From Campylobacterales bacterium (GTDB lineage Bacteria; Campylobacterota; Campylobacteria; Campylobacterales; QNZT01), in NCBI GenBank assembly GCA_027066435.1, contig JAMONX010000035.1, positions 1-46,812 of the forward strand: a stretch of DNA of 46,812 nucleotides. Reading direction: 5' to 3'. Positions within the stretch are counted from its first letter, which is position 1, and each line of letters opens with the position of its first letter. A program made the translations under genes and the position numbers. Under the pieces are notes generated by a model. It was not told where the DNA came from, did not search any database, and saw nothing but the letters and a program-made list of their open reading frames with translations. Shown here piece by piece: positions 1 to 46,812 of the stretch.

Positions 1-1
1 A

Positions 2-64
2 ATTTATTTGCAAAAACTTGAAATATATCGTGAAAAACATGGTAATATAAGAGTTATATTTTAA
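2..64 (+). CDS. C-terminal end of an unidentified gene
   Basis: An open frame entering from the left edge ends with TAA at 62-64 and encodes a charged tail ending in REKHGNIRVIF. The stop overlaps the ribosome binding site of the next gene, so the two are probably in one operon. Only 20 residues are visible, too few to assign a family. Its main value is that it would show what lsrK is transcribed with. Confidence 0.45.
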   Translation: MYLQKLEIYREKHGNIRVIF

Positions 65-73
65 GGAGTTTGC

Positions 74-1621
74 ATGATAAAATATCTTTTGGCAATTGAT
101 GCAGGAACAGGAAGTGGTAGAGCTGTTTTGTTTGATACTGATGGTAATCAAATAGCTATTGCATCTAGGGAGTGGACTCACATAGAGGAAGAGGGCGTAG
201 CAAACTCAATGGGGTTTGATTGTGGTAAAAATTGGGAACTTATTTGTGAATGTATAAAAGAGACAACTTCAGATATCGATGTAACTGATATTTTGGCGGT
301 TAGTGCAACAAGTATGAGAGAAGGTATAGTCCTTTATGATGAAAATGGCGATGAACTTTGGGCAGTTGCAAATGTAGATGCAAGGGCAGCTGCTGAGGTA
401 AAAGAGCTTAAAAGTGAATTTCCTGGTATTGAAAAAGAGTTTTATCAGTTGAGTGGACAGACTTTTGCTCTTGGGGCATTGCCTAGACTTTTATGGGTTA
501 AAAAAAATCGTTCTGATATTTATGAAAAATGTACCAAAATCTCTATGATTAGTGATTGGATATTAGCAAAACTTAGTGGTGATATTTTTAGTGATCCATC
601 AAATGCTGGAACTGCAGGTATCTACTCTTTGGAAAAAAGAGATTGGCTACCACTTATGGCTGAAAAAGTAGGTATAAAATCTGAGATATTTCCTCCCTCA
701 GTTGAGAGTGGAACTGTTATTGGTATGGTTGTTGATAAAACAAGTGGCTTAGATAGCAGTACAAAAGTGGTTATGGGTGGCGGTGATGTTCAACTAGGTT
801 GTGCAGGTTTAGGGGTTGTAAATGAAGGTGAAGTTGCAATTTTAGGTGGGACTTTTTGGCAACAAATTGTTAATGTTAAAAGTTCAAAAGTACCAAAAGA
901 TATGGGTGTTCGTATAAATCCACATGTCATACAGGGTATAAATCAAGTTGAGGGTATAACTTTTTTCGCTGGAAGTGTGATGCGGTGGTTTAGAGACTCA
1001 CTTTGTGAGAGTGAAAAACTTTTTGCTCAAAAGAGAGATGTAGATACTTATGTTATTTTGGAAGAGATGGCTAGAGAGGTTCCTGTTGGTTCATATGGGA
1101 TTATTCCTATATTTTCAGATGTTATGAAGTATGGCAAGTGGTATCATGCTAGTCCCTCTTTTTTAAATTTGGGACTTGACCCTAATCTCTATAATAAAGC
1201 GTCTATGTTTAGAGCATTAGAAGAGAATGCTTGTATCGTTTCGGCAGAAAACTTGGAAAATATTGAAAAATTTACTGGAGTTTCATTTGATACGATTGTC
1301 TTTGCTGGAGGTGCGAGTAAAGGTTTTTTATGGCCTCAGATTTTAGCTGATGTGACGGGTAAAAAGGTGAAAATTCCTGAAGTCAAAGAGGCTTCTGCAC
1401 TTGGATGTGCAATTGCTGCTGGTGTTGGTGCTGGGATTTATGAGAGTATTGAGAGTGCTTCAAAAGAGCTTGTTAGGTGGGATAGGTCATGTTTGCCTAG
1501 TATGGAGAACCATCAAGAGTATAAAGAGATTAGAAAAAAATGGAAGAAAGCTTACGAAGTGCAACTCGCTCTTGTAGATGAGGGAGTTACAGAATCTATG
1601 TGGAAAGCACCAGGGTTATAA
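74..1621 (+). CDS. lsrK: Autoinducer-2 kinase LsrK (FGGY family)
   Basis: This 515-residue FGGY-family carbohydrate kinase is predicted to phosphorylate the quorum signal AI-2 (DPD) with ATP in the cytoplasm, trapping it as phospho-AI-2. The N-terminal phosphate-binding segment AIDAGTGSGRAVLFD, the internal runs SMREGIVLYDENG and NVDARAA, the VMGGGDVQLGCAGLGV block, the ATP-domain FAGGASKGFLWPQILADV and the C-terminus WKAPGL match my memory of enterobacterial LsrK closely, and the length is normal. AAGGAG stands 6 bases before the ATG. No lsrACDB transporter, lsrR, lsrF or lsrG is recognisable beside it in this window; the upstream partner is cut off. The next gene converges on it one base away. 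Other FGGY kinases (xylulose, glycerol) fit the motifs less well. Confidence 0.9.
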   Translation: MIKYLLAIDAGTGSGRAVLFDTDGNQIAIASREWTHIEEEGVANSMGFDCGKNWELICECIKETTSDIDVTDILAVSATSMREGIVLYDENGDELWAVANVDARAAAEVKELKSEFPGIEKEFYQLSGQTFALGALPRLLWVKKNRSDIYEKCTKISMISDWILAKLSGDIFSDPSNAGTAGIYSLEKRDWLPLMAEKVGIKSEIFPPSVESGTVIGMVVDKTSGLDSSTKVVMGGGDVQLGCAGLGVVNEGEVAILGGTFWQQIVNVKSSKVPKDMGVRINPHVIQGINQVEGITFFAGSVMRWFRDSLCESEKLFAQKRDVDTYVILEEMAREVPVGSYGIIPIFSDVMKYGKWYHASPSFLNLGLDPNLYNKASMFRALEENACIVSAENLENIEKFTGVSFDTIVFAGGASKGFLWPQILADVTGKKVKIPEVKEASALGCAIAAGVGAGIYESIESASKELVRWDRSCLPSMENHQEYKEIRKKWKKAYEVQLALVDEGVTESMWKAPGL

Positions 1622-1622
1622 C

Positions 1623-2900
1623 TTACTTTGCCCCGTGCTCTTCTAAAAGTTTTACAATATCAGTGAAACCTTTATCTTTTGCATTGCTAAGAGCTGTCGC
1701 TCCTTCTTGATCTTTTACATTTACATCCACCTCTTTTTTTAGAAGTAGTTCTATCACTTTTTTCATACCTTTTTCAGATGCATAGCTAAGCGATGTTCCT
1801 TTATATGAATCTTTGATGTGAACATCTGCACCTTTTTCTATAAGCAAAAGTGCAAGTTCTGAAAATCCTTGTTGTGTTGCATAGATGAGAGGAGTCTCTT
1901 TATCTTTGTTCGCAATATTTACATTTGCTCCCTTTTCTATTAAAAATTTTGCAGTTTTTGGATGTTTATATTGTAGTGCTATAAAAAGAGCTGTTTTGCC
2001 ATATTTATCTTTTGCATCTATGTCTTCACCTTTTTCTATCAAAAGTGAAACTATCTCTAAAGAGCCAATTTCTGATGCATAAAATAGTGGAGCAACTCCA
2101 TCTTTAGTATGAGCATTTACATCTGCACCTTTTTCTATCAAGAGTGTTGCAGTTTTTTCTAGTCCATTATGAACTGCTTCAAGAAGAGGTGTTAGACCAT
2201 CTTTATCTTTAACATTAACATCTGCTCCTTTTTTAATCAAAAGTATTGAAAGTTCTTCGAGGGCATTTCTTGTGGCATAAAGAAGAGGTGTTAAGCCATC
2301 TTTATCTTTAACATTAACATCAGCACCTTTTTCTATCAAAAGTTTTGAAGAGTCTAAAAGTGCATTTTTCATAGCGTAAATAAGCGGAGTTAAACCTTTT
2401 TTATCTTTAACATTAACATCAGCTCCTTTTTCTATCAAAAGTTTTGAGACATCATCAAGACCACTTTGGGTTGCATAATAGAGTGCCGTTTTTCCATATT
2501 TATTTTCAGCATTTATATTTGCACCTTTTTTTATTAGCATTTTTGCAATTTTAGAACGACCATTTCTTGCTGCAAAAATAAGTGGTGTAAATCCACTAAC
2601 ATCTGCTTCTATATCTGCACCTTTAACCAAAAGTTGTCTTACAATTTCAGTATATCCACCAGCAACAGCAGATATGAGTGGTGTATATCCATCAGCATCT
2701 TTGACATTTACATTACTTAATTGAGAAACTAAACTTTCTATTGTATCAAAGTCATTGTCACTTAAATTTTCTTTGTTTAGTAGTTTTATTACTTTTAGAG
2801 CATCTCTGTTTTGTTCTGCCTGTGCATACGAAATTGTAAGCATTGAGCCAATAGATACTGTGATAATTGTTTTTTTAATAAAATTTTTGAAATCTTGCAT
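1623..2900 (-). CDS. Exported ankyrin-repeat protein
   Basis: The 425-residue protein begins with a hydrophobic signal peptide (about residues 8-28, ending AQA-EQ) and then carries about 11 consecutive ankyrin repeats of 33 residues, from about residue 68 to the C-terminus, each of the form G-TPL-A-G-LLI-KGADVN. It should act in the periplasm as a protein-binding scaffold. It follows a cytochrome c gene on the same strand, with a diheme peroxidase gene divergent from that. Ankyrin proteins are known next to catalase or peroxidase genes in other bacteria, for example beside katA in Campylobacter, so a role in heme supply or protection of the peroxidase is a reasonable inference. AAGGA precedes the ATG. 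Repeats 4 to 6 are nearly identical at DNA level. Confidence 0.85.
   Translation of the reverse strand: MQDFKNFIKKTIITVSIGSMLTISYAQAEQNRDALKVIKLLNKENLSDNDFDTIESLVSQLSNVNVKDADGYTPLISAVAGGYTEIVRQLLVKGADIEADVSGFTPLIFAARNGRSKIAKMLIKKGANINAENKYGKTALYYATQSGLDDVSKLLIEKGADVNVKDKKGLTPLIYAMKNALLDSSKLLIEKGADVNVKDKDGLTPLLYATRNALEELSILLIKKGADVNVKDKDGLTPLLEAVHNGLEKTATLLIEKGADVNAHTKDGVAPLFYASEIGSLEIVSLLIEKGEDIDAKDKYGKTALFIALQYKHPKTAKFLIEKGANVNIANKDKETPLIYATQQGFSELALLLIEKGADVHIKDSYKGTSLSYASEKGMKKVIELLLKKEVDVNVKDQEGATALSNAKDKGFTDIVKLLEEHGAK
2200..2435 (-). repeat. Near-identical tandem ankyrin-coding repeats, 99-bp period
   Basis: Within the ankyrin gene the stretches coding for KGADVNVKDK followed by GLTPL recur about every 99 bp, around 2210, 2310 and 2410, with only a few base changes. 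This points to recent internal duplication and makes copy-number variation by slippage or recombination plausible. Confidence 0.7.
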
Positions 2901-2924
2901 TATTTTTTCCTTAGGTTTGAACGG

Positions 2925-3383
2925 TTATTTATTTTCAAGAAGATGTTTCTTCCATGCTATATTTGCCTCTTTTGTTGTAGCATGACGATTTTTTTTAAAA
3001 TAATCTTTTAAAAATGCATGATATCTTTTGTCCTCAGAAACTAGTCTAGTCTCTTTCATCTTGTTTACAGTTTTAGGTTTTAAGCTTTCAATAAATTTAG
3101 CAACTACCTTCATTTGTGATTCATCTAGTTTTATCGCTTGTCCTTGCATCATTTTGCCAAAACCGTAAGTGTTAATCTCTTTTGCTTTATAACCTTTAAG
3201 TTTTTTAACAATTTTATCTGCTGGCCAACCTGCTATAACTTCACTAACACCAAGTGATTTTTTTTGAGCATTTACACCATGGCAAATTGCACATTTTTTA
3301 AAAAGCTTAGCTCCCTCATTTGATGCGTATGCTGAAACTGCAAATAGCACAATAGCAGATACCAATATCTTTTTTATATTCAT
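2925..3383 (-). CDS. Periplasmic c-type cytochrome (monoheme)
   Basis: The 152-residue protein has a signal peptide (MNIKKILVSAIVLFAVSAYA) and one heme-attachment motif, CAICH, about 15 residues into the mature protein. A GKMMQGQ segment near residue 77 offers the methionine axial ligand expected in a class I cytochrome c. The cytochrome domain ends near residue 105 and a lysine-rich tail of about 45 residues follows, which is unusual and may be a docking extension. GGAGG precedes the ATG. It is divergent from a diheme peroxidase and upstream of the exported ankyrin gene, so it is a good candidate electron donor to the peroxidase. Confidence 0.85.
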   Translation of the reverse strand: MNIKKILVSAIVLFAVSAYASNEGAKLFKKCAICHGVNAQKKSLGVSEVIAGWPADKIVKKLKGYKAKEINTYGFGKMMQGQAIKLDESQMKVVAKFIESLKPKTVNKMKETRLVSEDKRYHAFLKDYFKKNRHATTKEANIAWKKHLLENK

Positions 3384-3410
3384 AATTCTGCCTCCTTTTT
3401 TAAATAATTG

Positions 3411-3429
3411 TATTATATCTAATATAATA
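3411..3429. promoter_or_regulatory. Inverted repeat in divergent cytochrome/peroxidase promoter region
   Basis: TATTATAT-CTA-ATATAATA is a perfect 8-bp inverted repeat with a 3-bp spacer, midway between the divergent starts at 3383 and 3473. Its AT-rich form resembles Fur/PerR-family operators, which would suit a peroxide-responsive locus, but AT-rich dyads also arise by chance here. Candidate -10 boxes for the peroxidase are TATAAT at 3439-3444 and 3460-3465. Confidence 0.4.
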
Positions 3430-3472
3430 GATAGTTTATATAATATCGGATTTTTTAGTTATAATTGTATTT

Positions 3473-4462
3473 ATGAAAGCAAATTTATCTTTTTTGGCAC
3501 TATTTATTTTTTTTACAACCATAAATGCTAATGATTTGAAGTATTGGTTAAGACCAGATAATGTTCCTTACCCAAAAAATAATCCCTCATCTGAGCAAAA
3601 AGTTGAGCTTGGGAAACTTCTCTTTTTTGATAAACGGTTATCATCTACAGATACTATCTCTTGTGCATCTTGTCATAATCCAAAACTTGGATGGAGTGAT
3701 GCAAGTGCTAAGTCTATAGGAGTTGAAGGTAAAAAGGGTAGAAGAAACTCTCCAACAATTATAAATAGTGCATACTTAAACTCTTTTTTTCATGATGGAA
3801 GAGCTAGTAGCTTAGAGGAACAATCAAAAGGACCTATTGAGGATAGAGTAGAGATGAATATGCCAATGGATAAATTAGTAGAAAAATTAAAAAAAATTAA
3901 AGGTTATAGAGAACTTTTTTCTAAAGCTTTTGGTGATGAGGGTATCACTAAAGATAGTATTGTAAAAGCAATTGCAACATTTGAACGAACTTTGATAGCT
4001 CCAGAAGCTCCTTTTGATAAGTGGATAAAAGGTGATAAAGATGCAATAAGCATGGATGCAAAAGAGGGTTTTTTAACATTTCAAGAGATAGGAAAATGTG
4101 ATAGATGTCACAATGGATTTAATTTTACAAATGAGAGCTTTAATAATGTCGGCTTAGGAGATGAAAAAGATTTAGGTGTATATGAATTAAGAGAGAGTAA
4201 AATTTGGTACGGTTCTTTTAAGACACCCACTTTAAGAGAGGTAGAAAAAACTGCTCCCTATTTTCATGATGGATCAGTAAATACACTAGAAGAAGCAGTC
4301 ACCATATGTGGAAATGGAGGCAGAAAGCCTGTGAAAATAAGATCTCCATTTTTCAGGGATAGGGGATTGGATAAAGAGGATGTTAGATTGGTTGTATCAT
4401 TTTTAAAAACTTTAACTGCTCCACCAATTGAGATAGAAATTCCCTTAGTTTTCCCCAAGTGA
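3473..4462 (+). CDS. Diheme cytochrome c peroxidase (MauG/CcpA family)
   Basis: This 329-residue periplasmic enzyme should reduce hydrogen peroxide to water with electrons from a small cytochrome c. It has a signal peptide (about 20 residues) and two heme motifs, CASCH (about residue 64) and CDRCH (about residue 210). Family signatures include FFHDGRASSLEEQ followed by GPIEDRVEMNM and, near the C-terminus, FKTPTLREVEKTAPYFHDGS. The length is normal for bacterial diheme peroxidases; MauG-type functions cannot be excluded. No clear Shine-Dalgarno sequence precedes the ATG, and a TATAAT at 3460-3465 lies 7 bases before it, compatible with a leaderless transcript. The 3' end overlaps the convergent phospholipase D gene by 18 bases. 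Confidence 0.9.
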   Translation: MKANLSFLALFIFFTTINANDLKYWLRPDNVPYPKNNPSSEQKVELGKLLFFDKRLSSTDTISCASCHNPKLGWSDASAKSIGVEGKKGRRNSPTIINSAYLNSFFHDGRASSLEEQSKGPIEDRVEMNMPMDKLVEKLKKIKGYRELFSKAFGDEGITKDSIVKAIATFERTLIAPEAPFDKWIKGDKDAISMDAKEGFLTFQEIGKCDRCHNGFNFTNESFNNVGLGDEKDLGVYELRESKIWYGSFKTPTLREVEKTAPYFHDGSVNTLEEAVTICGNGGRKPVKIRSPFFRDRGLDKEDVRLVVSFLKTLTAPPIEIEIPLVFPK

Positions 4463-5458
4463 CCAAATAGTTTCAAACTCCTCAAGATATCGATAAGCAA
4501 ATTCGTCGTTGTGTACAACGATGGCATTTTCATTATTGTCATAATTTGCTTTGACTGTAAAGTTGTATGAACCTGTAACTACTGTTTTGTCATCGATGAT
4601 AAAGACTTTGTTGTGCATAGTTTGTCTATTTCCATCTAGCTTTACATCCAAACCATATGAGAGAAGTGTGTTGTATTTTGAATATTTTTTTAAAAAGCCG
4701 TCATTTTGTTTTTTATCAAATACTCCTCTAATTTTGATACCTTCATCAAACTTTGCTTTTAATGCATCTGAAATTTTTTCATTTGTAAATGCAAAAGCTA
4801 AAAAATCTATAGAAACTTTTGCACTTTCAATGAGTTGAAGAAGTTTCTGCTCAAAATCATCTTCAGGAGAGAAATAAATCTCTAAATTATCACTTATGTA
4901 TGCACCTTCATAATCTTTATGTTCATAAAGTTCTTTAAATTCATCAAGATAAACTTTTGCAACTTTTGAGCTGGTAATCTTTACTAAGTTTTCATTGTTT
5001 TTATAAAATGCATAGTATGAATAGTTTGCCGAGCCACTCCAAACAACAACACCATCAATCACAAGAAACTTATGATGCATAAGAGCATATGGGTTTTCAT
5101 CATTTACAACTTCAATCCCTGCATCTTTTAAAACAACAATATCTTTTTTGTAAAATTCTCCATCATCTGTAATAACTTTAACATCTACTCCTTTTTTGTA
5201 AGCTACGATAAGTGCATCTCTAAGCCTATCATTTGTAAATCCATAAACTGCTAATCTAAGGCTTTTTTTAGCATTTTCAATCTCTTTTACAATCAAATCA
5301 TCAACTCCTCCACCTAAGTTGTAGTTGCTGTCTGTTTGTGAAAAATAGGGTTTAATTTTTACTCCATCTGTTGCTGGAGTTGCATCTATACCTCTTGATG
5401 TACTACTGCATCCAAAGAGCAGTAAGAGTGAAGCTGCTAAAAAGAAAAATTTTCTCAT
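4445..5458 (-). CDS. Phospholipase D-family lipoprotein (possible nuclease)
   Basis: The 337-residue protein starts with a lipoprotein signal whose lipobox LLFGC predicts anchoring to a membrane facing the periplasm. Two complete HxKx4D motifs are present, HHKFLVID (about residue 127) and HNKVFIID (about residue 282), followed by SGSANYS and TGSYNFT, giving the two-lobed active site of the phospholipase D/nuclease superfamily. Helicobacter NucT, a membrane-bound PLD-type endonuclease used in DNA uptake, is a relevant relative, but cardiolipin synthase-like or phospholipase activity is also possible. The ATG overlaps the stop of the upstream gene by 4 bases, so it is the last gene of a three-gene operon. 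Confidence 0.85.
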   Translation of the reverse strand: MRKFFFLAASLLLLFGCSSTSRGIDATPATDGVKIKPYFSQTDSNYNLGGGVDDLIVKEIENAKKSLRLAVYGFTNDRLRDALIVAYKKGVDVKVITDDGEFYKKDIVVLKDAGIEVVNDENPYALMHHKFLVIDGVVVWSGSANYSYYAFYKNNENLVKITSSKVAKVYLDEFKELYEHKDYEGAYISDNLEIYFSPEDDFEQKLLQLIESAKVSIDFLAFAFTNEKISDALKAKFDEGIKIRGVFDKKQNDGFLKKYSKYNTLLSYGLDVKLDGNRQTMHNKVFIIDDKTVVTGSYNFTVKANYDNNENAIVVHNDEFAYRYLEEFETIWSLGEN

Positions 5459-5805
5459 ATAAGCTTGCTCGCTGGTATTAAAAGTCTATTTTTAATCATA
5501 AACTTCTCTATCGCAAAACCACTCTGTATAGAGGTGTAGATAATATCTTCTTTATTAAATGCAACTATCATATCGTCACTTGCTTCAAGTCCTTTGGACA
5601 TATCTACACAATTACTTTGATGAATTCGCTCAGCTCCGTTTTTAACTGCTTCATTAGAAAGAGCCCTTTTTGCAGCACTTAAGCTTGTTGCATCCAATGC
5701 TCCATACTCATCAACAGTAACACCTTCTATTGCTACAAAACGGTTATCATTGCCAACTCCTCTATCTAAAATTGCGATATCTTGTGAAACAATAAATTTT
5801 GCCAT
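5455..5805 (-). CDS. Conserved-looking hypothetical protein, 116 aa
   Basis: I do not recognise this protein. It is soluble, with no signal peptide or membrane segment, one cysteine in HQSNCVDM, and mixed alpha/beta character. It sits in a tight operon: its ATG overlaps the stop of the upstream monooxygenase-fold gene (TAATG) and its stop overlaps the ATG of the phospholipase D lipoprotein. The overlaps argue that it is a translated gene. Confidence 0.7.
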   Translation of the reverse strand: MAKFIVSQDIAILDRGVGNDNRFVAIEGVTVDEYGALDATSLSAAKRALSNEAVKNGAERIHQSNCVDMSKGLEASDDMIVAFNKEDIIYTSIQSGFAIEKFMIKNRLLIPASKLI

Positions 5806-6092
5806 TATCCAAGTACTTCTAATTCGTCACTATATTTTTTTAGACAGTATTGCTCATAACTTGATTTGTATATCTTGTAATGCTCAGATGCTTTGTGTCC
5901 ATCTAAGGCTTTTTCATCTCTCCAAGTTTCAACAGCCATAAACTTTTCTCTTTGGTTTTCATACTGGAAAATATCATAAAATATGCATCCATCTTCGGCT
6001 TTACTTGGTTTTACCATAGCCGTTAAAAGTTCTTTCATCTTAAGAATCGAATCGGGTTTTGCTATAAATGTCACTCTTTTTGTTATTCTCAC
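5805..6092 (-). CDS. Antibiotic biosynthesis monooxygenase-fold protein (ABM)
   Basis: This 95-residue protein has the dimeric ferredoxin-like ABM pattern: a first strand KRVTFIAKP, a helix with MVKPSKAEDGCIFYDIF, a strand MAVETWRDE, then ALDGHKASEHYK. The family includes quinol monooxygenase YgiN, heme-degrading enzymes and the phospho-AI-2 processing protein LsrG. With lsrK about 4 kb away an LsrG-like role is tempting, but the genes are in different transcription units and I see no LsrG-specific signature. The start is GTG at 6092, preceded by AGGAG. It is the first gene of a three-gene operon. Confidence 0.75.
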   Translation of the reverse strand: MRITKRVTFIAKPDSILKMKELLTAMVKPSKAEDGCIFYDIFQYENQREKFMAVETWRDEKALDGHKASEHYKIYKSSYEQYCLKKYSDELEVLG

Positions 6093-6145
6093 GCTTGTTT
6101 CTCCTAATTTTTAATTAGATTATATCTGTAAAATTCTTATACACA

Positions 6146-6154
6146 TGCTATAAT
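6146..6154 (+). promoter_or_regulatory. Extended -10 promoter upstream of nrdD
   Basis: TGCTATAAT is a consensus extended -10 element. It lies upstream of the Uma2 remnant and nrdD, and is the best promoter candidate for nrdD. No convincing -35 is visible, as is usual for Campylobacterota sigma-70 promoters. Confidence 0.5.
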
Positions 6155-6165
6155 ATTTTTAGAGA

Positions 6166-6360
6166 ATGAGGAGTTTATATGTCAAAGAAGAGGGTGTAAA
6201 ATATTATATCTTAGTCTATCCTGAGAGTAGAAAAGCAAAACTTTATAAGTTAATTGATTTTGTTTATCGTAAAATTGGTGATTTTAGTGATGAAGTTTAT
6301 ACATTTGAAGCGGATAATTGTAAAATTGATTTTGATTTTAGTTTTATATGGAGAAAGTAA
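6166..6360 (+). pseudogene. C-terminal remnant of a Uma2-family (DUF820) protein
   Basis: The 64-residue frame starts in the middle of a recognisable pattern: KEEGVKYYILVYPESRKAK, then LYKLIDFVYRKIGDFSDE, which resembles the C-terminal half of Uma2-family restriction-endonuclease-fold proteins (EGV-EY-I-DP--K-V-VY-L). Those proteins are usually 180-200 residues. A stop codon (TAG at 6160-6162) closes the frame just upstream, and the N-terminal two thirds with the catalytic acid residues are missing. I read it as a decayed fragment. The ATG at 6166 has no good ribosome binding site. Confidence 0.6.
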
Positions 6361-6415
6361 TTTAAGAATTATTGGAATAGAATTGACAAAAAGTTTTAAG
6401 ATAGGGGATGCGTAT

Positions 6416-8521
6416 ATGATTGAAAAGATATTAAAAAGAGATGGAAATTATAAAGAGTTTACACCATATAAAATAGAAGATGCGATAAAAAAAGCTTTTA
6501 AAAGTGAAAATACAATTTATGACAATGCCATTTTCTTAAATGTCTTAGAAAAGTTAGAGAACAGAAGAGTCATCGCGGTTGAAGATATTCAAGATATTAT
6601 TGAACAAGAGCTTTATAAAGCGAGGTATTTTGATGTTATGCGTTCATTTATCTTGTATAGACATACACACAAGATGCAAAGAAAAAATCTACTAGATGAT
6701 GATACTACTTATGTAAATTCAACTCAAACGATAGAAGAGTATATAAATGGAACTGATTGGCGGATTAAAGCTAATTCAAATACAGGATACTCAAATGCAG
6801 GTTTAGTAAACAATACTGCAGGAAAAGTTATAGCAAACTATTGGCTTGATAAGATTTACTCTAAGGAGGAGGGTCAAGCTCATAGAAATGGGGATTATCA
6901 TATTCATGATTTGGATTGTTTGACTGGGTATTGTGCTGGGTGGAGTCTTAGAGTATTGCTTGATGAAGGTTTTAATGGGGTTAGAGGGAGAGTTGAGAGT
7001 GATGCACCCAAGCACTTTAGAGAAGCTCTTGGGCAGATGGCGAATTTTTTAGGAATTTTGCAGAGTGAATGGGCTGGTGCTCAAGCTTTTTCGTCGTTTG
7101 ATACTTATCTTGCTCCTTATGTTTTTAGGGATAAATTGGAGTTTAAAGAGATAAAAAAGGCGGTTAGAAGTTTTGTCTATAACCTAAATGTTCCTGCCCG
7201 TTGGGGGCAGAGTCCTTTTACAAATATCACAATTGACTGGAGTGTTCCAGATGATTTAAAAGACCAAATTCCAACAAGAGAACAGAAACATCTTTTTAAA
7301 GATATGAGAGATAGTGAGCTTTTAAAAGAGGCTAAAAATAGAGGATGCAACACTTTAGAAGAGATGACTTACAAATGTTTTCAAAAAGAGATGAATCTTA
7401 TAAATCGTGCATATTATGAAATTATGACAGAAGGTGATAAATCAGGTCAGCCTTTTACTTTTCCGATACCTACTGTAAATATTACAGAAGATTTTGATTG
7501 GTATGGGGAAAATAGTGATTTGTTGTTTGAAAACAGTGCAAAGATAGGATCATCATATTTTCAAAACTTTATCGGAAGTCAATATAAAAGAGATAAAAAT
7601 GGAGAATTAATTGCTAATGAAGAGGCATATAAACCAGGGCATGTAAGAAGCATGTGCTGTAGGCTTCAACTAGATCTTCGTGAACTTTTAAAGAGAGGTG
7701 GTGGGCTTTTTGGAAGTGCAGAGATGACTGGAAGTATCGGTGTTGTGACGCTAAATATGGCAAGGCTTGGATTTTTGCATAAGGGTGATAGTAAAGCTTT
7801 GATAAGGCGAATTGACCAACTTATGGATTATGCTGCATCTACACTTGAAAAGAAAAGAGTATTTATTCAAGATATGTTTGAGAGAGGACTTTTCCCATAT
7901 ACAAAGAGGTACTTACCAGGTTTTAATAACCACTTTTCAACCATTGGAGTAAATGGAATGAATGAAATGGTAAGAAATTTTACAGATGATTGTGAAGATA
8001 TAAGTACAGATGCAGGAAGAGAGTTTGCAACAAAACTCTTAAATCATATGCGAGAAAAGATGGTAGAGTATCAAGAAAAGAGTGGAAATCTTTATAATCT
8101 TGAAGCAACACCAGCTGAAGGTACAACTTATAGATTTGCAAAAGAGGATAAAAAGAGGTATAAAGATGCCATCATCCAAGCTGGAATGGATGAAAATATC
8201 TACTACACAAACTCATCTCAAATACCAGTAGATTTGACCAATGACCCATTTGAAGCACTTGATTTGCAAGATGAGTTACAGTGCAAATATACGGGAGGAA
8301 CTGTTCTTCATCTTTATATGAAAGAGCAGATTAGCTCTACTGAGGCTTGTAGAAAATTGGTAAAAAATGTCATCACAAATTATAGATTACCATATATTAC
8401 AGTTACGCCACTTTTTTCTGTTTGCCCAAAACATGGATATCTAAAGGGAGAGCATGAGTATTGTCCTAGATGTGATGAAGAGCTTTTGGAGGAGTTGTCA
8501 AAGGAGAGTGCGGTAGTTTAA
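6416..8521 (+). CDS. nrdD: Anaerobic ribonucleoside-triphosphate reductase NrdD, without glycyl-radical tail
   Basis: Class III ribonucleotide reductase main subunit, 701 residues, reducing NTPs to dNTPs without oxygen. The N-terminal ATP-cone (about 3-95) starts MIEKILKRDG; GDYHIHDLDC with C168 and C173, and the SMCCRL segment with C414/C415, carry the active-site cysteine candidates. The C-terminal zinc site is CPKH...CPRC (C670, H673, C683, C686). Normally this is followed by a 40-60 residue segment with the radical glycine (RV-GY). Here the protein stops 15 residues after the last zinc cysteine, with no such motif. The missing segment is a separate ORF at 13778-13942. I chose the ATG at 6416 (AGGGG 9 bases upstream, ATP-cone begins at once) over an in-frame ATG at 6254 inside the Uma2 remnant. 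Confidence 0.9.
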   Translation: MIEKILKRDGNYKEFTPYKIEDAIKKAFKSENTIYDNAIFLNVLEKLENRRVIAVEDIQDIIEQELYKARYFDVMRSFILYRHTHKMQRKNLLDDDTTYVNSTQTIEEYINGTDWRIKANSNTGYSNAGLVNNTAGKVIANYWLDKIYSKEEGQAHRNGDYHIHDLDCLTGYCAGWSLRVLLDEGFNGVRGRVESDAPKHFREALGQMANFLGILQSEWAGAQAFSSFDTYLAPYVFRDKLEFKEIKKAVRSFVYNLNVPARWGQSPFTNITIDWSVPDDLKDQIPTREQKHLFKDMRDSELLKEAKNRGCNTLEEMTYKCFQKEMNLINRAYYEIMTEGDKSGQPFTFPIPTVNITEDFDWYGENSDLLFENSAKIGSSYFQNFIGSQYKRDKNGELIANEEAYKPGHVRSMCCRLQLDLRELLKRGGGLFGSAEMTGSIGVVTLNMARLGFLHKGDSKALIRRIDQLMDYAASTLEKKRVFIQDMFERGLFPYTKRYLPGFNNHFSTIGVNGMNEMVRNFTDDCEDISTDAGREFATKLLNHMREKMVEYQEKSGNLYNLEATPAEGTTYRFAKEDKKRYKDAIIQAGMDENIYYTNSSQIPVDLTNDPFEALDLQDELQCKYTGGTVLHLYMKEQISSTEACRKLVKNVITNYRLPYITVTPLFSVCPKHGYLKGEHEYCPRCDEELLEELSKESAVV

Positions 8522-8531
8522 AACTCTCTTT
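8501..8531 (+). terminator. Intrinsic terminator after nrdD
   Basis: AAGGAGAGT pairs with ACTCTCTTT across a 13-base loop and is followed by further Ts. The hairpin overlaps the last nrdD codons and stop. It separates nrdD from the kinase gene, which has its own promoter just after. Confidence 0.55.
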
Positions 8532-8566
8532 TTCCTGACTATTTCCTAACTATTCAAAGATATAAT
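8531..8566 (+). promoter_or_regulatory. Tandem 11-bp response-regulator-type repeats and -10 box of kinase promoter
   Basis: TTTCCTGACTA (8531-8541) is followed directly by TTTCCTAACTA (8542-8552). After 8 bases comes TATAAT at 8561-8566. Direct repeats with an 11-bp period in the -35 region are typical binding sites of OmpR-family regulators such as the one encoded two genes downstream. The same arrangement recurs before the PAS gene at 11788. Confidence 0.6.
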
Positions 8567-8594
8567 GCAAATAATTTGCTTTATTAGGGATAAA

Positions 8595-11111
8595 ATGAAA
8601 CTGTTTTTCTTGTTTTTTATACTTTTTATATCTTCAGTTTTTGCAAATGAACCAAAAATGGAAAAAGTAAAGTTACAGCTTCAATGGAAACATCAGTTTG
8701 AATTTGCAGGGTTTTATGCTGCAAAAGAGAGAGGTTTTTATAAAGATATTGGACTTGATGTAGAGTTTTTAGAGTATCTTGGTGATGATATTATCAAAAA
8801 TATTTTAACTGGTAAAGCTCAGTATGGTATAACTTATTCAAATATTGTATCTAGCTTTCTTGAAGGTAAACCTGTAGTTTTTATGGCAAACTTTTTTAAA
8901 CAATCTGCTTTGGTATTGGTCTCTCAAAAAGATATTGAGTTGCCAGGTGATTTAATTGGTAAAACAATTATGGGTGTAGATGGAAAACATGTGATTAGGT
9001 TGATGTTTAAGAGATTTGGATTGGATACAAATCAATACACAATGGTAAAACATACATTTGATATAAATGATTTTATAGACAAAAAAGTAGATGCAATGAC
9101 CGTATTTACAACAAATGAAACTTACTTTTTAGATAAAGCAGGTGTAAAATACAATCTTTTTAATCCCACAGTTTATAGTGCTGAGTTTTATGATGTTAAT
9201 CTTTTTACTTCAAAAAATGAGTTAAATAATTATCCAGATAGAGTTAAAGCATTTAGAGAAGCGAGTATAAAAGGGTGGGAATATGCCCTAGAAAACCAAG
9301 ATGAGATAATAGAACTCATACTTAAAAAATACAATACTCAAAATAAATCAAAAGAAGCTCTAAAATATGAAGCAAAGCAGACAGAAAATCTTATATTGCC
9401 AAAACTTTATCCTATAGGAAGTATTGACAAAAATAGAGTCAAAATGATAGGAGAAAATTTTGTAGAATTGGGCTTGATCGAGAAAAATAAAAAATTGAGT
9501 TTTGATAACTTTATCTATGATGATTTGAGTGAAAATATTCATTTTACATCACAAGAGAGTGAATATTTAGCAAAAAAGCAAAATATTACAATGTGTATTG
9601 ATCCCTCTTGGCTTCCTTTTGAGGCAATAGATAAAAGTGGTAAACACAAGGGGATGAGTAAAGATTATGTAGATATTCTTTCTAAAATAATTGATATCCC
9701 AATAAAGTTAGTTAAAACTACAAGTTGGAGTGAATCACTAGAGTTTTTCAAACAAAAAAAGTGTGATATCTTACCTTTTGCTATGAAAACACCTAAAAGA
9801 GAAGAGTATATGGATTTTACAAAACCATATTTTAACTCTACTTTGGTTGTTATTGGTAGAGAAGCTGAGCCATTTGTTGGGACTTTTGAAGAGTTTGTAG
9901 ATAAAAAGATTGGAATTACAAAAGGATATGCCTATTTTGAGTTACTTAAAAATAGGCATAAAAATATAAATTTTGTAGAGATAGAGAGTTTGGATAAAGG
10001 TTTAGTTTTTGTAAAAAATAACAAATTAGATGGATATATAGAAGCATTAGAGGTTGTGGGAAGTAAAATCCAAAATGAGTATTTAGGAAAACTTAAAGTA
10101 GTTGCCAAATTTGATGAATATCTAGGGTTATCAATCGCAACTAGAAAAGATGAACCACTCTTAAATACTATTTTTCAAAAAGCAATAGACAAGCTAACAA
10201 TTGAAGATCATGTTAATATCAAAAATAAATACTTAACAATAACTATAGAAAAAAATGTTGATTATTCCCTGTTTTATAAAATTTTAGCTCTCTTTTTTCT
10301 AATAATACTGTTTGTGCTATATAGACAATATCTTTTACATAAATTAAACAGAGATTTAAAGATAAGAGTGCAAAAGGAGCTTGAAAAGTCAAAAGAGAAA
10401 GATAATATGTTACATCAACAAAGTAAACTAGTTGCAATGGGGGAGATGATTACAAATATTTCGCATCAATGGAGACAGCCGTTAGCTAGTTTAAATGGTG
10501 TTTTAGTAAATTTAGATTATGAATATGAAAATAAAACGCTAAATAAATATAGTTTTGATAACTATCTAAATGAAGCTGAAAGATTAACAACGTATATGTC
10601 CAAAACAATAGAAGATTTTAGTAGTTTTTTTAATCCAAAAAAGAAAAAAGAGACTTTTAGTATAAATGAATTATTGGTAGATACTCAAAATTTATTGTCA
10701 TCGTCTTTAGAGTATAAGAAAATATCATTTGAAATAAGATTCCGTGAAGAGATAGAAATTAACTCATATAAATCTGAACTTATGCAGATAATTTTAACAA
10801 TAATAAGCAACGCAAAAGATGCCCATATATTAAATAACATTAAAAATGCAACAATTGTTATATCTTTATCTTCAATCAAAGAGTGTATATTTATAGAGAT
10901 AGAAGATAATGCAGGTGGGATAGATGAAAAAATAATTGATGATATTTTTGATCCATATTTTACAACAAAAAGTAGTTCACAAGGGACTGGACTTGGATTG
11001 TATATCGCAAATACAATTGTTGCTAAAAGTTTAGATGGAGAGTTATTGGTGCAAAATGGAGATGATGGTGCAAAATTTACAATAAAACTCAATAAGTATA
11101 AAAAGATATGA
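8595..11111 (+). CDS. Sensor histidine kinase with NMT1/THI5-like and SBP_bac_3 periplasmic sensor domains
   Basis: This 838-residue membrane kinase has a signal sequence (about 1-18), an NMT1/THI5-like substrate-binding domain (about 25-290; KVKLQLQWKHQFEFAGFYAA is its usual opening), and a second family 3 solute-binding domain (about 315-550; DPSWLPFEAIDKSGKHKGM). One transmembrane helix (about 555-577) and a coiled linker follow. The kinase core has an H-box with ISHQWRQPL, an N-box IISNAKDAH, EDNAGGI, FDPYFTTK and GTGLGLYIA. It should sense a small periplasmic ligand, unidentified here; the NMT1 fold recalls pyrimidine-type ligands but is also used for sulfonates and others. I chose the ATG at 8595, which follows AGGGA and begins the signal peptide. 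The stop overlaps the response regulator start by 4 bases. Confidence 0.88.
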   Translation: MKLFFLFFILFISSVFANEPKMEKVKLQLQWKHQFEFAGFYAAKERGFYKDIGLDVEFLEYLGDDIIKNILTGKAQYGITYSNIVSSFLEGKPVVFMANFFKQSALVLVSQKDIELPGDLIGKTIMGVDGKHVIRLMFKRFGLDTNQYTMVKHTFDINDFIDKKVDAMTVFTTNETYFLDKAGVKYNLFNPTVYSAEFYDVNLFTSKNELNNYPDRVKAFREASIKGWEYALENQDEIIELILKKYNTQNKSKEALKYEAKQTENLILPKLYPIGSIDKNRVKMIGENFVELGLIEKNKKLSFDNFIYDDLSENIHFTSQESEYLAKKQNITMCIDPSWLPFEAIDKSGKHKGMSKDYVDILSKIIDIPIKLVKTTSWSESLEFFKQKKCDILPFAMKTPKREEYMDFTKPYFNSTLVVIGREAEPFVGTFEEFVDKKIGITKGYAYFELLKNRHKNINFVEIESLDKGLVFVKNNKLDGYIEALEVVGSKIQNEYLGKLKVVAKFDEYLGLSIATRKDEPLLNTIFQKAIDKLTIEDHVNIKNKYLTITIEKNVDYSLFYKILALFFLIILFVLYRQYLLHKLNRDLKIRVQKELEKSKEKDNMLHQQSKLVAMGEMITNISHQWRQPLASLNGVLVNLDYEYENKTLNKYSFDNYLNEAERLTTYMSKTIEDFSSFFNPKKKKETFSINELLVDTQNLLSSSLEYKKISFEIRFREEIEINSYKSELMQIILTIISNAKDAHILNNIKNATIVISLSSIKECIFIEIEDNAGGIDEKIIDDIFDPYFTTKSSSQGTGLGLYIANTIVAKSLDGELLVQNGDDGAKFTIKLNKYKKI

Positions 11112-11806
11112 ATCTTTTAAATCAAATGATACTCTTATATGCAGAAGATGAAGTAGATATTCAAAAACATTATAGCAACTATTTTAAACACTATTTCAAA
11201 TTTGTTCATACGGCAGTCAATGGAAAAGAAGCTTTAGCAAAATATAGAGAAATAGAGCCTGATGTAGTCATCTTAGATATAAATATGCCTTATCTAAGTG
11301 GCTTGGAAGTAGCTAAAAAAATAAGAGAAGATGGTAGTGATGTTTGTATTATTTTATTAACAGCAAGAACAGATAAAAAGGCTTTGATTGAAGCGGTTGA
11401 ACTTGGTTTGGTGACATATCTTGAAAAACCTATTTGTAGGGGTTCTCTAAAAAAAGCGTTAGCAAAATTGAATCAAAAAGTAGAATCAAAAAATAGTATA
11501 AATTTATGGTTTTATAAAAATAACTACTACATATGGGATAAGATAAGACAGCAACTTTTTTATAGACAACAGCAAATCGCACTTACCAAACAAGAGATTA
11601 TTTTATTAGAGATTTTGATAGTTAACAATGGAGCAAAAGTTAGTTATCAAGACATCTATGAAGAGGTTTGGTTCAATGAAGATAGAGAGTATAAAGAGTC
11701 TACTATCAAAACATTGATAAGTACACTGAGGGTTAAACTGCCACCAAAGGCTATAGAAAATGTTTATGGTATGGGATATTATTTGAATCTTCAGACTATC
11801 TCCTAA
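11108..11806 (+). CDS. OmpR-family response regulator
   Basis: The 232-residue regulator has a receiver domain (1-120) with phospho-acceptor D57 in VVILDINMP, acidic pocket E13/D14, a threonine in ILLTA and a lysine in YLEKP. A winged-helix DNA-binding domain follows (about 135-230; LTKQEIILLEIL, ESTIKTLISTLRVKL, YGMGYYL). It overlaps the kinase gene by 4 bases and is clearly its partner. Tandem 11-bp repeats before the kinase and before the PAS gene just downstream are the likely targets, giving autoregulation and control of the chemotaxis operon. The second promoter overlaps the end of this gene. Confidence 0.9.
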   Translation: MNLLNQMILLYAEDEVDIQKHYSNYFKHYFKFVHTAVNGKEALAKYREIEPDVVILDINMPYLSGLEVAKKIREDGSDVCIILLTARTDKKALIEAVELGLVTYLEKPICRGSLKKALAKLNQKVESKNSINLWFYKNNYYIWDKIRQQLFYRQQQIALTKQEIILLEILIVNNGAKVSYQDIYEEVWFNEDREYKESTIKTLISTLRVKLPPKAIENVYGMGYYLNLQTIS

Positions 11807-11823
11807 CTATTTCTGCATAGAAT
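11788..11823 (+). promoter_or_regulatory. Second tandem 11-bp repeat and -10 box, before the PAS gene
   Basis: TCTTCAGACTA (11788-11798) and TCTCCTAACTA (11799-11809) form 11-bp direct repeats, then after 8 bases TAGAAT at 11818-11823. The half-sites and the 8-base gap to the -10 match the kinase promoter at 8531. The ATG of the PAS gene is only 6 bases after the -10, so the transcript may be leaderless. Confidence 0.55.
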
Positions 11824-11829
11824 AGAGTT

Positions 11830-12348
11830 ATGACAGCGACAAATAGTGAAAAAAAACTTAGTGATAATGATTTTATAATTTCCAAAACAGATATAAAAGG
11901 TAGGATTATATATTGCAATGAGATATTTGCAGATATGGCTGGTTATCCTATAGGTGATTTGATAGGATCAGACCATAGTCTCATAAGACACCCTGATATG
12001 CCTAAAATTGCTTTTAAAGTTGCTTGGGATTTAATCCAAAGTAAAAAGGAGTTTTTTGGATTTGTAAAAAATCTTTGTGCTGATGGTAGTTATTATTGGG
12101 TATTTGCTTGTATTAGTGCTGATTTGGATGCAAGTGGTAAAATTATAAGCTATACATCAGTTAGAAGAAAGCCAACACAAAGTGCTATAGACGCAATAAT
12201 CCCTATCTATAAATTATTACAAAATGCTGAAAAAAGTGATGATATAGAAGCTTCATCTTCACTTTTAAATAACTTTCTTTTTGAAAACAATACTACCTAT
12301 GATAAGTTTATAATCTCTCTTCAAAAAGAGATGGAGTTAAAAAATTGA
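11830..12348 (+). CDS. Aer/CetB-like PAS-domain protein
   Basis: The 172-residue cytoplasmic protein has one PAS domain (about 10-120) of the Aer type: [20 protein letters not shown], then [13 protein letters not shown] and [19 protein letters not shown]. Such domains bind FAD and report redox state. It has no membrane segment or methyl-accepting domain of its own and overlaps a chemoreceptor gene by 4 bases. This arrangement matches the Campylobacter CetB-CetA energy-taxis pair, where the PAS protein and the membrane transducer are separate. A C-terminal helical stretch (about 125-172) could dock on the receptor. Confidence 0.82.
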
Positions 12349-13754
12349 ATAACATCAAGAATCCAAGCGTGATGGCACTACTGGCTTTAATAACAGCAAC
12401 TACAATTTTTTTGATAATAAATTCCTATTCTATTTTAGCTATGGTGTTGATTGTATTAGCAATTGGTTCACTATTTATTCCTCAAGGTGGGAGAAGTAAC
12501 TTAGTTGAAGATTTATTACTTGAAAAAATCATAACAACTTTAAAAAACACAAAAAATGGTAATTTATCTTCTCGTATAATTTTAAATAAAAATCAATCAC
12601 AGCTAGAGACTATCGCTTGGGATATAAATAATACTCTTGACCAAGTAGAAATCATTTTAAGAGAAGCAAGAACTGCAATAGAACTTGCTAGCAAAGGTAA
12701 GATGCATGGAAGTATGTTTCAAAGTGGTTTTCACGGAGAGTTTAAAGATACTGCAAAATCTTTACAAAAAGCAGTAGTATCTATACAAAAGAGTGAAAGA
12801 TATAAAATCATGGGACAACTTACAACTGCATTTTGTAGTTTTAATGGAGGGATGAAAGGCAACTATGATTTAATTACAAATGATATCAATAAAACACAAA
12901 ACTCTTTTAAAACAGTTACAACATTAACTTCAAATGCATCAACGTCTGCCAATAAAACTCTCAAATCTGCCCAAAAAACTGCAATAGAATTTTCACAACT
13001 TAGTGAGCTAGTTATCGATACTGCAAATGCAATAGATCAGATGGATTCAGATGCAAACAATATCACAACGATTGTAAATCTCATAAAAGATATAGCAGAG
13101 CAAACAAATCTACTAGCATTAAATGCTACAATAGAAGCAGCTCGTGCAGGTGAACATGGCAAGGGATTTGCTGTTGTCGCTGATGAAGTTAAACAACTAG
13201 CTGATAGAACAAGTAAAGCAACAAGTGAAATCAATATAACTATCAAAAATCTTCAACAACAATCAAGTAGCATCTCTAACAATGCATCTAATATGAGCCA
13301 AATCGCAAATAGTGCAAATGAGACAATGCATAATCTTGAAAGCTCTATGTTATCACTTACAAAAGATATTAATTCAACTTCAAAACAGTCAAATCAAAGT
13401 AGTTTTGCCCTATTTTTAGCAAATTTTAAGATACAGTATATTATATATAAATCAAATGCATATTCAGCAGTTATCAATAAAACTGAGACAAAAGAGTTAA
13501 AGAAAGATTACAAAAATTGTGAGTTTGGGGTTTGGTATTATGGTGATGGAGTTAAACTTTTTGGTTCAAACTCTACATTTGCCAAAATGGAAGCTTATCA
13601 TATAAAATTTTATTCCCTTATAAATAAAAATTTAGATTGTGTGATGGAAAATAGCCAACAAAAAGATATGATTTTGAAAAGATTTCAAGATGCAGAAGAC
13701 AATTTTAACTCTCTTTTGTCACTTATGGATCAATTAACAGATGAAATTGTATAA
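12345..13754 (+). CDS. CetA-like chemoreceptor with degenerate CZB domain
   Basis: The 469-residue transducer has two adjacent transmembrane helices (about 8-45) with almost no periplasmic part, a HAMP-like linker, and a methyl-accepting signalling domain whose hairpin tip is recognisable in [19 protein letters not shown] followed by [19 protein letters not shown]. The C-terminal region (about 355-469) is a CZB domain. The zinc ligand His in the usual DH pair is replaced ([12 protein letters not shown]), and the H-x3-H pair reads HIKFY, so only the cysteine of CEFGVWYY and one histidine remain of four ligands. With the PAS gene upstream it forms a bipartite energy-taxis receptor. The NrdD tail gene starts 23 bases downstream on the same strand. 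Confidence 0.87.
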
Positions 13755-13777
13755 TAAAAACTGTACAAGGAGAAATC

Positions 13778-13942
13778 ATGGGTAAAAATGCACTATTAAA
13801 AAATCTAAATGATAAAAGACAAAAATGTATTGTTTATACAAGAGTTATGGGATATCATAGACCAGTAGAGAGTTTTAATATTGGCAAGAGTGGTGAGCAT
13901 AGACAGCGAAAACAGTTTATTGAATCAAAAAATTGTATATGA
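13778..13942 (+). CDS. Free-standing glycyl-radical C-terminal domain of NrdD
   Basis: This 54-residue ORF has an ideal AAGGAG 6 bases before its ATG. Its centre, YTRVMGYHRPVESFNIGKSG, is the signature of the NrdD C-terminus, with radical glycine G25 (codon 13850-13852). The family then ends with E-x-R-x-K-x-F, seen here as EHRQRKQF. The main NrdD at 6416-8521 stops before this region, so the two are inferred to form the working enzyme together, in the way the small protein GrcA (YfiD) supplies a spare glycyl-radical domain to damaged pyruvate formate-lyase. The 3' end overlaps the activase nrdG, which installs the radical. An N-terminal extension of about 16 residues (KNALLKNLNDKRQK) may help docking. 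Short length aside, the motif match is strong. Confidence 0.85.
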   Translation: MGKNALLKNLNDKRQKCIVYTRVMGYHRPVESFNIGKSGEHRQRKQFIESKNCI

Positions 13943-14597
13943 TTTAACTCCATTTTCACATCTTGACTTTCCAAATCACTTAGCCTGTATCGTTTGGTTT
14001 GTGGGATGCAATATGAGGTGTGATTATTGTTATAATAAATCCATAGTCTTTAGCAAAAAGGGAAATATGTCATTAAATGATGTTTTATTCTTTTTAAAAA
14101 AAAGAGTAGGACTTTTAGATGGAGTTGTACTATCAGGCGGTGAAGCAACAGGACACAATTTAATATCTTTTTGCAAAGAGGTTAAGAAACTTGGCTTTTT
14201 GATAAAATTAGATACCAATGGAACAAACTTCAAAGAGATACAAGTACTTATAAAATTAAATTTATTGGATTTTATATCATTAGATTTTAAAGCACCAAAA
14301 TATAAATTTTCTAAAATTACACACTCTGATAAATTTGATTTATTCTCTAACACTTTGGACTTTCTTATCTCAAAGAGCTTTAATTTTGAAGTAAGAACAA
14401 CCTTACATCGTGATTTATTAAATGAAGAAGATATAAACTTTATGATAAATTATTTAAAAAATAGAGGCTACTCAAAAAGTTATTTTTTACAAAATTTTTT
14501 AGAGACTGAGGACAATATAGGAGGGCTAAAAGCTTCAATTTTAAAATTTAATAAGTCAAAGCTTTTGAGCGATTTAAAAATCATTTGGAGGGACTAA
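13881..14597 (+). CDS. nrdG: NrdG, anaerobic ribonucleotide reductase activase (radical SAM)
   Basis: Radical SAM enzyme of up to 238 residues with the 4Fe-4S motif CNMRCDYC (CX3CX2C) preceded by IVWFVG, and the SAM-binding VVLSGGEATGH. It should cleave S-adenosylmethionine to put the glycyl radical on the NrdD tail. The gene overlaps that tail gene, so production of activase and its substrate is coupled. The start is uncertain: TTG at 13881, GTG at 13890 or 13893, or TTG at 13920; the last places the conserved IVYDLTPFSHLDFPNH near the N-terminus as in relatives and gives about 225 residues. The 3' end overlaps a convergent gene by 4 bases. Pyruvate formate-lyase activase is the main alternative, excluded by context. 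Confidence 0.85.
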   Translation: MARVVSIDSENSLLNQKIVYDLTPFSHLDFPNHLACIVWFVGCNMRCDYCYNKSIVFSKKGNMSLNDVLFFLKKRVGLLDGVVLSGGEATGHNLISFCKEVKKLGFLIKLDTNGTNFKEIQVLIKLNLLDFISLDFKAPKYKFSKITHSDKFDLFSNTLDFLISKSFNFEVRTTLHRDLLNEEDINFMINYLKNRGYSKSYFLQNFLETEDNIGGLKASILKFNKSKLLSDLKIIWRD

Positions 14598-15070
14598 AAT
14601 GAAAATCCTGCATTAACCTCAGGATAACCCCTAGATTGACTACCATTTATGCCATCATCATAATACTCTTGAACCCAACCAATAGACATAAAAGCATTTC
14701 CACTTGTAACGATAGCAATACCTACACGACCGCCATAGGCAGAGTGGTCTTTATATGGATCTTCAATAAAAGTATGCCGATAAGTCAAACCTGCATAAGG
14801 TTTATAATTACTTTGTGTTGGTACATAGTATGTTACTGGTATGCTTATTTCATTAATCTCTGGTTCATCTCCAAACCAGCCTTGATATCCTACTCCAACA
14901 GAGAGATTGTCAGTTATAAAATAGTTTGCATTTACACCAACAACTGTATAACTGTTTCCATATCCACTGCTAGAACCTACACTAACACCAAAGTTTTTAT
15001 GTCCTACTGAAAATATACCACCAGAATAAAGAGCTGATGTTAAGAGTGAAATTATAATAATTTTTTTCAT
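14594..15070 (-). CDS. Small outer-membrane beta-barrel protein
   Basis: The 158-residue protein has a signal peptide (MKKIIIISLLTSALYSG) and alternating hydrophobic/polar strands rich in Gly, Tyr and Ser (VGVNANYFITDNLSVGVGY, then YAGLTYRH, and so on), ending with phenylalanine in VNAGFSF, the usual outer-membrane insertion signal. About eight strands are plausible. I cannot name a specific function. It is monocistronic by appearance. Confidence 0.75.
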   Translation of the reverse strand: MKKIIIISLLTSALYSGGIFSVGHKNFGVSVGSSSGYGNSYTVVGVNANYFITDNLSVGVGYQGWFGDEPEINEISIPVTYYVPTQSNYKPYAGLTYRHTFIEDPYKDHSAYGGRVGIAIVTSGNAFMSIGWVQEYYDDGINGSQSRGYPEVNAGFSF

Positions 15071-15120
15071 TGTTTACCCTTTTGTAAAACTTTTTTGTAT
15101 AATTGTAGCAAGTTTTAGTT

Positions 15121-16113
15121 TTATATCGCTTTTTTAATCTTTTTGGCTAATTGATGTACCGACATCGCATAATATGCACTTTGATTGTATCTAGTGATAA
15201 CATAGAAATTTTTTGCCGCATACCAAAGTTCATCATAATCTTTTCGATTTAACTTGATAAGTCTTACTTTGTCATTATAGTTCCACTTGCCATATTTTGG
15301 TGCAATTCCTCTTAACTGAGAACGGTTATATTTTTTATTGTACCCTGTTTTATAAGCCTTAAATCTAGTGCCATTATAAGATACTCTTGTGGCAACTGGT
15401 TCATTTTTTCTCCACCCATTTTGCTTGAGATAGCTTGCCACACTAGCTATGGCATCATGAGGATTTTGTAGGCTTATCTTCCCATCTTTGTTAAAATCAA
15501 CCCCATAAGCTTCATAATTACTTGGCATAAATTGAGCTAATCCAATCGCTCCTGCATATGAGCCTTTAACATTTTTAGGATTAAATTTTTGTCGATAAGA
15601 TAGAAGGATAAATTTTTTAAGTTCACTTTTGAAAAATTTATTTCGTCTATTTTTCTCAAATGAAAGTGTTGTCAAAGTATCAAAAATAGGATATTTTCCA
15701 ACATTGCCACCATAAACACTCTCAATGCCAATGATAGCAGCGATATACTCAGAAGGAACGCCGTAGAGTTTTTCTACTTTTTTGAAAGTAGATTTATGTT
15801 TTTTTATAAATGAGATGCCTTGTTGTGTTCGTTTTTTAGTCACTTTATATTTTACATATCGATCCCATGCACCATATTTTGGATATTTTTTTTGTAACTC
15901 TTTACTGGGCTTTTTTGTTGGTTTTCTTGATATTAGACGAAGTGGAGTTTTTTGAACAGTTACATCAGAAAATAGCTTTTCAAGATAAGATCTTTTAAAA
16001 TCATACTCTTTAACCATCATGTTTATAAACTTTACTGTATTTTGATTTTTTGTATAATCTTTAGCAAAACTTGGTGCTGTTAAAATTAAAATAATGCTTA
16101 TAATATATTTCAA
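15121..16113 (-). CDS. Lytic murein transglycosylase B (GH103, MltB-like)
   Basis: The 330-residue periplasmic enzyme cleaves peptidoglycan glycan strands to 1,6-anhydro products. It has a cleavable signal peptide (about 1-17) without lipobox, the catalytic glutamate region AAIIGIESVYGGNVGKYPIF (about 128-147), and the family motif GAIGLAQFMPSNY followed by DFNKDGKISLQNPHDAIAS. The domain order and length agree with MltB/SltB. It is transcribed alone; AGGAG precedes the ATG at close range. Confidence 0.9.
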   Translation of the reverse strand: MKYIISIILILTAPSFAKDYTKNQNTVKFINMMVKEYDFKRSYLEKLFSDVTVQKTPLRLISRKPTKKPSKELQKKYPKYGAWDRYVKYKVTKKRTQQGISFIKKHKSTFKKVEKLYGVPSEYIAAIIGIESVYGGNVGKYPIFDTLTTLSFEKNRRNKFFKSELKKFILLSYRQKFNPKNVKGSYAGAIGLAQFMPSNYEAYGVDFNKDGKISLQNPHDAIASVASYLKQNGWRKNEPVATRVSYNGTRFKAYKTGYNKKYNRSQLRGIAPKYGKWNYNDKVRLIKLNRKDYDELWYAAKNFYVITRYNQSAYYAMSVHQLAKKIKKAI

Positions 16114-16185
16114 ATCATCTCCTGTAAGTTAAATTATACAGTTAAAAAATAAATTTGCAAAATATTTTTCACATGAAGGATGCGT

Positions 16186-17310
16186 TTAACTAAGAGTAAA
16201 CTCTAAACTTCCATAACTTTTTCCATTTATCTGCAATTCTACTTTGTGCATCCCGCTATAGAATTTTCTTGTTGTCATGTTGACTTTAAATAGATGCTTT
16301 TTTACTATTTTGATAGATTCTTCTGATTTTATAGAGAGTTTTTTTATTTTGTGAACTTTTGGGCTTAGTTTTCTAGATTTTGTTTGAAAATGCAAGATAT
16401 AATCTACTATCAGCCCTTCATCTTTTTTGCCAACTATTTCAAAATCAAATTCTACTGCTTCCCCTATAACGACTTCTGTTTTTTTAATGTTAAAATTTTT
16501 GATCTCAATTTTGGGATTTACACTAAATCCTAAAAAAGCAAGAGCATCTTTGCTCCCCTCTTTGATAAGAGTTCTAAGTGCATGATTTATGATAAATTCT
16601 ATCTCTTTTTTATCTTGTTTGTTTGAACTTTTCCATCTTTTTAATGTTTCAAGTACTAAGGGTGCGTCTATCTTTGAGATATCATTTAGATGATTTGCCA
16701 CAGACCTTGTCACATAGCGAGTCTTATCAAAATAGAGATTTTCAAGTATAGGAAAATTATCATGATAATCTATCTCTATCTTTTTAGCCCACGGAAGTTT
16801 TACACGAAGTCCTTCAGATGCAACTCTTCTTTGGTGGTAATTGTCTGAGAGTGAACACTCACAAAGCATTTTATAACTCTCTTTTGGAAAGTTGTTGATA
16901 AAATCTCGTATAGAAAACTCTATAGAAAACCGTTTTGTCATCTCTTTCAAAGCCAAAAGTGAAAAATCAAGATGCTCTTTTGTGCATCCAAACTCTGCTA
17001 CATATTCACTATAAGGTGAATAGATAAAATCTCCAAAATCATCATCATTTTTATCAGCATCTAACTCTTGTGGCAATGCATCTAGAAGGATATTTGTAGC
17101 GACTATATAATCATCAGGCAGATACTTTTTGAACATGTCTTTTATGTGAAATATCCGCTCCTTTAACTCTAGTTCTGGGAACTTTGAGATAACTTCATCT
17201 TCAAATGCAACTCTTTTGAACCCTTTATAAACTGTTTCAATTTCTAAAGCTATTTTATTTACTTTTTTAGCATTAAACAAATCATCTTTCATAGAGTATT
17301 TTTCAGCCAT
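16186..17310 (-). CDS. AlkC-type DNA alkylation repair protein with Ig-like C-terminal domain
   Basis: The 374-residue protein resembles AlkC, a HEAT-repeat DNA glycosylase that removes 3-methyladenine-type lesions. The N-terminus MKDDLFNAKKVNKIALEIE, LPDDYIVATNILLDALP and the helical segment QRRVASEGLRVKLPWA followed by YVTRSVANHLNDISK are typical. From about residue 285 an all-beta region (VEFDFEIVGKKDEGLIVDY) fits the Ig-like domain found in one AlkC subclass. Its ATG overlaps the stop of the upstream pentapeptide-repeat gene by 1 base, so the DNA-binding proteins are co-produced. Confidence 0.8.
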   Translation of the reverse strand: MAEKYSMKDDLFNAKKVNKIALEIETVYKGFKRVAFEDEVISKFPELELKERIFHIKDMFKKYLPDDYIVATNILLDALPQELDADKNDDDFGDFIYSPYSEYVAEFGCTKEHLDFSLLALKEMTKRFSIEFSIRDFINNFPKESYKMLCECSLSDNYHQRRVASEGLRVKLPWAKKIEIDYHDNFPILENLYFDKTRYVTRSVANHLNDISKIDAPLVLETLKRWKSSNKQDKKEIEFIINHALRTLIKEGSKDALAFLGFSVNPKIEIKNFNIKKTEVVIGEAVEFDFEIVGKKDEGLIVDYILHFQTKSRKLSPKVHKIKKLSIKSEESIKIVKKHLFKVNMTTRKFYSGMHKVELQINGKSYGSLEFTLS

Positions 17311-17900
17311 TATTTTAACTCAATTCCAAGACTTTTAAGAAGTCTTACTGCTTCATATCTGTTAAATTTTGCCCCTTTGAGTTTACTCATCTTGATATCT
17401 ATATCAAAATTAAGAGCGTCTGCAAAATTTGCCTCTCTTAAATCACTATTTCTAAAGAGTGCTTTTTCAAAATCTGTAGCATAAAAATCTACCTTTTTTA
17501 AATTTGTTTCTTGAAAATCAACCTCTTTTGCCTCGCACTCTCTAAGAAACATCCCTTCTAATTGTAATCCCCAAAAAGAGGAATCATTTAAGACGCATCT
17601 ATGAAATTTCATCGGACGAATAGTCAAGCTTTCCCAAGAAGCTTTTGTCCAATCAACACCTATAATCTTACAATCTTCAAACCTAACATCTGAAAATTGA
17701 CTATCAAGTACTCTCATAAGACTAAGATTGCAATGTTTAAAACTACACCCTACAAATCGGCACTGTTTAAATAAAATATGGCTAAAGTTACAATCTTCAA
17801 AACTACAATCATCAAAATCTTTTCCAATTATCTCTTTAAAAGAGAGATTAAGATTTTTAAACTCTTCTGCAAAAAGATCAGTTTCATTACTTATCATCAT
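17310..17900 (-). CDS. Qnr-like pentapeptide-repeat protein
   Basis: The 196-residue protein is built of pentapeptide repeats (A/C-x-F/L-x-x pattern: DDCSFEDCNFSHILFKQCRF, then ESLTIRPMKFHRCVLND and KVDFYATDFEKALFRNSDL), predicting a right-handed beta-helix shaped like B-DNA. The break in the middle and the C-terminal helix DIDIKMSKLKGAKFNRYEAV followed by RLLKSLGIELK parallel the C-terminus of Qnr proteins (LDNYQASLLMERLGI), which dimerise there and protect gyrase from quinolones. It is about 20 residues shorter than Qnr. It is cotranscribed with a tRNA-modifying gene upstream (overlap 14 bases) and alkC downstream. Qnr-type activity is inference. Confidence 0.8.
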   Translation of the reverse strand: MMISNETDLFAEEFKNLNLSFKEIIGKDFDDCSFEDCNFSHILFKQCRFVGCSFKHCNLSLMRVLDSQFSDVRFEDCKIIGVDWTKASWESLTIRPMKFHRCVLNDSSFWGLQLEGMFLRECEAKEVDFQETNLKKVDFYATDFEKALFRNSDLREANFADALNFDIDIKMSKLKGAKFNRYEAVRLLKSLGIELK

Positions 17901-18525
17901 CTTTCCTAAATCTTGGTTTTGAACTTTTAAATTTTGTCTGGAATCTTATCATCTCTTTAAATGGATTTAAAAACTGTTTTAGAGATTTTAGCGAAATATT
18001 TTCTTGTTTTTGTGTAGTTAATATTTCTAATACACAAAGAGTTGATTCCATAGTTGAAAGAGCCTCTTTAAAGGGTTGGCGTTTAAAATTATAGGCCGAA
18101 ACTTTAGTGTGTGTAAATGAAATTTTTGGTAAAGTTTGTAGGTTTTTACTTAATCTCAAAATTGGCTTAGAGCTATCCCAAGTTGCATCTATTATAAAAA
18201 TCACCAACTGTTTATCCTCAAGATTTAACTTTTTTTTATTTATGCAGATGCTATCAATCGTTGGATAAAGAATAACACAGTAATTTTTTGTATAGTCAAT
18301 AATTTCATTGATTTTATTATGATTTGAAAAATCTATTCCTACAAAAAGCTCAGAGTTTTTTAGTGAAAGGTATGTTAATCTACCAGTATTGTTTTTGATA
18401 TATTTAAACTCTTTTGGATGCATAAGAATTATAAACTTTGTCTTTGTTTCTATAGGGTTTATCTCTTTACAAAGACACGAGTTTTTGGGACGGTTACAAT
18501 CATAACACATTTGGCGGTAATTCAT
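17887..18525 (-). CDS. DTW-domain protein, probable tRNA-uridine aminocarboxypropyltransferase (TapT-like)
   Basis: The 212-residue protein has an N-terminal zinc-binding CYDCNRPKNSCLC and the DTW signature, here DATWDSSK (about residues 123-130), followed by LPKISFTHTKVSAYNFKRQP. Members such as E. coli YfiP/TapT transfer the aminocarboxypropyl group of S-adenosylmethionine to uridine 47 of tRNA (acp3U). The conserved D-x-W is present as D-A-T-W. It is the first gene of an operon with the pentapeptide protein and AlkC. Its ATG forms one end of a 15-bp inverted repeat shared with the divergent DUF445 gene. Confidence 0.85.
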   Translation of the reverse strand: MNYRQMCYDCNRPKNSCLCKEINPIETKTKFIILMHPKEFKYIKNNTGRLTYLSLKNSELFVGIDFSNHNKINEIIDYTKNYCVILYPTIDSICINKKKLNLEDKQLVIFIIDATWDSSKPILRLSKNLQTLPKISFTHTKVSAYNFKRQPFKEALSTMESTLCVLEILTTQKQENISLKSLKQFLNPFKEMIRFQTKFKSSKPRFRKDDDK

Positions 18526-18564
18526 GAGAGTATTTTAGAGAAAATTTTATAAAATACTCTCATG
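18523..18564. promoter_or_regulatory. Perfect 15-bp inverted repeat whose ends are two divergent start codons
   Basis: CATGAGAGTATTTTA (18523-18537) and TAAAATACTCTCATG (18550-18564) are exact inverse complements separated by 12 bases. The outer ATG at each end starts a gene: the DTW gene leftward and the DUF445 gene rightward. Each ATG has TAAAAT 6 bases upstream, a possible -10, and no Shine-Dalgarno. It may be a symmetric divergent promoter for leaderless transcripts, an operator, or both. Confidence 0.6.
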
Positions 18565-19272
18565 AATATTTCAAAAACTCTTTTAACCAACCTTATAGCT
18601 CTCATTATTACTATTTTAGCTTTTGTCGTACCGCAAAATCTTTCGCAGTTTTTCTTATATACTGGTCTTTTTGCCCTCTCTGGTGCTATTACAAACTATA
18701 TCGCAATCCATATGCTCTTTGAAAAAGTACCATTTTTTTATGGTTCGGGTGTTATAGAGCTTAAGTTTGAGTCGTTTAAAAAAGCCATCAAAGAGATGAT
18801 AATGAGGCAATTTTTTAGCTCCGAGCAGTTAAATAAATTTTTTGCCAAAGAGGAGCAAAAGATAGACTTAGCACCACTTGTCCAAAGTGCTGATTTTTCC
18901 CCTGCATTTGACGCCCTAACCAAAACCATTATGGAGTCACAATTTGGTAATATGCTTGGCATGTTTGGCGGAGAGAGTGCTTTGGAAAATTTACGAGAAC
19001 CATTTAGTGGTAAATTAAAATCAGCTGTTATAAAAATAGTTTCAAGCAATACTTTTAAAACACAACTAAATCACCATTTAAAAAGCTCATCATTAAGTGA
19101 TGATTTGATGGACTCTATCGAAAAAATAGTAGAGACAAGACTAGATGAACTCTCACCTAAAATAGTAAAAGATATGATGCAAGATTTGATGCGAGAACAT
19201 CTTGGATGGCTTGTTGTTTGGGGTGGAGTTTTTGGTGGAATTATTGGATTGGTATCATCATTTTTACTTTAA
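18562..19272 (+). CDS. DUF445-family membrane protein
   Basis: The 236-residue protein has hydrophobic segments at about 8-30, 32-50 and the C-terminus (LVVWGGVFGGIIGLVSSFLL), with the DUF445 opening GAITNYIAIHMLFEKVPFFYG-type motif and a long cytoplasmic or periplasmic helical region. YheB-like members are of unknown function. It starts in the shared palindrome without a Shine-Dalgarno sequence. It is the only gene of its unit; an inverted repeat starts at its stop codon. Confidence 0.75.
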   Translation: MNISKTLLTNLIALIITILAFVVPQNLSQFFLYTGLFALSGAITNYIAIHMLFEKVPFFYGSGVIELKFESFKKAIKEMIMRQFFSSEQLNKFFAKEEQKIDLAPLVQSADFSPAFDALTKTIMESQFGNMLGMFGGESALENLREPFSGKLKSAVIKIVSSNTFKTQLNHHLKSSSLSDDLMDSIEKIVETRLDELSPKIVKDMMQDLMREHLGWLVVWGGVFGGIIGLVSSFLL

Positions 19273-19290
19273 TATTTCATTTTGAAATAT
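19272..19290. promoter_or_regulatory. Inverted repeat ATATTTCA-N3-TGAAATAT before methyltransferase remnant
   Basis: ATATTTCA-TTT-TGAAATAT has perfect 8-bp arms. Its centre lies 35 bases before TATAAT at 19316-19321. A related dyad with the same 3-base spacer is found at 39218-39232, 36 bases before its -10, and imperfect copies occur at 41084-41202. Confidence 0.5.
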
Positions 19291-19339
19291 TTTTTAACTA
19301 AAATAAATATTTATGTATAATTCTAGTAAAGGATAAGTA

Positions 19340-19772
19340 TTGAAACCAAATAGTATAGAGCTTTTTGCAGGTGCTGGAGGATTGGCTCTTGGCTTAGAAA
19401 AGGCAGGAGTCAACCATGTTTTGCTAAATGAGATTGACAAATATGCATTAGCTAGTTTGCAGACAAATAGATTAAATAAGGTTTTTTGGTAGAAAATATT
19501 TGTTGGCTTTTAAGTCATGATGGAGGAAAAACTTTGCAAAGTATGATAGGCGTATTTAAAGAGCTAGGCTATCATATATTTGAGCCAAAAGTTTTAAAAG
19601 CTATTTATCACAGAGTACCATAAAAACGAGAGAGACTTTTTATAATTTGAGTGAAAAAAGAGGTGTTTGGTGTTTGGGTTGATTCCTCCTAGAGGGTATT
19701 GGAGAGATTTACCTCTTCATCTTCAAGAAGAGTATATGAAAAAGAGTTTTTATCTTGGTATGATGGGTTTTA
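19340..19772 (+). pseudogene. Decayed cytosine-5 DNA methyltransferase
   Basis: From TTG at 19340 (AAAGGA 6 bases upstream) the reading starts KPNSIELFAGAGGLALGLEK, motif I of C5 methyltransferases, then LNEIDKYAL, and stops at TAG 19490-19492. In another frame VENICWLLSHDGGKTLQSM continues into GVFKELGYHIFEPKVLKAIY and HRVP-stop-KRERLFII-stop, the family motif VPQKRERLFI with CAA changed to TAA. Near the end, IPPRGYWRDLPLHLQEEYM is recognisable in a third frame. The catalytic PCQ segment between motif I and the ENV block is deleted. At least one deletion, frameshifts and several nonsense changes make the gene dead. The remnant fills the otherwise empty 19.27-19.77 kb stretch. No cognate restriction gene is visible. 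Confidence 0.85.
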
Positions 19773-20837
19773 AAGTCCAGCTTCGCTCATCATCTCTGAT
19801 TGATAGTGTGTAATGAGAGGGTCGATTATTTCATCAAAGAGACCACCTTCTAAGATTGCATCTAGTCTATAGAGAGTTAAGTTTATTCTGTGGTCTGAGA
19901 TTCTGTTTTGTGGGTAGTTGTAGGTTCTAATCCTCGCACTTCTATCTCCGGAGCCTACTTGGGATTTTCTATCGGCTGAGTTTTCGTCGAGTTGTTTTTG
20001 CATCTCGTGGTCGTAAAGTCTTGCTTTTAGGACTTTCATCGCTTTTTCTCTGTTTTTGTGTTGAGATTTTTGATCTTGGTTTGTTACAACTAGACCTGTT
20101 GGAAGGTGTGTTATGCGGATTGCACTATCGGTTGTATTTACTGACTGTCCGCCACATCCTGATGCTCTCATTGTGTCTATCTTTAAATCACCCTCATCAA
20201 TCTCTATCTCAACATCATCAACTTCTGGCATAACAGCGACTGTGATAGCTGAAGTGTGTACTCGTCCTTGAGATTCGGTTGCTGGTACTCTTTGGACTCT
20301 ATGAACTCCGCCTTCGTGTTTGAGTTTGCTGTATGCTCCCTCTCCCTTTATGAGTGCTATCATCTCTTTATATCCATCAACTGTTCCTTCAGATGAACTC
20401 ATGATTTCTACTTTCCAGCCATTTGTCTCTGCGTATCTTACATAAGCTTTGAAGAGGTCTCCGACAAAAAGTGCAGCTTCATCGCCACCTGTTCCTGCTC
20501 GCATCTCAAGGTAGATATTTCTATCGTCATTTGGGTCACGAGGGAGTAAAAGAACTTTTATCTCCTCTTCTATCTCTATTTTTCTAGGTTCTAACTCTTT
20601 TAACTCATCTTTTGCTAACTCTCCAAGCTCTTTATCTTCAAGCATCTCTTTGTTGTCATCGATGTTTTGACAAACTTCAAAGTATTCTTCAGCTTTTTCT
20701 TTGATAGGTTGAATATTTGATTGTTCACGAGATAATTCAGTCATTTTTGCAATATCACTAGAAATTTGAGGAGAACATAAGAGTTCACTTATCTCGTTGT
20801 ATCTATCAAGAAATGGCTGGAGTTTTGATTTTAGCAT
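19770..20837 (-). CDS. prfA: Peptide chain release factor 1
   Basis: The 355-residue protein has the release-factor layout: an N-terminal helical domain, the codon-recognition region ([20 protein letters not shown]) and the catalytic GGQ in [17 protein letters not shown] (about residues 226-242) that triggers peptidyl-tRNA hydrolysis. The RF1-type PAT tripeptide indicates reading of UAA and UAG. It is downstream of rpsT with 25 bases between, probably cotranscribed. Its stop codon abuts the methyltransferase remnant. Confidence 0.95.
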
Positions 20838-20862
20838 AAAAGGAGGTTAGTAAAAAAACTGC

Positions 20863-21138
20863 TTACGCAGCTTTTTCACTTATTGATTTTACAAGTTTAG
20901 AAAGTCTACTCACTTTTCTAGCCGCTGTATTTTTCTTCAATATTCCCTTACTTACATATGCATGGAAGTTTTTGTTCGCATCTTTAAAAGCTTCGTTTGC
21001 CTTTTCTACATCTCCAGCTTCTACAGCCTCTTTTATAGCTCTAGTGATGTTTTTAATTCTTGTTTTATAGAACCTGTTTCTCTCAGTTCTTTTGATAGTT
21101 TGTCTTGCTCTTTTTAGTGCAGATTTATGGTTTGCCAT
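20863..21138 (-). CDS. rpsT: 30S ribosomal protein S20
   Basis: The 91-residue basic protein has the S20 pattern [20 protein letters not shown], then [18 protein letters not shown] and a C-terminal [20 protein letters not shown]. It binds 16S rRNA in the small subunit. AAGG lies before the ATG. A -10 on the minus strand (TATAAT, complement of 21169-21174) can drive rpsT-prfA. It is divergent from glmM. Confidence 0.95.
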
Positions 21139-21277
21139 TATCTAGCCTTTGTTGAATTTTAGTACGGGATTATAATAGAACAATTATAAAATATAGCTGA
21201 ATTTAATTAAATTTTAATATCGGTCGATATATACTGTAGTAATAAAATACAATATATTAAATTAAAGAGAGATAACT

Positions 21278-22618
21278 ATGGAACTTTTTGGAACAGATGG
21301 TGTTAGAGGAATGGCAGGGATAAAACTTACTGCAGAGGTTGCTATGAGGCTTGCGATGGCAGCTGGAATCTACTTTAGAAGAACTTCTATTACAAATAAG
21401 ATTTTAGTTGGAAAAGATACTCGAAAAAGTGGTTATATGATTGAGAGTGCGATTATATCAGGTTTAACTGCTGTTGGTTTTGATGTTAGGCAAATAGGTC
21501 CTATGCCTACTCCTGCTATCGCGTTTTTAACAGAAGATTTAAGATGCGATGCTGGGATCATGATTAGTGCTAGTCACAATGAGTATCAAGATAATGGGAT
21601 TAAGTTTTTTGACAAACGAGGAAATAAACTAAATGAAAATATAGAAGCAGAGATTGAGAAAATCTATTTTGATGATGAGATGATAAGAACTAACCAAGCT
21701 ACACATATGAATATTGGTCAATCAAGAAGAATCGACGATGTTATCGGAAGGTATATAGTTCATATCAAAAACTCTTTACCAAAATCTATGACTTTACATG
21801 GGCTTAGAGTAGTTTTAGATGTGGCAAATGGAGCAGCGTATAAAGTAGCTCCTATAGTATTTACAGAACTTGGTGCTGATGTGATGACAATGAACGATAC
21901 TCCAGATGGACGAAATATAAATGAAGGGTGTGGAGCTTTGCACCCTGGTCGTCTTGGTGCAGAGGTTAGAAGGCTTAGGGCTGATATTGGTTTTGCTTTT
22001 GATGGAGATGCAGATAGGATTGTTGTTGTTGATGATAAGGGACAAATAATAGATGGAGATAAACTCTTAGGTCTGTTGGCAGTACATCTAAAACAACAAG
22101 ATCAGCTTACAAATAATGGTGTTGTTGCAACAGTTATGAGTAATCAAGCCCTTGAAGATTTTTTAACAACTGAAAATATAAAACTTTACAGATGCAAGGT
22201 TGGGGATAAACATGTTTTAGAAGTTATGCAAAAAGAGGGGTTAAATTTTGGTGGTGAACAAAGTGGTCATGTGATACTTAGTGATTATGCAAAAACAGGA
22301 GATGCCCTAGCGGCTGCCCTTCAAGTTGTAGCATATGTTTTAAAGAGAGGGAAAAAAGCCCATGAAGTTTTAAATCCATTTGAAAATTATCCTCAGATAT
22401 TAGAAAATATAAAAATAAAAAATAAAATTCCTCTAAAAGATATTAAAGGGTATGATGAGATAGTTAAATCTCTTGAAAATTATAATATTCGTTTCTTGAT
22501 AAGATATTCAGGGACAGAAAATCTTTTAAGGATATTACTAGAAGGCAAGGAGAGTGTTTTGGTTCGTAAAAAAATGGATGAGCTTTTGGAATTTTTTGGA
22601 AATAACTTAAATGCCTAA
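21278..22618 (+). CDS. glmM: Phosphoglucosamine mutase
   Basis: The 446-residue enzyme converts glucosamine-6-phosphate to glucosamine-1-phosphate for UDP-GlcNAc and so cell wall and lipid A synthesis. The N-terminus [14 protein letters not shown], the active-site serine loop [19 protein letters not shown] (Ser about 100), the magnesium loop FDGDADR and the phosphate-binding [11 protein letters not shown] near the C-terminus are all present. AGAGAG precedes the ATG. The gene overlaps lspA by 8 bases. Confidence 0.96.
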
Positions 22619-23057
22619 AAAATACAAATTTTTTTTTATAGCTTTAGTTGTTATATTTGTCGTCGACCAGATAATAAAGTCTATTTTTATCGGTGGATTT
22701 GATTTACCTGGTGATTGTATCTCTTTGACTTTAGCTTATAATAAAGGTGTAGCATTTTCAATGTTTGCATCTCTTGGAGCCTATTTAAAATATATTCAAA
22801 TTGTACTTATTGGTTCCGTTCTTGCGTATATCTTTTGGGATAAGGAGCTTTTACAAGAACACTCAATTGCACTTGGCTTACTTATGGGTGGAGGAATTAG
22901 TAACTTACTTGATAGATTTGTGCATGAGGGCGTAGTTGATTATATTTATTGGCATTGTGGATTTGATTTTGCTATTTTTAATTTGGCTGATGTGATGATA
23001 AACTTGGGTGTTATTTTGATTTTATGGAAAACATTTAGGAAAAAAGAGACTTCGTGA
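22611..23057 (+). CDS. lspA: Lipoprotein signal peptidase
   Basis: This 148-residue inner-membrane aspartyl protease removes the signal peptide from diacylglyceryl prolipoproteins. Four transmembrane segments and the conserved VVDQIIK (N-terminal), [30 protein letters not shown] and [11 protein letters not shown] motifs are visible; the aspartates of NLLDR-x6-VVDY and FNLAD form the active site. It is translationally coupled to glmM and overlaps the M16 gene by 4 bases. Confidence 0.95.
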
Positions 23058-25021
23058 GAATAGTTTTACTTTTTGTACTTTTTATCTCTAGCCTTTTTGC
23101 ATCTGATCCATATAAAAATATCACGCATTTTACACTAGATAATGGTTTGAGTGTTTATCTTTATCCTGATAATAAAGCGAAAAATATACAGATAATTGTA
23201 GATGTTAAAGTTGGAAGAAAAGTAGAAAACAGAGAAAATGCAGGCTTGTCGCATCTAGTTGAGCATATAGTTTTTAGAGATCAAAGAGTAAAAGATAAGG
23301 ATTATTTGAATCTTTTTAAAGATGAGGGTGCTACTTATGTAAATGGTTATACAAAACTATATAAAACTCAGTATCTAACTACTATCAGTGCTGATAAATC
23401 TTACTGGATTGTAGAGCAATTTGCACAGATGCTTTTGGATAAGAATGTCACAAATGAGGATTTGAAATCAGAGAGAGGAGCACTTCAAGTTGAGATAGGC
23501 GAGGTGACCTGGGTAGATAAGTATGTACCTAGTTTTTGGAATTTGTTTGTGAATATTAAACATGTTCTTCCTCCGTTGGAGAATTTTTATAAAGATGAGT
23601 TTAGTATTGATGTAAAGGATGAAGAGAGAAAATATACTCCCAAGTCACTTTATCGACAAAATAATCAAAAATTCACACTTCAAGAAGTGATGAAACATTA
23701 TGATGACTACTACTATCCATCAAACATGATACTAAATATCACTGGAAATTTTGATTTAAATCAAATGAAAAATACAATAGAAAATAGTTTTGGAAGATTT
23801 ACAAAAAGCAGTGGCAAAACAATAGAAAAAAAGCACAGAAAAGTTGCTATACTTAATCAAAAACCTTATGAGCGATATGATATTAGTTTGGATGAAAATA
23901 GTGCTAGTGTCGGTGCAAAATTTATCTCTAATGACCCAAAAAAAATTATTATCTTAGATAGCTATGTTAAAGATTTAGGCAATAGATTAAATAAAGTTTT
24001 TAGAAATAAAAATGGAGAGAGTTACGGTGTTTTTGGATATACTTCACAGTATCATAATGCAGCTGTAGCTTTTATAAACTTCAATGCTCCTCATAGTGCG
24101 TTTGATAAAAATATAGAGTATGTAAAAAACCAAATCCAAAAAGAGAGCAACGGAGAACTTACAGATAAAGAGATAAAAGAGGCATTAAAGGCTTCTAAAG
24201 TAGAGTATAGTGCAATAGAACATGACACAGACTCTTTAATGGATATGATATTTAATTATCAGAATTTTAATAAAATGTTTGATGAAACAAAAACACCCTA
24301 TGAAATTTTAAACTCCATAACTCCACAAGAGTTTAAATCTGTAGTCAAAGAGACTTTTGTTTCACCAAACTATTATCAAAAACTTTATCGGGATTATTAT
24401 CTTTTTCCTTATGATTTTGTAATTTTCTTTTCTTTTCTACTTTTATTAACGCTTTATGTAGTATATCGACTTTTTAGCATTCGTATAGATAGGCGAAATA
24501 TTAGGATGCAAAGAAGATTAACGGGCTTATTTTTATCAGTTTTGATGATATTTTCATCGATTATATTTGCAGGTATTTTGACGGCATGGCTTGTTTACTT
24601 TGTGCTTAAAGTTTTACCAATAAGTTATTTATGGGTAAATGGTTATGATATGCCAACTTCTTATATAGTCTATTTAATTGATTTTGCATTTTCACTTTTA
24701 ATCACTTATATCGTTATAAAACTCTTTTTTAATTGGCTCTATATTAAACTTTATGTTACAGAGCATTCACTTATTTTAAGTGGCGTTAAAAATAAATATA
24801 TAAAACATCAAGATATTAAATCATTTGAAATAGTACCTTGGAAATTATCTTTGTGGCGAGAGATTCATGGTATGTCATTACTATTTTGGAAACCCCTTTT
24901 AAAAGTAACTTCAAATCATAATGATGTAGTCTATTTAAGAGCTAATAATGTAGAGCATTTGAAGTATGATTTAGAGTCTATTATTTTTCAAGAAGATAAA
25001 AAGAGAAGGATATTTGGATAG
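23054..25021 (+). CDS. M16-family metallopeptidase fused to membrane and PH-like domains
   Basis: The 655-residue protein has a signal peptide ([16 protein letters not shown]), an M16 zinc peptidase domain (about 20-190) with the inverted zinc motif HLVEH and the downstream glutamate in SERGALQVEIGE, and an M16_C domain (about 205-440; YYYPSNMILNITGNFDL). From about 450 it changes: three to four transmembrane segments (FVIFFSFLLLLTLYVVYRLF and others) and then a beta-rich C-terminal domain (about 585-650) that looks like a bacterial PH domain (YVTEHSLILSG, then IKSFEIVPW). M16 proteins are usually soluble or lipid-anchored, so this fusion is unusual. GTG start overlapping lspA (GTGA). Confidence 0.82.
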   Translation: MRIVLLFVLFISSLFASDPYKNITHFTLDNGLSVYLYPDNKAKNIQIIVDVKVGRKVENRENAGLSHLVEHIVFRDQRVKDKDYLNLFKDEGATYVNGYTKLYKTQYLTTISADKSYWIVEQFAQMLLDKNVTNEDLKSERGALQVEIGEVTWVDKYVPSFWNLFVNIKHVLPPLENFYKDEFSIDVKDEERKYTPKSLYRQNNQKFTLQEVMKHYDDYYYPSNMILNITGNFDLNQMKNTIENSFGRFTKSSGKTIEKKHRKVAILNQKPYERYDISLDENSASVGAKFISNDPKKIIILDSYVKDLGNRLNKVFRNKNGESYGVFGYTSQYHNAAVAFINFNAPHSAFDKNIEYVKNQIQKESNGELTDKEIKEALKASKVEYSAIEHDTDSLMDMIFNYQNFNKMFDETKTPYEILNSITPQEFKSVVKETFVSPNYYQKLYRDYYLFPYDFVIFFSFLLLLTLYVVYRLFSIRIDRRNIRMQRRLTGLFLSVLMIFSSIIFAGILTAWLVYFVLKVLPISYLWVNGYDMPTSYIVYLIDFAFSLLITYIVIKLFFNWLYIKLYVTEHSLILSGVKNKYIKHQDIKSFEIVPWKLSLWREIHGMSLLFWKPLLKVTSNHNDVVYLRANNVEHLKYDLESIIFQEDKKRRIFG

Positions 25022-25121
25022 CCTTCTCTACTGCGTGCATAAAAAACAGACAATTGCTTAACTAAAAAGTAAAAATATGATTAAAAATTAATCAATAAAC
25101 TGAACGAATTCTGTAAAAAAA

Positions 25122-25164
25122 TTGATTTAAGTCAAGAAAATTTCTCCAATAAAAAAGTTATAAT
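25122..25164 (+). promoter_or_regulatory. FNR/CRP-type site and -10 of the NO reductase operon
   Basis: TTGATTTAAGTCAA at 25122-25135 matches the FNR consensus TTGAT-N4-ATCAA at 9 of 10 positions. TATAAT at 25159-25164 gives a start near 25171, placing the site centre at about -42, the classic class II activator position. Low-oxygen or NO-responsive activation by an FNR/CRP-family regulator is inferred. Confidence 0.65.
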
Positions 25165-25197
25165 CAACGCTTCTTATATTTATTAAAAGGAGGTTTT

Positions 25198-25767
25198 ATG
25201 ACTGATTCGTTAGATGTACTTAGTACATTGAAAGTTGCGTATACGATATATACGCTTATTATCATATCTTTATTTGCTTGGTTTGCATACAGTATTGCAG
25301 CAGAGCATAAACCAAAAGGGATTGTGAGGGTACCATTTTATGGCTATATAGCTTTTTTGGTTTTTATAGGAGTATCAATACATATCTTGACATTTAATAA
25401 AGTTCCGTGGGTTGAGATGGATTTAAAAAGAGATGATATCAAATTTGATCAAGTTTTTCATATTTCAATGGCTGATCATAAGTTTAAACTTCCCAAAGAA
25501 AAGATGGTTATCGAGTGTGAACAAAAGATATTGTTTGAAGTTGAAAGTGATGATTTAACCTATGGTTTTGGTCTTTTTAGACAAGGTGGTACTATGGTAT
25601 TTCAGATGCAAGTTGTTCCAGGTAGTAGAAATGACATACTTTGGGAGTTTCATAAAAATGGAGTTTATGATATAAGGTCTACCGAATATTCAGGTCCAAA
25701 GGGTGCTAAAATGTTTGAAGATAGAGCTGTTGAAGTTAGAGGCTGCGATGTCAGTGAAAAAAGTTAA
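25198..25767 (+). CDS. Subunit II-like protein of a heme-copper NO reductase, no CuA ligands
   Basis: The 189-residue protein has transmembrane helices at about 12-32 and 47-66 and a periplasmic cupredoxin domain similar to cytochrome oxidase subunit II. In oxidases the CuA loop reads C-x-E-x-C-G-x-x-H-x-x-M; here it is STEYSGPKGAKM, so both cysteines and the histidine are gone while the scaffold Glu, Gly and Met remain. The subunit therefore cannot bind CuA. AAAGGAGG precedes the ATG, and an FNR-type site lies upstream. The catalytic subunit follows 8 bases later. Confidence 0.8.
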   Translation: MTDSLDVLSTLKVAYTIYTLIIISLFAWFAYSIAAEHKPKGIVRVPFYGYIAFLVFIGVSIHILTFNKVPWVEMDLKRDDIKFDQVFHISMADHKFKLPKEKMVIECEQKILFEVESDDLTYGFGLFRQGGTMVFQMQVVPGSRNDILWEFHKNGVYDIRSTEYSGPKGAKMFEDRAVEVRGCDVSEKS

Positions 25768-25775
25768 GGGGATAG

Positions 25776-27461
25776 ATGATGAATTTTAAAGAGACATTGA
25801 TTAATGGAGAACAAGGAGCTTTTAAACCAGACAGTATGACTCCTTTACAGAAAGTTACCCTTAGAGCCGTTGTGATTGGTTTGCTATTTTATGGTCTTGC
25901 TGCGGTTGAGGGTATGATGATGAGGGCCGCTCAAATAACACCTATAGAGGCACTAAATGCGGAGCATTACTTTTCAATTTTGACTGTACATCCTATCATA
26001 GGAATTTTCGGGTCAACTTATATGATAGTTTTTGGTGCATTTACCTTTTTGGTGCCATATCTTATGAAGAAACCACTATATAGTATAAAGATTGCAAATT
26101 ATACCTGGATGCTTATTGCTTCTGGTTCAGTTCTTGCATGGCTTGCGGGTTTTATTTATCAATACGCTCCTCTTTATACTCTATATTGGCCACTTCCTGT
26201 TGATTTTAAACAGTTCTCTTTGATTGGTGGTGCTATGTTTATCATAGGTATTGCACTTATTATGGTAGGAACTATTTTATTTATTGTTAATCTTTATGGA
26301 ACTATTTTTTCTAAAAAACCAGGTGAAGAAAAAAGGGAGATGAAAAAACTTCTGATTTCAGCTTTTGGTATTGATGGACTTTTGAACCTTATCAATAAGA
26401 TGCAAGGAAAACCACCATATGCAAAAGAGCCAGCAGTTTCACTTCCTGTAGTTGCTATATTTAGAGGAACTATTGATACTTTCTTGGATGCATTAGTGAT
26501 TCTAAGTTGTGGTATTTTAATACTTGTCTATATCTTTTCAGAGATGGGTGGAGTATCACTTGATTATAAGTCTATAGATGCACTTTTATATAAAAACTGG
26601 TTTTGGTGGGGGCTTGATTTAATAGCTGATGGGCTTGTTCTTATCTATGTTGCTGGTACTTGGTATCTTCTTGCTATGCTTATAACTGGTAAAAAACTTT
26701 TTATGGAAAATATCGCAAGAGCTGCACTTTTAGTAGAGCTTATTGTTTCATGGGCAGTTTGGTCTCATCACCTTATGTCAGATCAAGGTCAACCAAACTT
26801 GATGAAAGTAGTTTCGGGAGAGATGGTAACAGCGTTTGAACTTGTAACTCAAGGAATTGCTATATTTATCACACTTATGACACTCTGGCGTGCTAGACCA
26901 CTTAAGATGACAAATGAGTTAAAGTTTTTACTTGCAGGAATGTTGGGTTTTGCTTTGGCGGTTCCAGCTGGAATACTTCAAGCAGATTTAGGATTAAACA
27001 GAGTTTTACACAATACTCAGTGGATTATAGGACCACATGTTCATGTTGCTATACTTGTGGGTCTTACTATGACACTTTATTCGGTTATTTATACTCTATT
27101 TCCGATACTTACAAATGGTGCAAAGCTTTATAGCCAAAAGTTGGCAAATATTCACTTCTGGCTACACTTAGTTGGTGGTATAGGAATGGGTGCATTTATG
27201 GGAATGGCAGGAATTGACGGTATGCTTAGACGAGCCATGTATTCTGAAGGTGAATTTAGTACTTATATGATACTTGCGGGTATTTGTGGTTTAATGCTAC
27301 TAAGTGCATGGTTCATTTTTATGTTCAATGTTATTATGAGTGTGGGGCTTAAAGGGCTTATTGGTATATACATGCCAACTAAACTAAAAACTAGTGACTC
27401 TGTTCCTGCATCCGAAGCAGGGGCAACTCCAACAATAGAAGATGAAAAGAATAGAATTTAA
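25776..27461 (+). CDS. Heme-copper family NO reductase-like catalytic subunit (gNOR-type)
   Basis: The 561-residue membrane protein has about 12-14 transmembrane helices and the heme-copper ligands H72 (helix II, TVHPIIGIF), H331/H332 (helix VII, SHHLM) and H421/H423 (helix X, GPHVHV). The helix VI motif, HPEVY in oxidases with the metal-ligand histidine, reads WWGLDLIADG, so that histidine is missing and D281 or D285 lies close by. No cross-linked tyrosine is present, arguing against an oxygen reductase. From memory, families of alternative NO reductases (eNOR, sNOR, gNOR, nNOR) have been described with such ligand changes, and Sulfurimonas-type genomes carry one. NO reduction to N2O with membrane electrons is the likely role; exact family uncertain. 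Confidence 0.8.
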   Translation: MMNFKETLINGEQGAFKPDSMTPLQKVTLRAVVIGLLFYGLAAVEGMMMRAAQITPIEALNAEHYFSILTVHPIIGIFGSTYMIVFGAFTFLVPYLMKKPLYSIKIANYTWMLIASGSVLAWLAGFIYQYAPLYTLYWPLPVDFKQFSLIGGAMFIIGIALIMVGTILFIVNLYGTIFSKKPGEEKREMKKLLISAFGIDGLLNLINKMQGKPPYAKEPAVSLPVVAIFRGTIDTFLDALVILSCGILILVYIFSEMGGVSLDYKSIDALLYKNWFWWGLDLIADGLVLIYVAGTWYLLAMLITGKKLFMENIARAALLVELIVSWAVWSHHLMSDQGQPNLMKVVSGEMVTAFELVTQGIAIFITLMTLWRARPLKMTNELKFLLAGMLGFALAVPAGILQADLGLNRVLHNTQWIIGPHVHVAILVGLTMTLYSVIYTLFPILTNGAKLYSQKLANIHFWLHLVGGIGMGAFMGMAGIDGMLRRAMYSEGEFSTYMILAGICGLMLLSAWFIFMFNVIMSVGLKGLIGIYMPTKLKTSDSVPASEAGATPTIEDEKNRI

Positions 27462-27470
27462 TAGAAAAAT

Positions 27471-27506
27471 ATTAGCACTCAAGATAATGATATTTTGAGT
27501 GCTAAT
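27471..27506. repeat. Long hairpin with CIRCE-like half-sites between NO reductase gene and next gene
   Basis: ATTAGCACTCAAGATA and TATTTTGAGTGCTAAT pair along 16 positions (one G-U) around the loop ATGA. TTAGCACTC and GAGTGCTAA are exact CIRCE (HrcA operator) half-sites, but they are 16 bases apart instead of 9. No T-run follows on the plus strand. It may be an mRNA processing or stability hairpin, an attenuator, or an unusual operator. Confidence 0.6.
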
Positions 27507-27525
27507 TAAAAAGTAGGAGGAAAAC

Positions 27526-28119
27526 TTGGTAAATATTGATAAAGTACCAAAACAGATTATAGAAGATGGGCTTTTTAGTTATATCTATGATGAGATATGT
27601 GAAGAGGCAAATCTAAAAGAGATGAGTGAAGAGCAGATAAGAGAGTATTTACTAAAAAATCCAAAGTATTTAGATGAGTATAGAAGATTAAATAAAGATA
27701 TAGAAATTACCAATATTCATTTGAAAGATTTTGATATTTCTAATGATGAAAAAGGTGAATCTGTGGAAATAAAAAGAGAGATAAATGAAAATGCAGATAA
27801 ATTAAGAGGTTTAGAAAAATATTCTTTAAGCTCAAATGATAGTGCTTACCCTATTTGGATAGGTTCTTTGGCTGTGTTTGGGATATTTTCAATTCATAAC
27901 TTTTTTGGACTTTTTACAGATGTTTATCACTCTATGCCAGTTCTCATTTATGGTTCATATGTTTTTATAATTATTTATGCCTTTTATATGTATAAAAAAA
28001 CTCTTAAAAATCATGATAAAAAAAACAAACAGTATAAAGTTATTTTTAATCAGACAAAAGAGTTGATAGATAGTGGGATGCAAAAAGGTTATTTTACTAG
28101 AGATGAGATTTATGAGTAA
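27526..28119 (+). CDS. Unknown protein with two transmembrane segments
   Basis: The 197-residue protein starts with TTG behind a strong AGGAGG. About 105 N-terminal residues are charged and helical (KEMSEEQIREYLLKNPKYLD), then two transmembrane segments (about 110-130 and 138-155: WIGSLAVFGIFSIHNFFGLF; VLIYGSYVFIIIYAFYMY) and a short cytoplasmic tail. I do not recognise the family. It lies 64 bases after the NO reductase subunit on the same strand, separated by a strong hairpin, so it may be an accessory gene of that operon expressed at a different level. Confidence 0.7.
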   Translation: MVNIDKVPKQIIEDGLFSYIYDEICEEANLKEMSEEQIREYLLKNPKYLDEYRRLNKDIEITNIHLKDFDISNDEKGESVEIKREINENADKLRGLEKYSLSSNDSAYPIWIGSLAVFGIFSIHNFFGLFTDVYHSMPVLIYGSYVFIIIYAFYMYKKTLKNHDKKNKQYKVIFNQTKELIDSGMQKGYFTRDEIYE

Positions 28120-28121
28120 AT

Positions 28122-28199
28122 CTACTTTATAAGTGTATATATTATAGAGGAAATGGCGATAACAATTGCAAATATTTTAAGTCCTCTTTCAAATGTCAT
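28122..28199 (-). CDS. Possible 25-residue membrane peptide
   Basis: A short frame encodes MTFERGLKIFAIVIAISSII followed by YTLIK: a positively charged start and one hydrophobic helix, with AAAGG about 6 bases before the ATG. It fills the gap between the convergent neighbours. It could be a genuine single-pass small protein or a chance frame in AT-rich DNA. Confidence 0.4.
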   Translation of the reverse strand: MTFERGLKIFAIVIAISSIIYTLIK

Positions 28200-28233
28200 T
28201 TTTTGCCTTTATTTTTATTTTTGAGTATTGTAT

Positions 28234-28890
28234 CTAATAAACCCAATTTATACCACTTGTTGTGATGATTTCCGTCCAAGGACCATCAGGAACATCTTTA
28301 TACTCTACAAATATCCAATCTATTTTATCAATGCCATCTAAGTCAAGATAATCTCTTACCGCTGGAGATACATCAAATCCTGCATTTTCATTTATCTGAT
28401 TTTTAGGTTTTTTTGTACCAAAAACATAATCTATATCATTTTCTCCAAATGGTCCTACATCTTCCCATTGAGCATATGCTACTTTGCCATCTTTGTTGAT
28501 TATTTTAACCCACCTATTTTTACAAATTGATTGTTTTTTATCATCGTTTGGAGTTGCCCATGGGATATAAGATAAATTTGCTTTTTTAGTTCCATTTTTT
28601 TCAAAATCATTGTAAGGCAAAGCAAAATAGAAAGGGTTCTCTTTTGGTGTAAAGCTAGCTGGATGATAACCATCTCTCTCATTGGGTGTATCAACTCCGC
28701 CAAAAGATGAATTCCACTCACCATTCCAAGCACTATATACATTTGATATATGTCCATTTTCACTATTTGGTGGTTCACCTGCCCAAAAAACTGTTGCAGT
28801 GATATTTTTATGTATTATATACTTTTCAGAAGTATTATTCCCACAGCCAGCTAAAAATAGCACTACAAATATATAAAATGGTATTTTCAT
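28234..28890 (-). CDS. Lipoprotein with possible RlpA-like double-psi barrel
   Basis: The 218-residue protein has a lipoprotein signal with lipobox LAGC. The central part (about 50-180) contains NVYSAWNGEWNSSFGGVD, WVKIINKDGKVAYAQWEDVG and DVSPAVRDYL, a pattern reminiscent of double-psi beta-barrel domains as in RlpA, but this is a weak resemblance. The ATG overlaps the stop of the upstream VWA lipoprotein gene, indicating a two-gene operon of surface or periplasmic lipoproteins. Function unknown. Confidence 0.65.
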   Translation of the reverse strand: MKIPFYIFVVLFLAGCGNNTSEKYIIHKNITATVFWAGEPPNSENGHISNVYSAWNGEWNSSFGGVDTPNERDGYHPASFTPKENPFYFALPYNDFEKNGTKKANLSYIPWATPNDDKKQSICKNRWVKIINKDGKVAYAQWEDVGPFGENDIDYVFGTKKPKNQINENAGFDVSPAVRDYLDLDGIDKIDWIFVEYKDVPDGPWTEIITTSGINWVY

Positions 28891-30029
28891 AAATCACATC
28901 TAAAGTCGATATTTTCAGGAAGTGTTATATTGTCAGAGATTATGCCTATGCGACCCTCGCTTGATACTTTGATGCGAATATCTACAGCTCCTTCTTGAGT
29001 AGCTGGACAATAGTCTATTTTGTAAAAACTATCTCCCCAATCTGAAAGTTCTAAACTTAAATCATCAAAAGCACCATCAAGTTCACTATTTTGACTAACT
29101 GGGATATATTTATCTCTTCCTATGGCTGAGAGAACCCTTGTATCAACATTACCTAAACCAATTGTGTAATAATATAATCCTTTATGAGCATTCATAAAAT
29201 CAAACATCTTGCTCTCTGAAACTATTTCTGCAGAATCTCTACCATCGGTAAAAACTACTATAGATGCAAATTCAAAATGTTCAAGGTTTCCATTATTTTG
29301 AGGACTATAGTTGTCATAATTACAATTTCCAACCCATTGACAAGCCACTTTTGTAGCTTCTATGACCGCACCATTTAAGTTTGTGGAGCTAAAACCTTCA
29401 AGCTCAGTTCTTCTAAATGTTGGGTCATAAAGTTGATTTAAGCCATCTTTGAGTTCTGATTTGTTATTTGTAGCTGATGAAGTTCTTGAAGTTACTAATG
29501 CTGTGATGGTTGTTTTAGAGTTAAAATAGTATATAGCAACATTTTGATTTTCATTTACAGTATTGTCAATAAATGTTTTTGCAGATTCTACTAACTGATA
29601 ACAAAGATTTTTATCTTTTTCTAGCTCATTTTGTAAACTACCACAGTCACTAATCAAAGAGCCCGAAAAATCTAAAAGCAATAAAATATTGTTTGTTGTA
29701 ACTCTGCTATCTTTATCTAAAATAACTTTTGCTTCACTAGACGCAGTATTAGAGTTATTCTCATATATCTCATAAGTAATATTTTGAAGATTTCCAATTG
29801 GTCTGCCTTCTCTATCCTTAGATTGGGCAAGTAAACTATAGTGACCTTTATCTACATAGCTATTACCATTTTTATCTACAAGCTGACTTTTGGATTTGAT
29901 ATCAAAGATAATATCGCCACTATCAATTGCCGGAGCACCCAAAGTTTTTAACTTACTTGCTTCATCTCCAACTCTTCCACATCCAAAAAAGATGATAAAA
30001 ATGATAGGTATTATAAAATATTTTTGCAT
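28887..30029 (-). CDS. VWA-domain lipoprotein
   Basis: The 380-residue protein has a lipobox (FFGC, cysteine about 17). A von Willebrand factor A domain runs from about 115 to 325 with the MIDAS metal-site motif LLLDFSGSL (D-x-S-x-S) and the later VVFTDGRDSAE. Such domains mediate metal-dependent protein binding. An N-terminal beta-rich region precedes it. It is the first gene of the operon with the lipoprotein at 28234. Partner unknown. Confidence 0.8.
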   Translation of the reverse strand: MQKYFIIPIIFIIFFGCGRVGDEASKLKTLGAPAIDSGDIIFDIKSKSQLVDKNGNSYVDKGHYSLLAQSKDREGRPIGNLQNITYEIYENNSNTASSEAKVILDKDSRVTTNNILLLLDFSGSLISDCGSLQNELEKDKNLCYQLVESAKTFIDNTVNENQNVAIYYFNSKTTITALVTSRTSSATNNKSELKDGLNQLYDPTFRRTELEGFSSTNLNGAVIEATKVACQWVGNCNYDNYSPQNNGNLEHFEFASIVVFTDGRDSAEIVSESKMFDFMNAHKGLYYYTIGLGNVDTRVLSAIGRDKYIPVSQNSELDGAFDDLSLELSDWGDSFYKIDYCPATQEGAVDIRIKVSSEGRIGIISDNITLPENIDFRCDL

Positions 30030-30128
30030 TTTGATACTCCTAATAAAATTTTTTTTATTAAATCATTATATCGGAAATGTTTTTTAATTTAGGCAATGCT
30101 CTACACATTAACCACACAGCCAATAGTA

Positions 30129-30134
30129 TATAAT
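30129..30134 (+). promoter_or_regulatory. -10 box of the RND efflux operon
   Basis: TATAAT at 30129-30134 lies 31 bases before the GTG start at 30165. Its position inside an upstream in-frame extension (ATG 30096) argues that translation begins at the GTG. Confidence 0.45.
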
Positions 30135-30164
30135 TTCACACAATTAAATACAGAAGGGTTAAAA

Positions 30165-31352
30165 GTGTTAAAAAGAACAATATTTCTAAGTTCGCTTCTT
30201 ATCTCAACTAGCTTCTCTTTAGGGCTTGATGAGATTGTAAAAGATGCTTTGGTAGAAAACTTTGAAGTGCAAAAGTTGCTAAAAGATATTGATATTGCAC
30301 AGCAGAGTATAGAACTTTCCACAACTTGGGCAAATCCTATGGTTACATTTGGTGTAAATGATGTTCACTTTGATGAACCATTAAGAAGAGACAAAGAAGC
30401 TATGCAAACTCAGTATATATCACTCTCTCAGATAGTTCCTATAAACAATAAATTAGGAAAAAAAAAGGTGATTTTTAAAGAGGCAAAAGTGATTAGCAAG
30501 TTCTCTTTGGAAGATAAAAAACTCTATCTCTCCTCAAAAATAAAAGAGCTAGGTTATTCCATCATCATAACCAATAAAAAAATAGAACTTTTAAAAAGAT
30601 ATCAGGTAAACACAAAAGAGTTAGAGAACATTGCCTATATGTTGTATGAGAGTGGACAGACAAAACAGACAGTTCCTTTAAATGCAAAACTTTTAAACTC
30701 AAAACTGCAAATCCAGATGCAAAATCTAGAGTATAAATTAAAATCTCTAAAGATAAAACTAAAAGAGTTAACCTATAAAGATATCTCTTCTATTGAAGCA
30801 GATTTAGATAAAAAAAGTGATTTTATTGCAGATATAGAGTTGCATCCTGCAATTCAAGCTCTCAAAACAGAGGTTAAAAAACAATTAGCAGTTGCAAAGT
30901 TTAAAAAAGCTCAAGAGATTCCAGATGTAAAGGTTAATCTTGGGTACTTTCAAAGAGAAGGTAGAGAGGATTATCTCTCTGCTTCTGTAAACTTTGCTCT
31001 CCCTGTTCGTGGGATTGAAAGCAAAGAAGAGACGATAGCAAGATATAAAGCTTTACGCTCAGAAGATAAGTTGCAGACTCTTAAAATTACTTTTCAATCA
31101 AACTTAGATTTACTAAAAGAGAAGATGCAAACATCATATAGCAATTATGAAACGCTCCTACATGATATGAAGGGGCAAAAAGAGTATATAGGTCAAAATC
31201 TAGCTCTTCATGCACAGTTAGGACATATGAATAGTATAGATCTTATTCAAAATATCAATGACACTATATCTTTAGAGATGATGGCATTTGATGAACTTAA
31301 CAATTACTTTGTTTCATATGCAAAAAGTTTATATTTTAAAGGAGAATTATAA
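30165..31352 (+). CDS. TolC/CusC-like outer-membrane efflux protein
   Basis: The protein (395 residues from the GTG) is a TolC-family outer-membrane channel component: signal peptide MLKRTIFLSSLLISTSFSLG, then long amphipathic helices (LVENFEVQKLLKDIDIAQQS, and NFALPVRGIESKEETIARY). It is shorter than CusC and appears to hold the usual two half-repeats. I chose GTG 30165 because AGAAGGG lies 6 bases upstream, a signal peptide begins there and a promoter -10 lies between it and the upstream ATG. It overlaps the adaptor gene by 1 base. Confidence 0.8.
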   Translation: MLKRTIFLSSLLISTSFSLGLDEIVKDALVENFEVQKLLKDIDIAQQSIELSTTWANPMVTFGVNDVHFDEPLRRDKEAMQTQYISLSQIVPINNKLGKKKVIFKEAKVISKFSLEDKKLYLSSKIKELGYSIIITNKKIELLKRYQVNTKELENIAYMLYESGQTKQTVPLNAKLLNSKLQIQMQNLEYKLKSLKIKLKELTYKDISSIEADLDKKSDFIADIELHPAIQALKTEVKKQLAVAKFKKAQEIPDVKVNLGYFQREGREDYLSASVNFALPVRGIESKEETIARYKALRSEDKLQTLKITFQSNLDLLKEKMQTSYSNYETLLHDMKGQKEYIGQNLALHAQLGHMNSIDLIQNINDTISLEMMAFDELNNYFVSYAKSLYFKGEL

Positions 31353-32362
31353 TGAAGATTTTTATAACTGCGGTAATGTTAGCTTTAGCACTAGATGCAA
31401 AAATCATAGAGGTAGATCAGCTTTTTAATAAAAAAATAGTAAGCGTTAAAGAACAAAATATCTCTATAAAAAAGAGATTTTATGCAAATACAGTTATTGA
31501 TGAAAGTAAAGTTGTGGATATAGTCACAAGATATGATGGTTTTATAGATAAGCTCTATGCTGATAAAACACTTATGTATATTGACAAGAGTAGACCGCTT
31601 TTTAAGATATATTCAGATGCTGTTATATCAGCACAGATGGAGTTGCTTCTAGCTAAAAAGATACAAGGTAGAAGTAGCTCTTTGTATAAAAGTGCATACA
31701 ATAAATTAGTAGCTTTTGGGCTTAGCAATAAAACATTAAGAAGCATTAAGAATAGTTCTAGAAAAATAGAAAACTTTGATGTTTATTCTCCTGTAAGTGG
31801 CTTTGTTATGCAAAAAAATATCAATGAAAAAGGTTTTGTTAAAAAGGGAAAATTACTGTTTCAAATTGTAGATTTGAGTGAACTTTGGGTTATTGTAAAG
31901 GTTTATCAAAAAGATTTAAATTTTATACAAAAAGGTATGGATGCAATTATCAAAATAGATGGTGTTGATGAAAAGATAAAAGGTAAGGTAGATTTTATCT
32001 ACCCAAAAATTGATAATAAAACTCAAACTATTGATGTTAGAGTCATCATTGAGAATAAAGAGCAAAAACTATTTCCTAATATGTTTGCCAAGGTAGATTT
32101 TTCTAAAGCTCCAAAAACTCTTCTTACACTTCCTCGAAGTGCAGTTTTAACTAAGGGTGATAAACATTTTGTATTTAAACCAATTGACGAAAAAGAGTTT
32201 GAGCCAGTTAGTGTTGTGGCAAAACGAATAGATAGCAAAAAGTTTGAGATTATCAGTGGCTTGAATAAAGGTGATAAAGTTATCGACAAAGTACTGTTTA
32301 TGCTTGATAGTGATGCTGTGACAAATGGTCTGTATGACAGTGATGAAGATGAGGATTGGTAG
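31352..32362 (+). CDS. RND efflux periplasmic adaptor (CusB-like)
   Basis: The 336-residue membrane-fusion protein has a signal sequence (about 1-16), a lipoyl/barrel-sandwich half (DIVTRYDGFIDKLYADKTLM; FDVYSPVSGFVMQKNINEKG), a short helical hairpin, a beta-barrel (LWVIVKVYQKDLNFIQKG, then LFPNMFAKV) and a membrane-proximal domain. The layout matches adaptors of heavy-metal RND pumps. It contains few methionine/histidine motifs at the N-terminus, so the metal is undetermined. Operon with the channel (1-base overlap) and the pump. Confidence 0.87.
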   Translation: MKIFITAVMLALALDAKIIEVDQLFNKKIVSVKEQNISIKKRFYANTVIDESKVVDIVTRYDGFIDKLYADKTLMYIDKSRPLFKIYSDAVISAQMELLLAKKIQGRSSSLYKSAYNKLVAFGLSNKTLRSIKNSSRKIENFDVYSPVSGFVMQKNINEKGFVKKGKLLFQIVDLSELWVIVKVYQKDLNFIQKGMDAIIKIDGVDEKIKGKVDFIYPKIDNKTQTIDVRVIIENKEQKLFPNMFAKVDFSKAPKTLLTLPRSAVLTKGDKHFVFKPIDEKEFEPVSVVAKRIDSKKFEIISGLNKGDKVIDKVLFMLDSDAVTNGLYDSDEDEDW

Positions 32363-32364
32363 TT

Positions 32365-35300
32365 ATGGTTGAGAAAATAATTGATTTTAGTATAAAGAAC
32401 AAATTTTTAGTTTTACTTACAACTTTAATGTTGCTAGGTTTTTCTGTATGGTCTATAAAAGAGACTTCACTAGACGCACTTCCAGATCTCTCACCTCCAC
32501 AGGTTATAGTTCAGGTAAAGTGGAAAGGACAATCCCCTGCCACTATCGAAGAGCAGGTGAGTTATCCACTTATATCAAATTTGCTATCTTTGCAAAATAT
32601 TGATACAGTAAGGGCTATGAGCAGTTTTGAGAATGCTCTTATATATATCATCTTTAAAGATAAAGCAGATATTTACGATGCAAGAACAAGGGTGCTAGAG
32701 CAACTCTCACAACTCTCTGCTGGTTTTCCAAAAGGAGCTGAGGTTACTATCGGTCCAGATGCAAGTGGTGTTGGTTGGGCTTATGAGTATGCACTTACTT
32801 CTAAAACTAAAAGCTTAGATGAGCTTAGAACTTTACAAGATTATTATTATAAATATGCTCTTTTGGGAGTTGATGGGGTTAGTGATGTTGCTCCTGTTGG
32901 TGGATTTATCAAAAACTATGAGATAACGCTAGACCAAGATAAACTTGTGCAGTATGATTTATCTATAAAAGATATTAGAAAAACTATTCAGATGAATAAC
33001 AATGACCAAGGTGGTCGAATAATATTAGAAAATGGTTTTGAACATTTTATACAAGCAAGAGGTTACTTAACAAGTGTCGAAGATATAGAAAATATCACTA
33101 TAAAATCCCCCAATGGACAACCATTAAAGGTTAGTGATATAGCAACTGTAAATATCACTTCAACTTCTCGAAGAGGTATGGCTGATCTTAATGGCGAAGG
33201 CGAAGTTGTTGGGGGAATTGTAATCGTAAGATATGGCGAAAACCCTTATGCAGTTATAAAAGCGGTCAAAGAGAAATTAAATACTCTAAATATAGAAGAT
33301 GTTAAGGTGGTAGAGACTTATGATAGAAGCTCGCTCATTGATAAAGCTATAAATACCCTAAAGACGACTTTAATCGAAGAGAGTATTATAGTTATGATAA
33401 TAGTAGCTCTGTTTTTACTTCATTTTAGAAGTGCTTTGATTATCATCATAACTTTGCCAATCACGGTTGCTTTTACATTTGCTTTTATGAAACTTTTTGG
33501 TCTTGGCTCAAACATCATGAGTCTTGGAGGAATTGCTATAGCTATTGGAGCGATGGTGGATGCAACTATCGTAATGGTGGAAAATGCCCATAAATATCTT
33601 CATAAGCTCATTTTAGAAAAAGGTGAAATAAGTAACGAAGATAGAGTAAAAGTGATAGTAAAAGCTGCCAAACAGGTGGGGCGTCCAATATTTTTTGCTC
33701 TTATCTTGGTTGTAGTTTCGTTTTTACCTATATTTGCACTTAGTGGACAAGAGGGAAAACTTTTTACACCACTTGCTTTTACTAAAACATTTGCTATGAT
33801 AAGTGGTGCATTTATATCTATAACATTAGTTCCTATTTTGATGATATTTTTTATAAAAGGCAAGATTATACCAGAAGAGCGAAACTGGATAAACAGGTTT
33901 TTTACATTTTTGTATGTACCTCTTTTAAAATTCTCTTTGAAGGTTAGATATCTAGTTATTCTTGGTTTTATAGCTTGTATAGTTTTAACTTATCCACTTT
34001 ATAAAAAACAAAATTGGGAATTTATGCCGATGATGAATGAACAAACTTTCATGTATATGCCTGTTACCCCTTATGGTATAGGTATAGATTTTGCAAAAGA
34101 ATTGACACAAAAAACAGATAAAATCATAAAAAGCTTTCCAGAAGTTGATACAGTGTTTGGAAAAGCAGGACGAGCAGACACAGCAACCGACCCAGCACCA
34201 CTTGCTATGATAGAGACAATCATACAGTTTAAGCCTCAAAGTGAGTGGCGAGAAGGAATGACATATAAAAGGCTTATGAATGAAATGGATGAAAAACTAA
34301 GAGTTGCAGGACTTATAAATTCATGGACATACCCAATAAGAGGGCGAATAGATATGCTTTTGACAGGTATCAGAACTCCTCTTGGAATAAAACTTTATGG
34401 AAATGACCACAATCTTTTAGAGGTCACCGCTATGGAAATCGAAAAAAGGTTAAAAGAGTTTGATAAGACACTCTCAGTCTCAACCGATAAGATAAACAGT
34501 GGATATTATCTTATGATAGATATAAACGATGAACTTTTAAGTAGATATGGGATTACAAAAAATGATATTTTAGAAACCGTAGGATATGCTGTAGGTGGTG
34601 CTAAAGTCACAACCATGTTAAAAGGATTAGAAAGATATCCAGTTTCACTTAGGCTAGAAGGGGATCAGAGAGAAGATTTAACAACACTAAAAAGAGTACA
34701 AATAAAAACAAAACTAGGCTTTTTCCCACTTGAGACTTTTGCAAGCCTTTACTACAAAGAGGGACCATCGGTCATAAAGTCCGAAAAAGGGATGAATGTA
34801 AACTTTGTCTATATCACCCCAAAACAGGGAGTTTCAACAAAACAGTACAAAGATGAAGCTCTAAAATTTTTAGAAGAGTTGAATCTTCCTGATGGATTTT
34901 ACTATGAGTGGGCTGGACAGAGTGAATATCTAGAGAGTGCCATGGAGAGATTGGCATATATCATACCTGTAACATTGGTATTTATCTTTTTGCTAATCTT
35001 TTTTGCATTTGGAGGCAATCTTACATATACATCCATAATCTTTTTTACACTACCTTTTGCTCTAACAGGAGGGATTTGGTATCTTGACTTTTTGGATTTT
35101 AATATCTCAATAGCAGTAATTGTAGGCTTTTTAGCACTTCTTGGAATTGCTGCTGAAACTTCGATAGTGATGATGGTTTATCTTGATGAAGCGATGAAAG
35201 AGTTAAAAGAGAGGGGAGAAATATTTACAAATGAGCATATTTACGATGCAGTCTATCACGGAGCTGCTTTGAGGTTACGACCAAAGCTTATGACATTATT

Positions 35301-35487
35301 TGCCATTATAGCTGGTTTAGTTCCTATTATGTATATACATGGAGTAGGGAGTGAAGTGATGCAAAGAATCGCAGCACCAATGATTGGAGGCATGGCAACT
35401 TCAGCTGTGCTTACTTTGATAATCATACCTGCTATTTTTTATGTTTTGGCTCTTCATAGGAGGGAGAAGATGGTTGAGGCACTTTAA
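32365..35487 (+). CDS. Heavy-metal efflux RND pump (CusA/CzcA family)
   Basis: The protein, 1040 residues from the ATG at 32365, is an inner-membrane proton-driven RND pump with 12 transmembrane helices and two large periplasmic loops. The HME-subfamily motifs are clear: N-terminus VEKIIDFSIKNKFLVLL, DLSPPQVIVQVKW, and TM4 GGIAIAIGAMVDATIVMVEN with the proton-relay Asp and Glu. The loop FMPMMNEQTFMYMP is rich in methionine, which favours Cu(I)/Ag(I), but zinc/cobalt pumps share the fold. AGGA precedes the chosen ATG; an in-frame TTG lies 9 bases upstream. It completes the tripartite operon; no sensor-regulator pair is adjacent. Confidence 0.9.
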   Translation: MVEKIIDFSIKNKFLVLLTTLMLLGFSVWSIKETSLDALPDLSPPQVIVQVKWKGQSPATIEEQVSYPLISNLLSLQNIDTVRAMSSFENALIYIIFKDKADIYDARTRVLEQLSQLSAGFPKGAEVTIGPDASGVGWAYEYALTSKTKSLDELRTLQDYYYKYALLGVDGVSDVAPVGGFIKNYEITLDQDKLVQYDLSIKDIRKTIQMNNNDQGGRIILENGFEHFIQARGYLTSVEDIENITIKSPNGQPLKVSDIATVNITSTSRRGMADLNGEGEVVGGIVIVRYGENPYAVIKAVKEKLNTLNIEDVKVVETYDRSSLIDKAINTLKTTLIEESIIVMIIVALFLLHFRSALIIIITLPITVAFTFAFMKLFGLGSNIMSLGGIAIAIGAMVDATIVMVENAHKYLHKLILEKGEISNEDRVKVIVKAAKQVGRPIFFALILVVVSFLPIFALSGQEGKLFTPLAFTKTFAMISGAFISITLVPILMIFFIKGKIIPEERNWINRFFTFLYVPLLKFSLKVRYLVILGFIACIVLTYPLYKKQNWEFMPMMNEQTFMYMPVTPYGIGIDFAKELTQKTDKIIKSFPEVDTVFGKAGRADTATDPAPLAMIETIIQFKPQSEWREGMTYKRLMNEMDEKLRVAGLINSWTYPIRGRIDMLLTGIRTPLGIKLYGNDHNLLEVTAMEIEKRLKEFDKTLSVSTDKINSGYYLMIDINDELLSRYGITKNDILETVGYAVGGAKVTTMLKGLERYPVSLRLEGDQREDLTTLKRVQIKTKLGFFPLETFASLYYKEGPSVIKSEKGMNVNFVYITPKQGVSTKQYKDEALKFLEELNLPDGFYYEWAGQSEYLESAMERLAYIIPVTLVFIFLLIFFAFGGNLTYTSIIFFTLPFALTGGIWYLDFLDFNISIAVIVGFLALLGIAAETSIVMMVYLDEAMKELKERGEIFTNEHIYDAVYHGAALRLRPKLMTLFAIIAGLVPIMYIHGVGSEVMQRIAAPMIGGMATSAVLTLIIIPAIFYVLALHRREKMVEAL

Positions 35488-35500
35488 TAATAAGATTTAA

Positions 35501-35983
35501 TTATCTGTGAGAAAACACTATTTTCATATGAAAAAGAACTATATTTTCACCTTTTGGACTCTTTTTAAGCTCTCTTGCATAGAGTTCAAAACCCATATCG
35601 ATATATAAAAATAGTGCATTTTCATTGTCTGCAAATACAGAAATTCTCACTTCTTTGAGATTATATTTATCTCTTGCTTGAGATATCAAATGAGTTACTA
35701 GTTTTCTACCTTTGCCTTTATCTCTTTGCTTGGTATCTATGAAAACATTACCTATAAAAACAAATTCATTTTCAAGAAAATCATAAAAGTTTGCAAAGCC
35801 GATAATTTTATCTTTTTCTATAAGGGCGGTAAAATCTTTTCTATCCTTATAGAGTTTTTTAACCTGTGAGACGGTTAAAGGGAATTTACCGCTTGGATAT
35901 ACAAAAAAGAGCTCATTTTCACTCTTTATAAGTTTGGAAATACTCTCAAAATCTTTTTCTGTTATAAGTCTTATTGTGTTCAT
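35501..35983 (-). CDS. GNAT-family N-acetyltransferase
   Basis: The 160-residue protein has the GNAT fold: N-terminal TIRLITEKDFESISKLI, the central strand FVFIGNVFIDTKQRDKGKG containing the acetyl-CoA loop (R/Q-x-x-G-x-G/K form, QRDKGKGRKL), and EVRISVFADNENALFLYIDM followed by GFELYAREL. The substrate is not evident. It stands alone between the pump operon (convergent) and the sodium channel gene, from which it is 13 bases away. Confidence 0.8.
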   Translation of the reverse strand: MNTIRLITEKDFESISKLIKSENELFFVYPSGKFPLTVSQVKKLYKDRKDFTALIEKDKIIGFANFYDFLENEFVFIGNVFIDTKQRDKGKGRKLVTHLISQARDKYNLKEVRISVFADNENALFLYIDMGFELYARELKKSPKGENIVLFHMKIVFSHR

Positions 35984-35996
35984 ATTCCTGTTATAG

Positions 35997-36785
35997 CTAA
36001 ATTTTTTCCTCGATGCGTTTGACCATCAATTTCATTTCGAGTATTTCTTTTTGCAATGATTCAATAGTGGGTACTGCCTCTTTAACTTGTTTTTTCTTCT
36101 CATCTTCCTCTTTGATGGTAAATATTGCATCAACTATGATACCTATAAAAAGATTAACCATTATAAAAGTTACGATAAGTATAAATGAGATAAAGAAAAT
36201 CCAAGCATAAGGAAAAACTTCCATAACTGGTCGTGAAATTCCCATTGACCAACTCTCAAGTGTCATAACTTGAAAAAGTGTGTACATTGTCTGCTCTAGT
36301 GTGCCAAACCATTGTGGAAATGCATCTGCAAAAAGATTTGTTGCGATGATTGAGTAGACATAGAAAAAGAGTAGCACTACCATAGAGATAGAGCCAATCC
36401 CTGGAATTACTTTTAAAAGTGCTGCTATGATAATTCGCATCTGAGGGACAATGGTCAATAATCTAAAAAGACGAAGAACTCTTAAAGCTCTTAAAATTGC
36501 TAAACCATCATTTGCAGGTATAAGTGAGATAGCAACAACGAAGAAGTCAAAAAGACTCCACGGGTCTTTAAAAAAATTAAGACGATGAGCATAAATACGA
36601 AGGATAATCTCTATCGTAAAAATTCCAACAATGATATTATCTATCAAAGTTATTAAAGTTCCGTGTGTTGCCATGATGGATTCATATGTAGCAAGTCCTA
36701 ATATCACACCATTTAAAACTATAAGGCAAGTGATGAAATATTGAAAATATTTAGCTAAGACTAGTGACTTTATCTGTTGATACAT
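35997..36785 (-). CDS. Voltage-gated sodium channel (NavAb-type)
   Basis: The 262-residue protein is a single six-helix channel subunit forming homotetramers. S4 carries arginines R99, R102, R105 and R108, and the pore filter TLESWSM occupies 175-181, the same residue numbers and sequence as in Arcobacter NavAb, so sodium selectivity is well supported. [20 protein letters not shown] (S2-S3) and [16 protein letters not shown] are near-identical to that channel. A C-terminal coiled coil (about 228-262) should hold the tetramer. It may serve sodium-dependent motility or pH balance. Confidence 0.93.
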
Positions 36786-36806
36786 TCTTGAAAGTTCCTA
36801 CTATAA

Positions 36807-37106
36807 TTAAAATGTTTTTGTATTTCTAAACTGTGCTATTTCAGTCTCTACCATATCATCTATCATCCTTTGATAAATTTCACTTACAAGATTTGGTGAT
36901 AACCCAAGAGAGAGTGCTTGATGACGAACTTTATTTAAAACATCATTAACTCTATCGTCTGCTTTAATTTCATCTATAGAGTGTTTAAAGTTTGCAGCTT
37001 GTTTAACATAATTTTTTCTTGAAGCTATAAGTTTGATGATATTTTCATCTACCTTATCTATCTCATCTCTTACCTCTTCTAAAGAGCTACAGGTTTTTAT
37101 TTTCAT
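36807..37106 (-). CDS. AroQ-type chorismate mutase
   Basis: The 99-residue all-helical protein has the AroQ pattern: SSLEEVRDEIDKVDENIIKL, LIASRKNYVKQAANFK and a C-terminal EIYQRMIDDMVETE. It converts chorismate to prephenate for Phe/Tyr; the similar isochorismate-pyruvate lyase PchB cannot be excluded from sequence alone. No fused dehydratase domain is present and no aro gene is adjacent (aroC is 6 kb away). Confidence 0.8.
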   Translation of the reverse strand: MKIKTCSSLEEVRDEIDKVDENIIKLIASRKNYVKQAANFKHSIDEIKADDRVNDVLNKVRHQALSLGLSPNLVSEIYQRMIDDMVETEIAQFRNTKTF

Positions 37107-37202
37107 TTTTTATTCCTTTTTCTCTTATTTTATCTTTTTTATGCTCAAAATTGTAGTGGTTAATTTTTAATCACTTTATTGAACTAAGATAACTTTTTTT
37201 AA

Positions 37203-37211
37203 TGTTATACT
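37203..37211 (+). promoter_or_regulatory. Extended -10 promoter of amt
   Basis: TGTTATACT is an extended -10 element 29 bases before the amt ATG. No sigma-54 (GG-N10-GC) site was seen, suggesting sigma-70 control of this nitrogen operon. Confidence 0.45.
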
Positions 37212-37240
37212 TTTTGTACAAAATTTTATAGGAGTAATAT

Positions 37241-38503
37241 ATGAAAAGTATATTTAAACTTGGTTTATTAGCTTTACTGCCTGTTTCAGCTTTTGCTGAA
37301 GATGCAGTATTAAATAGTGGGGATACAGCATGGATGCTTGTTGCAACTGCATTTGTAATGCTCATGACACCTGCTGGTTTAGCACTTTTTTATGGTGGTA
37401 TGACTAGAAGTAAAAATGTCTTAAATACTATGGGTATGAGTTTAATAGCTTTTGCCGTTGGTACGCTTGTGTGGGTAGTTGCTGGATATAGTATAGCTTT
37501 TGGTGAAGGTGACCTTATAGGGACTGGCAAGATAATGCTTAGCGGTATTACAAATGAGTCATTAACAGGTACTATTCCTGAACTTCTATTTGTAGCATTT
37601 CAAGGAACTTTTGCAGCGATTGCAGTTGCGATTGCTAGTGGTTCTATGATAGAGAGAATTAAATTTTCTACATTTATAATCTTTGCTGCTCTTTGGATTT
37701 TAGTTGTATATGCTCCTATAACACATTGGGCTTGGGGTGGTGGTACTACTTTAAACTTTGGTGAGATTGATTTTGCTGGTGGTACGGTTGTTCATATCAA
37801 TGCAGGTGTTGCAGGTTTAGTTGTTGCTCTTCTTTTAGGAAGAAGAAAAGATTATGAAAAAGTAGCTATAAAGCCTTTCTCACCAGTTCTTGCCGTTCTT
37901 GGTGCAGTTTTATTATGGTTTGGTTGGTTTGGATTTAATGCAGGTAGCCAAGTTGCAGCAGATGGAACAGCAGCTAGTGCATTTTTAGTTACAAATGTTG
38001 CAGCATCTTTGGGTGTTATTGGTTGGCTATTGGCTGAGTGGATTGTATATAAAAAACCAACACTTATCGGTGGAGCATCTGGAGCAGTAGCAGGTTTGGT
38101 AGCGATAACTCCAGCTTCAGGTACTGCAGGTATGACAGGTGCATTAATCATCGGTCTTGTTGGTGGAATAGTTGGATTCTTTGGTGTTACTAAAGTTAAA
38201 AAAATGTTTAAAGCAGATGATTCGCTAGATGCATTCTGGGTTCACGGTCTTGTTGGTATTTGGGGTTCAATTGCTACGGCGATTTTTATAGCTTCTTATG
38301 CAATGCCAGAAGATTATAGTATGGGTGCTCAACTTATTTCACAATTTCAAGCGATACTTTTAACAATTGTTTATAGTGGTATCATGACTGCTGCGGTGTA
38401 TTTCATAGCTACACTTGTTACAGGTGGTGGTAGAGTAGATGAAGAGACTGAGCAAAAAGGTCTTGATGAGAGTGTTCATGGTGAAAAAGCACTTAATTTA
38501 TAA
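37241..38503 (+). CDS. amt: Ammonium transporter Amt
   Basis: The 420-residue protein has a cleavable signal peptide (ending AFA-ED) and 11 transmembrane helices. The twin pore histidines lie in ITHWAWGGG and FWVHGLVGIWG, and the family motif FYGGMTRSKNVLNTM is present. It imports ammonium as a trimer in the inner membrane. AGGAG precedes the ATG. The PII gene follows 19 bases later, the usual amt-glnK pairing in which PII plugs the channel. Confidence 0.95.
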   Translation: MKSIFKLGLLALLPVSAFAEDAVLNSGDTAWMLVATAFVMLMTPAGLALFYGGMTRSKNVLNTMGMSLIAFAVGTLVWVVAGYSIAFGEGDLIGTGKIMLSGITNESLTGTIPELLFVAFQGTFAAIAVAIASGSMIERIKFSTFIIFAALWILVVYAPITHWAWGGGTTLNFGEIDFAGGTVVHINAGVAGLVVALLLGRRKDYEKVAIKPFSPVLAVLGAVLLWFGWFGFNAGSQVAADGTAASAFLVTNVAASLGVIGWLLAEWIVYKKPTLIGGASGAVAGLVAITPASGTAGMTGALIIGLVGGIVGFFGVTKVKKMFKADDSLDAFWVHGLVGIWGSIATAIFIASYAMPEDYSMGAQLISQFQAILLTIVYSGIMTAAVYFIATLVTGGGRVDEETEQKGLDESVHGEKALNL

Positions 38504-38519
38504 TAGAGTAAAAGGATAA

Positions 38520-38861
<342 letters not shown>

Positions 38862-38866
38862 TATAG

Positions 38867-38894
38867 ATAGATGATGGATTACTCCATCATCTAT
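38867..38894. terminator. Bidirectional terminator after glnK
   Basis: ATAGATGATGGA and TCCATCATCTAT form a perfect 12-bp stem around TTAC. T-rich sequence follows rightward and the convergent DUF3144 stop codon lies in the right arm, so it can end both transcripts. Confidence 0.7.
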
Positions 38895-39159
38895 TCTCTT
38901 TTATATGTTTGATGTATGACTCAATATTTTCTTCAAGCATAAGGCTATAATCATCTAAAAGCCTTTTTTTAATAACCTCTTTTTCCCCTTCAAAATCTTC
39001 ACTTACTACTGATAATTCAAATGCACTATATCTAGCCGCCGCAAAGCGAAGAGCTGTTCCAACAGTTCCAGAGGTGTCTTTTTGTGAAAGATCATTTGCT
39101 AAGTTGATAAACTTATCAGCACAGTTATAAAGCTCTTTCATATCAAATTCTTGACTCAT
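38887..39159 (-). CDS. DUF3144-family small protein
   Basis: The 90-residue soluble protein (ADKFINLANDLSQKDTSGTV, RFAAARYSAFEL, LMLEENIESYI) matches the DUF3144 pattern of a helical acidic protein. Function unknown. I place the start at 39159, where AAGGA lies upstream of an ATG; a longer frame to 39255 would cover promoter-like AT-rich DNA. It converges on glnK. Confidence 0.75.
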   Translation of the reverse strand: MSQEFDMKELYNCADKFINLANDLSQKDTSGTVGTALRFAAARYSAFELSVVSEDFEGEKEVIKKRLLDDYSLMLEENIESYIKHIKENR

Positions 39160-39217
39160 TTTAATTCCTTCTATAATTTTGTTTAATTTTACACTAGTTG
39201 CCCTAAAATATAAAAAC

Positions 39218-39232
39218 ATTTCAAAATGAAAT
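39218..39232. promoter_or_regulatory. Inverted repeat ATTTCA-AAA-TGAAAT before RhuM-like gene
   Basis: Perfect 6-bp arms with a 3-base spacer, centred 36 bases before TATAAT at 39261-39266. The element at 19272 before the methyltransferase remnant has the same core and nearly the same spacing, and both are followed by ATTTTT. It also lies upstream of the divergent DUF3144 gene. Confidence 0.5.
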
Positions 39233-39293
39233 ATTTTTATGCTGTTTTTAACCATTTATATATAATAATAGTATAAATAAAATCAAGGAGAAA

Positions 39294-39710
39294 ATGATGA
39301 GTACAGAAATAATCCCTTACCAATCACAAGCAGATGATAGTGAATTAAATGTTTATTATCATAACAACACTTTTTGGCTAACTTTAAATAACATGAGTCA
39401 ACTATTTAATTGTAGTGCACAAAAAATTTATTCAACGCTAAAAGAGGTGAGTAAAAAAGATGCATTTGGCACAATGGTTGTAAACCAACATATAGAAGTT
39501 ACTTCAAGTAGCGGTAAAAAATCTATTGGAAATTTTTACAATCTTGATATCATTATGGCAATTGGTTATAGGCTTAATCCAAATCAAGCAACAGAGTTTC
39601 GTTTATGGAGTTTGTTTATGATTAAAAACTATATATTTCAACAGGCAAAGATACAATATAGTGTAGTTGGGAGCCTTAAAAGAACATTCTCACATATGCT
39701 GAGTGCATAA
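39294..39710 (+). CDS. Short RhuM-like protein
   Basis: The 138-residue protein resembles the N-terminal domain of RhuM-family proteins: NVYYHNNTFWLTLNNMSQLF, the helix-turn-helix-like AQKIYSTLKEVSKKDAF, GKKSIGNFYNLDIIMAIGYR and TEFRLWSLFMIKNYI. Full RhuM proteins are about 300-340 residues with a C-terminal domain absent here, so this is either a truncated gene or an autonomous DNA-binding form. AAGGAG is 4 bases before the ATG. RhuM genes are typical of genomic islands. Inverted repeats lie upstream, and a convergent membrane-protein gene shares its terminator. Confidence 0.7.
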   Translation: MMSTEIIPYQSQADDSELNVYYHNNTFWLTLNNMSQLFNCSAQKIYSTLKEVSKKDAFGTMVVNQHIEVTSSSGKKSIGNFYNLDIIMAIGYRLNPNQATEFRLWSLFMIKNYIFQQAKIQYSVVGSLKRTFSHMLSA

Positions 39711-39732
39711 AAGAGGTTTGCCTCTTTTATGC
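39705..39732. terminator. Shared bidirectional terminator with both stop codons in the stem
   Basis: GCATAAAAGAGG and CCTCTTTTATGC form a perfect 12-bp stem around TTTG. The RhuM-like stop TAA lies in the left arm and the stop of the convergent membrane-protein gene lies in the right arm, each as GCATAA, so both genes end inside one symmetric terminator. Confidence 0.7.
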
Positions 39733-41061
39733 TACTGCTTTTTCAACAACCTCCATATATACAAATCCCATTTTTTGATTTACAAACATAATTTCACCTT
39801 CCATCTTCATAAAATATTGTCCTATCTGATGAGGTGTTATGACAATGTCATACTCTTTAAAAGCTTTTATAATATCTCTTCTTGAGGGATGATTTAGGTA
39901 TCTATTTTTTCCAACTTTTATAAATTTATTTTGCTCTTTTGCCATTACTTTGGAGGCTTTTTTGATTTTTGTAAAAAGGCTGTCACTTAAATTCTCTTTT
40001 TCTAAATCTTGATGGGGATATTCCTTGTTTATTGATTTATCATTGTCATAGCTTTTCATTTTCATCATCTTTCTTGTGTTTGCTTGTACTTGTGGTGTGC
40101 CATTGACATTTGGGTTTGATTTTACGATCATAAATAGTAAAAAAGCTAAAATTCCATCTATGATTTCACCTCCGATTGCCACTATAAGCCCTATATATTT
40201 GTATTTATCTATAATATTTTCATTATTTATCGATTCACTCTTATAATAATCTATCAAATCCTCTGTGGCTTTATCTGCTTGTGATACTTGGTTTTGTTGT
40301 ACACTATTTAATTTATCTTGGGCGTCTGCAATTTTTTGATTTATATTTAAAATCTTTCGTGACCATTTTTGCTCAATTTTACTAATTTTTTTGCTAGCTG
40401 AGAGCTTCTTTTTTGCGATATATGTACGATAAATATTTGGGTTTTTCCCTGAAATATAACTCTCTAGCATCTGTTCAATGGAGCTAATCTCTCTTTGTTT
40501 TGCACTCTCATAGCTATCTCTTGTTTTTGTAAGAGCTAAAATCACTCTATCTTTACTCTTAGATGCAATAGAAGTATGAGTTTGCATCTTTTGCTCTTTT
40601 AGTTTAAAAACTACACTCTCTTCTAGTTCGGTATTCATATATCGAAGAGAAAAATCTGCAATTTTTTGGACTCCTTTTGCATTTATAATTATTAAAACCA
40701 TTATGATGGCAAGTGCTGCCATAGCTTGCCAAGTACGGTTACTTCCTGAAGAAAATATAGCTCCTTTTATCGTTGCAATTTTTGCCTCTTCCGCATAAAA
40801 AGCAATATAAAATCCCAATATTAATGAAGAAAATAGTGCAATATAATATACATCCACACCCATAATAGGAGCAAATTGAAAACCTCTTATAAATTCTGCA
40901 ACGATAAAAGAGATTGCTACAGTAGTTATTGTTATAAATAGATGCCCTATAAAGTTTCTAAATCTACTAAATAGATATATACTCATATCTCCTACAACAT
41001 TTACAGATTGGTTCATCTCATTTACATATTTGTCCATTTTTTTATATTTTGAACTGGTCAT
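39727..41061 (-). CDS. Unknown membrane protein with long periplasmic or cytoplasmic coiled coil
   Basis: I do not recognise this 444-residue protein. It has transmembrane segments at about 38-58, 72-90 and 110-130, a coiled-coil region rich in Lys/Glu/Gln (about 140-275, including SKSKDRVILALTKTRDSYES and KKISKIEQKWSRKILNINQK), a fourth membrane segment at about 288-310 (YIGLIVAIGGEIIDGILAFL) and a charged C-terminal domain with a possible winged-helix-like part (about 380-440; HPSRRDIIKAFKEYDIVITP). AAGGG precedes the ATG. The gene converges on the RhuM-like gene and shares its terminator; several TTTCA/TGAA dyads lie upstream. Plasmid- or phage-type accessory protein is the best guess. Confidence 0.7.
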   Translation of the reverse strand: MTSSKYKKMDKYVNEMNQSVNVVGDMSIYLFSRFRNFIGHLFITITTVAISFIVAEFIRGFQFAPIMGVDVYYIALFSSLILGFYIAFYAEEAKIATIKGAIFSSGSNRTWQAMAALAIIMVLIIINAKGVQKIADFSLRYMNTELEESVVFKLKEQKMQTHTSIASKSKDRVILALTKTRDSYESAKQREISSIEQMLESYISGKNPNIYRTYIAKKKLSASKKISKIEQKWSRKILNINQKIADAQDKLNSVQQNQVSQADKATEDLIDYYKSESINNENIIDKYKYIGLIVAIGGEIIDGILAFLLFMIVKSNPNVNGTPQVQANTRKMMKMKSYDNDKSINKEYPHQDLEKENLSDSLFTKIKKASKVMAKEQNKFIKVGKNRYLNHPSRRDIIKAFKEYDIVITPHQIGQYFMKMEGEIMFVNQKMGFVYMEVVEKAVA

Positions 41062-41083
41062 AAATTAGCCCTTATATTAAATT

Positions 41084-41202
41084 TATTTCAAAACAGAATA
41101 TATAATATATTTAATTTAAATAGAATAAAATAATTCTATTAAATATTTCAATATGGAATTAAAAAGGTTTATTCTTTTAAAAAATATTACATTATGAAAT
41201 AT
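41084..41202. promoter_or_regulatory. Cluster of imperfect TTTCA/TGAAA dyads
   Basis: Within the gap 41062-41267, three sites resemble the ATATTTCA-N3-TGAAATAT element: around 41084-41101 (poor right arm), 41143-41161 (ATATTTCA-ATA-TGGAATTA) and 41184-41202 (ATATTACA-TTA-TGAAATAT, one mismatch pair). They sit between the membrane-protein gene (leftward) and the lapB-like gene (rightward). Confidence 0.45.
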
Positions 41203-41267
41203 CAAATAAACTCAGGTTAATAGGAAAAATTTGATACAATATCTATAAAAATAATAGGATAACTGAT

Positions 41268-42308
41268 TTGAATTTTCTCTCTTTTGATTACCACGATCCG
41301 CTTTATGGAGCGATTCTTCTTGTAGCTATCATTTTTATACTCTCATTTTCGAGTTATTGGTTTGGAATAATAAAAAGCAGTAAAAATGAATCGAGTGTTA
41401 ATAAATTTATGAAAAAATTTGATCAATACTCAGGATTTAATGAATATAAAGAGATTATTCAAAGAAAAGATCTTCCTGCTGAGTCTGCAATTCTTATGGC
41501 ACTTACTTTTGAAAAGAGTGGTGAGTATGAGAAAACGATAGAGATTTATTCAGCAATTTTAAAGTCAGTCAAAGACCCTCAAAAAAGAAAAGATATCTTA
41601 ACCCTTTTGGGTAAGACCTATTATAAGGCTGGTTTTTTACAAAAATCAAGAGAAGTTCTTTTGGCATCTTTAAGGCTTTTTCCCAAAAATGAAGAAGCAC
41701 TTACATATTTGATAGTTATTTATGAAAATTTGCGAGAATATGATAAGGCTATTGATGTTTTAAATGTATTAGAAGAGCTAGGGAGTGAAGTAAAAGAGAA
41801 AAAACTCTATTTTGAAACACTATCTATTATCCACAATAAATCACTAAAAGATAAAAGAAAGATAAAAAAGCTTATAGATTTAGGGCTTGATAAAAAGATA
41901 GTGCAACGAAAACTATTTGAGTTTTTAAAGTTAAATAATCTCTCTATGCACTCGATTATATTGAAAGATTTTGATTTTAAAAATGTGATAGATTTAGTTT
42001 GGGATATGCGTTCAGATAGGTTTAGCAAAGAGCTTATTGAAAATAATAAGCTACTTTGCGAGATATTTTCTGCAAAAGGTGAACTCTACGATGCAACTGC
42101 AAGTGATATATTTGAGTTAAATACCCTTATAAAACTACATCTAGTAAATGATGATAGTGCGGATATGGAATTTAGATATACTTGCAAAGAGTGCAAAAAT
42201 GCTTTTCCATTATATTTTTATAGATGCCCAAAGTGTCAAAATATAAATGGTGCAGAGATAGGAACTATACTTACAAGGAGGCAATATGAAACAGGTTCAC
42301 TTGTATAG
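41268..42308 (+). CDS. LapB-like TPR protein with C-terminal rubredoxin-type zinc site
   Basis: The 346-residue protein has one N-terminal membrane helix (about 13-32), tetratricopeptide repeats (about 60-290) and a C-terminal metal site CKECKNAFPLYFYRCPKCQN. This order matches LapB (YciM), which with FtsH and LapC controls LpxC and so lipid A amount in enterobacteria. The role in this phylum is inference. The start is TTG with AGGA upstream. It overlaps rnhA by 23 bases and heads a block rnhA-rnc-aroC. Confidence 0.8.
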   Translation: MNFLSFDYHDPLYGAILLVAIIFILSFSSYWFGIIKSSKNESSVNKFMKKFDQYSGFNEYKEIIQRKDLPAESAILMALTFEKSGEYEKTIEIYSAILKSVKDPQKRKDILTLLGKTYYKAGFLQKSREVLLASLRLFPKNEEALTYLIVIYENLREYDKAIDVLNVLEELGSEVKEKKLYFETLSIIHNKSLKDKRKIKKLIDLGLDKKIVQRKLFEFLKLNNLSMHSIILKDFDFKNVIDLVWDMRSDRFSKELIENNKLLCEIFSAKGELYDATASDIFELNTLIKLHLVNDDSADMEFRYTCKECKNAFPLYFYRCPKCQNINGAEIGTILTRRQYETGSLV

Positions 42309-42723
42309 TGATGGTTCATCTTTAGGAAATCCAGGGTTTGGAGGCTATTGTGCAATCTTGAAATTTGGTGCTTATGAAAAGATTGTATGTGGGGGACAAA
42401 ACCCAGCTACAAATAATCAAATGGAATTAAAAGCAGTTATAGAAGGAATAAAAGCTATAAAAGAACCTTGTTCTATAACAGTTACTAGTGATTCGTCTTA
42501 TGTAGTTAAGGGTATTAACGAATGGCTTGAGGGGTGGATAAAAAAAGATTTTAAAAAGGTAAAAAATCCAGAACTTTGGAGAGAGTACAAAGCAGTTTCT
42601 GTAAAACATAAAGTTTTTGCTATTTGGGTAAAAGGGCATGCTGGACACCAAGAAAATGAAAAGTGTGATATGATTGCCAGAGGTGAGGCTGAAAAATTGC
42701 AAAAAAATGAGAGGATGCATTGA
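42286..42723 (+). CDS. rnhA: Ribonuclease HI
   Basis: The 145-residue enzyme degrades RNA in RNA-DNA hybrids. The catalytic carboxylates are seen in [12 protein letters not shown] (Asp), [12 protein letters not shown] (Glu), [11 protein letters not shown] (Asp) and near the end [13 protein letters not shown] (His and Asp). AAGGAGG precedes the ATG inside the lapB-like gene. It is coupled to rnc by a TGATG overlap. Confidence 0.95.
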
Positions 42724-43403
42724 TGGATAGATATAAAAAGCTAGAAGAGTGTTTGGGATATAGGTTTAAAGATATTGAACTTTTAACCGAGGCACTAACG
42801 CATAAAAGCTATAAACAAAATAAAAACAATGAAAGATTAGAATTTTTAGGGGATGCTGTACTTGATTTGATAGTTGGTGAATATCTCTTTAACAAATTTC
42901 CTGATGTTTGTGAAGGTGAGTTATCAAAACTTAGAGCTTCAATCGTAAATGAAAAAGGGTTCGAAAAAGTTGCAAAACATATAAATCTTGGTGAATATAT
43001 CTCTCTTTCTATAGCTGAAGAAAATAATAAAGGGAGAGAGAAAGCTTCAATTTTGTCAAATGCATTTGAAGCTCTTATTGGAGAAATTTATCTTGAATGT
43101 GGTTTGGAGACTGCAAAAAAAATTTCACTGAAATTAATCTTAGAAGTCTTTCCCAAAATTGATTTAGAGTCAATATTTAGAGATTATAAAACAACTTTGC
43201 AAGAAATTACACAAGCAACAGTTGGTGAAACACCAAAATATATTGTAGAGAGTTCAAGTGGCCCTGACCATCAAAAAGAGTTTATTATAGTTGTACAAAT
43301 TGACGATAAAATCATAGCAAGAGCAAAAGGTAAAAGTAAAAAAATAGCACAGCAAGAGGCAGCAAGATTGGCAATTGGGGTGCTAGAAAAGGAAAGCAAT
43401 TGA
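42723..43403 (+). CDS. rnc: Ribonuclease III
   Basis: The 226-residue double-strand RNA endonuclease has the signature [16 protein letters not shown], the second catalytic region [15 protein letters not shown] and a C-terminal dsRNA-binding domain (about 155-224; [28 protein letters not shown]). The start is the ATG overlapping the rnhA stop; an in-frame TTG lies 3 bases upstream. It overlaps aroC by 4 bases. Confidence 0.95.
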
Positions 43404-44482
43404 ATAGTTTTGGAAAAAGGTTTGTTTTCACAACATTTGGAGAGTCTCACGGAAAAGCTATTGGATGCATAGTTGATGGTGTTCCAGCTGGACTCTGCAT
43501 AGATGAAGATTATATTCAAAAAGAGCTAGATAGACGAAAACCTGGACAAAATGAGTTTGCAACAGCTAGAAAAGAGGGCGATAAAGTAGAGATATTAAGC
43601 GGTGTATTTGAGGGTAAAAGTACAGGAACTCCTATCGCCATGGTTATCTTTAACACAAATCAAAAAAGTAAAGATTATTCAAATATCAAAGATATATTTA
43701 GACCAGGTCATGCGGATTTTACCTATTTTCATAAATATGGCATAAGGGATTATAGAGGTGGGGGTAGAAGTAGTGCAAGGGAGACTGCATCTAGAGTAGC
43801 AGCTGGAGCCATTGCTAAATTGATGTTAAAAGAGCTTGATATCACGGTTAAGAGTGGAGTGTTGGCAATTGATGGGATAGAAGCACAAGATAGAGATTTT
43901 GAGTTTGCTAAAAATAGTGAAATTTATAGTTTATGCAAGAGCAAAGAAGAAGCTCAAAAAGAAGCAATTTTAAAAGCAAAGAATCTTCATGATTCTGTCG
44001 GTGGTGTTGTGCTTGTTAGAATTATAAATACACCTATTGGGCTAGGAGAACCTATTTACTATAAAATGGATTCACTTATTGCAGATGCGATGATGAGTAT
44101 AAATGCTGTAAAAGGTGTAGAGATAGGAGAGGGAGCAAATAGCTCACAAATGTTAGGCTCACAAAATAATGACTCAATAAGAGAAAATGGATTTACAACA
44201 AATCACAGCGGTGGAATTTTAGGTGGCATCACAAACGGAGATGCGATAGAGATAAAAGTCTATTTTAAACCCACCCCTTCTATATTTCAAACTCAACAAA
44301 GTGTAGATATCCATAACAATGAAGTAGAGTGTGCATTAAAAGGTCGCCATGATCCTTGTGTGGCTATTAGAGGCTCTATCGTTGCTGAGGCTATGGCAGC
44401 ACTTGTAACTGCAGATATGATTCTTTTAAATATGGGAAAAACTATAAATAGCATTAAGTCAATGTATTGTAAACAAGTATAA
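43400..44482 (+). CDS. aroC: Chorismate synthase
   Basis: The 360-residue FMN-dependent enzyme makes chorismate, the last step of the shikimate pathway. Signatures: [40 protein letters not shown] and [25 protein letters not shown] is also present. The start is TTG in [17 protein letters not shown], overlapping the rnc stop. No terminator hairpin is evident directly after the stop. Confidence 0.95.
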
Positions 44483-44646
44483 TATTATTTACTTTTAAGG
44501 CTTAAAAATGTTTCATAAAGTTACATAGATAGAGATATGGTAAAAAAAACTTTCATTTACGACTCAATTATTTTTTTTATTAAGAAAGAGTATCATAGAC
44601 TATAAGGGTAAGTATATTTTGTCTATTTTGTAAAAGATAGGCACTG

Positions 44647-44739
44647 ATGGATCCTTCAAATATGACTTTGAGAATGCTGTTCAGATTTGGTAAAAATCTG
44701 TTAAGAGTCGGTAACGACAATGTTAACTTTTTCTTATAG
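44647..44739 (+). CDS. Possible 30-residue leader peptide
   Basis: An ORF reads MDPSNMTLRMLFRFGKNLLR followed by VGNDNVNFFL. It has ATAGG before its ATG, and its stop TAG overlaps the AGGAG of the next gene, so translation could be coupled. Codon use (CTG, TTC, AAC, GAC) is less AT-biased than its neighbours. The same stretch also folds into short hairpins (CAGATTT/AAATCTG; GTC/GAC inside GTTAA/TTAAC), so a structured 5' leader rather than a coding one is an equal alternative. The rest of the 44483-44748 gap shows only AT-rich sequence with a possible TATAAG -10 near 44600. Confidence 0.35.
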   Translation: MDPSNMTLRMLFRFGKNLLRVGNDNVNFFL

Positions 44740-44748
44740 GAGATAAAA

Positions 44749-45033
44749 ATGAATTTATTTGTAAAAACAACTATTGCATCTATGGCAATTGCGGGCATGA
44801 TACACGCTGATACTATGCTTATTGGTGTTGATGCTGGTTTAACAATAGGTGGTGCTAGACTTGGTGTTGTAGCTGGAATCACAGGTGGTGAGGCAAGATC
44901 ATATACTGCACCAGGAAAATCAATTTCTTGTGGCTCAGCAGTTGTAGCAGTACGGTCAAATCCTTGTGCATATGTGCGTGAACCTTGTACGGTTGTTAAG
45001 CCACCATGTCATTACAATGCGTGTGGTAAGTAA
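44749..45033 (+). CDS. Small Cys-rich exported protein
   Basis: The 94-residue protein has a signal peptide (MNLFVKTTIASMAIAGMIHA-D), a glycine-rich hydrophobic segment (VDAGLTIGGARLGVVAGITG) and a C-terminal tail with five cysteines in SCGS, NPCA, EPCT, PPCH and NACG. It is likely secreted or membrane-associated and may bind metal or form disulfides. I do not recognise the family. AGGAG precedes the ATG and a strong terminator follows. Confidence 0.65.
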   Translation: MNLFVKTTIASMAIAGMIHADTMLIGVDAGLTIGGARLGVVAGITGGEARSYTAPGKSISCGSAVVAVRSNPCAYVREPCTVVKPPCHYNACGK

Positions 45034-45043
45034 ACATATGTAG

Positions 45044-45105
45044 ACTTGAAGCTAGAATTTAAATAAATACTAGGCTTCAAGTTACTTTTTACTACTTTTT
45101 TCTTA
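45044..45105 (+). terminator. Intrinsic terminator after the Cys-rich gene
   Basis: ACTTGAAGC pairs with GCTTCAAGT across an AT-rich loop that can extend the stem (CTAG/CTAG), followed by T-rich DNA (ACTTTTTACTACTTTTTTC). Confidence 0.7.
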
Positions 45106-45116
45106 TTATTAAGATA

Positions 45117-45773
45117 ATGAAAAAAGTAATAAAAAAAAATTGTCCATTATGTCAAAGTAGTAATTCCTTTTTATATGCAAGTGGGGAAGCTAGAACCTAC
45201 ATTCATTGTAGGTGTTGTGATTTAGTTTATGTTCCAATGAAATACTTTATTTCAAAAGAAGCTGAAAAAGAAAAATATGACAATCATCAAAACTCACCAC
45301 AAAATCAAGGCTACATAGATTTTTTAAATAAACTTTTAATACCTTTAAGAAAAAATCTTTTGCCAAACGCTATTGGACTTGATTTTGGTTCGGGTCCTGG
45401 ACCTACACTTTCAGTTATTATGCAAGAGTTAGGATATGAGATGAAGATTTATGATTACTTTTACCATGATGATAAAAAAGTTTTTGAGAAATCATATGAT
45501 TTTATAACAATAACAGAAGTAATTGAGCATTTGCATAATCCAATAGGAGAGATAAAAAAATTGTGGAATTGTCTAAATCCAGGTGGAAGCTTAGGTATAA
45601 TGACAGCATTTAGACCTGATTTGGAGATATTTAAAAGCTGGTACTACAAAAGAGATTTAACCCATGTGAGGTTTTTTACAAAAGAGACATTTCAGTGGCT
45701 TTCAAATGAACTTAATGCAGAGTTGTTTATACCGCAAAGTGGTGTTGTGATTTTAAAAAAAGAGAAAATATGA
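45117..45773 (+). CDS. SAM-dependent methyltransferase with N-terminal zinc ribbon
   Basis: The 218-residue protein starts with two cysteine pairs, CPLC and CRCC, about 22 residues apart, a small zinc ribbon, then a class I methyltransferase fold: motif I IGLDFGSGPGPTLS (about 86-99), FITITEVIEHLHNP (motif post-II/IV) and WNCLNPGGSLGIMTAF. Similar proteins act on cell-surface sugars or small molecules; the substrate is unknown. It has no clear ribosome binding site. It overlaps the TetR gene by 4 bases. Confidence 0.82.
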   Translation: MKKVIKKNCPLCQSSNSFLYASGEARTYIHCRCCDLVYVPMKYFISKEAEKEKYDNHQNSPQNQGYIDFLNKLLIPLRKNLLPNAIGLDFGSGPGPTLSVIMQELGYEMKIYDYFYHDDKKVFEKSYDFITITEVIEHLHNPIGEIKKLWNCLNPGGSLGIMTAFRPDLEIFKSWYYKRDLTHVRFFTKETFQWLSNELNAELFIPQSGVVILKKEKI

Positions 45774-46333
45774 CAAATCGTGACAAACTTTTAGATGCAA
45801 CATTTATTGAAGTTTATAAACATGGCTATTCTGGTGCAAGCACAGCTGCTATACTTAAAAGTGCAAAAGTACCAAAGGGTTCTATGTATCACCATTTTTC
45901 TTCAAAAAAAGAGTTGGTTTTAGGTATGGTAAAAGAGAGACTTATCCCTAAAGTGAGAGAATCATTTTACATAGAGCTACACGAAACAAGTAGAGCAGTT
46001 GATATTTTAAATTATCTTTTTAAAAAAATTAGTAAAAATGAGATGCTTGTAAAACATGGTTGTCCTCTTCATAAGCTGATGTTTGAGATGGGTACATTAG
46101 ATGATGAAATTACTGAGCTTTGTCATAATGAGTTTGTTTTTTTAACCGATAACTTAACTTTGATACTAGATTTAGGGAAACAAAATGCAGAGATAATAGA
46201 AAAAGATAGTAAATCTTTGGCAGAATTTATCATCATATCATCTTGGGGTGCACTTTCACGCTCTCCCAATCACTCTTCAAAAGAGCAATTTTTAAAAGAT
46301 ACCAAGCATATTATGGATTATATTAAAATATAA
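45770..46333 (+). CDS. TetR-family transcriptional regulator
   Basis: The 187-residue repressor has an N-terminal helix-turn-helix (about 5-50; GYSGASTAAILKSAKVPKGS, MYHHFSSKKEL) and a ligand domain containing KHGCPLHKLMFEMG. A conserved Gly-Cys-x-Leu at this place is shared with NemR/AcuR-like regulators that react with electrophiles or small acids, so a redox or electrophile signal is plausible. A 16-bp dyad just after the gene, before the AhpD-like gene, is the likely operator. Confidence 0.88.
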   Translation: MTNRDKLLDATFIEVYKHGYSGASTAAILKSAKVPKGSMYHHFSSKKELVLGMVKERLIPKVRESFYIELHETSRAVDILNYLFKKISKNEMLVKHGCPLHKLMFEMGTLDDEITELCHNEFVFLTDNLTLILDLGKQNAEIIEKDSKSLAEFIIISSWGALSRSPNHSSKEQFLKDTKHIMDYIKI

Positions 46334-46350
46334 GTCAAATTTCTCTACAA

Positions 46351-46366
46351 TAGACCGACCAGTCTA
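46351..46366. promoter_or_regulatory. TetR-type operator
   Basis: TAGACCGACCAGTCTA has matching TAGAC/GTCTA arms and resembles boxes of NemR-like TetR regulators. It lies right after a TACAAT (46346-46351) that can serve as -10 for the next gene, so binding would block initiation. Confidence 0.65.
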
Positions 46367-46382
46367 ATAATAAGGAATTAAT

Positions 46383-46812
46383 ATGTTTTTATATCAGCCA
46401 CCTATATCCAAAGAGATGGAAAAAATTCTCAAAGAAGTTAAAGAAAAATTTAAAATTGTACCACCGCACTGGGAGTTTTTAGCTTCTATCAATCCCAAAC
46501 GCTTTGAGATGTTTTTAAGAGAGATAAGTTATCTACAAAACCATACTTCTATAAATCCTAATTTTTTTGCTTTTTTAAGGCTTTTTGTTGCAAATAAAGA
46601 GGAGTTTTTTTATTGTAAATCTTTTAATACTAAGCTGCTTTTGGCAAAAGGCTATAAGAAGGAAGTTTTAAAAAGTATAAGGGAGGATATAAGTAAAATC
46701 CCTTTAGATGAGAGACATAAACTTTTAGCTACAAAAGCTGTAAAAGCAGTTTATCAACCTGCTGAATTTACATTAGATGATATTGAAACATTAAAAGCTA
46801 CATCATGGAGTG
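46383..46812 (+). CDS. AhpD/carboxymuconolactone decarboxylase-like protein, cut by window end
   Basis: At least 143 residues are visible, starting MFLYQPPISKEMEKILKEVK behind AAGGA. The helical pattern IVPPHWEFLASINPKRFEMF and FFYCKSFNTKLLLAKGY matches AhpD/CMD-fold proteins, but the usual C-x2-C-x3-H redox motif is reduced to one Cys (YCKSFN), so peroxidase chemistry is doubtful. It is probably the target of the TetR regulator upstream. Confidence 0.65.
   Translation, partial: MFLYQPPISKEMEKILKEVKEKFKIVPPHWEFLASINPKRFEMFLREISYLQNHTSINPNFFAFLRLFVANKEEFFYCKSFNTKLLLAKGYKKEVLKSIREDISKIPLDERHKLLATKAVKAVYQPAEFTLDDIETLKATSWS

Follow-up and report, generated by a model that had tools for sequence, protein, structure and literature searches.

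Surrogates of LexA as such are already known from Bacteroidetes and Francisella (PMC8565304, PMC13148647). Repressors of the S24 type usually control their own gene along with a set of SOS-type genes, and lineage-dependent change of the LexA binding motif has been documented (PMC8565304). Among Campylobacterota, Helicobacter pylori and Campylobacter jejuni are without lexA, and H. pylori has been described as having no classical SOS response (PMC2912397), while in C. lari an S24 gene was noted and a complete SOS response is still to be shown (PMC7118207). No description of a LexA-type regulon in Campylobacterota was found in the open-access literature; for subscription papers, such an absence proves little. 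To our knowledge, the phylum, the operator and the outputs described below are new.

The DNA studied is contig C35 of a 2.44-Mb Campylobacterales draft genome, and the window, i.e., the whole stretch that was analysed, comprises 46,812 nucleotides. The locus of interest consists of two convergent genes: a short RhuM gene on the forward strand (39297..39710; 137 aa) and, on the reverse strand (39727..41061), a gene for a 444-aa membrane protein, hereafter MEM, which belongs to an undescribed family as judged from the lack of a family match and the alignment of its orthologues. The start of the short RhuM gene at 39297 was picked from an alignment, with the ATG at 39294 being an alternative (138 aa). 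Both genes run into a shared bidirectional terminator (39705..39732), the hairpin of which (−19.9 kcal/mol, z −4.8) has a perfect 12-bp stem and holds both stop codons, in agreement with the initial annotation, where one symmetric terminator had been assigned to the two genes. The TTTCA/TGAAA dyads reported there 5' of each gene were also recovered. An exact SOS-type box, ATTTCAAAATGAAAT, lies 5' of the short RhuM gene (39218..39232), while the three copies 5' of MEM are imperfect: one at 41186..41200 (one mismatch), one at 41145..41159 (one mismatch) that overlaps a −35-like hexamer (41146-41151), and a degenerate one at 41085..41099 (three mismatches), which is identical in the related genome G026 and present as a one-mismatch version in G216.

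The unit had originally been placed as an insertion between nitrogen-control and housekeeping genes. Its accessory, inserted nature holds, as relatives without it exist, but the stretch concerned is longer than claimed: it extends between glnK and a TPR gene from about 38875 to 41220 and includes a DUF3144 gene (38887..39159, reverse strand; Pfam DUF3144, 3.1e-19). In G107 and G026, both of the same genus, glnK and the TPR gene are only about 90 bp apart and the DUF3144 gene is missing between them, the G026 copy being located elsewhere. In several further members of the family, glnK and the TPR gene are also found near each other.

The box motif can be written as ATTTCA-N3-TGAAAT, and ATTTCANNNTGAAAT at 39218-39232, 5' of the short RhuM gene, is its sole exact copy at the gene pair. 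Five sites with no more than one mismatch are present in the window, compared with 1.09 expected, and none of 100 shuffles reached five. Similarly, when the 200 bases 5' of MEM were shuffled 3000 times, two sites with at most one mismatch never arose. Elsewhere in the window (19274-19288), an exact SOS-type box is located directly 5' of a decayed C5-cytosine methylase frame with several stops.

Genome-wide analysis revealed 16 exact boxes in the own genome against two sites for the reversed control pattern, and 209 against 15 in the 22 genomes of the family. The box precedes recA in all 17 of the family genomes compared (16 exact, one with one mismatch), as well as the main S24 repressor gene in all 19 genomes with upstream sequence (18 exact, one with one mismatch). 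In the own genome, the genes behind the box include, besides recA and the S24 repressor gene, rmuC, a TIGR03916 radical-SAM repair gene with its TIGR03915 partner, an integron integrase, a D12 methylase, the decayed C5 methylase, a full-length RhuM gene and others, and some of the 16 exact sites have no clear target gene. Boxes in eight further genomes precede rmuC (five genomes), recQ (four) and a Y-family polymerase (two), together with radC, more integron integrases, methylases and toxin-antitoxin-like genes. Integron integrases with an upstream SOS-type box were recorded at L073 (369-1331), L068, L193 and L214; in some genomes they are intact, and one own-genome copy is broken. A further group behind SOS-type boxes (L194, L208, L227, L237, L240 and L241) comprises, in several relatives, small proteins of 74-88 aa with two hydrophobic stretches, which are perhaps another membrane output of the damage response.

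Because the same box precedes recA, the S24 repressor gene and repair genes across genomes, it is highly probable, judging from sequence, that the short RhuM gene and MEM are both members of an SOS regulon, a statement that concerns their control and not the activities of the two proteins. Each of them shares its operator with recA and the repressor gene, and the box is kept at 13 of 14 short RhuM genes and at all three MEM orthologues, and at neither of two MEM paralogues. With copies of the box 5' of both genes, the earlier claim that they share one type of operator stands; its private character had to be given up, as the box is distributed genome-wide, is of SOS type and occurs in two genomes with no RhuM match (G107 and G006, with 7 and 16 boxes, respectively).

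The short RhuM protein scores 41.2 bits against PF13310 (gathering cut-off, 33.7) and covers profile positions 4-58 of 252 only; the initial annotation had credited it with just the putative DNA-binding half. Stand-alone genes of this type, coding for about 126-140 aa, are present in 14 of the 22 family genomes and missing from eight. Most copies in genus g5 lie between a gspF/pilC-type gene and rpe, and those in g1 are found at several places. In 13 of the 14 genes, the box is positioned 73-79 bp 5' of the start codon (nine exact, four with one mismatch), and the remaining one, in G225, has no box within the 95 bp of upstream sequence with which its contig begins. A tail such as SHMLAVA or SRLLSA is conserved in 11 of the 12 aligned proteins.

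The short RhuM protein was modelled with AlphaFold (pLDDT, 81); the model is similar, at modest TM-scores (0.4-0.57), to BRO-N and to the N-terminal domains of Ant proteins from viruses, and a fold search of the PDB with this model gave no match at E ≤ 0.001. Weak matches to antirepressors were obtained in PHROGs, and in PADLOC the protein matches candidate models PDC-S05 and PDC-S23 only (94 bits to PDC-S05). DinD of E. coli is an SOS-regulated protein related to BRO-N; the short RhuM protein as a relative of DinD was rejected at the sequence level (hhalign probability, 0.1). Since G107 and G006 carry boxes and no RhuM match, RhuM is not the general reader of the box, and its candidacy as a private repressor of the operator was ruled out by the same genomes. 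A DNA-binding or antirepressor-type role is likely, because the model resembles BRO-N and Ant proteins. From its architecture, the protein might bind DNA and, as a small antirepressor-type factor, modulate the damage response, a proposal that we regard as tentative. It may also be asked, in full accordance with SOS control, whether, in the course of the damage response, the protein targets the S24 repressor or the repressors of prophages as an antirepressor or co-regulator. The likeness to BRO-N and Ant domains, the antirepressor matches in PHROGs, the fixed distance of the box at 13 of 14 genes and the exact box of the full-length RhuM gene in the own genome argue for this role, while the modest TM-scores, the lack of a PDB match at E ≤ 0.001 and the eight of 22 genomes without the short gene argue against it, leaving it possible at best.

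MEM contains four hydrophobic segments (residues 36-61, 63-90, 108-135 and 289-314) and, between the third and fourth, a charged helical stretch, in line with the four membrane helices and long coiled coil first ascribed to it. The helical stretch (residues 136-288; 40198..40656, reverse strand) is coiled-coil-like according to the secondary structure of the model and varies by indels between orthologues. It is followed by a C-terminal domain (residues 360-444; 39730..39984, reverse strand) that is also encoded by itself in a prophage-like region of G225. The AlphaFold model is poor as a whole (pLDDT, 53), with residues 151-280 at about 60-90. Based on hydropathy and charge, the N-terminus and the C-terminal domain would be placed inside and the coiled coil outside. 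In Pfam and NCBIfam, nothing above cut-off was obtained for MEM, while PHROGs gave no useful match and PADLOC none; its C-terminal domain had nothing above cut-off in Pfam, and PDB sequence searches with three profiles yielded nothing convincing. In line with the earlier view, homologue and family searches assigned MEM to no known housekeeping family. A single-sequence scan of phage and plasmid records, IMG/VR and GTDB contigs produced no match and no annotated phage record with a homologue was found, whereas the MEM profile matched one viral contig out of 2.9 million in IMG/VR. This contig (L245, IMGVR_UViG_3300028042_000420) is a prophage fragment with a broken-frame homologue located between a CI repressor and an endolysin, and a diversity-generating element (reverse transcriptase, Avd and variable protein) is found nearby. 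In G225, a 462-aa protein encoded in a prophage region (L018, 6787-8175; G225:C144) has no Pfam match and a MEM-like layout of membrane segments, helical stretch and C-terminal domain.

Among 299 genomes of the order, full MEM homologues are confined to the own genus and comprise three orthologues and two paralogues. The orthologues of G026 and G216 are 68% and 67% identical to MEM, respectively, with indels in the helical stretch, and are preceded by boxes at positions that match those of the MEM array, the G216 boxes being weaker (one, two and three mismatches). A second S24 gene stands divergently next to MEM in G216; on that side of MEM, the G026 contig has the start of an S24 gene at its edge. 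As several boxes precede MEM and a LexA-like gene adjoins it in these two relatives, leaky expression of the protein is suggested to be harmful. No box precedes the two paralogues, those of C145 and C211. The latter lies on a 4.8-kb contig, and the former shares its contig with caspase, AAA, NB-ARC and TIR genes: at L013 (5911-17067; G000:C145), genes for a caspase, an AAA ATPase, a large NB-ARC/FGE-sulfatase protein and a TIR-TPR protein adjoin it, forming a conflict-type cluster with almost no PADLOC match. All five full MEM proteins have Ala-rich C-terminal tails (KAVA, KVAA, KLAA), and such tails in both families (MLAVA, MLSA, KAVA, KLAA) could serve as protease tags for quick removal.

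The broken prophage copy, the paralogue among conflict genes, and the boxes and S24 neighbours of the orthologues make MEM look like a mobile family, the orthologues of which in the own genus have apparently come under the SOS-type box of the host. The most likely reading of MEM is that of a mobile effector of prophage or plasmid type that the SOS response triggers, and its action at the cell envelope is our guess from the architecture. As a first guess on its effect, we put forward, with some reserve, that it transiently blocks division or membrane function. A variant compatible with SOS control, which we consider rather unlikely, would make MEM a captured phage exclusion, lysis or abortive-infection protein that kept its SOS control from prophage induction. 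The broken homologue between CI repressor and endolysin, the lone C-terminal domain in the prophage-like region of G225 and the conflict-type genes beside one paralogue would suit such an origin; on the other hand, no lysis or exclusion family was matched, and MEM was encountered on just one of 2.9 million viral contigs and in no annotated phage record.

The S24 gene product (218 aa) consists of a CI-type helix-turn-helix and an S24 domain, and Ala97-Gly98, Ser139 and Lys176 are invariant in an alignment of 17 members. An Ala-Gly site and a Ser/Lys pair are the residues expected for self-cleavage in LexA and CI. The protein has the architecture of a LexA-type repressor in all these parts, while its score to canonical LexA (TIGR00498) is 27.5 bits against a cut-off of 110.95. 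The gene is present in 21 of the 22 family genomes, the G026 copy being a fragment at a contig edge, and the S24 profile has matches in 234 of 397 sampled genomes of the phylum at E ≤ 1e-15, with strong relatives (E below 1e-60) in many families. Matches in families f10 and f13, which we guess to be those of Campylobacter and Helicobacter, are mostly weaker or lacking, with G452 and G358 as exceptions. Outside the own family, 28 S24 loci were compared (27 without one repeat). In most f20 genomes, the same box is located within 90 bases of the S24 start, usually at −28. Related palindromes with a CA-N3-TG core and other outer bases precede the gene in most genomes examined of f6, f8, f15, f16 and f18, e.g., TTAACA-N3-TGTTAA in f15/f18 and ATTTCA-N3-TGTAAT in f8. 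In g6, one and the same altered box, ATTTCA-N3-TGACAT, is found at recA of G197 and at the S24 gene of G234, and the second S24 copy of G197 has the box ATGTCA-N3-TGACAT.

It is likely from these sequence comparisons that the S24 protein stands in for LexA in the own family and in much of Campylobacterota. What the comparison establishes at this level is a common box with its set of downstream genes, the conservation of the cleavage residues and a conserved placement of the box at the short RhuM gene and MEM. The gene for the 218-aa S24 repressor lies at another site of the genome. In the undamaged cell, this repressor would occupy the ATTTCA-N3-TGAAAT boxes and keep recA, the S24 gene itself, the short RhuM gene and MEM repressed. 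After damage, RecA filaments would trigger cleavage of the repressor at Ala97-Gly98, and the genes would be turned on. We infer binding of the S24 protein to the box, its RecA-triggered cleavage and the induction of both genes. That some other factor reads the box, with the S24 gene as just one more of its targets, might explain why the S24 copies adjoining MEM in G216 and G026 lack a good box; however, the palindrome 5' of the S24 gene diverges family by family (f15/f18, f8), the recA and S24 boxes of g6 are altered alike, and S24 repressors of SOS-type genes usually regulate themselves as well (PMC8565304), so that this alternative is improbable.

The initial annotation had further proposed the pair as an undescribed defence, immunity or plasmid-derived module. 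The pairing recurs in one more genome (G216), but 12 of the 14 short RhuM genes have no MEM neighbour, G225 not being judgeable as its contig starts 95 bases upstream. Adjacency was seen in two of the three genomes with MEM orthologues, in differing arrangements (convergent and tandem), and at two of 14 short RhuM genes, while in G026 MEM has boxes and the RhuM gene is on a different contig. Of the module proposal, the accessory, mobile and undescribed nature of the MEM family remains, but nothing found speaks directly for phage defence, the short RhuM protein matching PADLOC candidate models only and MEM none. That the two genes form a defence or immunity module, with RhuM as repressor of its own operator and MEM as effector, is very improbable, since the shared box type, the adjacency in two genomes, the PDC-S05/S23 matches and the caspase, AAA, NB-ARC and TIR genes beside a MEM paralogue are set against a box that precedes recA, S24 and repair genes even in genomes with no RhuM match, a majority of short RhuM genes without MEM, a boxed MEM apart from RhuM in G026 and the lack of any PADLOC model for MEM.

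The preferred reading is that of a predicted LexA-type SOS regulon, with a named repressor, box and gene list, in many relatives of H. pylori and C. jejuni. The gene pair would represent accessory outputs of this response, namely a widespread small RhuM-type protein and a mobile membrane protein of an unnamed family. The data suggest loss of the SOS response, rather than its original absence, in the best-known Campylobacterota pathogens, and, because integron integrases are among its members, the regulon has a bearing on stress-driven gene capture. A bolder combination, doubtful when taken as one, would have MEM and the adjoining S24 copy (in G216 and, by the gene start at the contig edge, G026) form a mobile repressor-effector cassette plugged into the LexA-like network of the host, silent until damage and then acting at the envelope, with the short RhuM protein as a feedback regulator and an SOS response ancestral to Campylobacterota but lost in its best-known pathogens.

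Compared with described systems, the regulon is closest to the non-canonical LexA regulators of Bacteroidetes, which are likewise autoregulated and of S24 type and, in a phylum believed to have no LexA, are proposed to govern SOS genes, but which use CTAA-N5-TTAG and GGA-N5-TCC boxes (PMC8565304), whereas the present case concerns another phylum and ATTTCA-N3-TGAAAT, and is predicted from sequence. FddR of Francisella is also a phage-type CI/S24 repressor in charge of the DNA-damage response, but is confined to one genus, while the S24 protein is found in 234 of 397 sampled genomes of the phylum (PMC13148647). With canonical LexA (TIGR00498), the S24 protein shares the self-cleavage half and the likely role, and differs in its CI-type DNA-binding half (27.5 vs. 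110.95 bits). The short RhuM protein has the N-terminal region in common with the RhuM family (PF13310, PDC-S05/S23), but lacks the long C-terminal part and is stand-alone, chromosomal and controlled by an SOS box. SulA, YneA, SidA and TisB are SOS-controlled division inhibitors or membrane toxins that are tightly repressed, several of them acting at the membrane. MEM resembles them in its predicted SOS control and, for several of them, in membrane location, but it is far larger, combining four membrane segments with a coiled coil and a C-terminal domain, and no sequence similarity of MEM to a named family was found.
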